Positions 1 through 64,000 of a DNA stretch of 64,000 nt are shown piece after piece. The notes below the pieces were generated by a model. The model did no database searches and was not told the origin of the DNA. It saw only the letters and a list, made by a program, of their open reading frames with translations. The position numbers were made by a program, and so were the translations under genes. This DNA is from Paraglaciecola sp. L1A13 (GTDB taxonomy: Bacteria > Pseudomonadota > Gammaproteobacteria > Enterobacterales > Alteromonadaceae): NCBI RefSeq assembly GCF_009796745.1, contig NZ_CP047024.1, forward strand, positions 1,240,001-1,304,000, written 5' to 3'. Numbering within the stretch: position 1 is the first letter of the stretch; each line of letters starts with the position of its first letter.

Positions 1-863
1 ATGAAATTTTCTATATGGAAATGGCCGACTTATACTTACAAAATGGCAAACCCATGGCGTTGATGAGTCGTCTAACCGTGCAAGAAGATGCGCAAAATTG
101 GTATCAACTGCAAGAAGAAGAAAGCTTAGGGTTAGGTGAGCTTGACGTAATTTTAATGCGAAAGGATCCTCCTTTTGACGGGGAGTTTTTATACGCCACG
201 CAAATGTTCGAACTGGCTGAGCAAACCGGAACGCTGGTGGTCAATAAAGCTCAGAGCTTACGAGATTTTAACGAAAAGTTATTTACCTCGTGGTTCCCAG
301 AGCTTATTCCGGAAACCTTGGTGACCCGCAACTCGAAACTTATCCGTGAATTTCATGCAACTCATCAAGATGTGATTTGTAAGCCTCTTGATGGGATGGG
401 TGGTACGTCTATCTTTCGCGTGAAGCCTGATGGTAATAATCTAGGGGTTATTATTGAAACGCTGACCCAACTAGGTACTCAATACGCTATGTTTCAGCGC
501 TACTTGCCTGAAATAAAAGATGGCGATAAGCGAATCTTGATTGTTGACGGTCAGGTTGTACCTTATGCATTAGCGCGTTTGCCACAAAAAGGTGAGACCC
601 GCGGTAACTTGGCCGCAGGTGGTACCGGTCGAGCGCAGCCCTTATCAGAAAGTGATTTTAAATTAGCGAATTCCATAGCACCTTTATTAGTAGAAAAAGG
701 TCTGATATTTGTAGGACTTGATGTGATTGGCGATCGTATAACTGAAATCAATGTAACCAGCCCCACATGTGTGCGGGAGATTCAAGCAGCTTATCCGGTT
801 GATATTATCGGGATGTTGTTTGATGCCATTGAAAAGCGCCTTAGCGCCAAGGATAAACATTAA
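1..863 (+). CDS. gshB: Glutathione synthetase, 5'-truncated by window edge
   Basis: ATP-dependent cytosolic ligase that joins gamma-glutamylcysteine and glycine to make glutathione. The reading frame is open from the first bases, and the visible protein begins inside the N-terminal domain (a YMEMADLY stretch matches E. coli GshB near residue 37), so the true start lies outside the window. The ATP-grasp part is intact: LDVILMRKDPPFD, VNKAQSLRDFNEKLF, KPLDGMGGTSIFRV, the KDGDKRILIVDG strand, the glycine-rich ETRGNLAAGG loop and C-terminal EINVTSPTCVREI. The internal ATG at position 15 should not be taken as the start. yqgE and ruvX follow on the same strand, the usual gammaproteobacterial order. 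Confidence 0.95.
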   Translation, partial: EIFYMEMADLYLQNGKPMALMSRLTVQEDAQNWYQLQEEESLGLGELDVILMRKDPPFDGEFLYATQMFELAEQTGTLVVNKAQSLRDFNEKLFTSWFPELIPETLVTRNSKLIREFHATHQDVICKPLDGMGGTSIFRVKPDGNNLGVIIETLTQLGTQYAMFQRYLPEIKDGDKRILIVDGQVVPYALARLPQKGETRGNLAAGGTGRAQPLSESDFKLANSIAPLLVEKGLIFVGLDVIGDRITEINVTSPTCVREIQAAYPVDIIGMLFDAIEKRLSAKDKH

Positions 864-893
864 TATGCAAACCTATATGGCGGACCTGGCGCG

Positions 894-1451
894 ATGAATA
901 CGTTTCAAAATTATTTGTTGATTGCCATGCCGAGTATGGATGATCCCTACTTTTCTCGTTCTGTGACTTATATTTGTGAGCACAATGAAGACGGCGCTAT
1001 GGGGCTGGTTATTAATCAGCCAGTAGGCATGAGCTTAAAAGAGTTGATTAATCAGACCGACGAAGACGCTGTGGTTGACGACGATAAAGCAGATAATATT
1101 GTATTGGCTGGTGGGCCAGTAAATCAAGACCGAGGCTTTATTTTACACACTACGCAGCCGGGCTGGACGGCCAGCCTTGCCCTCACTTCTGACATTATGG
1201 TGACTACATCAAAAGATATTTTATCTTCTTTAGGTAACGAGCAGGGCCCAGATAAGTCGCTTGTGGCCTTAGGTTATGCGGGTTGGTCAGCGGGTCAATT
1301 AGAGGAAGAAATTCGTTCTAACTCTTGGTTAATGGTAGAAGCAGATACTGAATTGTTATTCGATACACCCATCCATAAAAAGTGGGAAGCGGCTGTGCAT
1401 AAATTAGGTATCGATACATGGCAAATCGGCCCAGATGTTGGGCACGCGTAA
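894..1451 (+). CDS. yqgE: YqgE family protein (UPF0301/DUF179)
   Basis: A 185-residue protein of the YqgE/AlgH family, whose molecular role is not settled. The start fits the family: MNTFQNYLLIAMPSMDDPYF, then SVTYICEHNEDGAMGLVIN and VLAGGPVNQDRGFILH, with the conserved GYAGWSAGQLEEEI and a late NSWL stretch. No signal peptide or membrane segment is visible, so it should be cytosolic. It lies 30 nt after gshB and about 55 nt before ruvX, probably in one operon. Length is normal for the family. Confidence 0.93.
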   Translation: MNTFQNYLLIAMPSMDDPYFSRSVTYICEHNEDGAMGLVINQPVGMSLKELINQTDEDAVVDDDKADNIVLAGGPVNQDRGFILHTTQPGWTASLALTSDIMVTTSKDILSSLGNEQGPDKSLVALGYAGWSAGQLEEEIRSNSWLMVEADTELLFDTPIHKKWEAAVHKLGIDTWQIGPDVGHA

Positions 1452-1505
1452 TTTTAAAAACTAGGCAACGTACTTGCCTAATCCTCAACTATATTGAGTT
1501 TTACT

Positions 1506-1937
1506 ATGACAAAGACCGCACAACGCACGGTGTTAGCATTTGATTTTGGCACCAAAAGTATTGGCGTTGCTGTTGGCCAAGAAGTTACAGGTACTGCATC
1601 TCCTTTGGATGCTATAAAGGCAACTGACGGTATTCCTAACTGGGATGTGGTGGCAAAGGTGTTTGAGCAATGGCAACCTGATCTTGTGGTAGTTGGTTTG
1701 CCTTTGAATATGGATGGGACGTTTCAACAAGTAACGTTTGCGGCGAAAAAATTCGCCAACCGTTTACACGCTAAATATAAAGTGCCTGTTGAAACGACGG
1801 ACGAAAGATTGACCACAGTAGATGCCAAAGCTCGATTATTTGAGATGGGTGGTTTTAAAAAATTAAACAAACAGAAAATTGATAGTGCTTCAGCATGCTT
1901 AATCTTTGAAAGTTGGGTAGAGCAATCCTATTCATAA
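1506..1937 (+). CDS. ruvX: RuvX/YqgF, Holliday-junction-resolvase-like nuclease
   Basis: A 143-residue RNase H-fold protein of the YqgF family, linked to pre-16S rRNA 5'-end maturation and formerly called a putative Holliday junction resolvase. Visible motifs are [16 protein letters not shown] with the first catalytic Asp, [23 protein letters not shown] with acidic residues, and a C-terminal [13 protein letters not shown] holding the last Asp. I place the start at the ATG of MTKTAQRTV; an in-frame TTG four codons upstream is open but unnecessary, and neither has a strong ribosome site. It is the third gene of the gshB-yqgE-ruvX group. Confidence 0.93.
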
Positions 1938-2006
1938 CAATATGCTGAATGTTTTGCAGCTTAATCTAAAGTGGCATTCCACCATGGTATCGATGCCGGT
2001 AAGGTA

Positions 2007-2096
2007 ATGCTGCTTATTTGTCTTCTACTCGCACTTCATTTATTGCGACTTTACTTAGCCAACTCTACTTTTCCAAATGAAAACGCTGAAAGATAA
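2007..2096 (+). CDS. Possible 29-residue hydrophobic small protein
   Basis: A short open frame in the otherwise empty 209-nt gap between ruvX and the thioredoxin-like gene. It would encode one hydrophobic helix (MLLICLLLALHLLRLYLA) followed by a short polar tail, like many single-span small membrane proteins. A GGTAAGG stretch lies immediately upstream but is very close to the ATG. There is no homology evidence; it may simply be chance. Confidence 0.2.
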   Translation: MLLICLLLALHLLRLYLANSTFPNENAER

Positions 2097-2146
2097 AGTG
2101 CTTAAACACTATCTTGTTTACATCACTCCCTAAACGAGAACTTTAT

Positions 2147-2698
2147 ATGCCGATCGACTCATTTCAATCTACTACAGCAAATTATTCCGTTCGCAAAGGG
2201 ATTTTCTTGTTCCTTTTGCTAGTGTTAATTTCACAATTCTCCTTAGCCGTTGGATCTGAACCTTCTGCAAAAACGGAATTGAAAATGGCACCCCAGTGGA
2301 GCCTATTTGATGCCGAAGGAAATGAAGTTAAATCATCGGATTTCAAAGGCAAACCTCTGATTATTCATTTTTGGGCAACGTGGTGTCCTTACTGTAAAAA
2401 ACTTCAGCCGGGCTTGGATAAATTGTACAAAAAGTACCATGACCAAGGCCTACAAATGATCGCAATTAGTTTGCGTGAAGATGAGGGGGCGAAGCCGCAA
2501 GACGAACTGATTGCTAGAGGTATGTCTTTTAAAACATTGATTAATGGTGACAAAGTGGCAATGGAGAAATTCTTTGCTCGAGGGACACCGACTACGTTTT
2601 TCATTAATGCCCAAGGGCAAGTTGTGGTAGCTACCAGATTGTCTGACCCTAACGATCCACGTTTGGAGCAAGTGGTTAAATCAATACTGGTTAATTGA
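2147..2698 (+). CDS. TlpA/ResA-like thioredoxin-fold protein, exported
   Basis: A 183-residue periplasmic thiol-disulfide protein of the TlpA/ResA/AhpC-TSA group. The N-terminus has a hydrophobic segment (residues about 19-35) that acts as signal peptide or membrane anchor. The thioredoxin domain follows, with FWATWCPYCKKLQPG as the CPYC active site and the cis-Pro loop RGTPTTFFI. I chose the ATG preceded by a GAGAA ribosome-site-like stretch; an in-frame TTG eleven codons upstream is open but less likely. It probably reduces disulfides of exported or haem-binding partners, but no partner is adjacent, so the substrate is unknown. Confidence 0.82.
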   Translation: MPIDSFQSTTANYSVRKGIFLFLLLVLISQFSLAVGSEPSAKTELKMAPQWSLFDAEGNEVKSSDFKGKPLIIHFWATWCPYCKKLQPGLDKLYKKYHDQGLQMIAISLREDEGAKPQDELIARGMSFKTLINGDKVAMEKFFARGTPTTFFINAQGQVVVATRLSDPNDPRLEQVVKSILVN

Positions 2699-2830
2699 TG
2701 TCTGACTTATGCTCATTTTTTATCAGCGTTTTTAAGGGTTGTGCTTCCTTATGGGCTTAGTTTCTGGTATTTTGCCATTGCAAATAGACGTCCAGATGTC
2801 TTCTTATTCTTCATCAACTTGGATACCGCA

Positions 2831-4060
2831 ATGAGCAAAGTTTCGCTTCAAAAAGACAAGATCAAAATTTTACTTCTCGAAGGACTACACCAGAGTAGCT
2901 TGGACACGCTGCAAGCAAATGGTTATGAAAATATTGAATACTTAAAAACGTCGTTACCTGAAGACGAACTAATTGAGAAAATTAAGGACGTGCATTTTAT
3001 TGGCCTTCGTTCTCGTACCCAGCTAACCGAGCGGGTTATCGAGGCGGCGAATAAATTAGTCGCGGTAGGATGCTTCTGCATCGGAACGAACCAAGTTGAT
3101 TTAAAAGCGACCCAAAAACGTGGTATTCCGGTGTTTAATGCGCCTTTCTCAAATACCCGTTCTGTGGCTGAGTTAGTCCTTGGGCAATTAATATTATTGT
3201 TACGTGGCGTGCCTGAGCGAAATGCTAAAGCGCATCGTGGTGAGTGGGATAAAAGCGCAACGGGTTCTTTTGAAGCTCGTGGTAAAACGCTTGGTATAGT
3301 TGGTTACGGCCATATCGGTACTCAGTTAAGCATTCTGGCTGAGCATTTGGGTATGCGTGTACAATTTTTTGATATCGAAGATAAATTGGTCTTAGGTAAC
3401 TCTACCCAAGTTAAAACGTTGAAAGAGTTGATGAGCACATCTGATGTAGTGAGCTTACATGTGCCTGAGACTGTGCAAACCCAGAATATGATCGGTGCTA
3501 CAGAGTTATCGTGGATGAAAACCGGCTCAATTTTAATGAACGCGGCTCGTGGTACGGTTATTGATATTCCGGCGTTAGTCGAAGTATTAGAAAGTGGTCA
3601 GTTAAGTGGCGCAGCAATCGATGTATTCCCGGTTGAGCCGAAATCAAATAACGAAGCGTTTGAGTCACCCTTGTGCAAATTCGACAATGTTATTTTAACG
3701 CCGCATGTAGGCGGTAGTACCCAAGAAGCACAGCAAAATATTGGTATTGAAGTTGCCGGTAAACTGGTTAAATACAGTGATAACGGTTCTACTTTGTCAG
3801 CAGTGAACTTCCCTGAAGTGTCATTGCCATCTCACGCTCAACGTTCACGTTTATTGCATATACACAAAAACACGCCTGGGGTATTAACCCAAATTAACCA
3901 AGCGTTTGCTGAGAAGAACATCAACATTGCTGCACAGTATCTGCAAACAGATGATGTCATAGGTTATGTTGTTATTGACGTTGAGACAGATGATGCTGAT
4001 GAGGCTCTTGAGCAATTGAATCTTATCGAAGGTACCATTAAGTCACGTATTCTATTGTAA
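2831..4060 (+). CDS. serA: D-3-phosphoglycerate dehydrogenase
   Basis: Catalyses the first step of serine synthesis, NAD-dependent oxidation of 3-phosphoglycerate, in the cytosol. At 409 residues it matches E. coli SerA almost end to end. The start MSKVSLQKDKIKILLLEG aligns with it, so the longer frame from a TTG at 2741 is rejected. Seen in order: GLRSRTQLTE, the GCFCIGTNQVDL and FNAPFSNTRSVAELV substrate loops, nucleotide-binding GIVGYGHIGTQ, catalytic Arg in MNAARGTVID, Glu-His pair ending in LTPHVGGSTQEAQ, and a C-terminal ACT domain (HIHKNTPGVLTQINQAFAEK) expected to bind serine for feedback inhibition. A rho-independent terminator follows. Confidence 0.97.
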   Translation: MSKVSLQKDKIKILLLEGLHQSSLDTLQANGYENIEYLKTSLPEDELIEKIKDVHFIGLRSRTQLTERVIEAANKLVAVGCFCIGTNQVDLKATQKRGIPVFNAPFSNTRSVAELVLGQLILLLRGVPERNAKAHRGEWDKSATGSFEARGKTLGIVGYGHIGTQLSILAEHLGMRVQFFDIEDKLVLGNSTQVKTLKELMSTSDVVSLHVPETVQTQNMIGATELSWMKTGSILMNAARGTVIDIPALVEVLESGQLSGAAIDVFPVEPKSNNEAFESPLCKFDNVILTPHVGGSTQEAQQNIGIEVAGKLVKYSDNGSTLSAVNFPEVSLPSHAQRSRLLHIHKNTPGVLTQINQAFAEKNINIAAQYLQTDDVIGYVVIDVETDDADEALEQLNLIEGTIKSRILL

Positions 4061-4114
4061 CGAGCAATCTAGCCTGTCATCGGCTAGGTAATTGCTTTGT
4101 GATAAAATAAAAAG

Positions 4115-4144
4115 CGATATGTTCATTACATATCGTTTTTTTTT
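4115..4144 (+). terminator. Rho-independent terminator of serA
   Basis: A perfect 7-bp stem (CGATATG / CATATCG) with a 7-nt loop, followed directly by nine T residues, 54 nt after the serA stop codon. Confidence 0.88.
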
Positions 4145-4188
4145 GCCTGCTAAAAATGGTTCGTTAAGACTCATTATAACACTTACTT

Positions 4189-4935
4189 CTACTGGTAACT
4201 TTGTCTAAACTCCGATGGTTTTGTTTCAAATAATTGAAAAAATTTACGGCTAAAGTAACTGGCATCTTGAAAGCCGACCTCGGCAGCAATTACATTGATG
4301 GGTAAAGTGGTTTCTACCAGTAAACGCCGGGCGTTTTCTAATCGTACCTGAATGATGTAATGCCTTGGGGTGAGCCCTAAATATTTTTTGAAACGCCTCT
4401 CAAGCGCGCTAATCGATAGATGGGATAAGGTTGCAAGTTCCTGCATGGAAAGGTTTTGCATATAGTGCTGTCGTATATGACTCATCGGCGTTTTGAGGGC
4501 GTCCATACTATTTAGGGCGAGTGACGTCTTTTCTAAATGGCGCGATGTTCCATAGGAGCCAACGATATTGCCATCGGCATCAAATAGTGGTCGCTTTGAT
4601 GTGGTGAACCAGCAGACTTCCCCTGATTCCAGTACATTCATCTCTAATCGCTCGGTGACTGTTTCCCCCTTGATCACGCGCTGGTCGTCGTTCAAAAATT
4701 GTTTTGCTATGTGCCGAGGAGCGAAGTCTGCATCAGTTTGCCCTAACGCTTGCTCAAGAGTATGAATGCCTACATGTTCTAAATAACACTGATTGGCATG
4801 TATTAAACGACTGTGGGTGTCTTTTATCCAAAATAGAATGTCGGGTAATAAATCGAACATGGACAATAGTTGGCTTATATTACAACTGCGAATGAAGTTG
4901 GCACTGTCTTCGTGACTAAAATGTGATGTTATCAT
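4189..4935 (-). CDS. PAS-domain AraC family transcriptional regulator
   Basis: A 248-residue regulator with two parts. Residues about 24-135 look like a PAS sensor (DILFWIKDTHSRLIHANQCYLEHVG, then RPLFDADGNIVGSYGTSRH). Residues about 145-248 are an AraC-type double helix-turn-helix ending in VGFQDASYFSRKFFQLFETKPSEFR. This layout recurs in AraC regulators that sense small ligands through PAS rather than a cupin domain. It is transcribed away from the GMC-oxidoreductase operon across a 380-nt intergenic region, so it is the natural candidate to regulate that operon. The ligand is unknown. Confidence 0.85.
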   Translation of the reverse strand: MITSHFSHEDSANFIRSCNISQLLSMFDLLPDILFWIKDTHSRLIHANQCYLEHVGIHTLEQALGQTDADFAPRHIAKQFLNDDQRVIKGETVTERLEMNVLESGEVCWFTTSKRPLFDADGNIVGSYGTSRHLEKTSLALNSMDALKTPMSHIRQHYMQNLSMQELATLSHLSISALERRFKKYLGLTPRHYIIQVRLENARRLLVETTLPINVIAAEVGFQDASYFSRKFFQLFETKPSEFRQSYQ

Positions 4936-5315
4936 GGTTCTTAATTTTGTTTTCTCGTCGCGCTTTTACCAATTAATATAATCAGAGATGAGTGCTCTGT
5001 ATACAGCTAAAATCTATGCGTATCCTCTGATTTAAAGAAATAAAAGCACTTTTATATTTTAACACGCTGATTTAGTCCTAATTAGAACCGATTTAACATT
5101 ATCCTCGTTTAACCTTTACCACTTACAATAATTAACATTTAGTTAACTTTGATTTTTTTGTATATATGCTGTTTGTGGTTGAACTAATTAACAGGATTAA
5201 CCACTTAGCTAGGATAAGGCACTTGTTAATTGGGTGCAGAATAGATTTTTCATAACCTGTGCTGCGTTTTTAGACGCCATGGTTGTATTCAGTTTCAAAG
5301 ACTAAAGGTGTGCCC
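4936..5315. promoter_or_regulatory. Divergent intergenic region between the PAS-AraC regulator and the sugar-oxidation operon
   Basis: No gene is visible in this AT-rich 380-nt stretch, which must carry promoters for both divergent units. A perfect inverted repeat TTAAC-5 nt-GTTAA lies at 5132-5146, and further TTAAC/GTTAA-like words occur around 5180-5235 on both sides of a TTAATTAAC stretch. Such clustering could be operator sequence for the AraC-type regulator. No convincing -35/-10 pair was found. Confidence 0.4.
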
Positions 5316-5984
5316 ATGGATAAATCATCAACGTGTTCCTCGCAACACGTTTTACATCAACAAGCATCTGCTTCTTCTGAGGGCGCTGAGCTTGGAAGTC
5401 CACGCAAACGCTCTTTTTTGGTCGGTCTTGGGGCTTTAATCGGCAGCGTGGGTGCTGCGAATTTATTAGGCGGTAATGCGATAAGTGTGGCCATGGCTTA
5501 TCAAAGTAACCCAAATAGCTGGCAATCATCAGGACGATTGTTTACCCAGCATCAGATGCAGTTGTTGCGTGATATATGCCAATTGGTGATCCCAAAAACG
5601 GAGACAGCCGGTGCAGCTGATGTGGATACGCACGGTTTTATTGATAATCAGTTGGTGCGGTGTCATCCAGCATGGCAACAGTCTCAAGTTTCAGAGCTAC
5701 TGGACCTCATTGATGCTAGTGCCAAAGAGCGTTTTAACAAACGTTTTATACAATGCAGCGAGCAACAACAATTGGTCCTACTGACGTCGATTGAAGAGGC
5801 TGAGAATGAATTTGGTCATGACGACGCTGAGCACTTCGCTTTTTTAAAACAACTCATTGTATTTGGCTATTTTACCACTGAGGTTGGGGCAACAAAGGAG
5901 CTAGCTTATCTACCAGTACCTGGAGGGTTTACAGGCTCAATTCCTTATTCTTCGATTGGCAAAGCATGGTTTGGTGGTTTGTAG
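5316..5984 (+). CDS. Gluconate 2-dehydrogenase subunit 3 family protein
   Basis: A 222-residue small subunit of a membrane/periplasmic flavoprotein dehydrogenase. The N-terminus has a long polar n-region, then PRKRSFLVGLGALIGSVGAA, which resembles a Tat signal with KR in place of RR. The mature part contains LFTQHQMQLLRDICQLVIPKTETAGA, typical of gluconate 2-dehydrogenase subunit 3, ending with FTTEVGATKELAYLPVPGGF. In this family the small subunit carries the Tat signal and takes the leaderless GMC catalytic subunit with it. I placed the start at the ATG preceded by AAAGGTG; an upstream in-frame start is open but has no ribosome site. First gene of a three-gene operon. Confidence 0.85.
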   Translation: MDKSSTCSSQHVLHQQASASSEGAELGSPRKRSFLVGLGALIGSVGAANLLGGNAISVAMAYQSNPNSWQSSGRLFTQHQMQLLRDICQLVIPKTETAGAADVDTHGFIDNQLVRCHPAWQQSQVSELLDLIDASAKERFNKRFIQCSEQQQLVLLTSIEEAENEFGHDDAEHFAFLKQLIVFGYFTTEVGATKELAYLPVPGGFTGSIPYSSIGKAWFGGL

Positions 5985-6048
5985 GGCCTATTTGACACAG
6001 TTAATGGGCGCGAGTCAGCAGCACACGTATTAAGCATAGGATGATGTA

Positions 6049-7776
6049 ATGAGTGACCAGATGTATATAAAAGACACTGACCAAGTTTACGACGCGATTG
6101 TTGTTGGTTCAGGTCTGTCCGGCGGCTGGGCTGCCAAAGAGTTTTGTGAGCGTGGATTAAAGACTCTAATGATTGAACGGGGCAGGGTAATAGAACATCG
6201 CAAGGATTATATCGGCGAAGGTGTACCACCGTGGGAAATGCCCATGCGGGGTAAAGTTGACAATATCTTGCTTGAACAACGCTATCGTATTCAAAAACAG
6301 TGTTATGCCTTCAACGATGCAACAAAACACTTTTTTGGAAACGACAGGGACTTACCTTACACCACCAAAGATGACACGACCTTTAGTTGGATTAGAGCCA
6401 ACCAACTCGGTGGAAAATCACTATTGTGGCATAGACAATCCTATCGTTTAAGCGATCATGATTTTGCTGCAAACAGTTTAGATGGCCACGGTAATGATTG
6501 GCCAGTACGATACGCAGATCTTGAAAAATGGTATGGCCATGTTGAACGCCATGCTGGTATAAGCGGCGCTAAAGAAGGTTTAGAGCAACTACCCGATAGT
6601 GAGTTTTTACCCCCCTTTGAAATGTCTAAGCCGGAGTTAGATATTAAAGCCGCCATTGAGAAAGCGTTTCCTGATCGCAAGATGATCATGGGGCGAATGG
6701 CGCATTTGACTCAGCCCACGCAATTGCACATTGATCAAGGGCGCGTGCAGTGCCAAGCACGTAACGAATGTCAAAAGGGTTGTTCATTTGGCGCGTACTT
6801 TTCCACCCAAAGTTCTACCTTACCCGCCGCCGCGGCTACAGGTAATTTGCATATCGCGCCGAACAGCGTGGTACACAGTTTGATTTACGATGAGCAAAGC
6901 AAGCGCGTTAAAGGGGTCCGTATCATTGATAACGATACACTCGCAGAGCGGGAATATTACGGAAAAGTCGTGTTTCTGTGTGCATCAACATTGGGCAGTA
7001 CCCAAATCATGCTCAATTCTAAGTCGAAAGCATTTCCGGATGGTATCGCCAATAGCTCAGGCGTGTTGGGACATTATTTGATGGATCACAACTACAATGC
7101 AGGGGCTTCGGGAGATGTACCCGGCTACGAAGATGAGTATTATCAAGGCCGTCGGCCCGGCGGTATTATTATTCCTAACTTTCAATTTGAGCCTAAACGG
7201 GGTAAGAAGAATTACCTACGGGGTTACGCTTTATCGGGCGGAGCTTATAGAGAGGGGTGGCAGCAAAACGCCACTAATAAAGGGTTTGGCGCAGAATTTA
7301 AACAGCAAGTGACCCAAGCGGGGAAATGGCGGTTTGGTTTGCATGCCCAAGGCGAAATGTTACCGCGTTTTGAAAATACCGTGAAATTGCATTCCACCCT
7401 AAAAGATAAATGGGGCATTCCACAACTGGAGATTAATTGCCGTTGGTCAGATAACGAATTAGACATGATGAAAGATGCTGCCGACACCGCCGACGAAACG
7501 CTAAAAATCGCAGGTGTAGAGAATGTTCACAGTTATGTTACTCAGGGGCCGCCTGGGCTGGCTATTCATGAGTTAGGTACAGCGAGAATGGGCCACGATC
7601 CGAAAGACTCAGTATTGAATAAATTTAATCAGACCCACGATATAAATAACTTATTTGTAACCGACGGCGCGAGTTTTAGTAGCTCAGCAGTGCAAAATCC
7701 TTCTTTAACGTTTATGGCTCTCACAGCTAGGGCTGTGGATTACGCTGTATCAGAAATGCAGCAAGGGCGAATTTAG
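6049..7776 (+). CDS. GMC family flavoprotein oxidoreductase (gluconate 2-DH / glucoside 3-DH type)
   Basis: A 575-residue FAD-dependent oxidoreductase. The FAD-binding Rossmann motif is at residues 15-25 (AIVVGSGLSGG), followed by a second flavin region WIRANQLGGKSLLWHRQSYR. The C-terminal GMC domain has the catalytic pair as His507 (LAIHELGTARMG) and Asn550 (AVQNPSLTFMALTARA). A Cys-rich stretch CQARNECQKGCSFGAYFSTQSS is typical of the gluconate/glucoside dehydrogenase branch. It has no signal peptide, so it is expected to be exported with the Tat-bearing small subunit upstream. No cytochrome c subunit is adjacent; the electron acceptor is not identified. Substrate is probably the C3 hydroxyl of a sugar, an inference from family and context. 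Confidence 0.9.
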   Translation: MSDQMYIKDTDQVYDAIVVGSGLSGGWAAKEFCERGLKTLMIERGRVIEHRKDYIGEGVPPWEMPMRGKVDNILLEQRYRIQKQCYAFNDATKHFFGNDRDLPYTTKDDTTFSWIRANQLGGKSLLWHRQSYRLSDHDFAANSLDGHGNDWPVRYADLEKWYGHVERHAGISGAKEGLEQLPDSEFLPPFEMSKPELDIKAAIEKAFPDRKMIMGRMAHLTQPTQLHIDQGRVQCQARNECQKGCSFGAYFSTQSSTLPAAAATGNLHIAPNSVVHSLIYDEQSKRVKGVRIIDNDTLAEREYYGKVVFLCASTLGSTQIMLNSKSKAFPDGIANSSGVLGHYLMDHNYNAGASGDVPGYEDEYYQGRRPGGIIIPNFQFEPKRGKKNYLRGYALSGGAYREGWQQNATNKGFGAEFKQQVTQAGKWRFGLHAQGEMLPRFENTVKLHSTLKDKWGIPQLEINCRWSDNELDMMKDAADTADETLKIAGVENVHSYVTQGPPGLAIHELGTARMGHDPKDSVLNKFNQTHDINNLFVTDGASFSSSAVQNPSLTFMALTARAVDYAVSEMQQGRI

Positions 7777-7828
7777 TTCTCAGAAAAAGTACTGGAAAAT
7801 AACGCAAAGTGTTGAAAAAGGAATAAAA

Positions 7829-8725
7829 ATGAAGCTAGCTAGCTATAAAGCGCGACTCATCATGTTAATGGGTGCCATTGTGATAACGGCAACCCTAAGT
7901 GGCTGCGGTCAAAATGAAAGCCACAAAGGCATTGACGATACGCAGGATATAGAGCCTCAAATCAGTGTGCAGTTATGGTCAGTAAAAGACGAAGTAAAAC
8001 GCGATTTCGAAGGCACGTTAACGGTGCTAGCCGATATGGGGTTTGATGGGGTTGAGTTTGCCGGTGATTTTGGTGATTATCAGCAAAGGCCTAAGGAGCT
8101 CAGAGCGTTCTTAGATGGCCTAGGATTAAAGGTCAGTGGAGCACATATTCCGTTTGATAAATTGGACGATGCCATTTTTTCCGAAACCGTCGCATTTTAT
8201 CAAGCAATAGGTTGTGACACGCTGATCGTGCCCTATGATGTCCGCGCTTTTGACTCACAGCAGGTCAACAATGTTGTGGAAGACTTGAATCGTTTAGCAG
8301 CAAAATTGGCTCCCAAGGGGTTGAAAATCGGTTATCACAATCATGAGAAAGAGTTTGATCAATATCAGCAGAGTACGTATTGGGATTACATCGCCAGCAA
8401 CACAGATGAAAACGTCGTGTTGCAGCAAGATGTAGGCTGGACCACATACGCGGGTAAAGATCCCGTTGAATACGTTAAGCGCTACCCAGGGCGTACTTTA
8501 ACCACGCACTATAAGGTTAAGTTACCGGATGATGTACAAGGAAAATTACCCTTGATTGGCCAGGATACCATTGATTGGTCGAGCTTAATTGAAGCCAATA
8601 TGACAGTTGGCGGAACCCAGTGGTTAGTGGTTGAGCAGGAAGAGTATCCGAATAATCTTAAACCACTAGAAGCGGTAAAAATATCAAAGCAAGGTTTAGA
8701 AACTTACTTAGACGCTCGCCAATAA
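7829..8725 (+). CDS. TIM-barrel sugar isomerase/epimerase-like lipoprotein
   Basis: A 298-residue xylose-isomerase-like TIM-barrel protein. It starts with a lipoprotein signal ending in the lipobox LSGC (Cys26), so the barrel sits in the periplasm, unlike the usual cytosolic sugar-phosphate isomerases. Metal-ligand motifs of the family are visible: GVEFAGDFGDY (Glu), IGYHNHEKEF (His), LQQDVGWTTYAG (Asp) and VVEQEEYP (Glu). It follows the GMC dehydrogenase by 52 nt and shares its operon. Related barrels next to glucoside-3-dehydrogenases are known to isomerise or eliminate 3-keto-glycosides; I infer a similar role here. A strong terminator closes the operon. Confidence 0.85.
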   Translation: MKLASYKARLIMLMGAIVITATLSGCGQNESHKGIDDTQDIEPQISVQLWSVKDEVKRDFEGTLTVLADMGFDGVEFAGDFGDYQQRPKELRAFLDGLGLKVSGAHIPFDKLDDAIFSETVAFYQAIGCDTLIVPYDVRAFDSQQVNNVVEDLNRLAAKLAPKGLKIGYHNHEKEFDQYQQSTYWDYIASNTDENVVLQQDVGWTTYAGKDPVEYVKRYPGRTLTTHYKVKLPDDVQGKLPLIGQDTIDWSSLIEANMTVGGTQWLVVEQEEYPNNLKPLEAVKISKQGLETYLDARQ

Positions 8726-8774
8726 AGGATGACGTTAAAAACACACCTTATTTTTGAGAGCAACTGTCACCAAG

Positions 8775-8809
8775 CCTGCGTTTATATCGATGATAAACGC
8801 AGGATTTTT
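8775..8809 (+). terminator. Rho-independent terminator of the sugar-oxidation operon
   Basis: A perfect 11-bp stem (CCTGCGTTTAT / ATAAACGCAGG) with a 7-nt loop, followed by ATTTTTA, about 50 nt after the stop of the TIM-barrel gene. Confidence 0.85.
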
Positions 8810-8873
8810 ACTGGTCATTTATCCTGAGCGCTCAAACGCTAACGTTGATAAATCCCCTACAAATAGTCGCAAA

Positions 8874-9557
8874 TTAACGGTCTAATTCATCGAGTCTTGC
8901 TTGCAATACTTGCATTTGTTCACTGAGGGTGGAAACGGTCAGCTCTAATTTTATTAAACGCTTTTCTTGTGTGGGGGCATTATTCACATTTACATTCGTG
9001 TCATGTTGTGATGGCAGTTCCCGTTCACAGTCATTGCTAATGCTTTCTTCGGTATCTTTATAAAATTGCTGGGCGTAACGAGAATCACGTTTACCTGGTA
9101 CTCTGGCTAAACGCATGACTATTTGTTCGCCGTTGTGCTCCATTAGTTGTTGCAGCGCTATGTCCACTTCCTCGACACTGGTGAAACCCGCCATACGCTG
9201 AGCACGGGTTCTTAATTCTCCAGGGGTTTGTGGGCCGCGTAGCAACATCACGCAGATGATGGCTAATTGCTGGGGGGTAAACTGCAGGTCACTGAATTCG
9301 GTGTTACAAAAACGATGTTTATAACGGGTTGCGCGACTACCACTTTGCTCAAAAATTAAATTTTTAGCATAGAGTTCATCTAGGGTAGTTTGCACGTCAA
9401 GTTCGCTTAGCTCCATAACAGGCTCTCGATTGCTTTTTTGATTGCATGCTGTGGTCACACTATTAAGCGACAGGGGATATTGCTCTGGCGTGGTCACTTC
9501 TTTTTCAAGTAATACACCGATCACGCGGGCTTGATGCTGAGTTAAGGTAACTAACAA
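8874..9557 (-). CDS. yceH: YceH family protein (DUF480)
   Basis: A 227-residue winged-helix protein of the YceH family, function unknown. It matches E. coli YceH closely at the start ([20 protein letters not shown], then [19 protein letters not shown]) and in [27 protein letters not shown] and [19 protein letters not shown]. The extra C-terminal part after a polar linker is a predicted short coiled coil ([20 protein letters not shown]), absent or shorter in E. coli. Soluble, with two winged-helix domains. It is monocistronic and convergent with the preceding operon. Confidence 0.92.
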
Positions 9558-9656
9558 AGGTAACTCCTTAGGAAATAAATATGTCTTGCAGCTGTTTTTA
9601 CTGACGAGAAAATAGCGTATATCATGCTGTAGTCTAGAAAACTGACTACCCAGTAT

Positions 9657-10577
9657 ATGAATGTGAGCAATCCTTTGTCGATACCTTTAGTTTTTCATCC
9701 TATATATAGTCAACTCGATTTACCTTATCGACATCGATTTCCGATCGAAAAATATCAGGCTATTTACGACCGACTAACAAGCTTAGGCGTGCCCACCAGT
9801 CAGTTTCACCAACCTCACGCCTTAACGCCATTGCAGTTAGCTAGGGTATATAGCCCAGAGTATGTCAACGCGCTCTCAAGAGGGGAACTTGAAAGTAAGG
9901 CGATGCGTCGGATTGGATTTCCTTGGTCTGCGCAACTGATTGAGCGGTCTTTGACTGCAGTTGCAGGTACAGTTTTGACCTCGTCCCTTGCCCTTGAACA
10001 CGGTAAAGCATTAAATTTGACTGGGGGATATCATCATGCCTTTGCTAATTTTGGCTCTGGATTTTGTTTATTTAACGATTTATATTTAGCTGCGCTTAAC
10101 ATGTTACAGACGCCTACCATCAATAAAGTATTGGTATTCGACTGCGACGTGCACCAGGGAGACGGTACGGCGAAATTAGCGTCTAATAACCCAAAGGTGT
10201 TTACGGTGTCTATCCATGGTGAGAAAAATTTCCCTCATCGTAAGCAAATCTCTAATTTGGACTTTCCTTTAGCTAAAGGTACTGAAGATAGTGAATACCT
10301 ACACACTGTAGAACATGCTCTGCATTTAGCTTTTTCTACCTTTAAGCCTAATGCTGTAATCTACGATGCGGGGGTAGATATTCACATAAACGACGATTTA
10401 GGCCATCTAAACATATCAACTCAAGGTGTTTATGCTCGCGACTGTATGGTGTTTGACGTGTGTAAGCAATACGGTGTGCCTATTGCAGCCGTGATTGGCG
10501 GTGGGTATCAGCGCGACATTGAAAGTTTGGTGGATGTACATCTACAGTTATATCGTGCAGCGGGTGTTGTTGCCTGA
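9657..10577 (+). CDS. Histone deacetylase superfamily protein (AcuC/AphA-like)
   Basis: A 306-residue zinc amidohydrolase of the arginase/deacetylase fold. Catalytic motifs are all present: the His pair in [16 protein letters not shown], the zinc ligands in [13 protein letters not shown], and the second Asp ligand in [17 protein letters not shown], with GGGYQRD near the end. Bacterial members remove acetyl groups from polyamines, acetoin-related metabolites or protein lysines; the substrate cannot be decided here. No signal peptide, so cytosolic. It stands alone between yceH (divergent) and the YHYH operon. Confidence 0.88.
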
Positions 10578-10641
10578 GTGCACCTAATAAACAATTCCCC
10601 TAGAGTATTCCTTTTTTTCTGCGCAAGTTCTGCACAATAGG

Positions 10642-10670
10642 TTGTTAAATTTCATTTATTACATTATTAA
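10642..10670 (+). promoter_or_regulatory. Candidate sigma-70 promoter of the YHYH operon
   Basis: TTGTTA and TATTAA separated by 17 nt; each matches four of six consensus positions. The implied start site would give a very short leader before the ATG at 10685, where no clear ribosome site is seen, so this is weak. Confidence 0.25.
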
Positions 10671-10684
10671 GAATAAACGAAATT

Positions 10685-11569
10685 ATGCAGACTAATTTTA
10701 GCCAAAACTTTATTACGTCACTCATTACGCTGGGGTTAACACTGGCTTTGTCTGGTTGTAACGGCAGCTCTGATAGCTCTGTTGATACTGTGGACACGAT
10801 TGAGAGCAGTGATTCGGCTACTGACACTGAGACAGATTCCGACGGCAGCTCAGACGAAGTTGACACTGAGACAGATTCCGACGACAGCTCAGACGAAGTT
10901 GACACAGGTACAGGTATCCTACATTCCGCATATTACGAGTTTGATACGGACCATGTTGAAGTGGTGCTCAATGGCGATACCGTTAGTATTGAAACCAACG
11001 GTTTACCTAACCATACGTCTCCCTATTGGTCAGCCGATCACGCACTGTTTGTTGAGCCGACAGTGACGTCATACGAGCAAATGGCACCAGGTAATATTGA
11101 CGAGTTTGTTGGCACCTATACGCTAACTGTCGATAACACACCGGAAAAATCTGCTGATACGTCTGCAACAGGTTTGGGTGCGATTGGTATCGCTGTCAGC
11201 GGCTCGGTGATATACAACGATGAAGAAGGTCCGGGTATTGCTCTTGATGGCGCAGTGGGAAGCTTGGACTTTAATGGCGCCCATACGGGACCGCAAAGTT
11301 ATCATTATCATTTAGAGCCAATCTCATTCTCTGAAGATGACAGTAACCTGATTGGTGTTATTGCGGATGGTTTCTTTTTGTATGGTCGCAAGTGTAATTC
11401 AACTGGGACCTATCCTACGGATTTAGATGCATCAGGTGGGCATACTTCTATTACTCAGCACACCCAAGACGCTGAGTATCATTACCACATCCAAAATGAA
11501 GTTTACTTGGGTGCGTACTACATTTTATTCCCGGGGGATTACCAAGGCAGTGCCAGTGCTATCCGTTAG
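10685..11569 (+). CDS. YHYH-domain lipoprotein with acidic Ser/Asp/Thr linker
   Basis: A 294-residue secreted protein. The signal peptide ends at the lipobox LSGC (Cys24). A low-complexity linker of Asp, Ser, Thr and Glu (residues about 27-75) follows, encoded partly by a 39-bp tandem repeat. The rest is a YHYH domain: GAVGSLDFNGAHTGPQSYHY, then GVIADGFFLYGRKC and a second EYHYHIQNEVYLGAYY near the end. YHYH proteins are found in marine bacteria, and their function is not established; the paired Tyr-His motifs suggest metal binding. Two genes follow with translational overlap, the last an SCO1-like copper protein, which favours a link to copper. Confidence 0.85.
   Translation: MQTNFSQNFITSLITLGLTLALSGCNGSSDSSVDTVDTIESSDSATDTETDSDGSSDEVDTETDSDDSSDEVDTGTGILHSAYYEFDTDHVEVVLNGDTVSIETNGLPNHTSPYWSADHALFVEPTVTSYEQMAPGNIDEFVGTYTLTVDNTPEKSADTSATGLGAIGIAVSGSVIYNDEEGPGIALDGAVGSLDFNGAHTGPQSYHYHLEPISFSEDDSNLIGVIADGFFLYGRKCNSTGTYPTDLDASGGHTSITQHTQDAEYHYHIQNEVYLGAYYILFPGDYQGSASAIR
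10823..10900 (+). repeat. Two tandem copies of a 39-bp unit inside the YHYH gene
   Basis: Two direct copies (10823-10861 and 10862-10900) differing at one base, encoding 13 residues each of the acidic linker (core TETDSD then SSDEVD). A partial third copy begins after them. In-frame units can expand or contract without breaking the protein. Confidence 0.9.
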
Positions 11570-12134
11570 GGACTTACTGTGTATCCTGTGCTGTATTTTT
11601 AGCTGCTCAGGACTTGCCCAGATGCAGTTAGGAGATAAACCTGTTGCTGCAAATGAAATCACCATTGCGATGAATACAGGTGTACGTATGTATCGAGGGC
11701 TGCCTTTTACTGGTGAAGCTGTGACTTATTATGCTTCAGGACAGATTGCTAAGTTAGAACAGTTTGAAGCGGGCCGTCGAGATGGTTTCCTTAGGCAGTG
11801 GTATGAAAACAAGGTGCTGGCATTTGATTCACACTATGTGGCCGGACGTCTTGAAGGTCAAACGACTAGCTGGTGGAAGAACGGCAACCTGCGCTCGGTC
11901 TCACCGTATGTTGAGGGGCGTGTCACGGGAGAATCCAAACAGTGGTACGTGACGGGGGAGCTGTTTAAAAAAATGCATTACATTGATGGTCAAGAAGTTG
12001 GTTTGCAGCAGGCTTGGCGTCAAAATGGCAAGTTATATAGCAATTATCATTATATTAATGGCCGTGTATTCGGCTTAAAAAGATCAAATATGTGCGTAGG
12101 ATTAGAAGATGAAAAAGTGGTTAAAGCAGATTAG
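11556..12134 (+). CDS. MORN/YwqK-repeat exported protein
   Basis: A 192-residue protein with a hydrophobic N-terminal segment (DLLCILCCIFSCSGLAQ) consistent with a signal peptide, then about five repeats of the YwqK/MORN-2 type: GEAVTYYASGQIAKLEQFEAG, GFLRQWYENK, GQTTSWWKNGNLRSVSPYV, GESKQWYVTGELFKKMHYI and GLQQAWRQNGKLYSNYHYI. The likely start is a GTG overlapping the end of the YHYH gene by 14 nt, preceded by AAGG; no ATG is suitably placed. Some databases label such repeats as a toxin-antitoxin antitoxin (YwqK), but nothing here supports that. It overlaps the SCO1-like gene by 26 nt, so the three are translationally coupled. Confidence 0.78.
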   Translation: MLSVRDLLCILCCIFSCSGLAQMQLGDKPVAANEITIAMNTGVRMYRGLPFTGEAVTYYASGQIAKLEQFEAGRRDGFLRQWYENKVLAFDSHYVAGRLEGQTTSWWKNGNLRSVSPYVEGRVTGESKQWYVTGELFKKMHYIDGQEVGLQQAWRQNGKLYSNYHYINGRVFGLKRSNMCVGLEDEKVVKAD

Positions 12135-12792
12135 TGTGATTGGTACTTTGGCTAGTATAATATTAACTAATACACAGGTATTCGCTGAACAGCAAGGCGT
12201 CTCAAGTTCTCTTGCGGTGTCTGCATTGCCTTATTATGCAAGTGCAGATTTTACGCCTCATTGGCTTAGCCCAGATAGTGTCGAGCTGGCCAATTTTCAT
12301 CGAGTTTCTGACTTTAGTTTTATTGATCAAGACGCTAAGCATGTCTCACAAAACGATATGCAAGGTAAAATATATGTAGCGAGTTTTTTCTTTACATCGT
12401 GCCCGGGAATTTGTCCTCGCATGCGTTCACAACTTTCAAAAGTGCAGGCGCAATTTATTGATGATAATAAGGTCAGTATTATTTCGCATTCAATTCAACC
12501 TAAAAATGACACTGTGCAAGTCCTGCGAGAATATGCAGATAAAAATGGTGTGGTATCAGGTAAGTGGCACTTAGTGACAGGTGAGCGTGACGCTATATAT
12601 CGTCTTGCCCGCAATGATTACTTTGCTAATGAAGACTTAGGAGAGTACGTGAGTAAAAAGGACTTTTTGCATACTGAAAATTTAGTATTAGTCGATGTTA
12701 ATCGTCATATTCGTGGCATATATAATGGTTTAAACAATACCTCTGTTGGTCACTTGATAGAGGATATCAAAACCTTAAGAAGCGAACTTTAG
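12109..12792 (+). CDS. SCO1/SenC family copper-binding protein
   Basis: A 227-residue exported thioredoxin-fold protein. N-terminal signal (residues 1-26, ending near VFAEQ). The copper-site cysteines are the CxxxC of TSCPGICPRMRSQL, and the third ligand is the His of KKDFLHTENLVLVDVNRH. Family members deliver copper to cytochrome c oxidase CuA or act as thiol reductases. No oxidase genes are nearby; instead it terminates an operon with the YHYH and YwqK-repeat proteins. The ATG overlaps the preceding gene by 26 nt. Confidence 0.88.
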   Translation: MKKWLKQISVIGTLASIILTNTQVFAEQQGVSSSLAVSALPYYASADFTPHWLSPDSVELANFHRVSDFSFIDQDAKHVSQNDMQGKIYVASFFFTSCPGICPRMRSQLSKVQAQFIDDNKVSIISHSIQPKNDTVQVLREYADKNGVVSGKWHLVTGERDAIYRLARNDYFANEDLGEYVSKKDFLHTENLVLVDVNRHIRGIYNGLNNTSVGHLIEDIKTLRSEL

Positions 12793-12817
12793 TGCAGGTT
12801 AACGTTCCTCAGCGATT

Positions 12818-12997
12818 TTAATCGGCTTGCTGTTTCTCAAGCGACTCGATTTCGCGCCACATCTCTTCTGCTTGTGCGGTTAACATAGCGTAGCTGCGCA
12901 TATCCCCCTTTCGCTGAGCCAGCATGGCTTCTTCTAACTTTTGGTCATAAACTTTGCGACGTTTTTTGGTTGGTGACTGTTTGAAAAACCCGAACAT
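12818..12997 (-). CDS. Small DUF6435-like protein
   Basis: A 59-residue protein: MFGFFKQSPTKKRRKVYDQK at the start, then a charged helical region (KLEEAMLAQRKGDMRSYAML, AEEMWREIESLEKQQ). The start has AAGG nine to ten nt upstream on the minus strand. The form, a short FFK head followed by a basic PTKK segment and an amphipathic helix, matches small DUF6435 proteins of marine gammaproteobacteria, which have no known function. It is convergent with the SCO1-like gene. Confidence 0.75.
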   Translation of the reverse strand: MFGFFKQSPTKKRRKVYDQKLEEAMLAQRKGDMRSYAMLTAQAEEMWREIESLEKQQAD

Positions 12998-13324
12998 AAT
13001 ATTGCCTTATTATAAATTTATTAATAATGCACTTTTAACGTAGTCAGTAGCAACGAGGATCACTTTGTAACCAAGGACCGCGATTGATGCAACCGCCTTA
13101 AAGCTCATGATTAATATGTAGACTACTGGTGCTTAGCCCATGCTTAAAATTTAGCCGCGGGCAATTTTTCCTAAAGTGACAAGCTAGCTTATATCAATAT
13201 AAATTTACAGGTTAAGATAAGTCGAATTTTTCGAATGGTTAGCACCAATTTTTGCGTTCGTATTCTGCCTTATCATCCCAATAAAGAGCTGTACGGATAA
13301 AATTTTGGCTAACTAGGAGATCAC
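12998..13324. promoter_or_regulatory. Gene-free region upstream of the Old Yellow Enzyme
   Basis: No gene is seen in this 327-nt stretch. A short inverted repeat around 13224-13237 (CGAA-containing, with T-rich centre) could be an operator, and AGGAGA just before 13325 is a strong ribosome site for the next gene. Promoter elements could not be assigned with confidence. Confidence 0.35.
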
Positions 13325-14389
13325 ATGAGTGATTTATTTTCCTCTATACAACTAGGCAATACACAGCTTGCTAACCGCATTATTATGGCCCCTTTAACCC
13401 GCGCTCGTGCTAGTGATGGGCATATGCCGAATCAGATGATGGCGACTTATTACCAACAACGAGCAAGTGCTGGCTTGATCATTACCGAGGCAACCATGAT
13501 CACAGCAGGTAATTCTGCTTTTGTTAACGAGCCCGGTATATACAACCAAGAGCAGATTAGCGCTTGGAAGAAAGTGACTGAGGCAGTACATGCCAAAAAT
13601 GGCAAAATTTATCTGCAAATCTGGCATGGTGGGCGTGCCACTCATTCAATGTTAAACGACGGTCAAAAACCTGTTGGTCCTTCTGCTATCGCGATTGATG
13701 ATGTGATCCACACACCTCAAGGAAAAATGCCTTATGAAGTTCCAAGAGTACTTGAAACGGACGAAATACTCGGGATAGTCGATGCTTTTAGGCAAGCCGC
13801 GCGCAATGCCATTTTGGCTGGATTCGATGGTGTGGAAGTACATGGGGCGAATGGTTATTTGATTGATCAGTTTTTACGCAGCAGTGCCAATACTCGCAGC
13901 GATAAATATGGTGGCTCAATAGAAAATCGCTCAAGATTTTTATTGGACGTCGTAGACGCTGTGAGTGATGAAATTGGTAGTGCAAAGGTGGGCTTACGAT
14001 TGTCACCGCTAAATAGTTTTAACAGCATGCATGACGAGGATACTCTTGGATTGCTAGCATTTGTCAGTAAAGCGCTAAGTAGTCGTAACTTAGCTTATCT
14101 ACATGTTATGCGTGCAGACTTTTTTGATAAACAACATGGGGATGTGTTGGCTATCGCTCATGAAGTTTATAGTGGCAATCTAATTGCTAATATGGGTTAT
14201 ACGGCCAGTGAGGCCAGTCAGGCAATCAAGGAAAATTTAATTGATGCAGTGGCATTTGGCACAGACTTTATCAGTAACCCTGACTTGCCTTTACGAATAG
14301 AGAATAATTTAGAACTTGCTCCAGCAGATCAAAGTACTTTTTACTTAGGCGGGGCCGAAGGCTATATAGATTACCCACTGGCATCGTAA
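13325..14389 (+). CDS. Old Yellow Enzyme family alkene reductase (NemA type)
   Basis: A 354-residue FMN- and NAD(P)H-dependent ene-reductase. Features: an N-terminal strand IIMAPLTRARASDGHMPNQM, the IYLQIWHGGRATH flavin region, the substrate-binding HGAN pair in FDGVEVHGANGYLIDQFL, NTRSDKYGGSIENRSRF, and a C-terminal phosphate-binding VAFGTDFISNPDLPLRI. The family reduces activated double bonds, nitro compounds and nitrate esters, often as part of electrophile stress. Soluble. Strong AGGAGA ribosome site; single gene with its own terminator. Confidence 0.93.
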   Translation: MSDLFSSIQLGNTQLANRIIMAPLTRARASDGHMPNQMMATYYQQRASAGLIITEATMITAGNSAFVNEPGIYNQEQISAWKKVTEAVHAKNGKIYLQIWHGGRATHSMLNDGQKPVGPSAIAIDDVIHTPQGKMPYEVPRVLETDEILGIVDAFRQAARNAILAGFDGVEVHGANGYLIDQFLRSSANTRSDKYGGSIENRSRFLLDVVDAVSDEIGSAKVGLRLSPLNSFNSMHDEDTLGLLAFVSKALSSRNLAYLHVMRADFFDKQHGDVLAIAHEVYSGNLIANMGYTASEASQAIKENLIDAVAFGTDFISNPDLPLRIENNLELAPADQSTFYLGGAEGYIDYPLAS

Positions 14390-14460
14390 TGCACGGTATG
14401 AATTAAACGTATGTTCGTTTAGCGCAAACTGTTTCGCCCTAGAATAAGTTGACGGTTTTA

Positions 14461-14486
14461 AGCCAGCATATTTTGCTGGCTGTTTT
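14461..14486 (+). terminator. Rho-independent terminator after the Old Yellow Enzyme gene
   Basis: Perfect 8-bp stem AGCCAGCA / TGCTGGCT with a 5-nt loop, then GTTTTATT. It lies between convergent genes, but only the plus-strand side has a T-tract. Confidence 0.75.
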
Positions 14487-14520
14487 ATTCGTAATTTTTG
14501 TACACTGCGGCTAAGAGTCG

Positions 14521-15153
14521 TTAATTTGGGATAAGTGAGATACTTAGTATCTTAATCGGCTGCGCTAATATTTGATTTTCGACATATGCTTCATCAACGG
14601 CTTTTGTTTGGCGATTCTGTTGTATTGCTTTTACGATATCCATCCCTGTAATTACTCGCCCAAACGCGGCAAAACCTTGACCATCAGGATTGCGTAAACC
14701 CGAAAAATCTAGCGCGGGTTGCGGCCCTACACATATGAAAAATTCTTGCGTAGCACTGTCAGGACCGCCTCTGGCCATTGATAAGGTTCCATCTAGGTGC
14801 TTAATTTTAGTACGCTCAGTGGTTTCCAGCGAAATAGGGGGGAAATCAGTATGTGCTTGACTAGCACGTCCTTGTATCACGGAAATTTGCGGTGTTCCTT
14901 GATCGTTATCAGGGCCCACAACACGATAAAATTCCCCTCCATCGAATGCTGAATCTTTAATGTACGCGATATAATTAGCTACAGTAATCGGTGCTTTATC
15001 TGTATATAGCTCAATAGTAATATCACCCATTGTTGTTTGGATAAGCGCCTGTTGAATACTGTGTTTGCTTGAGTCTGCTACGGCTGCATTAACGATAAAT
15101 TGGCTAAATAAGGCGAGTAGTAATATACGAAGGCGTTGACTGAATTTACACAC
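14521..15153 (-). CDS. Exported cyclophilin-type peptidyl-prolyl isomerase
   Basis: A 210-residue protein with a cleavable signal peptide (hydrophobic core LRILLLALFSQFIVNAAVA) and a cyclophilin domain beginning ALIQTTMGDITIELYTDKAP. Characteristic parts are APITVANYIAYIKDSAFDGG, HLDGTLSMARGGPDSATQEF, FFICVGPQPALDFSG and GQGFAAFGRVITGMDIVKAI. It should catalyse proline isomerisation during protein folding in the periplasm. The QEFFI segment stands where classical cyclophilins have the Gln-Phe-Phe catalytic strand. Monocistronic. Confidence 0.92.
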   Translation of the reverse strand: MCKFSQRLRILLLALFSQFIVNAAVADSSKHSIQQALIQTTMGDITIELYTDKAPITVANYIAYIKDSAFDGGEFYRVVGPDNDQGTPQISVIQGRASQAHTDFPPISLETTERTKIKHLDGTLSMARGGPDSATQEFFICVGPQPALDFSGLRNPDGQGFAAFGRVITGMDIVKAIQQNRQTKAVDEAYVENQILAQPIKILSISLIPN

Positions 15154-15466
15154 GGGGAAATTCCTTTTAAAAACACAATTATTGTTGACGAAATTAATTT
15201 TAAGACGATAGATAATAACCTATCCACCGCGATTTTTATGCGCTGTTTAAAAATAAGCTTTTAGATTTGCAAATTATGAGTTGCGCTTAAGTGCTGATTT
15301 GATGAGTGTTGATCATGAACAAGTTTATTGCCTAAAGCTAACGCCGCTGCATATTTGGTAGGGGTTTATATTATGAATAAAATAAACCCGCAAATACAAA
15401 ACACGAAAGATAGTAAATGCGGATTTTAATTGTTCTAACCATGATTGTTAAATGAGATGACACCTT
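15154..15466. other. Gene-free region with a hairpin
   Basis: No gene is seen in these 313 nt between two minus-strand genes. A perfect 8-bp inverted repeat GGGTTTAT / ATAAACCC with a 12-nt spacer lies at 15362-15389, downstream of the following minus-strand membrane-protein gene, but without a T-tract on either side. The cyclophilin promoter must also lie here. Confidence 0.4.
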
Positions 15467-16024
15467 TTAAGGCATGGTCTTCATGACTTGACTGAATTTA
15501 GTCTGACCTTTGACTACCCAACTCGGAGTCGCCTCACCAGAACCGGCATAACGTAAACTTGGATGATTGCGACTAACATCACGTAAAACTGAATGTTGCT
15601 CAGGCGTAATATCAACAAAAAAGATATGCATTCCTTGACTGAGTAGATGTTGAAATCGTTTAAATTGATAATTTGGTGTCTGTATACCGATTAGCCCACC
15701 CTCCCATGTACAGAAACCGAGCACAACGACCGCACAAAAACCGAAAGGTATCCATCCAACAGCCGTAGTATGCCAGTTAAAAAGATAGGCAACCAATAAA
15801 ATGAGTACCGCGCCTATTACCCCAATACCGGCACCCAATTGGGTTGAATGCACAACGTCCTTTTTCAATACGGCCTCTATGGCATGTAAGTGGTGCTTTT
15901 CAAGTTCGGCATCATTTTCACTCAATACGTGAAACTGAGGTACAGTCAAACCGCAGTTGAGTAACTCTTGCTCAACTTCTTTGAGATCGTCAAGATCCTC
16001 TGTGATGTAGTAATGTCTAAACAT
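15467..16024 (-). CDS. Conserved membrane protein of unknown function
   Basis: A 185-residue protein I cannot name by function. The N-terminal 60 residues are soluble and acidic (MFRHYYITEDLDDLKEVEQE). Two membrane helices follow: about 64-85 (GAGIGVIGAVLILLVAYLFN) and about 90-108 (VGWIPFGFCAVVVLGFCTW). The C-terminal soluble part (FKRFQHLLSQGMHIFFVDIT) ends in a basic tail. This layout resembles membrane stress proteins that begin with a small alpha/beta domain, and homologues exist, as far as I recall, in Alteromonadales and Shewanella. It stands alone and divergent from the antiporter. Confidence 0.7.
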   Translation of the reverse strand: MFRHYYITEDLDDLKEVEQELLNCGLTVPQFHVLSENDAELEKHHLHAIEAVLKKDVVHSTQLGAGIGVIGAVLILLVAYLFNWHTTAVGWIPFGFCAVVVLGFCTWEGGLIGIQTPNYQFKRFQHLLSQGMHIFFVDITPEQHSVLRDVSRNHPSLRYAGSGEATPSWVVKGQTKFSQVMKTMP

Positions 16025-16155
16025 ACACTCCCCCTGATTGTTTATTGACCAGATGTTAACTTGTGAAGTATAGCAGCGCTAAATAAATACAATTATAAAG
16101 TTGCTCGTTTACGAGATAACTGTTTACGACGCTAATATGTAATGAGCTTGGGCTC

Positions 16156-16164
16156 TGGTATGAT
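16156..16164 (+). promoter_or_regulatory. Candidate extended -10 promoter of the Kef-type antiporter
   Basis: TGGTATGAT matches an extended -10 element (TGn-TATnaT), with a start site expected near 16171 and the ATG at 16195 behind a GAGGAA ribosome site. No clear -35 box. Confidence 0.35.
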
Positions 16165-16194
16165 CTATGTATTGATAGATTTGAGGAAAGGGTG

Positions 16195-17955
16195 ATGAGT
16201 TTACTGGGCTCCGCGTTTGTGTTTTTGTTAGCCGCTGTAGTGGCTGTTCCCATATTTCGAAAGTTAAAACTTGGCGCAATTCTTGGTTATTTAGTCGCAG
16301 GGGTTGTGATTGGCCCATCTGTAATGGATTGGATCAACGACGCTGAAACTATATTGCATGTTGCTGAGCTTGGTGTTGTATTTTTATTGTTTATTATTGG
16401 ATTGGAGCTTGATCCTAAACAACTGTGGAATATGCGCAAAAAAATCATGTTGACCGGTGGATCTCAATTAATATTTAGCTCCTTATTCATAGGTCTGATG
16501 AGCTTTTGGATATTGTCATTATCTCCGGCTACAGCATTAATAGTCGGAGTATCTGTCGCACTCTCTTCCACTGCATTTGCGGTGCAATTGATGGAAGAGC
16601 ATAAAGTGCTAAAAACACCGCCTGGCAAGCAAGGCTTCTCAATATTATTGATGCAAGATGTTGCGGTTATTCCCATTTTACTATTGGTCGAGAGTTTATC
16701 TACCGGAGAGGTTGCTGTAGGCCCAGCTTGGTGGGTGAGCGTGTTGGCATTGTGCATAGTGCTCGTTGTCGGCCGTTTCTTGATTAATCCGTTTCTTAGC
16801 TTGATATCCCACTATGGAAACGCCGAGGTTATGACCGCTTCTGCATTACTTATCGTTATTGCAACCGGATTAGGTATGCAGGAGGCCGGTTTGTCTATGG
16901 GGATGGGGGCGTTTGTTGCAGGTATTCTTCTCGCTAATTCAAGTTTTAAACATCAGTTAGAAATGGAAGTTGGACCTTTTAAAGGGCTATTCCTAGGGTT
17001 GTTTTTCATCGCGATTGGGATGAATTTAAATTTGGATCTGTTGGTTTCCGAGCCACTGTTTATTCTCGGGGCTAGTCTGGTACTCGTTATAGTTAAAGGA
17101 TTGATTATTTACACCATACTTCGATTAGCCAAGCAAAATGTTACTGATTCAGTGCGCATTGGCTTAATGTTGTCTCAAGGCGGTGAATTTGCTTTTGTTG
17201 TTATGTCTCAAGCCGTGGGGGCAGGGGTAATTGAAACCCTAATATCACAGCAAGTTACCCTTATTGTCGGAATCTCTATGGCGTTGACGTCACCGCTGGT
17301 AATTCTGCACAGTATTTGGTTTAACAGTAGAAATTGCCCCGCAGTTTATGATTCAGAGCCTAATGAAAAAGAACCTCAAGTATTGATTGCCGGGCTGGGT
17401 CGTTTTGGGCAAGTGTCAGCCCGTATATTAACAGCAAACAAGATCCCATTTATTGCATTGGATAAAGATCCTGATCAAATTGAATTTCTAAAGAAATTTG
17501 GCAGCAAGGTATTTTATGGTGATGCAAGTCGGCTAGATTTATTGCGCACGGCAGGTATAAGCAAAGTAAAAATAATACTTATTGCGATTGATAACGACCA
17601 AGAAGCTTTAAAAATTGCATACTTGGTACGCGAGCATTTTCCGGATATTAAAATTATTGCTCGAGCACGTAATCGAACGAGCGTAATGAATTATGCAAGG
17701 ATTGGTGTGAACACTTATGTACGAGAGGTCTTTCCAGCTGGACTGGACGCCGCAGAGTTACTTTTGAAGGCTTATGGGTTCGATCTAGAGAAGGCAAAGA
17801 GAACTGTTGACGTTTTTGCAAAACATGACAGTAAGTTGGTGGAGATAAGTGCGATTAAAAACTTAAATTTACAGCAAATGATTGATATAAACGAGAAGGG
17901 GAAATCAGAGTTGCAATCCCTTTTCGAGCGTGACGAAAAAGGGATTGAACGTTAA
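16195..17955 (+). CDS. Kef-type K+/H+ antiporter (CPA2) with RCK/TrkA-N domain
   Basis: A 586-residue inner-membrane transporter. Residues about 1-375 form a multi-span CPA2 domain (KLGAILGYLVAGVVIGPS, FLLFIIGLELDPKQLW, LSSTAFAVQLMEE, LLMQDVAVIPILLLVES with the transport Asp). Residues about 395-520 form a TrkA-N Rossmann domain starting VLIAGLGRFGQVSARIL, with GDASRLDLLRTAGI. It should exchange K+ for H+ with nucleotide- or thiol-linked gating. No KefF/KefG-like ancillary gene is nearby. I start at the ATG; a GTG one codon earlier is equally open. Its stop abuts the stop of the convergent next gene. Confidence 0.93.
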   Translation: MSLLGSAFVFLLAAVVAVPIFRKLKLGAILGYLVAGVVIGPSVMDWINDAETILHVAELGVVFLLFIIGLELDPKQLWNMRKKIMLTGGSQLIFSSLFIGLMSFWILSLSPATALIVGVSVALSSTAFAVQLMEEHKVLKTPPGKQGFSILLMQDVAVIPILLLVESLSTGEVAVGPAWWVSVLALCIVLVVGRFLINPFLSLISHYGNAEVMTASALLIVIATGLGMQEAGLSMGMGAFVAGILLANSSFKHQLEMEVGPFKGLFLGLFFIAIGMNLNLDLLVSEPLFILGASLVLVIVKGLIIYTILRLAKQNVTDSVRIGLMLSQGGEFAFVVMSQAVGAGVIETLISQQVTLIVGISMALTSPLVILHSIWFNSRNCPAVYDSEPNEKEPQVLIAGLGRFGQVSARILTANKIPFIALDKDPDQIEFLKKFGSKVFYGDASRLDLLRTAGISKVKIILIAIDNDQEALKIAYLVREHFPDIKIIARARNRTSVMNYARIGVNTYVREVFPAGLDAAELLLKAYGFDLEKAKRTVDVFAKHDSKLVEISAIKNLNLQQMIDINEKGKSELQSLFERDEKGIER

Positions 17956-19563
17956 TTAGAATTGGTATTCAAAATTTACCGTTAAGCGAGAATCTGTTAA
18001 ATCACGCGCATCGCTTTCAGTTTCGCGCTTAACGTAGCGCGCAGATACATCCATACTAAGTTGACGACTTAAGTCGCGATTGAAGCTTGCGGTAAGATTT
18101 AATACGTCACTAACGCGATCTGAATCACTGTAATCATTTGTTGAATAACTTGATGATAAACCTACTGTATTACGTCGCCCTAATTGATAAGAGAGTGATA
18201 GGGATGCTGAGTTGGTTGTCTGCTCACGATTAGATTCTAAATACTCAGTTGTATTGTAGCTTAAGCTAAATGCTGCTTTGAGTTTATTTTTATCGTAACC
18301 GAAGTTAATACGACCTGATTTACGAAATAGCGTTTCGTCTGTTATATCAGTAGTGAAGCTATTTAAGCTTCTATACTCTTCTCCAGCGAGCAGGACATAA
18401 CCCGACGAAGAGGGCTGAAAACAGTCCGCAAATTCCGTAGAGCCAATCGGGCATACAAATAAGCTGCTAGAGCCCTCAGTAACGCTTAAACGAGAATATG
18501 AGGTTACATCTTCGTTGTATGTTGCCGAGGTGCTAAAGGATTTTAATTTATAATCTAAGTTGAAAGAGTACGCATCACCGTAAAAACGTTTTCCATATGA
18601 AAACTGCATCGCAGTACGACTAGAGAACGCCCATTGAGTATTTATCCCTATATAGCGGGTTGAAGTATCCCCTTGTTCTAGTTCGTTATAGGTAATCTCT
18701 ATGCTATTTTCATCATGAGGTTGCCATACAAAGCCAGCACCGTAACTGGTGGTATCCAAGTTTTGGCGTTGTGCACTGAAGCCACTTTCATCTAATCCGT
18801 ATTCACTATCTGAGCCCACGAGCACGAATGAAATATCCTGTGCGATATCAATACCAATACGGGCATTTGATAGAGTAGACGAAAAGTCCTGAACAGTTTC
18901 CCGTTTGGTGTCGTAGTACTGTGTTCCTAAAAGAAAAGTGAAGCCTCTAAAGTCTCTGCCTTGGTACAACTGAGCATTAATAAACGTGTTTTCTCCATCA
19001 ATGCCGTTAGTGCTGGTAAGTGTCTCGTCGGAACTGGTCTTTGAAAAACCGCTTTGTAGCGACAAGCCTATGGTTTTCGGGTTAGGTATCATAAAGCTTA
19101 ATTGAATTGCATCACTTGTGGTCTTAGTTAACTCGCCACTGGACAAAATTTTATCTGCAACTAGTCCCTCGGTAGAGTCTATCGAGCGATAACTACGATC
19201 GCCGTTAACTGATAATGTGAGTACTTTTTCAATAATTTGTAATGAAGAGTTATAACTCATTTCAGTAAAGCTTTTATCGGAATCGGCTAAATCACTGTTT
19301 TGCTCAACCGTGGTATTATTTAGCACAAGGGCTGCTGATGCCTTGCGGCTACTGTAAACTGTTACCAGTTTCGGCTGTATCGAGATAGCTTCAGTATTCT
19401 CGCCAGAGTTCTGCCCTATATCTGTACTATAGTAATATCCAGAAGTCGTAATTGAAGGGGCAATTTGCAAGTCACCAGCACGTGCAGAACTAGAACTACC
19501 ACAAGCGATTGCTACTGCGATTAATAATTTATTTCGTGCTGATGGTGCCGTATTAAATGCCAC
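17956..19563 (-). CDS. XrtA/PEP-CTERM-associated outer-membrane protein (TIGR03016 type)
   Basis: A 535-residue protein with a signal peptide (LLIAVAIACGSSSSARAG) and a long series of alternating beta strands ending in FEYQF, the terminal aromatic expected of an outer-membrane barrel. Size, beginning and place next to a tyrosine autokinase and chain-length protein fit the TIGR03016 family of exosortase loci, thought to help export polysaccharide across the outer membrane. Start is GTG, overlapping the kinase stop by one base (TAGTG) and preceded by GGAG. Last gene of a four-gene export operon. Confidence 0.82.
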   Translation of the reverse strand: MAFNTAPSARNKLLIAVAIACGSSSSARAGDLQIAPSITTSGYYYSTDIGQNSGENTEAISIQPKLVTVYSSRKASAALVLNNTTVEQNSDLADSDKSFTEMSYNSSLQIIEKVLTLSVNGDRSYRSIDSTEGLVADKILSSGELTKTTSDAIQLSFMIPNPKTIGLSLQSGFSKTSSDETLTSTNGIDGENTFINAQLYQGRDFRGFTFLLGTQYYDTKRETVQDFSSTLSNARIGIDIAQDISFVLVGSDSEYGLDESGFSAQRQNLDTTSYGAGFVWQPHDENSIEITYNELEQGDTSTRYIGINTQWAFSSRTAMQFSYGKRFYGDAYSFNLDYKLKSFSTSATYNEDVTSYSRLSVTEGSSSLFVCPIGSTEFADCFQPSSSGYVLLAGEEYRSLNSFTTDITDETLFRKSGRINFGYDKNKLKAAFSLSYNTTEYLESNREQTTNSASLSLSYQLGRRNTVGLSSSYSTNDYSDSDRVSDVLNLTASFNRDLSRQLSMDVSARYVKRETESDARDLTDSRLTVNFEYQF

Positions 19564-20459
19564 TAATTAGCTCCTGCGTAGTAATAACCGTAGCCCGTTC
19601 CTTTACGATTAACTTTTTGCCCTTTATTAACCACGAATCCAATGGCCATTTCTGGGTTCAAATGACTGACCGCTTCTTGAATATCGGCTATTTTAGTTGC
19701 TGCTTCTTCGGCAACAACAATGGCCTGACCAGCCAGATTGGCTAAAATGGCTGTTTCGTTGATACCGAGTAATGGCGGAGTATCGACAATAACAAGTCTG
19801 TCTGGATAACGATTAGCGAACTCTTGAACTGCATCATACATTCTTTCACTGGCAAGAAGTTCGGTGGACAAGTGATGAGATTTCCCCGCAGGAATTATGC
19901 GCAGATTGGGTACGTTGGTTTGGCACATCACTTCAGCTATGTCCGTTTTTTCGCCTAGCAAATATTCCATCAATCCTTGCTGATTTTGCAATTCTAAGGT
20001 GCGCATAACGTTTGGTCTTAAAACATCCGCATCAACCAATAGCACGGTTTTATCTTGTTCTAAAGCAATACTGAGTGCCAAGTTAACGGCGGTAAAGGTT
20101 TTCCCTTCTCCCGGGCGTGAACTCGTCACCATAATGATGTTGCTATTGTTAAGAGATTTAGAAAGGGGACCGAAAGCATTGTCGATAATTTTGCGTTTTA
20201 TGGCTCGATATTCTTCATTAATCAATCTGCGTTTATTGCTAGTTGATACAAAGCCTTTCTCCTCCATTCGTGCTAAATCGATTTCGATACTCGATGGGAC
20301 CTGCAGAGAGTTTTGTGAGCCAGCTGACTCTGAAACTCCGTTATCTTTTTGTTGAGCATCGAGCGTTTTATTGGTAGCTTTTTGAGCACCAGCATCTTGC
20401 TCTGCTTGTGATTGTTTGTTTTTCTCCTGTTTGGAGAGTGCACGTTCGATTGTATTCAT
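19563..20459 (-). CDS. XrtA-associated tyrosine autokinase (CpsD/CapB family)
   Basis: A 298-residue cytosolic BY-kinase. N-terminal MNTIERALSKQ is typical of TIGR03018; a Gln/Ala-rich linker follows. The P-loop is SSRPGEGKT at residues 113-121, the Walker A' is LLVDADVLRPN near 141-150, and Walker B is VIVDTPPLLG. The C-terminus carries a Tyr cluster (YGYYYAG), the expected autophosphorylation site. It works with the adjacent chain-length protein to control polymer length and export. ATG overlaps the chain-length stop by 4 nt (ATGA). Confidence 0.93.
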   Translation of the reverse strand: MNTIERALSKQEKNKQSQAEQDAGAQKATNKTLDAQQKDNGVSESAGSQNSLQVPSSIEIDLARMEEKGFVSTSNKRRLINEEYRAIKRKIIDNAFGPLSKSLNNSNIIMVTSSRPGEGKTFTAVNLALSIALEQDKTVLLVDADVLRPNVMRTLELQNQQGLMEYLLGEKTDIAEVMCQTNVPNLRIIPAGKSHHLSTELLASERMYDAVQEFANRYPDRLVIVDTPPLLGINETAILANLAGQAIVVAEEAATKIADIQEAVSHLNPEMAIGFVVNKGQKVNRKGTGYGYYYAGAN

Positions 20460-22036
20460 GCCAATATCCTCGATAACAAGTCAATTTGCAGGATTTCAGT
20501 GGCTGCCAAGACACCATACATTAATAGAATGAGACCCGACGAAAAAGCAAATACAAGAATACGCGTCCTATTTGCCTTACGGATCTCTTTTACATTAAGA
20601 TGAGAGACGACCCCTAACACAGGGTAAGACGTTAAAGCCGTTAATTGACGCCCTCGAATGAGTATAGGGTTAAGTTGACTGATCAAAAATGCGACTGCTA
20701 AACCGGCAGCAAAACCAATGAAAACCACTGCGGTATATCCAATTAGACGATTTGGTCCTGTTGGCGCTAAAGGTGCTAGAGGAGGGTCGATAACTCTGAA
20801 CTGTACATCTTCAGAGGATACGTCTGCTTTTTGTGCTAAATCCGCAGATTCTCTTCGTGACAACAGCTCTTCGTATTTGCGTTTAGTAATACCGTAATCA
20901 CGATTCAGAGCGGTAAATTCAGCTTCAACTTGCGGCACCAAATCAATTTTTTGCTTTAAGTCTTCAATTTTGGTTTTGTAGTTATCTTTTCTAACATCCA
21001 GCGATGCAATTAGGCTTTGCAAGCGAGATATTTCTATACGAATTTCAGTAGATAACGCACCTAACGAGCTACTTGGGTCATCACTTGAAACATTCGATAA
21101 ATAGTCATCGATTTCTTCCTGTCGTGATTTTTGTAAAGATTCAAGCAAATTATTGGCCTCAATCACATCAGGGTGTAAGTCGGTATATTTAAGGGATAAT
21201 TCATCGAGTCTTTCTTCAATACTTTTTATGCGGGCGTCATAGCGAGTTGTCAGAATTGCATCCGAGTTTGATGGTTTAACTGCAAAGCTATCGATTTGCG
21301 AATTTTGACCTCGTAGTTCACCAGAGAGGGCTTTGATCTGTTGCTCAGTCTCTTTGATGGTCAATTCAGTTTGCTCTAATTGACTTCTCAAATCAGTATA
21401 ATTTTCATGAAAACTGCCTTTATCTGGCAATAGCGACGCATACTTTCTTTGAAAGTCTGCAACCCTTTGCTCAGCAGAGGAAAGACGGTTTTCATAATCG
21501 GTTATCTGCTCCTCGATAAAGCGACTCGCCGAGTCAGAGTCTTTTCTAGAGCTACCTAGGGCGCCTTCAACGAATAAATCCAAGGTCTCCTGGACAACAG
21601 TTCTCGCCATTTGCGGGTCACTATTTGAATAAGAAATCGTATAAAGATTATCTCGTCCAGCTGAGCGCAGCCTAATATTATTAGTCAATTGCGAGATCAT
21701 ATTCTCATAATCTTCAGGGGTGAGAGCTGTAACGTCCAGATCTGACTCCCGCGCAATAATTTCAAGATTGGGTCGACTCAGTAATGTCTTCACCATCATT
21801 GAAATTTCTTGTTGTGGATTAGTTTGTATGGCTAAGCCGTGCAACAACGGCTGTAAAACAGAACGAGTATCCACGTAAACCCGCGCTTGAGACTGGTAAG
21901 TATCTGGCATTGATGCCACGTAGGCAAAACCAAGCGGGCAAATTAGCCAAGTGCAAATCATAACGTAGCGCTTTTTTACCCAAACACCTCTTAGGTAATC
22001 AAGCAAAAGCTCAATCGTTTTGTGTAAATCTTGCAT
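20456..22036 (-). CDS. XrtA-associated polysaccharide chain-length determinant (Wzz/GumC type)
   Basis: A 526-residue inner-membrane polysaccharide co-polymerase. One N-terminal helix (about residues 22-42) is followed by a Wzz domain (YQSQARVYVDTRSVLQPLLH), a long periplasmic coiled coil (roughly 160-400, for example IEEQITDYENRLSSAEQRVA), the conserved FRVIDPPLAPLAPTGPNR before the second helix, and an additional C-terminal hydrophobic segment. Fits TIGR03007. Lies between the exporter and the kinase, with a 4-nt overlap to the kinase. Confidence 0.92.
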   Translation of the reverse strand: MQDLHKTIELLLDYLRGVWVKKRYVMICTWLICPLGFAYVASMPDTYQSQARVYVDTRSVLQPLLHGLAIQTNPQQEISMMVKTLLSRPNLEIIARESDLDVTALTPEDYENMISQLTNNIRLRSAGRDNLYTISYSNSDPQMARTVVQETLDLFVEGALGSSRKDSDSASRFIEEQITDYENRLSSAEQRVADFQRKYASLLPDKGSFHENYTDLRSQLEQTELTIKETEQQIKALSGELRGQNSQIDSFAVKPSNSDAILTTRYDARIKSIEERLDELSLKYTDLHPDVIEANNLLESLQKSRQEEIDDYLSNVSSDDPSSSLGALSTEIRIEISRLQSLIASLDVRKDNYKTKIEDLKQKIDLVPQVEAEFTALNRDYGITKRKYEELLSRRESADLAQKADVSSEDVQFRVIDPPLAPLAPTGPNRLIGYTAVVFIGFAAGLAVAFLISQLNPILIRGRQLTALTSYPVLGVVSHLNVKEIRKANRTRILVFAFSSGLILLMYGVLAATEILQIDLLSRILA

Positions 22037-22061
22037 TTAAATGTCCGTATATATATATCGA

Positions 22062-22697
22062 CTAAAACCAAGCTTCAGGAATAATAATAATGTCGCCAGG
22101 TAAAATATCGATATTTTGTGCTATGTCTCCGTCACGAATAAGGGAGTCAATTTTGATGGCAAATGTCTTCTGCTGACCATCAATTGTGCGTACCAGTTTA
22201 GCACTATCACCCGCTGCAAAACTCGTTAAACCACCGACAGAAATCATTAAATCTAATAATGTCATATGTTGGGTATAATTTATGGTGCTTGGATTAGTCG
22301 CTTCTCCGATGACCCTTACGCGTTCGCTTAATGGACCAGCGAAGCCTGTTACACTAACCGTCACGCGCGGGCTATTAATAAACTTACCTAGCGACTCTTC
22401 AAGCTCACGAGCTAAAACTGACGGGGTTTTCCCGGTGACTTCGATGTCTTCTACTAGGGAAGTAGTGACTTTTCCATCAGGACGGACGATAAATGTCCCT
22501 GATATATCAGGGTTGCGCCAAACAAATATAGACAATGTATCGCCAGGGCCAATCAAATATTGATAGTTGTCGACCGAAGTGGTTAAAGACGGGTATGTTG
22601 ATGCATGAGGGAGGCTAGTGTTATTGCTTGAGCATCCCGCTGTGGTTAAAATTGATAGAAATAGTAAATTGAAGAATGCTATTTTGTTAGTCTTCAT
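22062..22697 (-). CDS. XrtA-associated polysaccharide export lipoprotein (Wza type)
   Basis: A 211-residue outer-membrane lipoprotein. The signal peptide ends in TTAGCSS (lipobox Cys22 counting from this start). It contains a Poly_export domain (YLIGPGDTLSIFVWRNPDIS, VRPDGKVTTSLVEDIEVTGK) and an SLBB-like part (RVRVIGEATNPSTINYTQHM, then LDLMISVGGLTSFAAGDSAK). Matches TIGR03027 and should form the outer-membrane channel with the co-polymerase. I start at the internal ATG, which gives a normal signal peptide with GGAG upstream; the longer frame to 22727 adds ten hydrophilic residues. First gene of the minus-strand export operon. Confidence 0.9.
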   Translation of the reverse strand: MKTNKIAFFNLLFLSILTTAGCSSNNTSLPHASTYPSLTTSVDNYQYLIGPGDTLSIFVWRNPDISGTFIVRPDGKVTTSLVEDIEVTGKTPSVLARELEESLGKFINSPRVTVSVTGFAGPLSERVRVIGEATNPSTINYTQHMTLLDLMISVGGLTSFAAGDSAKLVRTIDGQQKTFAIKIDSLIRDGDIAQNIDILPGDIIIIPEAWF

Positions 22698-22869
22698 GTA
22701 AATTGTAGCTCCGTGTGTTGAACTCATCGAACGTCAATGTAACAAGGTTTAGACTTATTTCAAAACATAAAATAATGAACAATAATAAAAAGTTAGTTCG
22801 TCTCAGCTGCATTTACAAATTTGAGAAATAGTAAATGATTAAGTCTTTACAAATAGAGGTAAAAGATTA

Positions 22870-24282
22870 ATGAGTTTTGTTAATCGAAAGGAAGTTCGGC
22901 GCTCAAACATATTGATGATATTAGAAGCATCAGTCGTAGCGTATATTTTATATCTAACCTTGGGCATCGTGAGCGATATTACTTCGTCTGCTACGCCTAG
23001 TGTGGGTGACGTATCACTTTATATAGGTTTGTTCACATTTTTAGTTATTGTATCCGCTTTGTCTGTCGGGCTGTATGAATCTAAGTTACGTGAAACATTC
23101 CGAGGTATTATCAGGCGTATCTTTGTCAGTGTCGCGCTGGGATACTTCGTTATGGAGATACTGGGTAATACCGTATTAACCTATATCGATTTACATCAGT
23201 ACTTTTTGCCCATCGCCGCGGGTCTATGTATCGTAGCATTAGTTATTTTTCGCTACTTCATCAATCGTCTGGGTCTTCTTGGTTTAGGACAAACCAAAAT
23301 AGTCGTTATTGGGGCTGGTGAACGGGCGTCTATTATAGAGAAGCGCATGCGTAGAGAAGTCGATCGTTTCGGCTTCGAATTGGTCGGATTTATTCCTATT
23401 CCTGGTGATAATCGAGAAGAGGGAATACAAAACGAAAAATTAGTTCACGTGAAAGTTGATGAAAACTTTCGAAATTTTATTGCAGATAATGATATTGATG
23501 AAGTCGTTATTGCCTGTGATCAAAGGCGCGGAACCTTGCCTGTAGAGATTTTGTTCGACTGTCGCTTGCGTGGCGTCGAAGTGACTGACTTGCTTGATTT
23601 TATGGAGCGAGAGACTGGTCAGATTGTAGTTAACCTTATGTATCCAAGTTGGGTAATTTATTCTAACGGTTTTAATTCGCAAAACTATCTTCGCGACGCG
23701 TTAGATTATGGTATGAACAGTGTTTTAGCCTTCTTGGTATTGATGCTTGCTTGGCCTTTTATGCTGCTTACGGCAATTATTATTTATTTCGAAGACAACA
23801 GTGGGCAAAAAGCTTCGGTATTTTATAAGCAGGAACGTGTTGGTCTAAATGGTAAATTGTTTAATATTATTAAATTCCGAAGTATGCGTCCTGATGCAGA
23901 AAAAGACGGAGCCAAGTGGGCGACAACTAATGATAACCGCGTAACCAGAGTCGGTCAGTTTATTCGTAAATATCGTATCGATGAACTGCCTCAGATTCTT
24001 AATGTTTTTCGTGGAGAAATGTCTTTTATTGGTCCACGCCCAGAGCGCCCTCAATTCGTTGAGCAACTTATTCGTGAAATCCCGTATTACAATCAAAGAC
24101 ACAACGTCAAGCCTGGTTTAGCTGGTTGGGCACAACTTAATTATCCCTACGGCGCAAGTGTCGAAGACTCTATGGAGAAATTGAAGTTCGATTTATATTA
24201 CGTTAAACATCAGAGCTTGATGTTAGATATTCTTATTTTGATTCGTACGGTCGAAGTCGTGTTATTTGGTAAGGGGAGATAG
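22870..24282 (+). CDS. XrtA-associated undecaprenyl-phosphate sugar phosphotransferase
   Basis: A 470-residue initiating transferase that loads the first sugar phosphate on undecaprenyl phosphate. Four N-terminal membrane helices and a CoA-binding-like domain (IVVIGAGERASIIEKRM) precede a fifth helix near residue 280 and the bacterial sugar transferase domain: YKQERVGLNGKLFNIIKFRS, MRPDAEK, VGQFIRKYRIDELPQILNVF, MSFIGPRPERP and VKPGLAGWAQLNYPYG. The EpsB_2/TIGR03013 type of exosortase loci. Good GAGG ribosome site. It begins a plus-strand operon with a deacetylase and XrtA, divergent from the export genes. Confidence 0.94.
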   Translation: MSFVNRKEVRRSNILMILEASVVAYILYLTLGIVSDITSSATPSVGDVSLYIGLFTFLVIVSALSVGLYESKLRETFRGIIRRIFVSVALGYFVMEILGNTVLTYIDLHQYFLPIAAGLCIVALVIFRYFINRLGLLGLGQTKIVVIGAGERASIIEKRMRREVDRFGFELVGFIPIPGDNREEGIQNEKLVHVKVDENFRNFIADNDIDEVVIACDQRRGTLPVEILFDCRLRGVEVTDLLDFMERETGQIVVNLMYPSWVIYSNGFNSQNYLRDALDYGMNSVLAFLVLMLAWPFMLLTAIIIYFEDNSGQKASVFYKQERVGLNGKLFNIIKFRSMRPDAEKDGAKWATTNDNRVTRVGQFIRKYRIDELPQILNVFRGEMSFIGPRPERPQFVEQLIREIPYYNQRHNVKPGLAGWAQLNYPYGASVEDSMEKLKFDLYYVKHQSLMLDILILIRTVEVVLFGKGR

Positions 24283-24284
24283 GG

Positions 24285-25127
24285 ATGTCCGGGAACGTGC
24301 TAAACGCGATGACAGTAGATGTAGAAGATTTTTTTCATGTATCTGCCTTTGAATCAATTATTACGCCAGAGCAGTGGAAAGATTATCAGCCTAGAGTGGA
24401 TACCAATACCCGTAAGTTGCTTGATTTATTTGCCAAACACGATGTGAAATCAACATTTTTTGTATTAGGTTGGGTAGCGGAACGTTACCCTGAATTAATT
24501 AAAGACATCCATGCTCAAGGTCACGAGATCGCAAGTCATGGTTATGCACATCGACGAGCTACAGAGCAAACTCGGGAACAGTTTACCGCAGACGTTACCC
24601 GTTCTAAAAATCATTTAGAAGACTTACTAGGTGAGTCGTTGACAGGTTATCGTGCGCCAAGCTTTTCTATTGGATACAACAATGAATGGGCATTTGAAGT
24701 GTTGGCGGAGTTGGGTTTTCAATACAGTTCTAGCACTTATCCAGTCAAGCATGACCTATATGGGACGCCTGACTGGCCGCGTTTTGCGTACAAGCGTAAA
24801 GAAGGTATTATTGAAATTCCTATCCCAACATTAAAAGTAATGGGCAAGCAAACACCTATTGGCGGTGGTGGCTATTTCCGCTTATATCCCTATACGTTGA
24901 CAAAAACGTTGATAAGTAAATATTTGAAAAGGGAAAAACAACCTTATTCATTCTACTTCCATCCATGGGAGATTGACGCCGACCAACCACGGATGACAAA
25001 TGCCCCTCTGAAGTCTAGATTCCGACATTACGTCAACCTGAATAAAACCGAAGGCAAGCTTGAACGTTTGCTTAGTGATTTTTCATGGGGAACCATGAAA
25101 GATGTTTACAATATTTCGCCTAAATAA
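24285..25127 (+). CDS. XrtA-associated polysaccharide deacetylase
   Basis: A 280-residue NodB-type deacetylase of TIGR03006. It begins NAMTVDVEDFFHVSAFES with the metal-binding DVED motif, has TFFVLGWVAERYPELIKDIH, the zinc His pair in EIASHGYAHRRA, and ends with YFHPWEIDADQPRM. No signal peptide is visible, so it would act in the cytosol or at the inner face of the membrane. It starts two nt after the sugar transferase stop, and XrtA follows about 30 nt on. Confidence 0.92.
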   Translation: MSGNVLNAMTVDVEDFFHVSAFESIITPEQWKDYQPRVDTNTRKLLDLFAKHDVKSTFFVLGWVAERYPELIKDIHAQGHEIASHGYAHRRATEQTREQFTADVTRSKNHLEDLLGESLTGYRAPSFSIGYNNEWAFEVLAELGFQYSSSTYPVKHDLYGTPDWPRFAYKRKEGIIEIPIPTLKVMGKQTPIGGGGYFRLYPYTLTKTLISKYLKREKQPYSFYFHPWEIDADQPRMTNAPLKSRFRHYVNLNKTEGKLERLLSDFSWGTMKDVYNISPK

Positions 25128-25159
25128 CGAGTGTATTGGATAATAAATGAGTCTTTCCA

Positions 25160-26656
25160 ATGAATGATGTTCAAGACAGCGGTGTTAATACACGGCATTC
25201 GACAAATGGCATTGTGTCTTTATTTACCATCATAGTTTTATGGGTTGTTTTATTTTGGCAGGGTATCACCACCGCTGTCGATATATGGATCATTACAGAC
25301 ACTTTTAATCATTGCCTTTTTGTTATTCCTGCCAGCGTATATTTTATATATTTGAAGCGAGACCAGCTCGCATTATCAGCCGTTGAACCTAACTATTGGG
25401 TATTAATACTCTGTATAGCTAGTTGTGGGCTTTATGCCTTAGGTTTATCAGGTGGTGTACAATTATTTATGCACGTCGCCACTTTTACCTTCCTGCCGTT
25501 TAGCGTGTGGTTTCTGTTGGGCAATGAACAAGCAAAAAAGATTTTATTCCCTTTGTTTTTCATCCTCTTTTGCATACCCATCGGCGAAGAGCTTATCCCT
25601 GTTTTACAAGAAGTAACAGCCGATCTCTCTGTTATGATGTTGCAGTGGGTAAATGTCCCTATTTATCGCAGTGGGTTGTATATTGAAATTCCAGAAGGAC
25701 GTTTCCTGGTAGCTGAAGCATGTTCGGGAATTAGCTTCTTTATTGCGTCAATTGTTATCGGTTCCTTGTATGCATACATGAATATGCAATCCAGTATTCG
25801 TAGATCTGTTTTTGTCTTAATTTCGATTATCTTTCCTATTATTGCCAATGCGATACGTGTTTTCGGTATTATTTTGACCGGACATTTAACTAATATGGAA
25901 CATGCCGTAGGCGCAGATCATTTAATATATGGTTGGGTTTTCTTTAGTTTAGTTATTGTCTGTCTAATTGGATTAGGCGAGTTAATACGTGAGAAGTCAT
26001 CTCAATTAGTCTCTGATCCACAATATGTTCCTGCTAACAAAACGTCTGATCGTGACTATATCAAAGCATGCGGTTTTATCACGGTTCTAATGCTAGCGTC
26101 GTTAGGATGGTATCAAATTATTCTAGGGCAATTATCTGCTGAAACAAACCCACAGAAACTGCATAAGCTAGTCATACCTAACCACGGTGGATCAACGTCT
26201 TGGCAGCCAGAATTCGTTGATTACTTTGATAAGCAGCAAACGAGCATTAATTTCGAAGCGAAACAGATTGATCTTTATACAGTTTGGTATCCAAAAGGAC
26301 ATGGAGAACTGGTTAGTTACGCTAACCGTATGTACCTCGAAGAATCTTGGACCTTAGAATCAACATATTCTGCAAGTGGGCCCAACGATTTGACGTTTGA
26401 AGTAAGTCAAATTGTAAATTCCCGGAACGTTCGGTTACTAGGGTATTGGTATGTTATTGACGGAACTGTTTTTACTAATAAGAACGTCGCCAAGCTCTAT
26501 GAAATTTATCAGATTATGTTGGGACAACATGCTGGAAGTGGCTTGGTGATGATCTCGATGGAGAGCGAGTACAGCTCATTAGAAAAAGATAAAGAATTGT
26601 TCCATCGGATGTTAATTGACACCTTTTCGTCAATTAATCAGATATTTCCCAAGTAA
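25160..26656 (+). CDS. xrtA: Exosortase A fused to an EpsI domain
   Basis: A 498-residue polytopic membrane peptidase that recognises the PEP-CTERM motif and processes target proteins at the inner membrane. The N-terminal part (to about 290) has about eight helices and the catalytic triad: Cys188 in VAEACSGISFF, Arg233 in ANAIRVFGIIL and His254 in GADHLIYGW. After a further helix (about 310-325) comes an EpsI-like periplasmic domain (for example DLYTVWYPKGHGELVSYANR), so XrtA and EpsI are one polypeptide. The ribosome site is weak. Third gene after the sugar transferase and deacetylase. Confidence 0.93.
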   Translation: MNDVQDSGVNTRHSTNGIVSLFTIIVLWVVLFWQGITTAVDIWIITDTFNHCLFVIPASVYFIYLKRDQLALSAVEPNYWVLILCIASCGLYALGLSGGVQLFMHVATFTFLPFSVWFLLGNEQAKKILFPLFFILFCIPIGEELIPVLQEVTADLSVMMLQWVNVPIYRSGLYIEIPEGRFLVAEACSGISFFIASIVIGSLYAYMNMQSSIRRSVFVLISIIFPIIANAIRVFGIILTGHLTNMEHAVGADHLIYGWVFFSLVIVCLIGLGELIREKSSQLVSDPQYVPANKTSDRDYIKACGFITVLMLASLGWYQIILGQLSAETNPQKLHKLVIPNHGGSTSWQPEFVDYFDKQQTSINFEAKQIDLYTVWYPKGHGELVSYANRMYLEESWTLESTYSASGPNDLTFEVSQIVNSRNVRLLGYWYVIDGTVFTNKNVAKLYEIYQIMLGQHAGSGLVMISMESEYSSLEKDKELFHRMLIDTFSSINQIFPK

Positions 26657-26735
26657 AAAGAATATACCTCGTAGACCATTAGGTTTGTAGTGGTTAAAGC
26701 AGCCGCTTTTGGTTTACGGGAAGTAAACAACCATT

Positions 26736-27941
26736 TTATTTTAGCGATGCTAGCAAAGCAAGTTCATCGGCGGTGAGTATACTTGACACCTCTTTTACCC
26801 TTTTATTATCAATTAACAGAGCGGTAGCACCATCGCGTTTTCGAATGGGCTTGTTCGTGATGTTATCTACGATCACTGCGTTGATGGTGTCGGTAAAACG
26901 GTATTCTATTGCGTTAGGATAGTTATGGGCTAGAAAAATTCTGTTATCTAATATTTGTGTGTCTGGTGATTGCTCTAACAATATCCCGACATCTGCGCTT
27001 GGATCCGCATTGTCTTGATGCACGATTAAATTATTGATGATTGCACCACCAGAAGCCGGCTTTCCTTTTAAACCAAAGCCAATACCCCGGTCGCAGTCGA
27101 TAATAGTGTTATTTTCTACGGTATTGTTGCTTGCACCATTCCAAAAGTGCACCGCAAACTCCGCTGGGCGGTTATCAGGGCTAGCAATATCTCTGAATAC
27201 ATTATTTGAGATCATCCAACCACGAGACCCGTGAGCGTCAATTCCGCCTATGTAATAGTTCGGTCCTATGCCTTGGGTATATTTAAATTCACAATTATCG
27301 ATGATACCGTAATCACTAGCGTGATCAGATTTTTCACTTGAGGACACTTTTACCAGCTGTTGAAAACTGTCTTGAAGTATACAGTTTTTCAGTGTGGGAA
27401 AGTCTGCATTATATTCGCCCGATATTTGAATTAGGTGATTACCTGCGTCAGAAAGTGTGATTCCATCTAGCGTAAAATTTTTTGCTGTAACACTGATTAC
27501 ATTTTCTACCTGCGATCGAGAACGCATCCCTAAACCAACGATCCGAACACTCTTTGGGTTAGCTGAGTCACCAATAAAGCTAATATGAGGGGCTGAAATA
27601 ACCAGCGTTTTCGTCAATTGATAGATACCCGGCGCAAGTTTTATATGTGCTTCGCCGTTTTTATTTGCAGCTTGTAAAGCTTTGTACAACATAGGAACAT
27701 CTGAAACGTTAATTTCTCTGCGGTTTTCAGAATTATCTGCACATGCCAAAAATGGCAACGCCACTAAGATCAAAATCAAAAAAAGTTGACGGACGCTTTC
27801 GAGCTTTTTAAATAAATGGTTTAAAAACCTATGTTTTACATAGAGTGATGTTGATGAATCAGTACTTAACAGCTGAGTTTGCGTTTGTCTGATTGCTAAT
27901 TGGAATGCGTTACTCGTATTACTAAGCCAGTTATAGTTCAT
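26736..27941 (-). CDS. Right-handed beta-helix lipoprotein
   Basis: A 401-residue exported protein with a pectate-lyase-like parallel beta-helix. An unusually long N-terminal extension of about 40 residues precedes a lipoprotein signal (LFLILILVALPFLAC). The helix shows repeats such as NVISVTAKNFTLDGITLSDA, IIDNCEFKYTQG, WMISNNVFRDI, NNTVENNTIIDCDRGIGFGL and TQILDNRIFLA. Family members bind, cleave or epimerise polysaccharides; none of these is proven by the motifs here. The start has GAGG upstream and lies 2 nt after the O-ligase stop, so the pair is an operon. Confidence 0.82.
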   Translation of the reverse strand: MNYNWLSNTSNAFQLAIRQTQTQLLSTDSSTSLYVKHRFLNHLFKKLESVRQLFLILILVALPFLACADNSENRREINVSDVPMLYKALQAANKNGEAHIKLAPGIYQLTKTLVISAPHISFIGDSANPKSVRIVGLGMRSRSQVENVISVTAKNFTLDGITLSDAGNHLIQISGEYNADFPTLKNCILQDSFQQLVKVSSSEKSDHASDYGIIDNCEFKYTQGIGPNYYIGGIDAHGSRGWMISNNVFRDIASPDNRPAEFAVHFWNGASNNTVENNTIIDCDRGIGFGLKGKPASGGAIINNLIVHQDNADPSADVGILLEQSPDTQILDNRIFLAHNYPNAIEYRFTDTINAVIVDNITNKPIRKRDGATALLIDNKRVKEVSSILTADELALLASLK

Positions 27942-27943
27942 TA

Positions 27944-29275
27944 CTAACCCTCAACGTGTTTTTCGGTGTGCTCACTGTTTAAGTGAAGTTTACGTAGGTA
28001 ATAAACATTGTATGCGCACGCGACAAATAAAATGCACCAAACAAAAATTTCTGCACGCATCCTGTTGAGAAAGCTCATAGTAACAACGAAGGTTATAAGC
28101 ATGGACTCAATACAAATCACTTTGAAATAATCGTCTAAAAGCTCTGGTGCGGTAAGTAGTTTCTTGCATTTTTTTGTCATTAAGAAGCTTGAAATAACGA
28201 TCATTATTAAAGCAAATAAACCCAAATATCCTGCTTCTGAAAGGGCTTCAAACCATGACGAGTGAACTGCTCGGTTGCGGCTTCGCCCTGTATTTACATA
28301 ACTCGGAATATATAAAGGAGCATTCATCTCAAATCCTCCGCGACCTAAACCGAGAGGATGATCTTTGGCCATATCCATTGCCGCGACCCAAAAAACCATG
28401 CGTGTTGCACCTGTTTCGCGAGTTTCATCTACTTCAGATTCCTGGGAGATAGAATATATTCGTTCAATGGTACTCTTATCGGCAACATAAATTAGGCTCG
28501 CTAGCCCAGCAAATGTGATTAAAACAACGGTGAGTTTCTGATTTTTACGCTGTATGGGGGCGAAAAATAGGCGCCACATAAAATAAGCCCCGCCGGCCGC
28601 AAGACCGAGCATCGCACCGCGGCTATTAATCAAAGCTAGGGCATTCACAATAAAAGCGCCCGCAATAATAAATGGGATCTTATGTTTGATTAGGTTGTTG
28701 CGCCAAAAATAAAATAAGCAAACTACCGCAGCAGGGGCCAATGCTGCCGCGACGCCATTAGCATCTGGCGAATCTACCATGCCAACACCTTCGACTCTGT
28801 CACCGGAATTTCTACCTACCTGAAATATGTAGTAGCCTAAATAAGCAGCACCTGCAGCATAGCCGTACAGCATGTAGTCCAATGCTTTTGGGCTATTACA
28901 CAACTTAAAAGCAATGCTCATAATTATGGCTGATTTAACTAACGGAATTAAAGCGTCAATATGATAACTTGGAAAAGAAGACCAAATATAGACGGCGCTA
29001 TAAATAGCAACAAAAATGTACAACCAGCGAAATGAAGGAAGTTGTGTTAATTTATTTTTCTGCGCCTCTGGCCAGTTAATGAGCAAAATAACAGCCATAA
29101 AAGCTACAGAAAAAAATGAATAGCCTAAATCCGGTACAAGTGAACCCCACCATCGATTTTGGGGGTTGAAGAAATAAATCATTTGATACAATACAAAAGC
29201 AAATATTGGAGCATGACGAAACGACAGTATAAAGGTACTGATAAAACTGCTTAAAAAAAGTAAAACACTGATCAT
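27944..29275 (-). CDS. O-antigen-ligase-like protein, exosortase A-associated
   Basis: A 443-residue integral membrane protein with about eleven helices. The beginning, including FRHAPIFAFVLYQMIYFFNP then QNRWWGSLVPDLGYSFF, fits TIGR03097, a putative O-glycosylation ligase of exosortase A loci. A periplasmic loop with HPLGLGRGGFEMN and RAVHSSWFEALSEAGYLG matches the Wzy_C/O-antigen ligase signature. It may polymerise the polysaccharide or attach it to protein. Translationally close to the beta-helix gene. Confidence 0.87.
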   Translation of the reverse strand: MISVLLFLSSFISTFILSFRHAPIFAFVLYQMIYFFNPQNRWWGSLVPDLGYSFFSVAFMAVILLINWPEAQKNKLTQLPSFRWLYIFVAIYSAVYIWSSFPSYHIDALIPLVKSAIIMSIAFKLCNSPKALDYMLYGYAAGAAYLGYYIFQVGRNSGDRVEGVGMVDSPDANGVAAALAPAAVVCLFYFWRNNLIKHKIPFIIAGAFIVNALALINSRGAMLGLAAGGAYFMWRLFFAPIQRKNQKLTVVLITFAGLASLIYVADKSTIERIYSISQESEVDETRETGATRMVFWVAAMDMAKDHPLGLGRGGFEMNAPLYIPSYVNTGRSRNRAVHSSWFEALSEAGYLGLFALIMIVISSFLMTKKCKKLLTAPELLDDYFKVICIESMLITFVVTMSFLNRMRAEIFVWCILFVACAYNVYYLRKLHLNSEHTEKHVEG

Positions 29276-29397
29276 TTTTTTCCTAACTTATTATTTGCTT
29301 TTAATAAAATAAAGGTTGTCATGGCATTCCGACTAGACTTCATGATACAAGTGGCTATCGTTAAAGTTGGCTCATTTTGACACTAAATGAATCTCAA

Positions 29398-30627
29398 ATG
29401 AAAGTATTGATAATAAACTTGAAAAATACCTTGTTATGGGTAGGTACTATTGTACTTATCCCATGGTCTTGTTACGCAGAAAATTTCGTTAATCCACCGT
29501 TATTTGAACACACACCAAGTTCGATAGAATATCTTGGAGGCTTTCGATTACCGCTCACCACAAAAGGTGTGTCTAGAATTGCCTACTCTCAAGGAGTAAT
29601 CGCGTTACGCCCGCATAAAAAATCTTTCTTTATGATTGGACATGCTCAACATCAAGCTATCGCTGAATTTGAGATTCCGCAGATTAATAAATCAAAAGAT
29701 ATCAAAAAATGGAATATTGCAAAATTTAAACAACCTTTTTCTTCCATTTTCCCTAGAGTTAGCTCTGGTAACCCGCAGAAAATTAATCGCGTTACTGGTA
29801 TGGAAGAGATTGAAGGTCAATTAATCGTAAACGGTATGGAATTCTATGACGCGGATGCGAATGTAAGGGATACTACATTAATAATCAGAAAGCCAGGCGA
29901 TTTAAAAAACTCTTCTATCGACGGTTTTTATCAGTTAGAGGGGGCTGCCCATGCTGCTGGGTGGATTAGTCACATTCCGAATACTTGGCAGAAAGCGTTG
30001 GATTCAGAATATCTTGTTGGTAATGCGAGTACATTAGCGATTAATTCTCGACTGAGTATTGGCCCAAGTGCGTTTACTGCGCATTTTTGGGGGGTACTTA
30101 ATAGCGAAGAAAAATCGGGATTGATTCTGACAACTGATTTAATGGATTTTAGTATTAAACATCCAATAGTCGAGGACCAATATAATGAATCCCTCAAGAA
30201 CAAGCTTTGGACTGAACTGTCCGCCGCACATTATGGTTTTATTATTCCTGGAACATCGAGCTACTTTGTTATAGGTAAGTCTGGAGGGCATAATTCGGGT
30301 ATAGGATACAAAATCACGCAAAGTAACGGTAGGAAGTGTGGCGGCCCCTGCTCAAAGGAAGCAGGGGATAGTTATAATTATTTTTGGTTATTTGATGTAG
30401 CTGATTTTTTAACCGTTAAATCAGGTACAAAAAAACCTTATCAAATCCTGCCTTATCAATATGGTTTTTTCGATACATCTAATTCAAATCCATATATTAT
30501 TGGTGCTGATTATAGTGATGAGGATAAGTTACTTTATGTTGTCTTTGCTCGGGAAGATAAAGTGCAAAGTCAGTATGAAGATGCCCCCATCGTACGAGTA
30601 TATAAAGTACACACAGAAAACGATTAA
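29398..30627 (+). CDS. Exported protein of unknown function in the XrtA locus
   Basis: A 409-residue protein I do not recognise. It has a signal peptide (LLWVGTIVLIPWSCYAEN) and a mature part rich in beta strands, with phrases such as SSIEYLGGFRLP, FFMIGHAQHQAIAEFEIPQI, YEDAPIVRVYKVH and a Cys pair in CGGPCSKEAGDSYNYFWLFD. The spread of short strand motifs suggests a beta-propeller or similar. I start at the ATG giving a normal signal peptide; the TTG seven codons earlier is less likely. Divergent from the O-ligase gene, so it may share a regulatory region. Confidence 0.65.
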   Translation: MKVLIINLKNTLLWVGTIVLIPWSCYAENFVNPPLFEHTPSSIEYLGGFRLPLTTKGVSRIAYSQGVIALRPHKKSFFMIGHAQHQAIAEFEIPQINKSKDIKKWNIAKFKQPFSSIFPRVSSGNPQKINRVTGMEEIEGQLIVNGMEFYDADANVRDTTLIIRKPGDLKNSSIDGFYQLEGAAHAAGWISHIPNTWQKALDSEYLVGNASTLAINSRLSIGPSAFTAHFWGVLNSEEKSGLILTTDLMDFSIKHPIVEDQYNESLKNKLWTELSAAHYGFIIPGTSSYFVIGKSGGHNSGIGYKITQSNGRKCGGPCSKEAGDSYNYFWLFDVADFLTVKSGTKKPYQILPYQYGFFDTSNSNPYIIGADYSDEDKLLYVVFAREDKVQSQYEDAPIVRVYKVHTEND

Positions 30628-30824
30628 TTTTTTAAACATTTTCAGCTGATTTTTTTAGTTTTCAGATAATGGACGTTGGCCAATTTTTGGGATTTATCAC
30701 TCACTATGCGACAATATTTGAAATTAATAATCGGTTGCGTTGTTTGAGAACTTAACCCATCGAATGAAACTAAAAAAAATTTAGTTGACGTAATAACCCT
30801 TAACATGAAATTAGACCCCAAAAA

Positions 30825-32042
30825 ATGAATATCGTTGTATTGTCTCACCGAGTTCCTTACCCGCCAAACAAAGGGGAAAAGATTCGAACGTTTAACCAAG
30901 TGAAATTCCTTGCATCTCTAGGCCACGATATTCATTTACTTTCTCCTTGTGAAAACGATGAAGAATTACGTCATTTCGCTTCCCTAAAGAAGCTCAGTAT
31001 CTGTCGTTCTGTTTCAGCCTTCCCTTTGAGTGCTAAACCACTTCGATTACTAACAGGATTAATCACTGGTCAATCTCTCAGTGTGGCTAATTTTCATACC
31101 AAACAATTGCAAACTGCCCTCGACAGTTTTATATCGAGCCATGAAGTCGATGCCATTATCTGCAGCGCATCATCAATGGCAGAATATATATTTCAAAGTG
31201 ATATTTTAAAATCTGAAGTAAAAAAGCCTCTACTAATTATGGATTTTATGGACGTAGATTCTGATAAGTGGGCCCAATATAAACGTAGTAGTCACTTTCC
31301 TATGAGTTGGATATATAACCGCGAACATGAGCTTGTGTCACAGTTCGAGCGAAGCGTCGCTACCAGATTCGACATTTGTTATTTGATCGCGCAAGCAGAG
31401 GTGGACTTGTTTAAAGAGAACGTTATCGATACTAATAATATTCATGTACTAGGAAATGGATTAGACACGAAAGTTTTTTTTCCACCTAAAGTTAAAAAAA
31501 TCAATCACGCCCCAATTCTTTTGTTTACTGGCGTGATGGATTACAAGCCTAACGTCGATGCTGTTGTATGGTTTGTCGATAAATGCTGGCAAAGTTTTAC
31601 TGCGAAATATCCAGAAGCGCGTTTTATTATTGCTGGTATGAATCCCTGTAACGATGTTCTAGCCTTGAAAATGATGCAAGGTATAGAAGTAACCGGCTTT
31701 GTGGATGATATTTTGCCTTACTATCATTCCGCTGACATTTTTATCGCACCATTCAGACTTGCGCGTGGAGTGCAAAATAAAGTATTGCAAGCGTTCTCTT
31801 GCGCACTACCTGTCGTATCAACTCCGATGGGAGCTGAGGGCATTAATTGCACTCCAGGAAAAGATGTATTAATTGCTTCTGACGCGTCTGATTTCGTCGA
31901 AAAAATAACCTTCTTATCAGAAAATAAAAACCTCGCAGCAGATATAGGAAAAAGAGCCCTTTGTCTAATAGAAGAACAGTATTCGTGGGAGGGGCAGCTA
32001 AGTCCTATTGTTGACCTCTTAACATCTTCAGTAGGAAATTAA
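30825..32042 (+). CDS. Glycosyltransferase, exosortase-associated Stp1 type
   Basis: A 405-residue GT-B fold transferase. The N-terminus VVLSHRVPYPPNKGEKIRTF is the signature of TIGR03087, the PEP-CTERM/EpsH1-associated sugar transferase Stp1. The GT4-like C-terminal half has LLFTGVMDYKPNVDAVVWFV, IIAGMNPCNDVLAL and VQNKVLQAFSCALPVVSTPM with the donor-binding Glu of GAEGI. Cytosolic. A one-base stop/start overlap (TAATG) couples it to the acyltransferase-like gene downstream. Confidence 0.9.
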   Translation: MNIVVLSHRVPYPPNKGEKIRTFNQVKFLASLGHDIHLLSPCENDEELRHFASLKKLSICRSVSAFPLSAKPLRLLTGLITGQSLSVANFHTKQLQTALDSFISSHEVDAIICSASSMAEYIFQSDILKSEVKKPLLIMDFMDVDSDKWAQYKRSSHFPMSWIYNREHELVSQFERSVATRFDICYLIAQAEVDLFKENVIDTNNIHVLGNGLDTKVFFPPKVKKINHAPILLFTGVMDYKPNVDAVVWFVDKCWQSFTAKYPEARFIIAGMNPCNDVLALKMMQGIEVTGFVDDILPYYHSADIFIAPFRLARGVQNKVLQAFSCALPVVSTPMGAEGINCTPGKDVLIASDASDFVEKITFLSENKNLAADIGKRALCLIEEQYSWEGQLSPIVDLLTSSVGN

Positions 32043-32623
32043 TGAAAAAATTTTTTAAGCGCTTATTTTATATTTTAAGTGCTCTGCTTATCTCTCCCGT
32101 TACGCTAATTTTTTTAATGCTCAGTGTAGTCCTAAATAAAGATGCGGTGTTTACTAGCTGTAGTCAATTGCTGAGCCTATTGCCTGGTAAGATTGGTGTT
32201 TATTTGCGTGCTGGGTTCTATCGTTTCACAATGACATCGTGCAGTCCAGATGCGGTGGTTTCATTTCTAGTGTTATTTTCACAACGTGACACTGATATAG
32301 CCAAAGGTGTTTATATAGGGCCGCAATGTAATATCGGTAAATGTCATATAGGAGAACATACTCTAATCGGAAGTGGTGTCCATGTAATGAGCGGTAAAGG
32401 GCAGCATAACTTCGATGATTTGAACATACCTATTAAAGAACAATCAGGAAGCTTTGAAAAAATTAACATTGGCGAAGACTGTTGGATTGGAAACGGTGCT
32501 ATGATCATGGCGAATATCGGGGCTAATAGCGTAGTTGGAGCTGGCTCGGTCGTAATCTCTGAGATTCCACCGTTTTCTATTGTGGCGGGAAATCCTGCTC
32601 GAGTTATTAAAAGCAGATGTTAA
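32042..32623 (+). CDS. Hexapeptide-repeat O-acyltransferase (left-handed beta-helix)
   Basis: A 193-residue protein with an N-terminal membrane segment (about residues 8-33) and a C-terminal left-handed parallel beta-helix of the WcaF/maltose-acetyltransferase type. Hexapeptide repeats are visible, for example IGPQCNIGKCHIGEHTLIGS, INIGEDCWIGNGAMIM and ANIGANSVVGAGSVV, ending VAGNPARVIK. It should O-acetylate a sugar of the polymer or a lipid-linked intermediate. It shares one base with the stp1-type gene. Confidence 0.87.
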   Translation: MKKFFKRLFYILSALLISPVTLIFLMLSVVLNKDAVFTSCSQLLSLLPGKIGVYLRAGFYRFTMTSCSPDAVVSFLVLFSQRDTDIAKGVYIGPQCNIGKCHIGEHTLIGSGVHVMSGKGQHNFDDLNIPIKEQSGSFEKINIGEDCWIGNGAMIMANIGANSVVGAGSVVISEIPPFSIVAGNPARVIKSRC

Positions 32624-32843
32624 TGAATGTATTTTGAGCAAATCCACTATAAATCATATGGAATAACACTAGTGTTGCAGGTACCCATGCTCAACGCATA
32701 AACCTACCGATAACTCGAGAAAACGATATATTCGTCTTGTTTAAAGAAAATCTAACCACCAGAGAAATACCATCTTCAGTAATTTCAAAGAGTATAATAC
32801 TGCACTGAAGATGACTTATCATTAATATTAGGACTTATCGATA

Positions 32844-34187
32844 ATGAATGTAAAATTAAGGATTAACTTGTTGCTTAACCGTATTATTGAGTTCATTAAG
32901 TACGATTATAATCATCTCAAGTATCCTTTGGTCGTCGCTTGCCATGGTGCGATTATCATACTGCAAAAACTAAATAAGCACAGCTTAGCATTTAAAGTCG
33001 CGAGCAATATCTATCGGAGTGGGTGGGCTGGTAGCGATAAGCTGGGCGTGCAAGTCGCTCAATATTATTTTAAGCTGAATCCTCATCTAGGGAAGGAAGT
33101 AAGTGATAAATTCATCAATGAATTACCTCTTTTAAATAACACGGAGAAATTTTTCAAGCATCCAGAAACGATGTTAGATGGCATTATTACCGTGTTGAAA
33201 AACCCTAATGGTGATGAAAAAGGTGCACTAATAATTAACTATAGTTATTACTTCCCATTGTTTTTACGTTTTTTTGATGTGGAAAAAGTCGCCCAGTCAT
33301 TTAATATTATTTTAGAGCCAAGTTGGGCGGGATTTTGTGAAGAAAATATTCTAGCTTACACGTTGGTAAATGCTCCCATATTCCTTCAAGTTTATGAGAA
33401 ACGAGATAAAAACTTTATAGAAAGTTTAGATAGTAATCTTATTCCAATTGAAGTGGGACCTAGCTGGTTTATCAATCATAATAACTTTGTACCGCCTGTT
33501 ACAGGCGAACGAGATATTGACGTATTGATGGTTGCTGCCTGGGCAAAGTTTAAACGCCATGGTGCTTTTTTTAAAGCGATAGCTCCGTTGGTCAAAAGCA
33601 AACCAAGTCTGAATATTACCTTAGTTGGATATCCTGTTGATATGAATAAGGAGCAAGTCATTGAGCTTGCTGCCCTAAATGGTATCGATAAAAATATAGA
33701 AATATTTGAATGGATTACTCCTCAAGAAGTATCCAAATTGCAAAAAAGATCCAGGGTAAACGTATTATGGTCGAAGTTTGAGGGAAACAATCGAGCTATT
33801 ATCGAAGGAATGTTCTGTGGGACACCTGTTATTATGCGTAAAGGGCATAATTATGGCGAACATTATGATTTTATCAATGCGAATACGGGTTACTTTGCAA
33901 ATGAAGGTGATTTTAAAGACGTCTACGAGAAAATTATATCCCGTGAAAATGAGATGGATCCCAATTTTTACGTTATGAATAATCGTAATAGTCGAGTAGG
34001 TACCGAGATAATGGGAAATGCAATCAAGAGTTACGAACTTTCCAACAATCGCCCTTGGCTTTCTGATTTAGCAGTAAAGGTGAACGATTTACACGGAATG
34101 GTCTATTTAGATAGTAACTCGTCTATTTTTAGAGACAGCTACACTAAAATAGAAAAATGTATATACGCTATTAATCACAACAAATGA
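32844..34187 (+). CDS. Glycosyltransferase (GT4-like)
   Basis: A 447-residue protein with a GT-B C-terminal domain: DIDVLMVAAWAKFKRHGAFF, NITLVGYPVDMNKEQVIEL, WITPQEVSKLQKRSRVNVLW and FEGNNRAIIEGMFCGTPVIM, where the Glu of the Ex7E-like motif lies. The N-terminal 150 residues do not match a family I know. It likely adds one sugar to the repeat unit in the cytosol; donor and acceptor unknown. A 220-nt gap separates it from the upstream acyltransferase; it holds only a 12-bp palindrome AACACTAGTGTT (32665-32676) of unclear meaning. Confidence 0.75.
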   Translation: MNVKLRINLLLNRIIEFIKYDYNHLKYPLVVACHGAIIILQKLNKHSLAFKVASNIYRSGWAGSDKLGVQVAQYYFKLNPHLGKEVSDKFINELPLLNNTEKFFKHPETMLDGIITVLKNPNGDEKGALIINYSYYFPLFLRFFDVEKVAQSFNIILEPSWAGFCEENILAYTLVNAPIFLQVYEKRDKNFIESLDSNLIPIEVGPSWFINHNNFVPPVTGERDIDVLMVAAWAKFKRHGAFFKAIAPLVKSKPSLNITLVGYPVDMNKEQVIELAALNGIDKNIEIFEWITPQEVSKLQKRSRVNVLWSKFEGNNRAIIEGMFCGTPVIMRKGHNYGEHYDFINANTGYFANEGDFKDVYEKIISRENEMDPNFYVMNNRNSRVGTEIMGNAIKSYELSNNRPWLSDLAVKVNDLHGMVYLDSNSSIFRDSYTKIEKCIYAINHNK

Positions 34188-34316
34188 CAGCGCTTTATTT
34201 TAATGGTTGATATTATTTTTAGATTTAAAATTATAAATATATGATATGTGCTTATTTTCCTCTTACATATTGGCAAGTTGGGAATGAATCGTATCTAAAA
34301 AGGACTTGAAATTTAG

Positions 34317-35771
34317 ATGTCACTTACCGCTAAAACAGTAAACAGCATTATTTATACTGGTTCAACTAAATTGGTACAGAGGGGGTTAGGTGTAATCAGT
34401 ATGTTGATTCTTGCGCGGATTCTTACACCAGAAGATTTCGGTATAGTTTCAATATGTACTCTCGCAGTATTTTTATTTAATTCTTTAGGTGATGTAGGTG
34501 CCAAGCAATATATTATTAGAACACAAGATATTGATGATGATATATTAAATACTGCTTGGACACTCAATATATGTATTAAGCTAAGTTTATGGTTATTCTT
34601 TATTACGTTCTCCTCGAGTATCGCATCCTTTTTAGGTAAGCCAGAGATAGAAGACCCATTACGTTTCCTATCACTTATTTTAGCATTTGGGTGTCTCGGA
34701 AACCCCGGTGTTTGGATCATGTCTCGTAATCTAAACTATAAACCGTTATTTAAAATAGATGTAATTTCTAAAGTTTTATCATTTATAACAGTATTGGTCA
34801 TAGTGTATTTTGAACGGACTTATTGGGCGATGCTGATAGGAGTTGTTTTATCTTACTTGTTACCTTGTATCTTTTCTCATTTTATTTGTAGCCATAGACC
34901 ACGGTTTAGACTATTAAATATATATCACCAGATGAAGTTTTCCCAATGGGTAATTGCTAACAGTATTGTAGGGTATGCTAGGGGGGAAGGGGATTCTGTG
35001 TTAGTTGCGAAGTATTTTAATCTAGATATGATAGGAATTTATTCTATGTTTAAAAACCTTTCAAGCATGCCTCTGACGCAACTTATTTCCCCAGCAACCG
35101 ACCCTCTGCTAGCTACCTTCTCGGCTGCTATAAGGGAGAAAGATTTTAAGGCCTATCAACTAAATATCGTATTGTTGCTGTTGCTATCGCTGGTAGCTCC
35201 TTTAACAACGATGATGGCGTACTTCAATCAAGAAATTGTTTTACTATTTTTGGGAGATAAGTGGGGCACACACGCTTATATTTTCTCTATTTTGGCTTTC
35301 ATGATGGTACCTGGGGTTATTTTCAAAGTGCTTTCAGAGTATATACTTGCTGAAGGTGGCTATAAGCCAATTGTGTATTATCAATCCTGCATGACCGTAC
35401 TAACGTTAGCGATTTTATATGCGATGATCGGTAGTGACCTTGCAGAGTTTGCTATAACTCGTGTCTTAATTGCGGTTTTCAGTTTATGTATCTTTATGTC
35501 ATATTTTCAAATTCGGTATGGTTTCTTTAAAATATCGGATCTTGTTTTGTTTATTTTACCGTTTGTTGCTTCTTCTATTGGGATTTTTACCGTGGTTATA
35601 TTGGATTCTGATTCGATACATTGGTTTGGACGACTTTTTTTCGGTTGCCTAATATTTTCTTTTATTTACTCTATATCGTTACTTGGGTTGATATATTTAA
35701 ATAAACGTCGTTATGAGTGTGTTTTATTTTTGTCGTACATAGCTGGTATTAAAAATTTTTTTAGAGTTTAA
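34317..35771 (+). CDS. Polysaccharide flippase (Wzx/MATE-like)
   Basis: A 484-residue integral membrane protein with about twelve helices. The N-terminus ILARILTPEDFGIVSICTLA is typical of the polysaccharide synthase/MviN/Wzx family. It should flip lipid-linked repeat units across the inner membrane for polymerisation. RBS AAGGAC upstream. A hairpin followed by Ts lies after its stop. Confidence 0.9.
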   Translation: MSLTAKTVNSIIYTGSTKLVQRGLGVISMLILARILTPEDFGIVSICTLAVFLFNSLGDVGAKQYIIRTQDIDDDILNTAWTLNICIKLSLWLFFITFSSSIASFLGKPEIEDPLRFLSLILAFGCLGNPGVWIMSRNLNYKPLFKIDVISKVLSFITVLVIVYFERTYWAMLIGVVLSYLLPCIFSHFICSHRPRFRLLNIYHQMKFSQWVIANSIVGYARGEGDSVLVAKYFNLDMIGIYSMFKNLSSMPLTQLISPATDPLLATFSAAIREKDFKAYQLNIVLLLLLSLVAPLTTMMAYFNQEIVLLFLGDKWGTHAYIFSILAFMMVPGVIFKVLSEYILAEGGYKPIVYYQSCMTVLTLAILYAMIGSDLAEFAITRVLIAVFSLCIFMSYFQIRYGFFKISDLVLFILPFVASSIGIFTVVILDSDSIHWFGRLFFGCLIFSFIYSISLLGLIYLNKRRYECVLFLSYIAGIKNFFRV

Positions 35772-35773
35772 AT

Positions 35774-35814
35774 TGAAACTAAAATGAATTTTTTAACTGG
35801 TAGTTTCATTTTTT
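35774..35814 (+). terminator. Possible terminator after the flippase gene
   Basis: Perfect 8-bp inverted repeat TGAAACTA / TAGTTTCA with a long 19-nt loop, followed by TTTTTT. The loop is longer than usual, so this is tentative; it could also be an attenuator between flippase and next gene. Confidence 0.45.
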
Positions 35815-35862
35815 AAAAGAAATGTAGTTAAAGTCTTTGGTAAAGAATTATTAGGGTAGCAA

Positions 35863-36978
35863 ATGGATACGAGGCACGAAATTCATCATAATTTTAAGGG
35901 GAGCTTAGCTATTGGTCCCTTAGTTGGACTACCTTCTAGTAATTGGGTTGGGGTCGATGTTGCCAATTATCTTTCAGATAGTGGTGTGAAAATTACGAAG
36001 TTTCAGAATTTTAGTACATCAATAAAAGCTGACTATATTATTATTGTGAAATTGATGCCAAGTATCGACTGGTTAATTGAAAAAAATAAGCAAGGAGTTA
36101 AAGTTCTCTATGCGCCAGTTGATATTTTTCACTCTGTATATATTTTTTGGCGTTACAGAGCACATTTGAAATTATTTTCTGGATTTCTTATTCACAATGA
36201 TAAAGTCGGGGAATTAATTTCAAAGGCGTCAGACTCACCTCAATTCTTTGTTGAGCATTACCTAAAATATGAGTTAGACAAAAATGATAGTTCGATTAAA
36301 AAAAACGAATTATTATGGGTTGGCCATTTAGAGTACATTCCAAGTTTACTTAAATTTGTTAGAAATAGTAAGCCTGAGCTTAATATAAGGGCATTATCTG
36401 ACTTGGAAAAACTTCCACATTATGAAAATTATTTAGAAAAAAGCTTGAATCAAATTGGCTGTAAATTTGCGGTTGAAAATAAGTCTGATGACGGTGTATA
36501 TATTTCGGGAGTTTACATAGAGCAATGGTCAGAAAAGAAACAAGCAGAGTTGATGCAGACTTGTATTGCCGCTTTTGATACCAAAATGGATTCGTTCGCC
36601 CATAATTTAAAACCGCCAACAAAAGCACAAAAATTTGTTTACAACAAGATCCCTTTCGCTTGTTCTGAATATTCATTTTCGTTTAAATACTTTGAGCAAA
36701 GAGGTCTTAAGGTAGCTAACTTGGACGAAATAAATTATTTAATATCGGATGAGTATCGACAGAATGTCCGGGAGTTTTGTGATGCACAAAAATGGCGCGT
36801 TAATATTAGCAGCGTGGCATCTAGCTATCTACATGCTTGCAAAAATTCGACCGCACCAATACTCCACAGTAGGACCTATTTATATCTCATGAATTCTGTG
36901 AGTTTTATCGTTTATTTTTCATTAAGGGTAATTGATAAAATAAAAACAGTATTTAAGCTGAATAAACATAAAGGCTAA
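35863..36978 (+). CDS. Probable glycosyltransferase-like protein
   Basis: A 371-residue soluble protein. I recognise no strong family signature, but the layout fits a GT-B glycosyltransferase: an N-terminal part with ADYIIIVKLMPSIDWLIE, a middle with LLWVGHLEYIPSLLKFV, and a C-terminal part with NLKPPTKAQKFVYNKIPFAC resembling the second Rossmann domain. The gene before it is a flippase and the gene after a GT-A transferase, which supports a glycan-building role. The ATG has no clear ribosome site. Confidence 0.5.
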   Translation: MDTRHEIHHNFKGSLAIGPLVGLPSSNWVGVDVANYLSDSGVKITKFQNFSTSIKADYIIIVKLMPSIDWLIEKNKQGVKVLYAPVDIFHSVYIFWRYRAHLKLFSGFLIHNDKVGELISKASDSPQFFVEHYLKYELDKNDSSIKKNELLWVGHLEYIPSLLKFVRNSKPELNIRALSDLEKLPHYENYLEKSLNQIGCKFAVENKSDDGVYISGVYIEQWSEKKQAELMQTCIAAFDTKMDSFAHNLKPPTKAQKFVYNKIPFACSEYSFSFKYFEQRGLKVANLDEINYLISDEYRQNVREFCDAQKWRVNISSVASSYLHACKNSTAPILHSRTYLYLMNSVSFIVYFSLRVIDKIKTVFKLNKHKG

Positions 36979-36982
36979 ATTA

Positions 36983-37846
36983 ATGATTGCATTTGTCATT
37001 GCATTTCGACACCCAGATTCTACAAAAGATTATAACCATGTTGTTCAGCTCCTTGAGGCAACTCTAAAATCACTACTCAATCAAACGAATAGCGAATTTA
37101 AAGTTTATATTGGCTGTAACGTGGAACCTAAACTAGATATTTACGACCCTAGAGTTAGATTTTGTACTATTGATTGTCCGTTACCAAAAAATCGAAAGGA
37201 AGTATTATTTGATAAGGGAGTGAAACGTGCATTTGCAATACAGACCGCTAATGCTGAAAACATCCCTGATTATTTCTTTCTTTTAGATGCCGACGATCTT
37301 GTTAGTAATGATTGTATCGAATATTTATATCAGCAAGAGCGAAATGATTCAATTGGCGGATATTGGTTAGAACGAGGGTATCTATTGGATATGTTCAATC
37401 GTAAAGCGCAAGAGAAGTATGGATTTAATCGGTATTGTGGTAGTAGCTTAATTCTCTCAGGGAAAGTGTTAACGAATGCGCTATTCTTTGGAGCATCAGA
37501 GAGTTTAAAAATGACAACTCATACAGAATTTCTAAATGCTTGCGATCCATATGTTCTTGAGCAAGTTCTAGGTGATCACATTGCTGTAAGACGCTTCATG
37601 GCGTCTTTAAACTACCCGTTACAAAAAATTGTACGACCGCTAACTTGTTGGAAGATAAATACAGGAGAAAATGAGTCTAAAACAAAAATTCCGTTTGGTA
37701 GCAGGAGAATGAGTATTGAGTTTTTAGAAAGATTTTCAATATCTACAAATACAGCAAGAAGTACATCAATTTTTGAAATATTGGCTGAAAGAATCCGATT
37801 TGTAAAATCATGGATTGCTAGCACCCAAGCTAATTTAAAATCTTGA
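36983..37846 (+). CDS. Glycosyltransferase-like protein (GT-A fold)
   Basis: A 287-residue protein with a GT2-like beginning (IAFVIAFRHPDSTKDYNHVV) and a possible metal-binding motif in YFFLLDADDLVSNDCIEYL. The C-terminal half has WLERGYLLDMFNRKAQEKYG and ILAERIRFVKSW. Likely transfers one sugar from a nucleotide donor. It begins 4 nt after the previous stop, so both are probably cotranscribed. Confidence 0.7.
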   Translation: MIAFVIAFRHPDSTKDYNHVVQLLEATLKSLLNQTNSEFKVYIGCNVEPKLDIYDPRVRFCTIDCPLPKNRKEVLFDKGVKRAFAIQTANAENIPDYFFLLDADDLVSNDCIEYLYQQERNDSIGGYWLERGYLLDMFNRKAQEKYGFNRYCGSSLILSGKVLTNALFFGASESLKMTTHTEFLNACDPYVLEQVLGDHIAVRRFMASLNYPLQKIVRPLTCWKINTGENESKTKIPFGSRRMSIEFLERFSISTNTARSTSIFEILAERIRFVKSWIASTQANLKS

Positions 37847-38071
37847 ACGCGTGCATTAACGAAAGGCGACGTTAGTTCATTAAAGAAAAATAATATCTAT
37901 CAGACTTTAACGAACAGTTAGTTTTTATTCTATGGATAGTCTCGGATTTTCGGGGGGCTTGGTAATTTCTAACAGATTGATAGATAATCGCTGCACCTAG
38001 AATACTGAATTTTATAAAATATAACGACCTAGAAAAATGGTCTCCAGTCGAAATTGAGAAATATATAGATT

Positions 38072-39292
38072 ATGACAAATATTGATAGAGTGAACGATGG
38101 TGTGCAAAAGAAAAAGATAATATTTTATGGTGCATACGATAGATATAACTATGGCGACAACTTAATGCCAATTATATTTCAGTTCTATATTGAAAAGTAT
38201 CATCCACTTATTTTACAAGAATATGTGATAGAGTATTGTGCAATTGGAAATTCAGATCTGTCTCAATATAGCTGCTTTAAAACTAATAAGATTGCTAACC
38301 TTCTAGGTTCAACGCCTGAGGATTCCCTACTAATCGTAATTGGCGGCGAGGTGTTGTGCGCTACTAATCTCACGTTGTTAATGCATATGCAAAATACGCG
38401 GTTTTCACATGCAGTTGTCAAAGCTGGTAGGTACTTGCTTCGAAGACATTTGAATGTGTTTACTAATAAGACATACGGTACTCGTTGGGAATTCCCTTAT
38501 ATACCGCCAAAGAGCGTATTCAAGCATAAGATAAAGCTCGCTTTTAATACTGTAGGTGGCGGCATATCAGGTCTTTCAGTCAAGGACCAAACAGATGTGA
38601 CAAACAGATTGAAATCAGCTGACTATATTTCTGTCAGAGATAAACGTACACAGCACAATTTAGAGAGTAAAATTGATGCGGTACTTTATCCTGATTCGGT
38701 ATTTTTAATTTCTGAGTTAATAAGTTCGGATTTTTTAAACAAGGAAATTTCACCATCTATAAAAGACGTTAAAGATAAACCGTATTTTTGTTTTCAAGCA
38801 TCGCCTCATAAAGTTGGATCGGAAGTTGGAGAGGTTGTGGATGCGTTAATTCAAATAGCAAAACTAAGAAATGAAAAAATTGTGCTTCTGCCAATAGGTT
38901 ACGCCTCTGGCCATGACGATGTGTATTACTTAAGACAAATACAAAAGAGACTGGAGGGAGAAGGGCTGCTTTTACAAGATCTAAATGTATGGGAAATCAT
39001 GTATACCATAAAAAATGCAAGCCTTTTTATTGGAACAAGCTTACACGGTATTATTACGGCAATGGCATTTAATGTCCCTCATTTTGGCTTAAACCCCAAT
39101 ATCTCTAAAGTAAATAGCTTTCTAAAGGATTGGAGCATTTTCCCGTTTAATCGCTCTATGGCATTGGAACAAATAGTCAGTGCATCAAGTGAAGATTTCT
39201 CTGCCTACACTCAAGCGCTTGAGAATAATAGCTTTAAGCTTGGAGAACTAGTAAAGGAGAACAACTCTAATATTGTTAAACTTTGCCGATGA
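38072..39292 (+). CDS. Polysaccharide pyruvyl transferase family protein
   Basis: A 406-residue protein of the CsaB/WcaK-type pyruvyltransferase family (PS_pyruv_trans). It shows the N-terminal FYGAYDRYNYGDNLMPIIF, the central NTVGGGISGLSVKDQTDV and IGTSLHGIITAMAFNVPHFG. These enzymes attach a ketal pyruvate to a sugar, adding negative charge to the polymer. Soluble. The 225-nt gap before it holds no recognised gene. A second family member lies at 41420-42328 on the opposite strand. Confidence 0.8.
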   Translation: MTNIDRVNDGVQKKKIIFYGAYDRYNYGDNLMPIIFQFYIEKYHPLILQEYVIEYCAIGNSDLSQYSCFKTNKIANLLGSTPEDSLLIVIGGEVLCATNLTLLMHMQNTRFSHAVVKAGRYLLRRHLNVFTNKTYGTRWEFPYIPPKSVFKHKIKLAFNTVGGGISGLSVKDQTDVTNRLKSADYISVRDKRTQHNLESKIDAVLYPDSVFLISELISSDFLNKEISPSIKDVKDKPYFCFQASPHKVGSEVGEVVDALIQIAKLRNEKIVLLPIGYASGHDDVYYLRQIQKRLEGEGLLLQDLNVWEIMYTIKNASLFIGTSLHGIITAMAFNVPHFGLNPNISKVNSFLKDWSIFPFNRSMALEQIVSASSEDFSAYTQALENNSFKLGELVKENNSNIVKLCR

Positions 39293-39307
39293 GAAAAGTT
39301 GCATTGA

Positions 39308-39348
39308 AAGTGTCAGTGATTATAAATATTTATATTTAACTGACGCTT
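39308..39348. terminator. Hairpin between convergent operons, possible terminator
   Basis: A 10-bp stem AAGTGTCAGT / ACTGACGCTT (one G-T wobble) around a 21-nt AT-rich loop that can itself fold. It sits between the convergent pyruvyltransferase and Stf0 genes. No long T-run follows directly, so function as a terminator is uncertain. Confidence 0.4.
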
Positions 39349-39415
39349 AAATTATTATGTATGATTTAATTTTTTGGGTTTTTAAAATAATATTTTACAT
39401 TATCCATAGCAAATC

Positions 39416-40225
39416 TTATTGATACCGTTCGTCGCCTTTCAGTAATTTTTTTATCCAAGCTTTTAACGACAGTAGTCGATCAGCTGTCAATAACGGGTCG
39501 GCGGAGTGGTCTTCCAGAAACTGACTTAACCACAAATTGTTTAGCTCACTACTTTGCTGTTGAGTCACAGGCTTTGATGGCATTTTTTCAGGCGTTACTC
39601 CAACGTCCATAAAAGACGCAACTTGAGATACGGCTCCTGGAATATCAGATTTAATCGTATCAAAATTCATTTCTAAAAAATTAGATCCACTTGCGGCTAA
39701 GGTGTATCGCCAAGAAGCTTGTTCAATAATGGTATTTTTAAGAAAATTCTTGATGGCGAGATAGTCGTATTTAGGATTAGTAAATTTCGCTTTCTGACCG
39801 CTGATCCAAACACCAGTTTGGGCGGCGATTGATAATGAAACAGCTTGTTTCAAGACATCTTTACGTGACAATAATACGTAATAAGCATCTGGGAATAATG
39901 CTTTCAAACCTTTGAACCCACCGTACATTTTTAAATGCGAATAATGTATTTTAATGCTGAATACACCATTTTCCGATGTTCGACGAGTTTGTAACTCGTT
40001 CAATACATCTTGAAGCGTCTCTTTTTTAAGAAGGCGTTGCCATTCTTTAAAATTAGCAGGGTTGGTATATTCGAGAGGAAAGCCAAAGCAGCCTGTGGTG
40101 TGCAAAGCGTGCCCAAGCATATGACTTCCACTGCGGGCAGTTGATGCGATAATAAGCACTTTTGAGGGCTGACCTACATTGTGGAGGTCGTGATCACTGG
40201 AAAACTGATTCTGATAAAATTGCAC
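39416..40225 (-). CDS. Stf0-type sulfotransferase
   Basis: A 269-residue PAPS-dependent sulfotransferase. The phosphosulfate-binding loop is VLIIASTARSGSHMLGHAL (residues 23-41), and FPLEYTNPANFKEWQRLL with VFSIKIHYSHLKMYGG and YYVLLSRKDVLKQAVSLSIA matches the Stf0 family, first described as trehalose 2-sulfotransferase. It probably adds sulfate to a sugar of the polymer. Last gene of the long minus-strand arm. Confidence 0.85.
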   Translation of the reverse strand: MQFYQNQFSSDHDLHNVGQPSKVLIIASTARSGSHMLGHALHTTGCFGFPLEYTNPANFKEWQRLLKKETLQDVLNELQTRRTSENGVFSIKIHYSHLKMYGGFKGLKALFPDAYYVLLSRKDVLKQAVSLSIAAQTGVWISGQKAKFTNPKYDYLAIKNFLKNTIIEQASWRYTLAASGSNFLEMNFDTIKSDIPGAVSQVASFMDVGVTPEKMPSKPVTQQQSSELNNLWLSQFLEDHSADPLLTADRLLSLKAWIKKLLKGDERYQ

Positions 40226-40378
40226 TAAATATTCCTGCTTTCACCATAGATTATTATTTAAGGGAAACCCCGATTTTCAACTTGCTAACCTACACTGATG
40301 AACAGGAATTAGCTCGAAAATTTGGAGGGTTTCAGGTAAATATTTTCCGTGTGAAATTTATCAGGCGAATTGCGTGAT

Positions 40379-41350
40379 TTAATCTGCTGTTAGTTCGTCT
40401 TTATTGGAAAAACGCACATAATTAACCATACACGACAATAAACGTTTGCTAGCTTGAATGTTTGCGGGTTTAAGCAACCAAGCTTGATAAGCGCATTTCA
40501 TTGCAAAGCTGAAATCATTGGCCTCTTCGGCTATATAAGAGCAAATGGTATAGGACTTAGTTTTAGCTCGAATCTTCAGTTTTATATAAACCTTATTATT
40601 TGGCAGTGTTTTAAATATATTATTTATCAACTCAATGTGTAAGGGCAATACATAACGAGCCTTTCGCGATGTAGAGCCGCTGTAAACACGATATTCTAAT
40701 AGGGCTTTATCACAGTAAGCGAGAGGGTTTTCTTGCGCTATTTCTACCCAAAGTTTCCAATCCTCTAAGCAGTGCAGACTTTCGTCAAATCGGCCAAATT
40801 TATCCAACAACGTTTTATGAATTAAAACTGACGACGTGGTAATAAAATTTTCAACGATAAGTTCTTCAAAGACATCGTGCGTTGGTATGTGGCTGTAGTC
40901 TGACCGCTTCACGATACCTGTTTGGTTTTCACCTATATAAACGGAATCGCAATGGGACCATTTGCAGTTGCCTAATGAGGAGAACTGCTCATTCAATTTT
41001 GTGGGGCTCCAAACATCATCGGAATCTATAAACGCGATCCACGATCCATTTGATGCTTCAATGCCAGTATTCCTAGCGTGTGATACGCCCTTATTTTCGG
41101 TCTTGATCGTTTGCAGCCTATCAGCATAGGTTGCCAAAATGGCTGACGTATCGTCTATTGAACCATCATCTACAACGATTATCTCAATATTGCTGTAGGT
41201 TTGGTTAAACACGCTCTCCAAAGTGGACTCAATATAGCGCTGAGCGTTATATGCGGGAATGATCACACTGATTAACGGTTCGTTTTGTTCTGGTATATTC
41301 ATGTCTTTTAAGGAATTGCTTATGTCATTCTGTATAACAGGTAATTGCAT
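40379..41350 (-). CDS. Family 2 glycosyltransferase
   Basis: A 323-residue inverting GT-A transferase. VIIPAYNAQRYIESTLESVF starts the nucleotide-binding domain, IIVVDDGSIDDT follows, and the metal-binding motif is in WIAFIDSDDVWSPTKL; EDWKLWVEIAQ provides a catalytic-base-like ED. The first codon chosen is the ATG with a GAG upstream; the TTG four codons earlier is possible. A 153-nt gap separates it from the Stf0 gene downstream. Confidence 0.88.
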   Translation of the reverse strand: MQLPVIQNDISNSLKDMNIPEQNEPLISVIIPAYNAQRYIESTLESVFNQTYSNIEIIVVDDGSIDDTSAILATYADRLQTIKTENKGVSHARNTGIEASNGSWIAFIDSDDVWSPTKLNEQFSSLGNCKWSHCDSVYIGENQTGIVKRSDYSHIPTHDVFEELIVENFITTSSVLIHKTLLDKFGRFDESLHCLEDWKLWVEIAQENPLAYCDKALLEYRVYSGSTSRKARYVLPLHIELINNIFKTLPNNKVYIKLKIRAKTKSYTICSYIAEEANDFSFAMKCAYQAWLLKPANIQASKRLLSCMVNYVRFSNKDELTAD

Positions 41351-41419
41351 TAGTGATCTCAAAGTCGTAGTTCGATGATAACTAGAACAGTATTTATTTA
41401 GTCATACATTTAAATCAAA

Positions 41420-42328
41420 TTAGCCAATGCTAACTGCGAATTTATCTTCAATACTCTTGATGAGCTGTGCTGTTTTTTCTTTACGTAATTCTTTATCAGA
41501 AACTTGGAACGGCATATTTGTGGCGTTGAAATTAATTTTATCAGCAACCATCTTCAAATGAGCAGCATTGCTTTGTCTTGGTTTAACAGGAGTCCAGTCT
41601 GCTGACGCAAGTCCTGTAAATTTTAATGTGCGTTTCACGTTATTTATTAGGATGCGTTTTATTGATTCACCTTGGTCACCTTTCCAGGTAGGTTCAATTA
41701 TATTGAAAGCGATCTCCATATTTAACGAGCCAGCCCAATCATTCCATTTGAAATCGTTGATATAATCGTAAGCTTTGGTAGGTTGCCAAGGCACTCCATA
41801 AGCGTCTGCCATAATCGCGCCATGCATGGCCTCTGTTACGACTTTCTCACAGCTTAACAATTCATTAATGAACTTTTCGACCGGCCACCTTGGATCAATT
41901 AACTTAAATTCTCCAATCTTGGCGGTCTCTTCCCAAAGTCCATTAATTACACTATCTACATGGGGGACATAGCCAAATTTATATTTTATGACCCTTGGAC
42001 ATTTAAGAAAGTGAGGGAGTAAATATGCACCATCCAAGAGGGAAATATCTTCTGTGACAGACATACTTTGCTTACTCAAAGGGCCCCTAAGACCAACGTA
42101 ATCCCATTCACCTTGGGATAAATTTGGCATATCGCCATAACCTACACCGGAGGTCAGAACGGTATATTTTTTTGCTGGAGGGATTTTGTGATTTAACAGT
42201 GTTCCAATCCCAATAATAAGATGTTCTTCGTTGTCATCTAATTTATCGCCCAGAATTCGTGGCCACAGCCACTTATTCAGATCATCTCCAACATTCCCTT
42301 CAGGTGCTTCAAAATAGAAAAGCTTCAT
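41420..42328 (-). CDS. Polysaccharide pyruvyl transferase family protein
   Basis: A 302-residue protein whose start (KLFYFEAPEGNVGDDLNKWL) and TSGVGYGDMPNLSQGEWDYV, ACEKVVTEAMHGAIMADAYG-like region place it with the PS_pyruv_trans family; VTEAMHGAIMADAYGVPWQP holds the conserved His. It should add pyruvate or a related group to the polymer. This is the second family member in the cassette and only distantly like the one at 38072. Confidence 0.82.
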   Translation of the reverse strand: MKLFYFEAPEGNVGDDLNKWLWPRILGDKLDDNEEHLIIGIGTLLNHKIPPAKKYTVLTSGVGYGDMPNLSQGEWDYVGLRGPLSKQSMSVTEDISLLDGAYLLPHFLKCPRVIKYKFGYVPHVDSVINGLWEETAKIGEFKLIDPRWPVEKFINELLSCEKVVTEAMHGAIMADAYGVPWQPTKAYDYINDFKWNDWAGSLNMEIAFNIIEPTWKGDQGESIKRILINNVKRTLKFTGLASADWTPVKPRQSNAAHLKMVADKINFNATNMPFQVSDKELRKEKTAQLIKSIEDKFAVSIG

Positions 42329-42559
42329 TAATTCTTTCGCTCTTAATTGTAGAGAATAATTATTTATCGCAACGGGTACTCAAAATGGCACCGTATCCAA
42401 TTAGATGACTATTATATAACGAATTTTTCATCTGTGACGTTAAATAAATGCAAGGTCAGTAAGTGAGGATGAGGCTCGCAATAAACATATTTTATTGTAA
42501 TCCTACGGATAGGGTAACCAATAACTATGAATGAATTACATTGGCTAAACGAATGAATG

Positions 42560-44431
42560 TTATGTTGTACTGTCATCGTCAATGAGTACCGAGGCTTCAT
42601 TGAAATACCGTAAAAACTTATTTTTGTCAGCTTTATTCAAACATGAAATTTTATGGCATCCATAGCTATTAAATAAATATCGGTATTGTGTACTAAACCG
42701 CGCGCAAGTTTGCCCTCTGGCGATTTTTCCACCCATTAAATCAATATGAAAGGCAAAGTAGCCATCTTCTCCACCGGGCCAAAAAATCGGATCAAATCGC
42801 TCTAAGCAATTAACACTTTGCTGCCAGTCTCTTATACTTAAACCACCGTTACCGCCATCAACTGTAATCCCAATAGGCCGCAACCTAGGCCACCATGAGC
42901 CAATATAATCATATTGTACAAATTCACTAAGTGGGACGTTTGATGATGGGCAAAGTAATGAGTCAGTTTGAAATACGAATATTTTTTGACGAGCATGCAT
43001 TAACGTCCAGAAAGTGTGACTTAGGAAAATCGCATTGTAGGTTTTCCCATTTACCTCATCAGTATTAAGTGGGGTCAGTATAACCTTCTTATTCTCAACG
43101 AGCTGCCTAATTTCACCGGACAGAATAAAATTTAAATTGAGGTTTCCATGGAATAATTGGACTCTGTAACCGGTTCGCTTAACGAAATCTACAACTACTT
43201 TTTCCAATAATGGATGGCATCTAGTTTCTAAAATCACCCCTAAACAGTCGTCCTGGCTTTGCTTATCTGGCTGCCCACAGTCTATAAATAAATCGTTGAT
43301 ATTCGTAAAATCTGGACGATCATCGGTTGTGAACATTGATAGATAGGTTTTGCTTAAATACTGAGTATTTAGCGTCTCCAATTTATCTCCGTTTTTATCG
43401 AAATTAACGCGTATCTTTTGTGCGGTTGAGGGAGTATAAGCTCGTTGCTCAATGAATTTAAGTATACGCTTGATAAGACTGAATCGAAGAGACGGTTTGC
43501 TACCTCTCACATCACCCAAACGCAGTAAGCAAGACTCAAACCAACCAATCGATGCTTTGCGTTTAGCTGCTTTTTCTTGGTTTAAAGCGCTGCCAACGTT
43601 CTTTTCCAGCACGGCTCGCTCTATTTTTATATTGCAGTAGTTTTCGATGTTAGTAAGGGTTTCTTTGTTTGAGACAATGTCATCATAATCAACAATTAAG
43701 CCGCCTGTTAATTTTTGCGCCTGACTAAACTCCTTGACCAAGCGCGCTCTGTGTTTCGCAAAGGCAAAAGGTGTAAAGACGGTACTATGTGGCCATTTTG
43801 CATACCAGTTCATATGCTGGCTAAAGTTTTTATAAGAAAAGTACGCATCTTTAAGATCGCGTTTCAAGTACAGGAATTTCGCGTTTGGGAAAAGGGCTTT
43901 TAAAAATACAGCTTCTTTCAAACCATAACGAACTTCTTTGATTCCCCATCGTTTATTCACTTCGTTTTCAACGTTAGCTGAAAAAAGAGTGCGAACGAAA
44001 ATTCTATGGGCTGCTAATATCCGGCTTTCACTTGGGTAAAAATTGGCTATCCATTTATCCGTATTTTGTTTGAACTCATCGTTATCGGCGATGTATTTTC
44101 GTGGAGGCCAGTTATCATTAAAAGGCTCGATTGTCGATGCCAATGACTGAATTATGTTACTTCTATCATGAGGCTCTCCCCAAAGTAGCAATGATTCAGA
44201 TGAGGACAACAAACGTTGCAGCAGTGTTGAACCTGAACGCCAGCCAGCTGAAAAAATAAAAACAGGTTCATCATTTGGAACGTTCTCTTCAGCTTTGGCG
44301 TAGTGCAAAAACTGGCGCATCCTTGATGCATAATCTTTAGCATCAACAATCTGCTTGATCCGTGATCTATGAGCGACAAATGAGCCAAATAAATAGGCGC
44401 AGTATTGCTTCACATTTTTAGTTAAGTTCAT
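42560..44431 (-). CDS. Sulfotransferase fused to a DUF5672 domain
   Basis: A 623-residue protein with two parts. Residues about 50-330 are a PAPS-dependent sulfotransferase: the phosphosulfate loop VFIFSAGWRSGSTLLQRLL (57-75) and the 3'-phosphate-binding FLYLKRDLKDAYFSYKNF (186-203). Residues about 395-605 look like DUF5672: CLGVILETRCHPLLEKVVVD, VFQTDSLLC (486-494), YIGSWWPR, DGGNGGLSIRD and WPGGEDGYF (551-559). DUF5672 is thought to be a GT-A-like glycosyltransferase, so one polypeptide might both transfer and sulfate a sugar. No membrane segment. Confidence 0.83.
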   Translation of the reverse strand: MNLTKNVKQYCAYLFGSFVAHRSRIKQIVDAKDYASRMRQFLHYAKAEENVPNDEPVFIFSAGWRSGSTLLQRLLSSSESLLLWGEPHDRSNIIQSLASTIEPFNDNWPPRKYIADNDEFKQNTDKWIANFYPSESRILAAHRIFVRTLFSANVENEVNKRWGIKEVRYGLKEAVFLKALFPNAKFLYLKRDLKDAYFSYKNFSQHMNWYAKWPHSTVFTPFAFAKHRARLVKEFSQAQKLTGGLIVDYDDIVSNKETLTNIENYCNIKIERAVLEKNVGSALNQEKAAKRKASIGWFESCLLRLGDVRGSKPSLRFSLIKRILKFIEQRAYTPSTAQKIRVNFDKNGDKLETLNTQYLSKTYLSMFTTDDRPDFTNINDLFIDCGQPDKQSQDDCLGVILETRCHPLLEKVVVDFVKRTGYRVQLFHGNLNLNFILSGEIRQLVENKKVILTPLNTDEVNGKTYNAIFLSHTFWTLMHARQKIFVFQTDSLLCPSSNVPLSEFVQYDYIGSWWPRLRPIGITVDGGNGGLSIRDWQQSVNCLERFDPIFWPGGEDGYFAFHIDLMGGKIARGQTCARFSTQYRYLFNSYGCHKISCLNKADKNKFLRYFNEASVLIDDDSTT

Positions 44432-44478
44432 TTATTTATTACTTGCATTCGACATATCTTCGTTAGATAACTCAAAGA

Positions 44479-45600
44479 TTAATTCACGTGATTTGAACAT
44501 AATTGCCAGTACAATGCTTGATATGCTTGAGTCATATTATTAATGCTAAATGTTTGCTCGAACCGGGCTTTGGCAGCAACACCGAACGCTGTCTGCTGAG
44601 CATGATCTTTCGCCAATGTTATCATAGCCTGTGCATAGGCGTGTTCATCGTTGTTTGGTGTAACCAGCCCTGTTTGGTTGTGTAGGACTATTTCCGGATT
44701 TCCGCCAGCATCCGTTACAATACAAGGCTTACTTAACGACATGGCTTCGAGTAACGTCATAGAAGTGCCCTCACTGAGCGATGGTAACAAGTAGATATCC
44801 ATTAATCCTAAGTGGTTGTGAGGTTTTGGCTCATATCCTGTCATTATCACATTCTCTGATAACCCTAATTCGTCGATAAGTGCATCAACATTGGCTCGTT
44901 CATCGCCATCGCCGACGATTAACAACTTTGCATTCGTTCCTGCATCAATAACACGTTTAAACGCACGCAACATCATACTGTGATTTTTAATGGGGTCGAG
45001 TCGCGCTATAGTGCCAAATAGAATGCAGTCTTGGGGTAAATTAAAGGTTTCATGCAATTTAGCGACACTTTCAGTATTGGCCGCAACGCCGATAATGCCA
45101 TTATAAATAACGTCGATATCGTCGTGAGGTAAAAATTCGAATTCAACCAAAGCATCACGTGTGGCTGCTGAAATCGCAGTGGTTGCGGCGGTAAATTTAT
45201 GCAATACGGGATTAATTAATTTGCGTTTCCAGGTGGTAGAGTCAGGATAAAAACGCCCATGTTCGGTAAAAATTACTTTAGTGGATGTGAATAATGCCCC
45301 CAACACTCCATATACATATGGTGTGTACTGATGGCAGTGAATAATATCAATCTTGTGTTCAAGGATATGTTTACGAATTTGACCGATTAAACTGATATCA
45401 AATCCTGGTTTGCGCGAAAGCGCACTAATGTGGATGTTTTGTGCAATTAAGTCCTCTGCGAAAGGCCCTAATGGCGACTCGATACACAATACCGACATAG
45501 TGAAACGGTTTTTATCGGCACCTAATATCAGGTTTTTAATGACTTGTTCGGTGCCACCGATACGCATGTCAAAGGTGAGGTGTAGAATATTAATCGTCAT
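44479..45600 (-). CDS. Family 4 glycosyltransferase
   Basis: A 373-residue retaining GT-B transferase: NILHLTFDMRIGGTEQVIKN at the start, DIIHCHQYTPYVYGVLGAL, IFTEHGRFYPDS, and in the second domain LFGTIARLDPIKNHSMMLRA, LLIVGDGDERANVDAL and the Ex7E motif in LPSLSEGTSMTLLEAMSLSK. I set the start at the ATG after a GAGA ribosome site; 28 upstream codons belong to the overlapping acyltransferase reading. It overlaps the acyltransferase end by 11 nt. Confidence 0.92.
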   Translation of the reverse strand: MTINILHLTFDMRIGGTEQVIKNLILGADKNRFTMSVLCIESPLGPFAEDLIAQNIHISALSRKPGFDISLIGQIRKHILEHKIDIIHCHQYTPYVYGVLGALFTSTKVIFTEHGRFYPDSTTWKRKLINPVLHKFTAATTAISAATRDALVEFEFLPHDDIDVIYNGIIGVAANTESVAKLHETFNLPQDCILFGTIARLDPIKNHSMMLRAFKRVIDAGTNAKLLIVGDGDERANVDALIDELGLSENVIMTGYEPKPHNHLGLMDIYLLPSLSEGTSMTLLEAMSLSKPCIVTDAGGNPEIVLHNQTGLVTPNNDEHAYAQAMITLAKDHAQQTAFGVAAKARFEQTFSINNMTQAYQALYWQLCSNHVN

Positions 45601-46630
45601 TTTTTTCTCTTTTTGCAGAGAATGCAAAGTTGTTGCGCATATTAATAAAGGGCATTTCGACGACTCTAAACAACACTTCTGCAATGCATAAAGTGATTAA
45701 TAAGGCTGACGCAAAGTGCACTAAAAAACCTTGCTCTGAAAAATAACGCCGACATATTGCTAGCGCCTCAGGGTGGAGTAAATATATTGAGTATGAACGC
45801 GTCGATATATGCATTATAAGTTGATAACCGAAAGGTTTAGTCAGCACTGGAGTATTGACAGCAAAAAAGACTAAGCAGCCAAAAGTCAGTGCCAATATCA
45901 GAAAACTAGGATCTTGATACCCCAGATACGGTGGGTACCATCGAAAATAAAAAAAGCATAAAAAGGCAGTTAGTCCTGTTAGCCCAATAGGTATCTTGAA
46001 TTTAGTCATCTTCGCCCATTCCTGAGAATAATGATGTGCACTGTGCGCTAAAAACACGCCCATAAGACAACAATCCCATCGAACATGTGTTTCTACTAAC
46101 GAATCGAACCAGCCTAAACTTCTAAACAAAGAGGGAGTAATAAGTAAAGTCAGTAGCCCAATAGATTGAATAGATGCTTTAAACTTAAATAAAACAACTA
46201 GAAGAGGAGCGATAACTAAATAAAACTGTTCTTCTACACTTAACGACCAACTTATATAGAAATAGGTTAACGGATAATCGTAATTTTGTATAAATGCAAA
46301 ATAGGGAAGGGGGCTTTTGAATGAATCCTTCGTTAACACTAATTGCGCAACCGTGGCCAAAAGCACAACGTAATAGGCTGGTAATGTTCGCATCCAACGT
46401 CTAATCCAAAAACGCTTAACATCTACATTATTGAACTTTGATTTTTCCGCAAATAATTGAGAACCAATCAACCAGCCAGATAATAAGAAAAAGAGATCAA
46501 CACCTGTGCCACCGAACTGTAACCCGGAAATACTCTGAGGTGCTCCGAAGCTCAGCACGCTGTGCGCTGTAAAAACCATCATGATGGCTAATGCTCTTAA
46601 CACATCGAGATAGTAGATCCTATTGTGCAC
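45590..46630 (-). CDS. Acyltransferase family 3 (OafA/NodX-like)
   Basis: A 346-residue membrane O-acyltransferase with about ten helices. The N-terminus IYYLDVLRALAIMMVFTAHS includes the catalytic His, and GTGVDLFFLLSGWLIGSQLF, FWIRRWMRTLPAYYVVL and WSLSVEEQFYLVIAPLLV are signature blocks. It likely O-acetylates the polymer or its precursor. The best start is a GTG sharing its G with the amidotransferase stop (TAGTG) and preceded by GGAG; the ATG at 46699 would add 23 residues inside the upstream gene. Confidence 0.9.
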   Translation of the reverse strand: MHNRIYYLDVLRALAIMMVFTAHSVLSFGAPQSISGLQFGGTGVDLFFLLSGWLIGSQLFAEKSKFNNVDVKRFWIRRWMRTLPAYYVVLLATVAQLVLTKDSFKSPLPYFAFIQNYDYPLTYFYISWSLSVEEQFYLVIAPLLVVLFKFKASIQSIGLLTLLITPSLFRSLGWFDSLVETHVRWDCCLMGVFLAHSAHHYSQEWAKMTKFKIPIGLTGLTAFLCFFYFRWYPPYLGYQDPSFLILALTFGCLVFFAVNTPVLTKPFGYQLIMHISTRSYSIYLLHPEALAICRRYFSEQGFLVHFASALLITLCIAEVLFRVVEMPFINMRNNFAFSAKREKNDD

Positions 46631-48531
46631 TATTTTTTGGCTCCATCGCCTAACTGTATATAACGGAACCACCACATTTGGAACATTAGCATGCTCCACA
46701 ATACCGTACTATGATCAGCCTTTTCGTCTTGGTGTTGTTGCCATAGCTGCTTGACCACAGCCATATCAAAGTATTGCTGGATCCCTTGCGCTTTAGTGAA
46801 CAAGTAATCTTCAGTTAAGTCTTTAATTTCACTGCGTAGCCAAGCGGCTAGCGGCACAGAGAACCCCATTTTTTTACGATATAAAATATCGTCAGGTAAT
46901 ACTGGCTTAAAGGCTTCTTTTAGAATGAACTTCTTTTCACCCTTGTTATATTTTAGATCTGAAGGAAGGGTCGCCGAAAATTCGATAATGTCTTTATCTA
47001 ACAATGGAGCCCTTACTTCTAACGAGTGAGCCATACTCATGCGATCAACTTTTACTAAAATACCGCCTGGTAAATAGGTTTTCATATCGGTATACAAAAT
47101 TTTTGACAAATGGTCGGGGCCGTCAGCCTTGTTGTAATTTTCCAAAGTGACTTGGCTAGGATGATAAGTACCCAGTTTATTTTTAGTGTTAGCGGTTGCC
47201 AGTTTTTGCCATAAACGGTCATCGATCATCGAATTGGTGATATAAAAACCCATGGCAGGCTCTAGGCTTAGACTCGTTAGTAATGACTTTGCTTTTCTAA
47301 AGAGTGGGTGCTCACTTTTAGCGAAGAGATTAGCCAGCTTAGGAAATACATTTTTGCGCAGGGCTCTAGGAAAGCGCTGACGTAACTTATTCTCTAAAGC
47401 GTCGGTGGTATACTTTTCATAACCAGCGAAGACCTCATCGCCGCCGTCGCCAGCAATAGCCACTGTGACTTGTGAGCGAGCCAATTGTGAAACAAAATAA
47501 GTAGGAACCAAAGATGGATCGGCAAAGGGCTCATCAAAGTAAGCGACAATTTCTTCTAGGTTATCTTTTACGTTTTGATGAACCGTAAACTCATGGTGCT
47601 CAGTGTGGTATTTATCAGCAACTATTTGAGCAAATTCGGTCTCATTGAAACGTTCTTCATCAAAGCCGATAGAGCAAGTCTTAACTGGGGTATCGCTGTT
47701 TAGCGCCATCATGGCGACTACGCCGCTTGAGTCTATGCCTCCACTTAAAAAAGCGCCTAAGGGCACATCACTGACCATGCGCGAACAGGTTTTTTCGGTC
47801 GCTAACGCATATAATTCGCTAGTGAGTTCAGCAGGGGATTTATCACTCACATTTTTAAATGAGACATCCCAATATTGCTCAATTTGAATGCCGTCCTGTG
47901 ACACCCACATAAAATGGGCAGGAGGCAGTTTATGTATATCAGTAAATATAGTTTTTGGATCGGGTACATATTGATAAGCAAAGAAGTCATGTACTGCATC
48001 TAGGCGAACTTCTCGCGATACATTGGGCAACGTTAGCAGGGCTTTTATTTCCGATGCGAAGGCAAACTGAGTCTCGGTTTTAAGATAATAAAGTGGCTTT
48101 TTGCCTATGCGGTCTCGAGCAATCAATAAGCGCTTACTCGTAGTATCCCATAACGCAAATGCAAACATACCATTTATCATTGTGAGCATTTTCTCGCCAT
48201 GTGTTGCATAAAGCGCAAGGATGACCTCGGTATCGGTATGGGTACGAAATGGATAGCCATCTCGACTCAGCTGGTCTCGTAACGTTTGAAAGTTATAAAT
48301 TTCACCGTTAAAAGCAATGATGTATTTTTCATCAAAAGAATACATCGGCTGAGTACCCGCTTCTGAAAGGTCAATGATCGCTAATCTGCGATGGGCCAAG
48401 CCGACATGTGCATCTAAGTATTCACGACCTGCATCAGGACCGCGATGATAAATACTGTCACCCATTTTCTTCAGGGTTTGTTGATTACCCATATTTCCAC
48501 TAAATTGCGTAAACCCCGCGATACCACACAT
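46630..48531 (-). CDS. XrtA-associated glutamine amidotransferase (asparagine-synthase type)
   Basis: A 633-residue two-domain enzyme. The mature N-terminal Cys2 starts the class II glutaminase domain (MCGIAGFTQFSGNMG, HRRLAIIDLSEAGTQPM). The C-terminal synthase domain has the pyrophosphate loop GAFLSGGIDSSGVVAMM, TFYVSQ-like VPTYFVSQLARSQ and VAIAGDGGDEVFAGYEKY. Length and context fit TIGR03108, the exosortase A-associated amidotransferase, which probably amidates an acidic sugar or other group of the polymer rather than making asparagine. Coupled to the acyltransferase at its end. Confidence 0.92.
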   Translation of the reverse strand: MCGIAGFTQFSGNMGNQQTLKKMGDSIYHRGPDAGREYLDAHVGLAHRRLAIIDLSEAGTQPMYSFDEKYIIAFNGEIYNFQTLRDQLSRDGYPFRTHTDTEVILALYATHGEKMLTMINGMFAFALWDTTSKRLLIARDRIGKKPLYYLKTETQFAFASEIKALLTLPNVSREVRLDAVHDFFAYQYVPDPKTIFTDIHKLPPAHFMWVSQDGIQIEQYWDVSFKNVSDKSPAELTSELYALATEKTCSRMVSDVPLGAFLSGGIDSSGVVAMMALNSDTPVKTCSIGFDEERFNETEFAQIVADKYHTEHHEFTVHQNVKDNLEEIVAYFDEPFADPSLVPTYFVSQLARSQVTVAIAGDGGDEVFAGYEKYTTDALENKLRQRFPRALRKNVFPKLANLFAKSEHPLFRKAKSLLTSLSLEPAMGFYITNSMIDDRLWQKLATANTKNKLGTYHPSQVTLENYNKADGPDHLSKILYTDMKTYLPGGILVKVDRMSMAHSLEVRAPLLDKDIIEFSATLPSDLKYNKGEKKFILKEAFKPVLPDDILYRKKMGFSVPLAAWLRSEIKDLTEDYLFTKAQGIQQYFDMAVVKQLWQQHQDEKADHSTVLWSMLMFQMWWFRYIQLGDGAKK

Positions 48532-48593
48532 AGTTATTCTGACCTTGTTGTTAATGTCGTCTTTTATTCAGCAAACTGCTGGTTTAAATGTTT

Positions 48594-49661
48594 TTACAGG
48601 CTTATATGTTTTCGGATCTTGGGACCAACTGAGGTGGTTACGCCCAGCGGAAGTTTGGCCCAAATGGATTCTACCAAGGGTCTCAGTCGTCCTTTCGGGG
48701 CACTTTCTCGCTCATCATTGTCCTGTACTGTAAAATTTTGACTCGTTTGAGAAGCTGCATTATACCAGTTTAATAATTGCGGCACTGCCCCCCACTGGGC
48801 TTTAAAGCGATATGTGCCTTCACCAAAAGTTGATCGTCCAAAGTCGAAGGAACGCATATTGTTATCACACGCTTCTTTTAGCAATGACCAATACAGCAGC
48901 ATATTTGGTGCAAGCTTATTGTATTCAGCGACAGTGGAAGCCCATGGAATAGCTGTATTTTGATTATTTGATAGGGTAATCCCTGCACCAATAGGTATAT
49001 CCTCACTGTAAACCACAGATAAAACGCAGTTGCCTTGATAATTCGTTAAAAGGTGTTTAAACCATTCTTTACTGTGTACAGGGGAACCCAATTTTCGCAT
49101 ATTTATGGCAAAAATATGGTAAAAATCATCGAGTCCTTGACCGTTCTTGAATATTTCATATCGCAGTCCATTTTTTTCGGACTTTCTGATTTGACTGCGT
49201 AACTTTGATTTGAATCCACTTAATAATTCTTCACTGGTTTCAGGCAACGCTAACAACATACGTACTTTTTGGCCCTCCATCTGTGAATCTTCCGTAGGCC
49301 CGTCAACCAAGTCTCTGAACTCGAATTTTTGGCCGTTTGCTGCCGAAAGTTGCTGATTGATGAATTGGGTTAACAGTCCGACAATCGCGCTATCGTCTCC
49401 CAGAGCGTAACCCACATCACAGTAAGGTAAGGCACAAAATGCAGGACGCAGCAAAGGGCGCTGCATCTGGATACAAGGCAATACACCAACAATTTGATTG
49501 TCTTGAAGGGCTATCGCGGCCATATTTTTATGCTGATAGGCTTGTTCAACGCTTTTTAACCACCCAAAACGGTGGTAAGGCGTTGCCCTGGAGTGGTTGT
49601 CAACGTAATTGTTCCAAAGTGGCTCATCTTTAATGGTTGCTAGGCGAACTTGAACCGTCAT
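48594..49661 (-). CDS. FemAB-like XrtA/PEP-CTERM-associated protein
   Basis: A 355-residue protein of TIGR03019. It has the N-terminal LWNNYVDNHSRATPYHRFGW, the GNAT-like VGVLPCIQMQRPLLRPAFCA, LRSQIRKSEKNGLRYEIF and the C-terminal SFDFGRSTFGEGTYRFKAQW. FemAB relatives transfer aminoacyl groups in peptidoglycan; the role in exosortase loci is unknown, perhaps an acyl or peptide link. Cytosolic. It follows a deacetylase with 8 nt between them. Confidence 0.92.
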   Translation of the reverse strand: MTVQVRLATIKDEPLWNNYVDNHSRATPYHRFGWLKSVEQAYQHKNMAAIALQDNQIVGVLPCIQMQRPLLRPAFCALPYCDVGYALGDDSAIVGLLTQFINQQLSAANGQKFEFRDLVDGPTEDSQMEGQKVRMLLALPETSEELLSGFKSKLRSQIRKSEKNGLRYEIFKNGQGLDDFYHIFAINMRKLGSPVHSKEWFKHLLTNYQGNCVLSVVYSEDIPIGAGITLSNNQNTAIPWASTVAEYNKLAPNMLLYWSLLKEACDNNMRSFDFGRSTFGEGTYRFKAQWGAVPQLLNWYNAASQTSQNFTVQDNDERESAPKGRLRPLVESIWAKLPLGVTTSVGPKIRKHISL

Positions 49662-49669
49662 GTATTCTC

Positions 49670-50665
49670 TTACTCTTTGGTTAGCTGCAACTTTGCGGCA
49701 GCTTCAGATATGGTACAAAAATCCAACGTATATTTTTCGCTCAGTGTGTTGATAACTTCAGCAACGGATTGGCTAATAAACTCATAGGCATTTTGATTGC
49801 CTAGTAGGCTGTTGTTGTTATCTAGCAGTCCTGAACTGTGCATGTACATGTGCAGTACTGGGTAACCTTTGTTTATGACCGTTTCACATAACGACAGCAT
49901 ATCTTTAGGCATTGATAATTCGGGACATAAATATTGTTTTCGTAATAATTGAGTATGCCAAGCAATGCCATTAAAACGCGTCCAACTGTATGGCGGGCTA
50001 GCAAACTTGGTATGAATATCATTCCATAAAGAAAAATTTGAGCGGTTAAAACCGACGGTAACCGGCAACTCATAAATTTCCTTTTGCTGAGATTCTTTTA
50101 ATGGATCATTTAAATCTGGCCAGTACGGTAAGGAAGGAGCGCTATGACAACTGAAATAATCATTGTTGTAAAACGGATATATACTGGAATCAACGTTTAT
50201 ACCTGCGTTTACGAGCAGGTTTATCACCTTAGAATCAATTCCCCAGCGCCCGGTACGGAATGATTTGGCTTGCACGTCAAACTGTTGGTGAATAAGTTGC
50301 ATTAAAGCGTCTAGTTTTTGCGATACCTGTTCTACAGGAAGATTAATTACATGTGAGCTTTCATCTGTTGCTGGGCTAAAATAAGGCGGATTACACCAAG
50401 GGTGTAAATGCGCGCCTACTTCGCAATCTTTTTGTGCAGTAATAGTACGCATTTCAGCCGCTGCATCAGGGCTGTTGGCAACTGCGTAATCAACAAAATA
50501 AGTCGGCCGCACGCCGAGACTAGCTAAATGCTGATGAAAACTGGGCAGCAAATTAACGTTATTAACGTCTACATTTTGTTGTGGAAATGCTCCCGACCAA
50601 TCCCATTCTTCTTCCGTATCAATGGATAATATGAATATAACTGGCGCTGATTTGCCTTGTTGCAT
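49670..50665 (-). CDS. Polysaccharide deacetylase family protein
   Basis: A 331-residue NodB-like deacetylase of a different type from the one next to XrtA. The metal-binding start is FILSIDTEEEWDWSGAFP, with the first His of the GAHLHPWCNPPYF segment, then SFRTGRWGIDSKVINLLVNA and late VLHMYMHSSGLLD. No signal peptide, so cytosolic. Its start shares one base with the glycosyltransferase stop (TAATG), and FemAB-like gene follows by 8 nt. Confidence 0.88.
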   Translation of the reverse strand: MQQGKSAPVIFILSIDTEEEWDWSGAFPQQNVDVNNVNLLPSFHQHLASLGVRPTYFVDYAVANSPDAAAEMRTITAQKDCEVGAHLHPWCNPPYFSPATDESSHVINLPVEQVSQKLDALMQLIHQQFDVQAKSFRTGRWGIDSKVINLLVNAGINVDSSIYPFYNNDYFSCHSAPSLPYWPDLNDPLKESQQKEIYELPVTVGFNRSNFSLWNDIHTKFASPPYSWTRFNGIAWHTQLLRKQYLCPELSMPKDMLSLCETVINKGYPVLHMYMHSSGLLDNNNSLLGNQNAYEFISQSVAEVINTLSEKYTLDFCTISEAAAKLQLTKE

Positions 50666-51780
50666 TAACTGTCCTTTGTCATTTCTTCAAACAAGTCGCT
50701 GTACTCTGCCGCCATGCGCTGAGCTGAGTAATTATCGTATACGAATTGTTTGGCATTTTCAGCAATTTCACGTGCATATGATGGTTCGAACAGGAGTTTC
50801 TCCCAGTATCCTAGTAACGTCTCTTTATCCCCTAATGTCGCCAATAAACCCGTTTCCTCATGATTGATTAACTGATCAATACCTGGGATATTATATGCTG
50901 CCACTGGAATGCTTGCTGCTGTGGCCTCCATTAAACAGCGTGGAATGCCTTCAAGCGTCGATGTCATCACGAATAAATCAAAAGACTTCAGTAGGTTTAA
51001 TCTGTCATCTCTAAAACCTAAAAACTCAATGGCGTCTTTGCACTCAAGCGTATTACTGTATATCTCGAGCGCTTGGCGAGAATCACCGTCCCCGAGTAAT
51101 ATAAGTGCGGTATTTGGGTGTTTTTTATGTAATTCACTAAATATATCCAATATATCGCGGATATTCTTACGGCTGATCATTTGACCAACAAAACCGATAC
51201 GCTTGCACTCAGGATCTGCGCGCAGCGGAACGGGCTCAGCTTCAACTTCTGAAAGGTCGACACCATTTTGAATATACAAGGTGTTTTCTGGTTTCACTCC
51301 CATTTTTAAAACATCGCGCATAAGCTGTTGTGATAAAGGAACAACTTTGTGGGCGAAGCGCATTGATTGACACCCTAACCAAATAAATGTTCTGAGTTTG
51401 AAGTCTTTCGCATTTTCAAAACCGTGAGGCGTAACGATACATTTAATTTTCGCACGCTTTGCTGCAAGTACACCGATAATGTCTGATTTATAGCCATGCG
51501 TATGTATTATATCGATTTTTTTTTCGTGGATTAATTTGACCAGTCTACCAACGGCTCCTAAATCAAATTTATTTTTCATATCAATGGTATAGGTATTTAA
51601 GTTTAGTTTTTTATATTCACTCACCAGCTCAAGGGCCTTTTGTCCAGGCTCCATGGTTACGGCTAAATCACACGTTACACTATTTGGGTCTAAATGTTTT
51701 GCTAAGGCCAGTACCCAACGCTCCGCACCGTAAAAGCCAGTAGGGCAAATAAATTGAAGTACTTTAAGTTTACGGGTCAT
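50665..51780 (-). CDS. Family 4 glycosyltransferase
   Basis: A 371-residue GT-B transferase. LQFICPTGFYGAERWVLALA at the start, DIIHTHGYKSDIIGVLAAK, the VTPHGFENAKDF loop, and in the second domain RIGFVGQMISRKNIRDILDI, LILLGDGDSRQALEIYSN and the Ex7E-like MTSTLEGIPRCLMEATAAS. Adds a sugar to the lipid-linked repeat unit; donor unknown. Coupled to the deacetylase through a one-base overlap. Confidence 0.9.
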   Translation of the reverse strand: MTRKLKVLQFICPTGFYGAERWVLALAKHLDPNSVTCDLAVTMEPGQKALELVSEYKKLNLNTYTIDMKNKFDLGAVGRLVKLIHEKKIDIIHTHGYKSDIIGVLAAKRAKIKCIVTPHGFENAKDFKLRTFIWLGCQSMRFAHKVVPLSQQLMRDVLKMGVKPENTLYIQNGVDLSEVEAEPVPLRADPECKRIGFVGQMISRKNIRDILDIFSELHKKHPNTALILLGDGDSRQALEIYSNTLECKDAIEFLGFRDDRLNLLKSFDLFVMTSTLEGIPRCLMEATAASIPVAAYNIPGIDQLINHEETGLLATLGDKETLLGYWEKLLFEPSYAREIAENAKQFVYDNYSAQRMAAEYSDLFEEMTKDS

Positions 51781-51792
51781 GGCGATAGAGCC

Positions 51793-52749
51793 TTAGGAGT
51801 TATTAACACGAATTGATTTGAAAAGACCGGCAAAGGTACCGATCGCTCGAGCAGGAAAATATACAATATAAAACAAAAATATTTGGAAAAAAGATACCGG
51901 CAAATTATTAATATTTTGTAATCTTACACTGTATACCACTACAGGAAATAGCCCAATCAACAAACTACAGATGGCAAGGCCACGTAGACCAAAAATTAAC
52001 AGTAATACACTCACTATGATAAATAAAAATATCGCTGGCGGCACAACAAAACTTGGCCATTCTCGAAGAGGAATGTGTCTCCCTTCAATTGATTGTAAGT
52101 TTGACTGACCACGCCATATCTCCTTGTCAAACAACCCTTTAAGCGTTTTGTCTTCGCCAAGGTGAATATAGGTTGCACTGGAAGTATAGAATAACGCACC
52201 AAGTTGTGCGGCTTTATCAGTAAAGTAATAATCCTCGCACGTCACTAAGTGCTCCGGAAATCCGCCAATTTTCGCGAATGAATCACGTGTTAGAAATAGA
52301 TTACGACCGGGTAAAAATACCACATTTACATCGAGTTCTGCATTACTTAAGCTAGTTCGGATCTTTTCTAGCGGCGGGGCATCCGATTTACATATCTGCA
52401 TGGCACTGACGATAATGCGCTTTGCGTCTTGGGCTAAGGTCCTCTGCATTTCCTCTATCCAGTTTTCAGACAGATATATATCCGCATCAAGGAATGCTAA
52501 GTACCTGCCAGATGATTGCGTAACGCCATAATTTCTAAGCGCGGAAATCGTCTCACTTTCTCGACGTAAGAAAGGTTTAATCTGCAACTTTGCCTCGTCT
52601 GACAGCGCTTGCTTTAACACGTCAGGCGTTTGACTTACGACAATCACTTCAACTTGAGTCAAGTCAAAGGACTGTTTTGCAATAGATTCAATGGTTTGAA
52701 TTAGCATTTCAAACCGACCCTTATGCGGGATAATAAATGAAATTTGCAT
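51793..52749 (-). CDS. Family 2 glycosyltransferase with C-terminal membrane helices
   Basis: A 318-residue GT-A transferase. SFIIPHKGRFEMLIQTIESI, the acceptor motif ISALRNYGVTQSSGRYLAFL, DADIYLSENWIEEM (DxD-like), and WRGQSNLQSIEGRH. Residues about 225-300 have two or three hydrophobic helices, so it is held at the inner membrane. It resembles mycofactocin/exosortase-associated GT2 enzymes in layout. It lies 12 nt upstream of the GT4 gene in the same operon. Confidence 0.87.
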   Translation of the reverse strand: MQISFIIPHKGRFEMLIQTIESIAKQSFDLTQVEVIVVSQTPDVLKQALSDEAKLQIKPFLRRESETISALRNYGVTQSSGRYLAFLDADIYLSENWIEEMQRTLAQDAKRIIVSAMQICKSDAPPLEKIRTSLSNAELDVNVVFLPGRNLFLTRDSFAKIGGFPEHLVTCEDYYFTDKAAQLGALFYTSSATYIHLGEDKTLKGLFDKEIWRGQSNLQSIEGRHIPLREWPSFVVPPAIFLFIIVSVLLLIFGLRGLAICSLLIGLFPVVVYSVRLQNINNLPVSFFQIFLFYIVYFPARAIGTFAGLFKSIRVNNS

Positions 52750-52779
52750 CTAGTATCGTGATCCTGAAAATGTCATTAC

Positions 52780-55404
52780 TTATCTTAGCCTTTTCTTAAG
52801 CCAGTTTACTTCATCGGCCAGTGAAATCTTTAACAAGCGCGTGCTGAAAGCCTTCAGTAACCGCGTGGTTAATGAACCTTTTTCATAGCTGGGTGCGGAC
52901 CAATTGCTTTCAGCTCGCATAAACGTATGAGTGAGATCAGCGTGTTTGAAATAATTCGTTGGGCCATCATTTTGCATCAGTAAGACCATGATCCGCGTGA
53001 AGGTTTTTGTCTCGCTTAAGGCTAAGCGAGAGGCGACTTGATTTTCGAAATATAACGCTTTAGTCAAATACTGCTTTTGTGCTTTATTTGAGTAGAAGTA
53101 TGCTGCGGCCAATACATGGGCTTTGCGCAAATCTTGAGCTGTCCAGGTATCGTTGGGGTATTCAAGAATGTCTGGTTTGTCTAAATACATATACTCGTTA
53201 ACTTGCATCCATTGCGCATAGTTGAGCAAACAATCTCGCGCGTAATAAAAAGCACTGTTGTAATCGTGGGCTGCGCGTTTGATATCAAGGTAGCGAACAA
53301 CAGATTGCAGAAATACGGTATAAAACCAAGTTTCTTCGACATTTTCTAAGTTACGCGTTGAAACGTCTTCATTGGGATGAACGGTGTGATAAATGATATG
53401 TTCAACGTTGAGCAAAATTGCAGCATCGCTTGTGATTATATAGCTATCTAACAATGCATTGAGATAGTTGGCTGTTCCTCTATCAAGAGGGTATTGACCG
53501 CTAAAATGGTTTTTCAATCCGAGTACGTTACGATTTTTAAGCGCAAGGAGTAGTTCAAGACACGTATTGCCGCCTTCATATACGTACGTGATCCATTTCG
53601 TGAGAGTCAACACTGCCTGTTTCGCTTCTTCATCCCCAGTAAGCAGATGATAAAGTGCCAATCCTGTTGTGTAACAATGCTGTCCCCCTGGGCCGCCACC
53701 ACCAGCATGATCCTGATAAGCACCTTTACCCTGATGTTTCGAGTAAGAACGGTGACTAGACGTATATGCCTGTAAATAGTGGTCAGTATGCCAAAACATT
53801 CCGCCGTTATATTCTGACTTATCATCAAGGGTGTGATAAATATCTATGTCTTTTACGTGTTTGGCTAAATCATCGGCTAAGGTAAACCAACGGCGATCAC
53901 CACTTAATATGAATTGCCGTAAAAAGCCGTAAATGGGATCATATTGATTATTGTAATGTGATACAAAAATAGCGTCGCCATCGTGCTCGGCGGTTTCATG
54001 GTCAGCATACAGATCACCGAAATTTCGCCAGCCATATTCATCTAATTGTTCACGTTTTTCGAAAAAATTGTTGCTAGATAAAAGTCCATTATTTATCAGC
54101 TGTTGTAGCTCAGAATCACTTCGCGCGTATTCTGTGTATAAGGGCATATCGCTATTTGCGTATTGCGCAATATTTGTCGTAGCCCTCGGGGCGTTTTCAG
54201 TCCAATCAAGCGCGTTTTTATCCTCACTGGCCGAAACCCATAGCGTATGAGTGCTTTTTTCACCCCCTTGAAGCTCATAGTTACTACCTGTTTGTTCTGG
54301 GAGAAAGCCTAAAGACACACGCTTTTGAGTAATACCCATTGCGCTAGGGAATTTCTGCCAAAAGTCCCCCATGGATAAGCAGAATTTCGCTGCCAAGTGA
54401 ATGTGTGGAGATGCGCGCGAGCCTATTTCAAGTAGCTTATCTTGCTGAATAACTTGGTAGCCTTTGATATCAAACGGCACTTTTTGTTGATGATCAACAT
54501 GCACAGGACTCTGCCAATTATCTCCGCCGCTTGAATGCTGTGTAATTATAAGTGGTAAGACCGTTGCGGTTTGCCATTCTTGATCACGTGTTAAACGATA
54601 GTCGACAGGACAAACTACATTGTAATCAAAATTTACACTCAGCTCAGAAAAATTGAATGAATTGGGGTCCCCTAAATCCCAACTACCTCCGCTGTGCACC
54701 GCACTCTTTGGGTTGTGTAATGTCACATCTAATTTAACCGCGCTTTGACCCGCAATGAGGGTAAAAACGTTTTTAACGTGAATGTGTGATGGGGAATTTG
54801 GATCCGTATCTACGTAGTCAATTTCTACGTTAACCTGTAAAGCGAATATGGCATCATGACGTAAATCAGGGGTTTCTTGAACACTGACTTTACAAGATGA
54901 TATCGTACAACTGAGCTTGGATGCGTCTTTGAATATCAGCTGCCCTTTAAGTGAGCTCAGCTCAGATTTGTGTTGTATTTTAGAGGCTAGCGAAAACTGA
55001 CCATCAGCGTGATCCAGTTTCAATATATAGTCTGAATTCTGTATTTCGGTCAGTGTATCATTCTGTTTATAGACCAAAATATTTGAAATCACCAGAGACT
55101 TAGCGGCACGTCTTTGACTGATAACAAATTTGAATTGCTCTTTCTGTAATTGTTGAGAAAAAGGGGACTTGGGTGCAAAAAACGTTAGGTGAATCCACTT
55201 AATACTTTTATCTGGCCATGTAGCAAGAGGACGTGCGCCGCAACTAATAGGATCTGAATCGCATAATAGTTGGCAATACTGTAAATCATAAAGCGCACCT
55301 TGTGGTAACGGTAAGCTAGTAGAAAAGTAGCCAGCAAAAGCGTCATTTTCTGAAAAGTGCAATTCTAACGGGATGCTGTGAGTGCCGTGATCGTCAATAT
55401 TCAT
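52780..55404 (-). CDS. Large YetA/PcRGLX-like (exo-rhamnogalacturonan-lyase-like) protein
   Basis: An 874-residue protein without a signal peptide. The N-terminal half resembles the RIFT-barrel and beta-sandwich of the PcRGLX/YetA-like family: TSLPLPQGALYDLQYCQLL, SIKWIHLTFFAPKSP, VHSGGSWDLGDPNSFNFSEL and the VPFDIKGYQVIQQ area. The C-terminal half is alpha-helical, as in an alpha/alpha-toroid catalytic domain (for example YGWRNFGDLYADHETAEHDG and GGMFWHTDHYLQAYTSSHRS). Known relatives act on rhamnogalacturonan or related uronic-acid polymers. The lack of an export signal in a synthesis operon is unusual. Assignment is by pattern only. Confidence 0.6.
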   Translation of the reverse strand: MNIDDHGTHSIPLELHFSENDAFAGYFSTSLPLPQGALYDLQYCQLLCDSDPISCGARPLATWPDKSIKWIHLTFFAPKSPFSQQLQKEQFKFVISQRRAAKSLVISNILVYKQNDTLTEIQNSDYILKLDHADGQFSLASKIQHKSELSSLKGQLIFKDASKLSCTISSCKVSVQETPDLRHDAIFALQVNVEIDYVDTDPNSPSHIHVKNVFTLIAGQSAVKLDVTLHNPKSAVHSGGSWDLGDPNSFNFSELSVNFDYNVVCPVDYRLTRDQEWQTATVLPLIITQHSSGGDNWQSPVHVDHQQKVPFDIKGYQVIQQDKLLEIGSRASPHIHLAAKFCLSMGDFWQKFPSAMGITQKRVSLGFLPEQTGSNYELQGGEKSTHTLWVSASEDKNALDWTENAPRATTNIAQYANSDMPLYTEYARSDSELQQLINNGLLSSNNFFEKREQLDEYGWRNFGDLYADHETAEHDGDAIFVSHYNNQYDPIYGFLRQFILSGDRRWFTLADDLAKHVKDIDIYHTLDDKSEYNGGMFWHTDHYLQAYTSSHRSYSKHQGKGAYQDHAGGGGPGGQHCYTTGLALYHLLTGDEEAKQAVLTLTKWITYVYEGGNTCLELLLALKNRNVLGLKNHFSGQYPLDRGTANYLNALLDSYIITSDAAILLNVEHIIYHTVHPNEDVSTRNLENVEETWFYTVFLQSVVRYLDIKRAAHDYNSAFYYARDCLLNYAQWMQVNEYMYLDKPDILEYPNDTWTAQDLRKAHVLAAAYFYSNKAQKQYLTKALYFENQVASRLALSETKTFTRIMVLLMQNDGPTNYFKHADLTHTFMRAESNWSAPSYEKGSLTTRLLKAFSTRLLKISLADEVNWLKKRLR

Positions 55405-55413
55405 TGGGTTATT

Positions 55414-56463
55414 CTAATGTCTAAATGATTTTTGTAGGGCATGTTTAATCTGCCGAAGAGCTTCTCTTGCCCGCATTAAAAACGTGGGTTGATAGAAACA
55501 CATCAATTTTTGTCTGGTGGTGGGCATATTAGACAGTGATTCTTTGTATCGGGCTTCGCCGGCCAAAAAACTATATTTATTAACATTCTGGGCTATTGCT
55601 TCTTTAATAATGAACGTGTGCGCAAGTAAACCAATTTTTATTCGATTGTCCGTATGATTTTTCATCGCGGATAAATAAAAATACCAAGCATTATTATCTT
55701 TCAATATATAAATATATGCCAATGCTTCATTATTTACTTTAAGACAATATAGATTCGTAACATTGCTCATCTCAGGTGCAAATATCAGATCTTGATGGAA
55801 GCGTTCAAAAATAGGGTTGTTAAACCCACTGCCATATTCTGTGTCTTGCCATTTTTCTTTGTGCAGCGCTGCAATCTCGTCCAAATAAGTACGTTTCAGT
55901 ATGTCACTACTCGCCAAGGCAAGGGATAAATTTCCGCCCTGAGAGAGTATTTTTTCCGTACGCCTTATTTGCGCCCGAGTATTCTTTGATAAATCGCTTA
56001 AATAATCATCTATATGCGTTTTACCGCTTAAGTCCACTTCGAAGTCAGGCGATGTAATATCCATCCGAGAATAGGGTAAATGATGCTTGAATTCGTCGAG
56101 CTTTTCATCCGTAGACAGGCCAATGTACAATTCCTGCCACAGGTACTGATTGTCAATTAGATAATCGAGCATGGCTATACGGACGCTTTGCACATTACTG
56201 CTGTGGAGCAAAAAGTCATTGTGTTCAATCCACATTTGATCCAACGCTTGCTCTCCACTTCTGTGAAGCCACAATTGTTTAATTTTTATTCCCAGAAAAG
56301 ACCGTTCATTGCGCTGGGTAAATATCGCTAACCCCACACATGTATCGCCTTCATATGCAATTAACACTGTGGGAGCTGAGGGAAGGGTATTTATCCAGGC
56401 GTGGATCCACGACCAGCTTAGAAACACACAACCTTCAGATTGCTTGTGGAGCGTTTTCCACAA
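55414..56463 (-). CDS. GNAT acyltransferase, CelD/BcsL-like (start uncertain)
   Basis: A protein of about 349 residues of the CelD/BcsL group of GNAT-fold acyltransferases: VFLSWSWIHAWINTLPSAPT, VLIAYEGDTCVGLAIFTQRN, DYLSDLSKNTRAQIRRTEKI and YIYILKDNNAWYFYLSAMKN with YSFLAGEARYKESLSNM. It probably transfers an acyl or aminoacyl group to the polysaccharide or its lipid carrier. The only standard in-frame start is TTG at 56463. The frame is open about 22 codons further, with no ATG or GTG but ATT codons, so an ATT start or a longer N-terminus is possible. It lies 10 nt before the large YetA/PcRGLX-like gene. Confidence 0.75.
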   Translation of the reverse strand: MWKTLHKQSEGCVFLSWSWIHAWINTLPSAPTVLIAYEGDTCVGLAIFTQRNERSFLGIKIKQLWLHRSGEQALDQMWIEHNDFLLHSSNVQSVRIAMLDYLIDNQYLWQELYIGLSTDEKLDEFKHHLPYSRMDITSPDFEVDLSGKTHIDDYLSDLSKNTRAQIRRTEKILSQGGNLSLALASSDILKRTYLDEIAALHKEKWQDTEYGSGFNNPIFERFHQDLIFAPEMSNVTNLYCLKVNNEALAYIYILKDNNAWYFYLSAMKNHTDNRIKIGLLAHTFIIKEAIAQNVNKYSFLAGEARYKESLSNMPTTRQKLMCFYQPTFLMRAREALRQIKHALQKSFRH

Positions 56464-56545
56464 CGTTTCGTGCCGCTCGATATCTTCAAGAGGATAATGT
56501 TCAATATTAAAAATAAAATTTACTCGTTGTCAGCACAGTATTTAA

Positions 56546-56571
56546 GGCCTTGCTTTAAATAGTGCAAGGCC
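56546..56571 (-). terminator. Perfect hairpin between prsT and the GNAT gene
   Basis: An 8-bp perfect inverted repeat GGCCTTGC / GCAAGGCC with a 10-nt loop, just after the prsT stop on the minus strand. No T-tract follows, so it may be a weak terminator, processing site or attenuator separating prsT from the downstream operon. Confidence 0.4.
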
Positions 56572-56586
56572 CGTATTAGCGGTATA

Positions 56587-59343
56587 TTAAATACTAGCAT
56601 TCAAGCGTGACAGTGTTTGTTTTTCCCTGTCGTTAGCTGGTTTTAATCGGTTTGATAACGTCTTCGCTTTGTCTTTACTGCCAGTACTTATTAGCACTTC
56701 GATTAAATGAAGTGTGACTTCATTATTTTGCGGCAAAGCTTCATGGGCTTTTTTAATATAAGTTAATGCATCACCATATTTTTTGTCGTGAAATAAAGCC
56801 CAGCCTAATGTATCCATCGCATAAGGAGACTCAGGATATATCTGAATCGCTTTCTCAGCGAGTTCTAAAGCTTGAGTTATGTTCCCTTGTCCAATCGCAA
56901 GAGTGGAATAGTTATTGAGCGTAACGAAATCGTTGGGATTAAGATCCAGTAAGCCTTTGTAATATACTGCTGCTGAATCAAGTTCACCGTTTTGAGCATA
57001 ATATTCAGCTATGTAGTGAATGTTCTTGAACTTGACTCGACTCTTGGCTGTTTGCTCCACAAGATACTTTCCGCCTAAGGGAACTTTACCTAATTGGGCA
57101 AGAGCTTTTGCTAGTGGTATGGCTGTGTCCCAAGAAGGGTCTTTTGAATAATAGTTGCTAAGCAGTTTGCTTGCTTTCTCGTATTCCTTATCATGTAAAG
57201 CGATCTCTCCTTCAAATAGCTCGAACATGGGGGAGCTATTACCTTGGGCTTTCATTTTATCGATTTTTTGCTTGGCTTTGCGAATATCACCCGCTCGAAT
57301 CAGTGCTCGTATATTGAGCACGGTCAGGCGCGGATCTTGCGGAATCGCTGTTTCAGCATTGCTAGCAACCTCAGCCGCTTCTGCTTGAAGTCCATACTGA
57401 TTAAGCAAATTAATCAACTTATTCCAACTAAGGGTATTTCTTGGAAAGGAGCTAACCAACGTTTGAAAGGTTGCTTTTGCATTTTTAAAATCATCCATCT
57501 CGATATACGTTTGACCAAGTTCAGATAAAACAAAAAAGTCATTCTTGGCTTCGATATCTTTTAATATGTCCAACGCTTTTCGATACTCACCTTGGTAGTT
57601 GTAAATCGTTGCTAACCCTACTTTAAGTTCTTGGCCACCGTTTTTATCGTCAGCTGCTTGATTATCCAATAATGACTTCAATAAAGATTCAACAGACGTC
57701 AGGTCATCTTGTTGTATGGCTAGATTAATGAGGGTGAGAACCAGTTGAAATTTGCCTTCGGCATTGTTTGACGATTTTAATAACGTTTCAGCTAAAGTAC
57801 GCGCTTCGTCAAAGCGCTTTTCACGGGCATTCATTAACATCAAAAAACGCATTGCAGGGTAGTTATCAGGCGCTAATTCAAGTGCTTGGTCTAGCTTTAT
57901 ACGTGCATTATTATCATCATTTAGTTGTTGCAGTAAATAGGATTCAAGCACTAAGCCGTCTACTTGATTTACTTGCTGCCAGCGCAGGGCAACAGCTAAC
58001 GCTTTTTTAGGTTCTTTTGCTTGCATATGTGCCTGAGCAAGTAAGTTCCAGGCGTCATTTAATGTTTCGTCTAATGCAATCGCTGACTCTAAACTCTCTA
58101 TCCCGGATTGGTCACCAGAAGATAATTTGACCAAGCCTTCGCGCAATAGTGTTACTGCGTTGTCAGGAGCACCTTCCTTTGCTTGGCCAAATAGGTTTTT
58201 GGATTCTTCGAGATCTCCCTCTCGAAATTTAATCATCGCTGCACTTTCCAGCAACGCCGATTTCTGCGCATCTTGACCTGAAAGACCTCCGAGTAGCTCA
58301 GCTAAATTACTCGTTTCACCCAATCTAATCTTAACATCGGCTAATAAGCGATTAGCCATATGGTCGCTGGGGATATTTCTGGAGGCTTTTGATAAATACT
58401 TATAGGCACTTTCAGTGCGTTCAATTTTGTATGCGCTAATGCCTGCAAGCAAGTTGCTTTGGGTGGTATCTATGCCATTTTGTATTGCGAATTCAGCAGC
58501 ATCGAATGCTTTTTTGTATTCCTCGTCGTTAATATTTACTTGAGACATCAACAAATTGGCGTAGGCACTGTTAGCATTTACTTTTAAAAGGCCATTAATA
58601 AGCGTTTTAGCCTTTTCCAGATTGCCGGCCTTGATCAATATTTCTGCCAGCTGAAATTGAATAACATAGTATTCAGGTGACGAGTTTACGACTTGTTCTA
58701 AAGCGCTAATAGCTGATTCGTACTCCTTTAATTGCGCTTTGATTAAGCCTGTAACGATCAATTTCTCGATTTTGTTGCGCGTTAAATCCTGAAAACTAGA
58801 CAAAAGTTCATTGGCTTGAGGGAAATTACCTTGAGAAAAATCATAATAGACTTGTGCTAATGTCTTATCGTCACCGATTAATGTTGAAAAATCAGTGTTA
58901 ATAGCTTCATTGTTTGATGCATTTTTCAAAATAGCTAGAAAAGTGAATAAATCTACCGTGCTTTGTATTTCGGCATCATCACTAGTGAAATCTTGTGTTA
59001 ATCGAATAAGGCGGTCGAAGTCATTTTGATAATAAATTGCTTTGACTAGAACGGGATAAATAAAATCAGTGGTTTCGCCTAATTCTAATGCTTTGCGAAG
59101 CTCTTTTTCAGATTCATCGAAGAAACCGGCCTCAAGGTAATAGAGGCCTAAGTTTGCCCGAGCATCTTTATTTTGTGGGGCTAACGCAATCGCATTTTTT
59201 AAGTCGAGAATAGCAGCTGAAGTATCATTGTTTTGGTACTGGGCCTTGGCCGCAGCGATATATTCTTCAGCCGACTTACTATCGCATCCAGTCAGTGCTA
59301 GCGCTGATAAAACGATAAAAGATGAAAGTGATTTGATGCGCAT
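56587..59343 (-). CDS. prsT: XrtA/PEP-CTERM-system TPR-repeat lipoprotein
   Basis: A 918-residue lipoprotein of the PrsT/TIGR02917 family. The signal ends at the lipobox ALTGC (Cys20). Tetratricopeptide repeats fill the rest, for example DTSAAILDLKNAIALAPQNK, NLGLYYLEAGFFDESEKELR, VTLNNYSTLAIGQGNITQAL and YAMDTLGWALFHDKKYGDAL. It is expected on the periplasmic side, serving as scaffold for polymer export or PEP-CTERM protein assembly. Length is as usual for the family (about 900). A perfect hairpin follows its stop. Confidence 0.95.
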   Translation of the reverse strand: MRIKSLSSFIVLSALALTGCDSKSAEEYIAAAKAQYQNNDTSAAILDLKNAIALAPQNKDARANLGLYYLEAGFFDESEKELRKALELGETTDFIYPVLVKAIYYQNDFDRLIRLTQDFTSDDAEIQSTVDLFTFLAILKNASNNEAINTDFSTLIGDDKTLAQVYYDFSQGNFPQANELLSSFQDLTRNKIEKLIVTGLIKAQLKEYESAISALEQVVNSSPEYYVIQFQLAEILIKAGNLEKAKTLINGLLKVNANSAYANLLMSQVNINDEEYKKAFDAAEFAIQNGIDTTQSNLLAGISAYKIERTESAYKYLSKASRNIPSDHMANRLLADVKIRLGETSNLAELLGGLSGQDAQKSALLESAAMIKFREGDLEESKNLFGQAKEGAPDNAVTLLREGLVKLSSGDQSGIESLESAIALDETLNDAWNLLAQAHMQAKEPKKALAVALRWQQVNQVDGLVLESYLLQQLNDDNNARIKLDQALELAPDNYPAMRFLMLMNAREKRFDEARTLAETLLKSSNNAEGKFQLVLTLINLAIQQDDLTSVESLLKSLLDNQAADDKNGGQELKVGLATIYNYQGEYRKALDILKDIEAKNDFFVLSELGQTYIEMDDFKNAKATFQTLVSSFPRNTLSWNKLINLLNQYGLQAEAAEVASNAETAIPQDPRLTVLNIRALIRAGDIRKAKQKIDKMKAQGNSSPMFELFEGEIALHDKEYEKASKLLSNYYSKDPSWDTAIPLAKALAQLGKVPLGGKYLVEQTAKSRVKFKNIHYIAEYYAQNGELDSAAVYYKGLLDLNPNDFVTLNNYSTLAIGQGNITQALELAEKAIQIYPESPYAMDTLGWALFHDKKYGDALTYIKKAHEALPQNNEVTLHLIEVLISTGSKDKAKTLSNRLKPANDREKQTLSRLNASI

Positions 59344-59484
59344 ACTAACTCCGTTAGTTTAATATAAAATACATGTGCTGCTTGGTCAGCTTGCACTGGT
59401 GAAACAATTCTATCATTACTTTATGGTATAACCTCTAAGTGAGCAATGGCCTTTCGTTAAGTCACAACACTAAGTTATGTTGAC

Positions 59485-61110
59485 TCAAGGGTTATAGCGA
59501 CTGGGCGACAATATACCATTTGGGTCAATAGCATTTTTCAATAAAGACGTTGTCTTCCAAAAAATGCTGTCGGTAGGTAATGAAGCCTGCTGCGTTGTAT
59601 TTAACCGGTAAGGTACAAAACCTTTTTTACATCCTTCAGTGAATAGCTCTTTTAAACATAAGTGCGCCGCATTTACTGCTTCTGGGTTATCAAGATCAAA
59701 TACTAACGGTACCGTAGAGTCGATACAGTCGTGCCTAAGGTTGGTAAAGGTGATTAATGGCTCAATACCGTATTTAGGGGTTGTCTCGCGTATAAAGTTA
59801 ACAAAATCGGTTAGTACTTCAGGGGCCATCCTAATAAGCGGTGCGTACCAGAGTAAACCGCACTTATCTATGTCTGGCAGCAGCGTGTTTGTTTTGTCAG
59901 CTTTTACTCTAGGATTACGCCAATAAGCAAGGGGCAACGCCACTTGATTAGGTTTACCCAACATAATCTCGGTCCCTTCATCTAACGTATTGAGCTGCGA
60001 GCGAATATTTTCAAGGGCACTAAAAGAGGGGAGCGGTAAACGAAGTACGAATTTTGCGATATGAATAAGCCAACTATTTGAAAAGTTTACTTGGCCGACT
60101 TTTTTAGCTCGCCGCTTGAATAGCTTTTGAGTAGCAGATACCACGTCTTTCGAACCATATATTGTGCCAACAATCATCCATTGAGGTAAACGGTTTTCTG
60201 ACGCTATGGATTCTACTTGTTCCTCGCTCATGGTTTGGTGTACGTCTTGCCCATTCGGGTTTGATGCAACCATGGATACTAGCCGGCGACGATCCATTAA
60301 ATTAATTGAACCTACTATACCTTCACAATCAAGCAGCGTTTGTTCAATTAACGCCACTGCATCTGAAAATTTATCGGCATCAAAGACTTGTAAGTAAAAA
60401 GCACTAAAGTGCTCAGGCCTTGGTGCTAAGCGAATCGTCATTTCAGTGACTATGCCAAAGTTACTCTGGGTAAACAGGCCATCAATATAGGGGCCCAATC
60501 CCCACTTAAAGCTCTTGTCTATAAAGTCTAATCCCGAGCCATCTAAGTTGGACACTGCAGATTCAAATTTTTCACTACACAATTCCGGGTGCGGTAAATA
60601 GGCTTTTAGCGCATTTACTGCCGCGAAATGATCGGTTCGTGGCGTGATCCCGTAACCTCGTTCCAGTGCATTACTTAACACGCTGCATTGAGGTCCCGCA
60701 CCTGTCACAGGCACCATAAAAGGCCAGTTATTTTTCTCTAAATAATCAAATAAATCTTGTTGTGTTACGCCGGGCTGAAGGGTGATTAAACCGGCTTTTC
60801 TATTGGTTGGCACGATGGCTTTCATTTGGCCTAAATCAACAACCACTCTTGGGCCGTTAATAGGTGTATTTTGAACCGAACCATAACCCCAATTATTTCC
60901 TGTGCTAATGGGATATATATAAAATTTACCTTCATTCGCTAAACGTAATAACTTGGGAATGGCCGATTCATTTGTTACTTGAACTGCGAAATCAATGACA
61001 ATATCTTCTGAGAACGTTGTTTTTCCGTATCGCTGCGTTGCATCTTCTTTTTCAAAAAGTACGGCTTCAGTGCTGAGTAAAGCCTCGCTGAACAAGTCCA
61101 ATAAATCCAT
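59485..61110 (-). CDS. VAO/4-cresol-dehydrogenase-like FAD oxidoreductase
   Basis: A 541-residue flavoprotein of the vanillyl-alcohol oxidase/4-cresol dehydrogenase family. The FAD-binding PCMH domain shows YPISTGNNWGYGSVQNTPIN, VVVDLGQMKAIVPTNRKAGL, LQPGVTQQDLFDYLEKNNWP and ALERGYGITPRTDHFAAVNA; the C-terminal catalytic cap holds WYAPLIRMAPEVL. Known members oxidise phenolic or other aromatic alcohols; the substrate is unknown here. I start at the ATG of MDLLDLFSE (GGA upstream); an open frame extends 42 codons further but is not needed. No signal peptide. Between PrsT and PEP-CTERM genes, so possibly a regulon member. Confidence 0.83.
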   Translation of the reverse strand: MDLLDLFSEALLSTEAVLFEKEDATQRYGKTTFSEDIVIDFAVQVTNESAIPKLLRLANEGKFYIYPISTGNNWGYGSVQNTPINGPRVVVDLGQMKAIVPTNRKAGLITLQPGVTQQDLFDYLEKNNWPFMVPVTGAGPQCSVLSNALERGYGITPRTDHFAAVNALKAYLPHPELCSEKFESAVSNLDGSGLDFIDKSFKWGLGPYIDGLFTQSNFGIVTEMTIRLAPRPEHFSAFYLQVFDADKFSDAVALIEQTLLDCEGIVGSINLMDRRRLVSMVASNPNGQDVHQTMSEEQVESIASENRLPQWMIVGTIYGSKDVVSATQKLFKRRAKKVGQVNFSNSWLIHIAKFVLRLPLPSFSALENIRSQLNTLDEGTEIMLGKPNQVALPLAYWRNPRVKADKTNTLLPDIDKCGLLWYAPLIRMAPEVLTDFVNFIRETTPKYGIEPLITFTNLRHDCIDSTVPLVFDLDNPEAVNAAHLCLKELFTEGCKKGFVPYRLNTTQQASLPTDSIFWKTTSLLKNAIDPNGILSPSRYNP

Positions 61111-61283
61111 TTCTAATCCAAAATAACGTGAGCGATAGGGGAAGTCTACTATACAAAAGAGACACTGCGAGAGTAAATGAAATATTTGTTGTTCAATTGA
61201 CGGGCAACTAATTCGAGGGAAATAAAGATTAAGCAAGACAAAAAAAGAGAATAAAGGCAGGGTGGTGGTGTTGAATTTAGATT

Positions 61284-61312
61284 ACAAAAAAAGCCGGCAA
61301 GCCGGCTTTTCT
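61284..61312. terminator. Rho-independent terminator of the PEP-CTERM gene
   Basis: A GCCGGC-rich inverted repeat (AAAAGCCGG, loop CAAG, CCGGCTTTT) with A-tracts and T-tracts on both sides, so it can work in both directions. On the minus strand it follows the PEP-CTERM stop by about 20 nt. Confidence 0.88.
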
Positions 61313-61331
61313 TTAATAAAGTAATTAAACC

Positions 61332-62165
61332 TTACTTTTTGAATCTTTTACCAAGACCAAGACCTAAAAGACCAAGACCTAAGAAAGCTAAGCTTGCTGG
61401 AGCTGGTACTTTTAAACCAACAACAATGTTATCAAACTCACCAGCGATTCCAGATGAGATAACTTTGAAATTATCAAACGCTTCTGAATCAGAAAAATCA
61501 AGATTTACGTATGTGTTAGATGCAGGAGAGGTTTGGTTACCTGAGGTACCATTAAATTCTGCTAATAATGCAGTACCAGAGATCGAAGCTACTAATGTGC
61601 TACCTGAGTAAAACTCGAAGCTATTATAAGTATCAACTGAACCCCAGTAGAAACCTAAATAATTAATTTTGGCACCAATTAGAGATGTTTCAACGCTACC
61701 GATGTTAGTTAAGAAAGTTGAGTAGTCGATATCAACAAAGCTGTCTGTTCCAATAGTTTCAGGCGTTGTATATGCATAACAAGTGCTATCGCCAGCTGGA
61801 GCTGCAGCAACATTAGGAACTGAATCGTTACGAACACCAACTACACCTAGTGCACTTGGCGAGATGCCTAAGGGAGAGTTAACTTGGCAACCAGTTGAAG
61901 AACCTGCAATATTATACTGCGTATCGCCACCAGCACCTATTGGGTAAGCAGTTGCGCTATCGAACGTTTCAACAAAGTAACCATTTGAAACGGTTGCTGC
62001 AGTAATTTGGTTGCTTGCATCAATACGGCTGCTAGTTACGCCAGAACCGTCCGTAGCTATTTGGCCACCGAAAGTGATAGATGCTGCACTTGCTTGGCTT
62101 GCTGCGCCGAATGCTAATAAAGCGGCAAGAGTTACTAATTTTGTATTCTTAACTAAATTTGTCAT
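61332..62165 (-). CDS. PEP-CTERM sorting-domain protein (PAP variant)
   Basis: A 277-residue exported protein, the likely XrtA substrate here. It has a signal peptide (LVTLAALLAFGAASQASAA) and a Ser/Thr/Gly/Asn-rich mature region with few Cys, resembling a lectin-like beta sandwich (VDTYNSFEFYSGSTLVASIS). The C-terminus is a sorting domain: VPAPASLAFLGLGLLGLGL followed by the basic tail GKRFKK. The Pro-Glu-Pro box reads Pro-Ala-Pro (residues 254-256). A sigma-54-type promoter lies 46 nt upstream of the ATG and AAGGAA serves as ribosome site. A terminator follows, so the gene is monocistronic. Confidence 0.9.
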   Translation of the reverse strand: MTNLVKNTKLVTLAALLAFGAASQASAASITFGGQIATDGSGVTSSRIDASNQITAATVSNGYFVETFDSATAYPIGAGGDTQYNIAGSSTGCQVNSPLGISPSALGVVGVRNDSVPNVAAAPAGDSTCYAYTTPETIGTDSFVDIDYSTFLTNIGSVETSLIGAKINYLGFYWGSVDTYNSFEFYSGSTLVASISGTALLAEFNGTSGNQTSPASNTYVNLDFSDSEAFDNFKVISSGIAGEFDNIVVGLKVPAPASLAFLGLGLLGLGLGKRFKK

Positions 62166-62210
62166 GTGATATTCCTTAAATGAGACCAGAGATACTGCTA
62201 CAAAGGATAA

Positions 62211-62226
62211 AGCATTAGTTGTGCCA
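62211..62226 (-). promoter_or_regulatory. Sigma-54 promoter of the PEP-CTERM gene
   Basis: On the minus strand TGGCACAACTAATGCT matches the -24/-12 consensus TGGCAC-N5-TTGCW, with the invariant GG and GC exactly 10 nt apart. The expected start site is near 62200, leaving a leader of about 35 nt with an AAGGAA ribosome site before the ATG at 62165. RpoN with the PrsK/PrsR two-component pair is known to drive PEP-CTERM genes in other bacteria; those regulators are not in this window. Confidence 0.75.
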
Positions 62227-62483
62227 AGTTTAAAAACTCAATTAATATCAATAGCATATGTATTTTCTCGATTTTAATTATCAGGAAATGTAAATTTTAC
62301 TGACAACGGAGATTGTCCTCATCGTTACATATTAAAATGTAGCTGTTGTATTTGATTATTAGGTTACGACTACGTTAAAAATCATCAACAAGTGGGGTAG
62401 TTTAATTTCCGCAACACTATGGTGTATGGTGGATGGACCGACACTTGCCGAAAAAAAAGGGGGTGTAAAATTTTTTGACATTC
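62227..62483. other. Gene-free region between the PEP-CTERM gene and exosortase-associated acyltransferase
   Basis: Together with the promoter and leader it makes a 351-nt stretch without a gene. AT-rich, as expected for enhancer or activator sites upstream of a sigma-54 promoter, but no repeated operator was identified. A second, weaker sigma-54-like word on the plus strand lies at 62434-62449. Confidence 0.4.
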
Positions 62484-62510
62484 TGCACGACCTTAACAAT
62501 AGGCCGTGCA
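62484..62510 (-). terminator. Possible terminator after the exosortase-associated acyltransferase
   Basis: On the minus strand TGCACGGCCT pairs with AGGTCGTGCA (10 bp, one G-T wobble, 7-nt loop), 7 nt after the stop. The T-run comes only after 14 nt, so it is weak as a terminator. Confidence 0.35.
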
Positions 62511-62516
62511 TGTAGA

Positions 62517-63326
62517 TTAATTGAATTGTGTATTAACTTTCTTTTCGATGTTTTTAAGCATGCGCTTGAATCCAGGTGTCAGCCCACTCATTAGCAAGTG
62601 ACGGCTAATATAATAGGGTGCGCGTTTTCCGTGATATTCAACCACTGGGCCTACTTGCTGGAATGGAATACCTACGAATCTCAAACTGCGCGCCAATCTA
62701 GGCTCCATCATAACAAAACAATGCTTTATATCGTGCTTACGCGATGTTGATGCTGCACATAAGTACAACCCGACAGCAATAAATGGAAAGCAACGAAGCT
62801 CTCTTTCCGAATAGACGTGTTCGTTGATGGCACCTGTCGCTGACCCTTTGAATTTATCCGTCGCACGTTTACGAAATTGGGCGGGTACCGCTAATCGTGA
62901 TATTTCACATATTTCGCTACGCGGAAAATCACTGGGATGTACGGCGTCCTCAGCAATTGAACTAATACAATATTTTTCTATAGGCAGTAATTGTTCTTCG
63001 CTGTTGGAGCGCACGATCCTAACGGTACCTGCATATTCGCCGGTGGGGATATGTTTAATTAAACAATGGGTAGAGTGGCTATCGAAAAGGTCGGTTTCCA
63101 TTTCATCAGAGCGGACATCTTCAAACTTTAATTCTTCGCAATATACTTTATGTCTTATTTTATAACACTCGCTTCTTAGGTCGTCTGTCAAGGCGACAAC
63201 CGGGCTAAGGTATTCAGCGAAATGTTTAGAAATTTGGTTCGCTTTTTGACTGACGACCACATTCATTAATTTTTTTACCACTGGCCCAATAAAAGGCATT
63301 TCAGCGTATTTTCGAAGTTGCTTCAT
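62517..63326 (-). CDS. PEP-CTERM/exosortase-associated acyltransferase
   Basis: A 269-residue protein of TIGR03694, related to autoinducer-synthase and N-acyl amino acid synthase folds. LTDDLRSECYKIRHKVYCEE leads the domain, with TGEYAGTVRIVRSN, CEISRLAVPAQFRKRATDKF and CFVMMEPRLARSLRFVGIPF, a GNAT-like core. Such proteins occur with exosortases and may produce N-acyl amino acids, making the nearby patatin relevant. It lies 31 nt after the patatin gene on the same strand, so the two are likely an operon. Confidence 0.9.
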   Translation of the reverse strand: MKQLRKYAEMPFIGPVVKKLMNVVVSQKANQISKHFAEYLSPVVALTDDLRSECYKIRHKVYCEELKFEDVRSDEMETDLFDSHSTHCLIKHIPTGEYAGTVRIVRSNSEEQLLPIEKYCISSIAEDAVHPSDFPRSEICEISRLAVPAQFRKRATDKFKGSATGAINEHVYSERELRCFPFIAVGLYLCAASTSRKHDIKHCFVMMEPRLARSLRFVGIPFQQVGPVVEYHGKRAPYYISRHLLMSGLTPGFKRMLKNIEKKVNTQFN

Positions 63327-63357
63327 AGGCTTGGGTCTTTAAAACGGTTTTCCACAT

Positions 63358-64000
63358 CTAGTTCCTTAGTTGTATATCGGTATAAAGCCGCATTCGTTTA
63401 GGCACAAATTCAAAAGCGGTGTTAAACCCAATATTGTACAACTCTTCTTTTTGTAACGTCGTAATATTAAAATCAACCGGTGAAAGTTTTCCCGTATTGA
63501 TAATGATCGTATTACGCCAATACTCTGCGTGTACGTACTCTCGAGACATTGCAGTCATGAAGGTCCTAATAAGCATCATCACATATTGCCGTAATGGCAG
63601 CCAACTTTTTTTAAAGTTTGGGTCTGTTACATGGTCACTTTTCAGTTTAAAACACATTACAGGTGAGCCGTCACCCGCCCAGTCTTGATATAATGCGTCT
63701 TCTGATAAAATTGCGCCGTCAACGAGCACATGTTCTTTATAGCTTTGAAAACTAAAAAATAGCGGAATGGACATAGAAAATCTGACTGCTTTGGATATTT
63801 TTAGATCCGGGCTGGTTTTGCGACTGAATACTACAGGGCCGCCGCCGTTTACATCCGTCGCTAGTATATGCAGATCTTTGTCAATTTCAGCGAAGGTTAA
63901 CCCTTTGAGTTGTCTGTCCATCCAGGCTTCAAATTGATCTCCTGAACTTAATCCACCTTGGCGTAATAATCTAAAAAGGGAAAATCCTTTGAATTTTTTA
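63358..64000 (-). CDS. Patatin-like phospholipase, 5'-truncated by window edge
   Basis: The C-terminal part of a patatin-family lipid acyl hydrolase. The frame is open to the right edge, so the glycine-rich oxyanion region and the GxSxG nucleophile lie outside. The visible part begins around FSLFRLLRQGGLSSGDQFEA, followed by LHILATDVNGGGPVVFSRK, AVRFSMSIPLFFSFQSYKEH and the catalytic Asp in VLVDGAILS (the DGA box). The internal ATG at 63921 is not the true start. It would release fatty acids from membrane lipids in the cytosol or at the membrane. Upstream of the TIGR03694 acyltransferase in the same orientation. Confidence 0.85.
   Translation of the reverse strand, partial: KKFKGFSLFRLLRQGGLSSGDQFEAWMDRQLKGLTFAEIDKDLHILATDVNGGGPVVFSRKTSPDLKISKAVRFSMSIPLFFSFQSYKEHVLVDGAILSEDALYQDWAGDGSPVMCFKLKSDHVTDPNFKKSWLPLRQYVMMLIRTFMTAMSREYVHAEYWRNTIIINTGKLSPVDFNITTLQKEELYNIGFNTAFEFVPKRMRLYTDIQLRN

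Follow-up and report, generated by a model that had tools for sequence, protein, structure and literature searches.

In the accessible text of Haft et al. (2006; PMC1569441), a 17-nt sequence called motif 1 is predicted to be the binding site of PrsR, and the pair that it forms with a sigma-54 motif (motif 2) was found upstream of 99 of the 167 proteobacterial PEP-CTERM genes. Motif 2 lies 23-221 nt before the start codon there, and in over 65% of cases the gene forms a single-gene unit behind a long intergenic region. For pepA of Aquincola tertiaricarbonis RN12, the transcription start was mapped and dependence on RpoN1 was shown in 2023; a stem-loop lies between pepA and prsT, and prsT is independent of RpoN1 (PMC9850573). 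Control of PEP-CTERM genes by RpoN and PrsK/PrsR, which a preliminary description of the present locus gave as known elsewhere, is therefore on record, as a prediction in the first source (PMC1569441) and as demonstrated RpoN1 dependence of pepA in the second (PMC9850573). Among sigma-54 promoters more widely, an IHF site between enhancer and core is common (PMC7962754), and activation is reported to vary with helical phase in an NtrC/sigma-54 system that has two NtrC sites (PMC7408454).

The PEP-CTERM gene and its genomic setting

The window analysed here spans 64 kb of a single contig of 4.97 Mb, from base 1240001 to base 1304000. The closest relatives with a name are Paraglaciecola species, in a comparison that may leave out records of the window's own genome, and the genome is on this basis taken as Paraglaciecola-like. 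At 61332-62165 on its minus strand lies the gene for a 277-aa PEP-CTERM (VPAP-type) surface protein, which scored 62.9 bits against NF050191 (the Npun_F0296 exosortase-dependent family; cut-off 29). Its C-terminal PEP-CTERM segment, in which the motif reads VPAP, scored 18.3 bits against TIGR02595 (cut-off 16), and no Pfam family matched the protein at E 0.001. The upstream same-strand neighbour, 351 nt away, encodes a PEP-CTERM/exosortase-associated acyltransferase (62517-63326, minus strand; TIGR03694, 257.3 bits, cut-off 111.95). With this long intergenic region before it and a terminator-like hairpin with a T run after it (61286-61313, minus strand; -16.1 kcal/mol, z -3.26), which went unlisted in a rule-based scan that named no terminator, the PEP-CTERM gene has the layout of a single-gene unit.

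The genome also encodes the predicted regulators. Both prsK and prsR, which the preliminary description had named as genes to look for, turned up side by side at genome positions 3766734-3770136, about 2.46 Mb along the contig from the PEP-CTERM locus rather than beside it (PrsR, 695.4 bits, cut-off 502.6; PrsK, 589.6 bits, cut-off 300). The gene for PrsT, the PEP-CTERM system TPR lipoprotein, lies within the window (56587-59343, minus strand; TIGR02917, 457.9 bits, cut-off 312.2), so that PrsK, PrsR and PrsT are all present above their curated cut-offs. RpoN is encoded at genome 4287583-4289037 (505 bits), and an IHF-alpha gene exceeded its cut-off. The only exosortase found in the genome, by a single TIGR02602 match, was exosortase A (XrtA; window 25160-26656, plus strand; TIGR03109, 305.7 bits, cut-off 208).

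Motif 1 and the sigma-54 core element

A sigma-54 core promoter with its -24 GG and -12 GC could be read directly on the minus strand at 62211-62226 (TGGCACAACTAATGCT). As previously described, GG (62225-62224) and GC (62213-62212) are separated by 10 nt. The 16-mer ends 45 nt before the PEP-CTERM ATG (62165), within the published range for motif 2. Counting 12 nt on from the -12 C, the distance expected from sigma-54 geometry, places the predicted transcription start near 62200 (62200, minus strand), about 35 nt 5' of the ATG, and a ribosome-binding site, AAGGA, was read directly at 62173-62177 (minus strand); the earlier placement of the start and ribosome site agrees with this geometry. The beginning of the predicted leader (AGCAGTATCT-TGG-CT, 62183-62199, minus strand), a segment apart from the promoter and the ribosome site, is strongly conserved in four orthologues, and a similar AGCAGTA occurs near the corresponding place in several paralogous promoters.

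The -24/-12 match alone was not significant, because the pattern TGGCACNNNNNTTGC with up to two mismatches occurred 60 times in the window where 52.7 occurrences were expected, and the core TGGCACAACTAATGCT was one of three sites with a single mismatch. We therefore rejected the core element by itself, being at chance level in the window, as evidence for a promoter. Genome-wide, TGGCACNNNNNWTGCW gave 17 matches, against seven for the reversed pattern.

The core promoter becomes credible because motif 1 stands 62 nt upstream. This proximal copy, a predicted PrsR-binding enhancer (TGTCAGTAAAATTTACA, 62289-62305, minus strand), is 17 nt long and ends in TTTACA, and its spacing from the core falls within the published 32-92 nt. 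A second, distal copy (TGTCAAAAAATTTTACA, 62464-62480, minus strand) lies 175 bp further upstream and is probably an auxiliary enhancer. The two copies were the only exact matches within the 64-kb window, and both lie in one intergenic region. Using a first matrix that included the orthologues of the window gene and excluded the window gene itself, the pair of motif 1 and core scored 41.4; the next best pair in the window scored 9.9, and the highest score in 25 simulated windows was 24.5. Using a second matrix, built from 78 promoters of other PEP-CTERM genes, the site scored 38.4 and the next best 14.6. Similarity of the window protein to the 149 loci behind this second matrix is confined to a C-terminal stretch of between 24 and 116 residues, seen in 17 of them (E 0.001).

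With both matrices, we found no comparable two-part site elsewhere in the window, polysaccharide genes included. The preliminary description had noticed no equal site at the polysaccharide genes and had proposed separate control of the PEP-CTERM gene. The first observation is borne out, since the window pair is so far ahead of the next best under either matrix, and the proposal is well founded as an inference, given the lack of a comparable site and the terminator-like hairpin behind the gene. That description overlooked two activator sites, the IHF-like site described below and the hairpin.

Both motif 1 copies and the core stand out from less conserved upstream DNA. In three orthologous promoters the core kept 16/16, 13/16 and 15/16 letters and the proximal motif 1 kept 17/17, 16/17 and 15/17, whereas the other upstream DNA was identical to the window at 256, 152 and 164 of 315 positions (81%, 48% and 52%). 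The distal motif 1 matched at 17/17 in all three comparisons and is thus identical in four orthologues, the window included, at 174-188 bp from the proximal copy. A fixed helical offset of the distal copy was not supported, because the distance between the two copies varies among these orthologues (175, 174, 188 and 177 bp). A search for a second sigma-54 promoter served by the distal motif 1 found none (best score -0.8). Directly before that copy, just after the acyltransferase gene, lies a stable stem-loop (62484-62510, minus strand; -16.4 kcal/mol, z -3.41) without a clear T run.

Related promoters and the spacing of their parts

Exact motif 1 occurred 24 times in the genome and its reversed pattern 11 times. 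Eight of the 24 copies lay inside frames of 100 or more codons. Reading the C-termini of the genes behind the other 16, we assigned 11 copies to ten PEP-CTERM genes and one to a probable PEP-CTERM gene; the remaining four preceded another gene or none. Scored gene by gene, the pair exceeded the background maximum at 12 of the 17 PEP-CTERM genes tested, while three had no site and two were at background level; the space searched for the background was somewhat smaller than that searched for the genes. In two of the 12 (genes 1507163 and 893109), the proximal matches to motif 1 were only weak. Most PEP-CTERM genes of the genome are probably under the same regulator. Among the paralogues, two in tandem (genome 893109-895254) each have their own sigma-54 element. 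In another paralogue promoter (genome 1508206), the proximal matches are only weak and a near-consensus motif 1 lies at a distance of 135 bp from the core, which looks as though a distal copy had assumed the role of the proximal one.

The family set comprised 39 places, 36 of them with a core score of at least 16. At 29 of these 36, a sequence resembling TGTC-N7-TTTACA (9 or more of the 11 letters of the TGTCA/TTTACA form) stood 58-66 nt before the core. The first matrix was made from 29 promoters, namely 28 of these 29 and that of another gene in the genome, and excluded the window gene. Scores could be obtained for 30 of the 31 named family loci (L152 had no start codon), and 29 of them exceeded the background maximum, including 17/17 of those not named Paraglaciecola; the Paraglaciecola loci are partly those on which the matrix was trained, and several of the 17 are closely related to one another.

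Three loci of this genome carried similar sequences. Locus L107 (genome 2237450) has a motif 1 and, 74 bp away, a sigma-54-like element in phase with the spacings described below; its gene encodes a 272-aa protein without PEP-CTERM, with a C-terminus that reads as winged-helix-like, and it is a possible PrsR target outside the PEP-CTERM class. L116 and L121 (genome 3195316 and 4914792) have PrsR-type motifs upstream of PEP-CTERM-like genes whose ends read as SAPA-type; neither gene was listed in the TIGR02595 search at E 0.1.

We then turned to 80 further PEP-CTERM loci at the order level, 79 of them usable (one lacked a start codon). Their regions were a selection from the matches listed, made on contig size, strand and frame length while the promoters were still unseen. 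Motif 1 was allowed at most one mismatch, spacing was free from 25 to 110, and the nearest copy was used where several preceded one core. Both motifs were present in 54 of the 79 usable loci, at spacings of 32, 42, 50-52, 59, 61-64, 73-74, 84 and 86, with the gaps between them empty; one pair below threshold had a spacing of 80 (L250). The 16 values outside 59-66 deviated on average by 0.84 bp from a ladder of 62.5 + 10.5k, against 2.62 expected. A class-level set of 69 loci from other families of the class, made up of 40 regions picked in the same way from the matches listed and 29 whose sequences came with that listing, was searched by a rule that made no use of the first matrix. It yielded 32 promoters with spacings of 41, 52-54, 60-63, 71, 73-75, 85, 95, 101 and 105; in 11 of the 49 loci that had motif 1, the range searched contained no GG-N10-GC. 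In the combined data, 78 of the 148 usable loci carried both motifs and 70 had no pair at these thresholds, and the spacings fitted 62.42 + 10.57k bp with a residual SD of 1.16 bp. These values, for which relatedness was only partly controlled, indicate a motif 1-core distance that is quantised across the sampled sequences, one helical turn per step.

The spacer itself holds a further conserved element. Aligning 37 promoters with spacings of 61-64 on the core revealed a conserved YAA-N4-TTGA followed by A/T about 32 bp upstream, the reverse complement of the IHF consensus. In the window, the IHF-like site TATGCTATTGATA (62246-62258, minus strand) lies between the activator site and the core, matches 8 of 9 consensus positions and has the offset of the class peak, -32 from the T of TGGC. 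At a threshold of at least 7 of 9 positions, matches were found in 28 of the 37 discovery promoters, 8 of 16 off-peak promoters and 28 of 30 family promoters (29 family places including the window, plus one other gene of this genome, all related by descent), as against 2.35, 0.85 and 1.64, respectively, in shuffles. When the sets were pooled, 63 of 83 promoters matched in the bin at the 32-bp offset and at most 16 in any other bin; in distant families of the class, 16 of 32 promoters had the site. Among 33 off-peak promoters, 16 carried the site at the offset fixed to the core and four at the offset fixed to motif 1. We accordingly rejected the idea that the IHF site keeps its distance from motif 1 instead of from the core, and the spacer appears to have gained or lost whole turns on the motif 1 side of the IHF-like site. 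The element is a probable DNA-bending site.

Alternative readings, proposed mechanism and relation to known systems

The ladder of spacings might reflect shared descent or a bias of motif finding and no helical requirement. Related promoters do have common spacings, and the first matrix was trained on spacings of 58-66. At a stricter threshold for the class set, which left 10 off-peak values, a period of 15.4 fitted best (the mean distance from the 10.5 ladder was 1.10), and the value 101 lies off the ladder. However, the spacings had been searched freely from 25 to 110, and taking one promoter per protein cluster still gave a mean distance of 0.83 bp against 2.62 expected (15 off-peak values). 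The second set, from other families and under a matrix-free rule, repeated the ladder at 0.95 bp for 19 off-peak values. Shuffled downstream DNA gave a mean of 1.0 such promoter (at most 5) against 78, with a mean distance of 2.67 bp, and uniform spacings fitted in the same way left a residual SD of 3.05, the lowest among 2000 such fits being 2.53, compared with 1.16 in the data. We regard descent or bias as a very unlikely source of the ladder.

Two other readings concern the window promoter. That another NtrC-family activator drives a real sigma-54 promoter here in place of PrsR is very unlikely in our judgement. Other activators of the PrsR type do exist, since the PrsR model matches the genome at 23 places or more, just one of which, among the matches listed, exceeded the cut-off; and in the published work accessible to us PrsR as the binder of motif 1 is itself a prediction. 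Yet PrsR is reported to have the same phylogenetic profile as the motif pair (PMC1569441), and PrsR was over the cut-off in 21 of 22 genomes of the genus, this one included; the 22nd, a draft of 84% completeness, had a partial match. We give still less credence, indeed hardly any, to a sigma-70 promoter (TTGTCA-18-GATAAT, 62306-62277, minus strand) that drives the gene and leaves the sigma-54 element incidental. It fits 10 of 12 consensus positions, but four sigma-70-like sites were found where shuffles of the region gave 3.8, and its -35 hexamer overlaps motif 1. The overlapping sigma-70 promoter was rejected: its -10 hexamer is not kept in three orthologues, in which motif 1 and the core are.

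The reading that we hold with high confidence is thus a PrsR-dependent sigma-54 promoter driving a single exosortase A substrate gene, and by its sequence features the site belongs to the PrsR/sigma-54 PEP-CTERM promoter class of Haft et al. (2006). Dependence on RpoN and PrsR in this organism is what we infer from its parts, which follow in the order motif 1, IHF-like site, -24/-12 element, short leader, gene and terminator-like hairpin. In the mechanism that we propose, the kinase PrsK would phosphorylate PrsR, which would assemble on the 17-bp motif 1, perhaps with help from the distal copy. IHF would bend the 62-bp spacer and close the loop, much as at IHF-assisted sigma-54 promoters, of which the nif promoters are examples. 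PrsR, on one helix face, would contact and remodel the closed complex of sigma-54 RNA polymerase, and transcription would begin near 62200. The surface protein would then be made in response to a PrsK signal, whatever the state of the window's polysaccharide genes; the exosortase substrate would be tied to a dedicated two-component switch that leaves those genes outside.

It also seems likely that the Gammaproteobacteria PrsR regulon amounts to a natural spacing experiment, in which the enhancer nearly always stands at whole turns and IHF is locked to the core. This reading has about eight distances (62.4 + 10.57k bp, k from -3 to 4) and places the IHF bend some 20-32 bp upstream of the core. 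Whole-turn spacing with a core-locked IHF site would mean that PrsR acts only from one helix face; if so, PrsR works via a short IHF-closed loop and not as a freely tethered enhancer. The spacing rule should ease the finding of PrsR targets from sequence, including PEP-CTERM genes missed by protein models.

The locus resembles the class of Haft et al. (PMC1569441), as described in the accessible text, in its motif 1 ending in TTTACA, its spacer, its sigma-54 motif 2, its layout as a single-gene unit behind a long intergenic region, and a genome that encodes PrsK, PrsR and PrsT. Some promoters of that class have more than one motif 1, as does the one here, and the spacer reported there (mean 62.8, SD 10.6, range 32-92) is compatible with the ladder. 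IHF did not appear in a term search of the text obtained from that paper, in which 'helical' occurred solely in a reference. We found no report of helical spacing or of IHF at PEP-CTERM promoters in the open-licence literature, as far as its texts were accessible, which is weak evidence of absence; helical quantisation and a core-locked IHF-like site go beyond what is in print as far as that literature goes.

With Aquincola pepA (PMC9850573), the locus shares a PEP-CTERM gene near prsT, a predicted upstream enhancer and a stem-loop after the gene, and the -24/-12 element of pepA, TGGCAC / CTGCTT, is likewise of the sigma-54 type. The start and the RpoN1 dependence of pepA are experimental findings, whereas here both are predicted purely from sequence. 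IHF-assisted sigma-54 promoters have the same order of activator, IHF and core, with other activators and genes (PMC7962754). The NtrC study (PMC7408454) concerned one experimental system; the present data are a natural series of spacings across one regulon, drawn from genome sequences only. The ladder and the fixed IHF-like site would thereby provide a precise rule for one large regulon, going beyond general sigma-54 enhancer looping.
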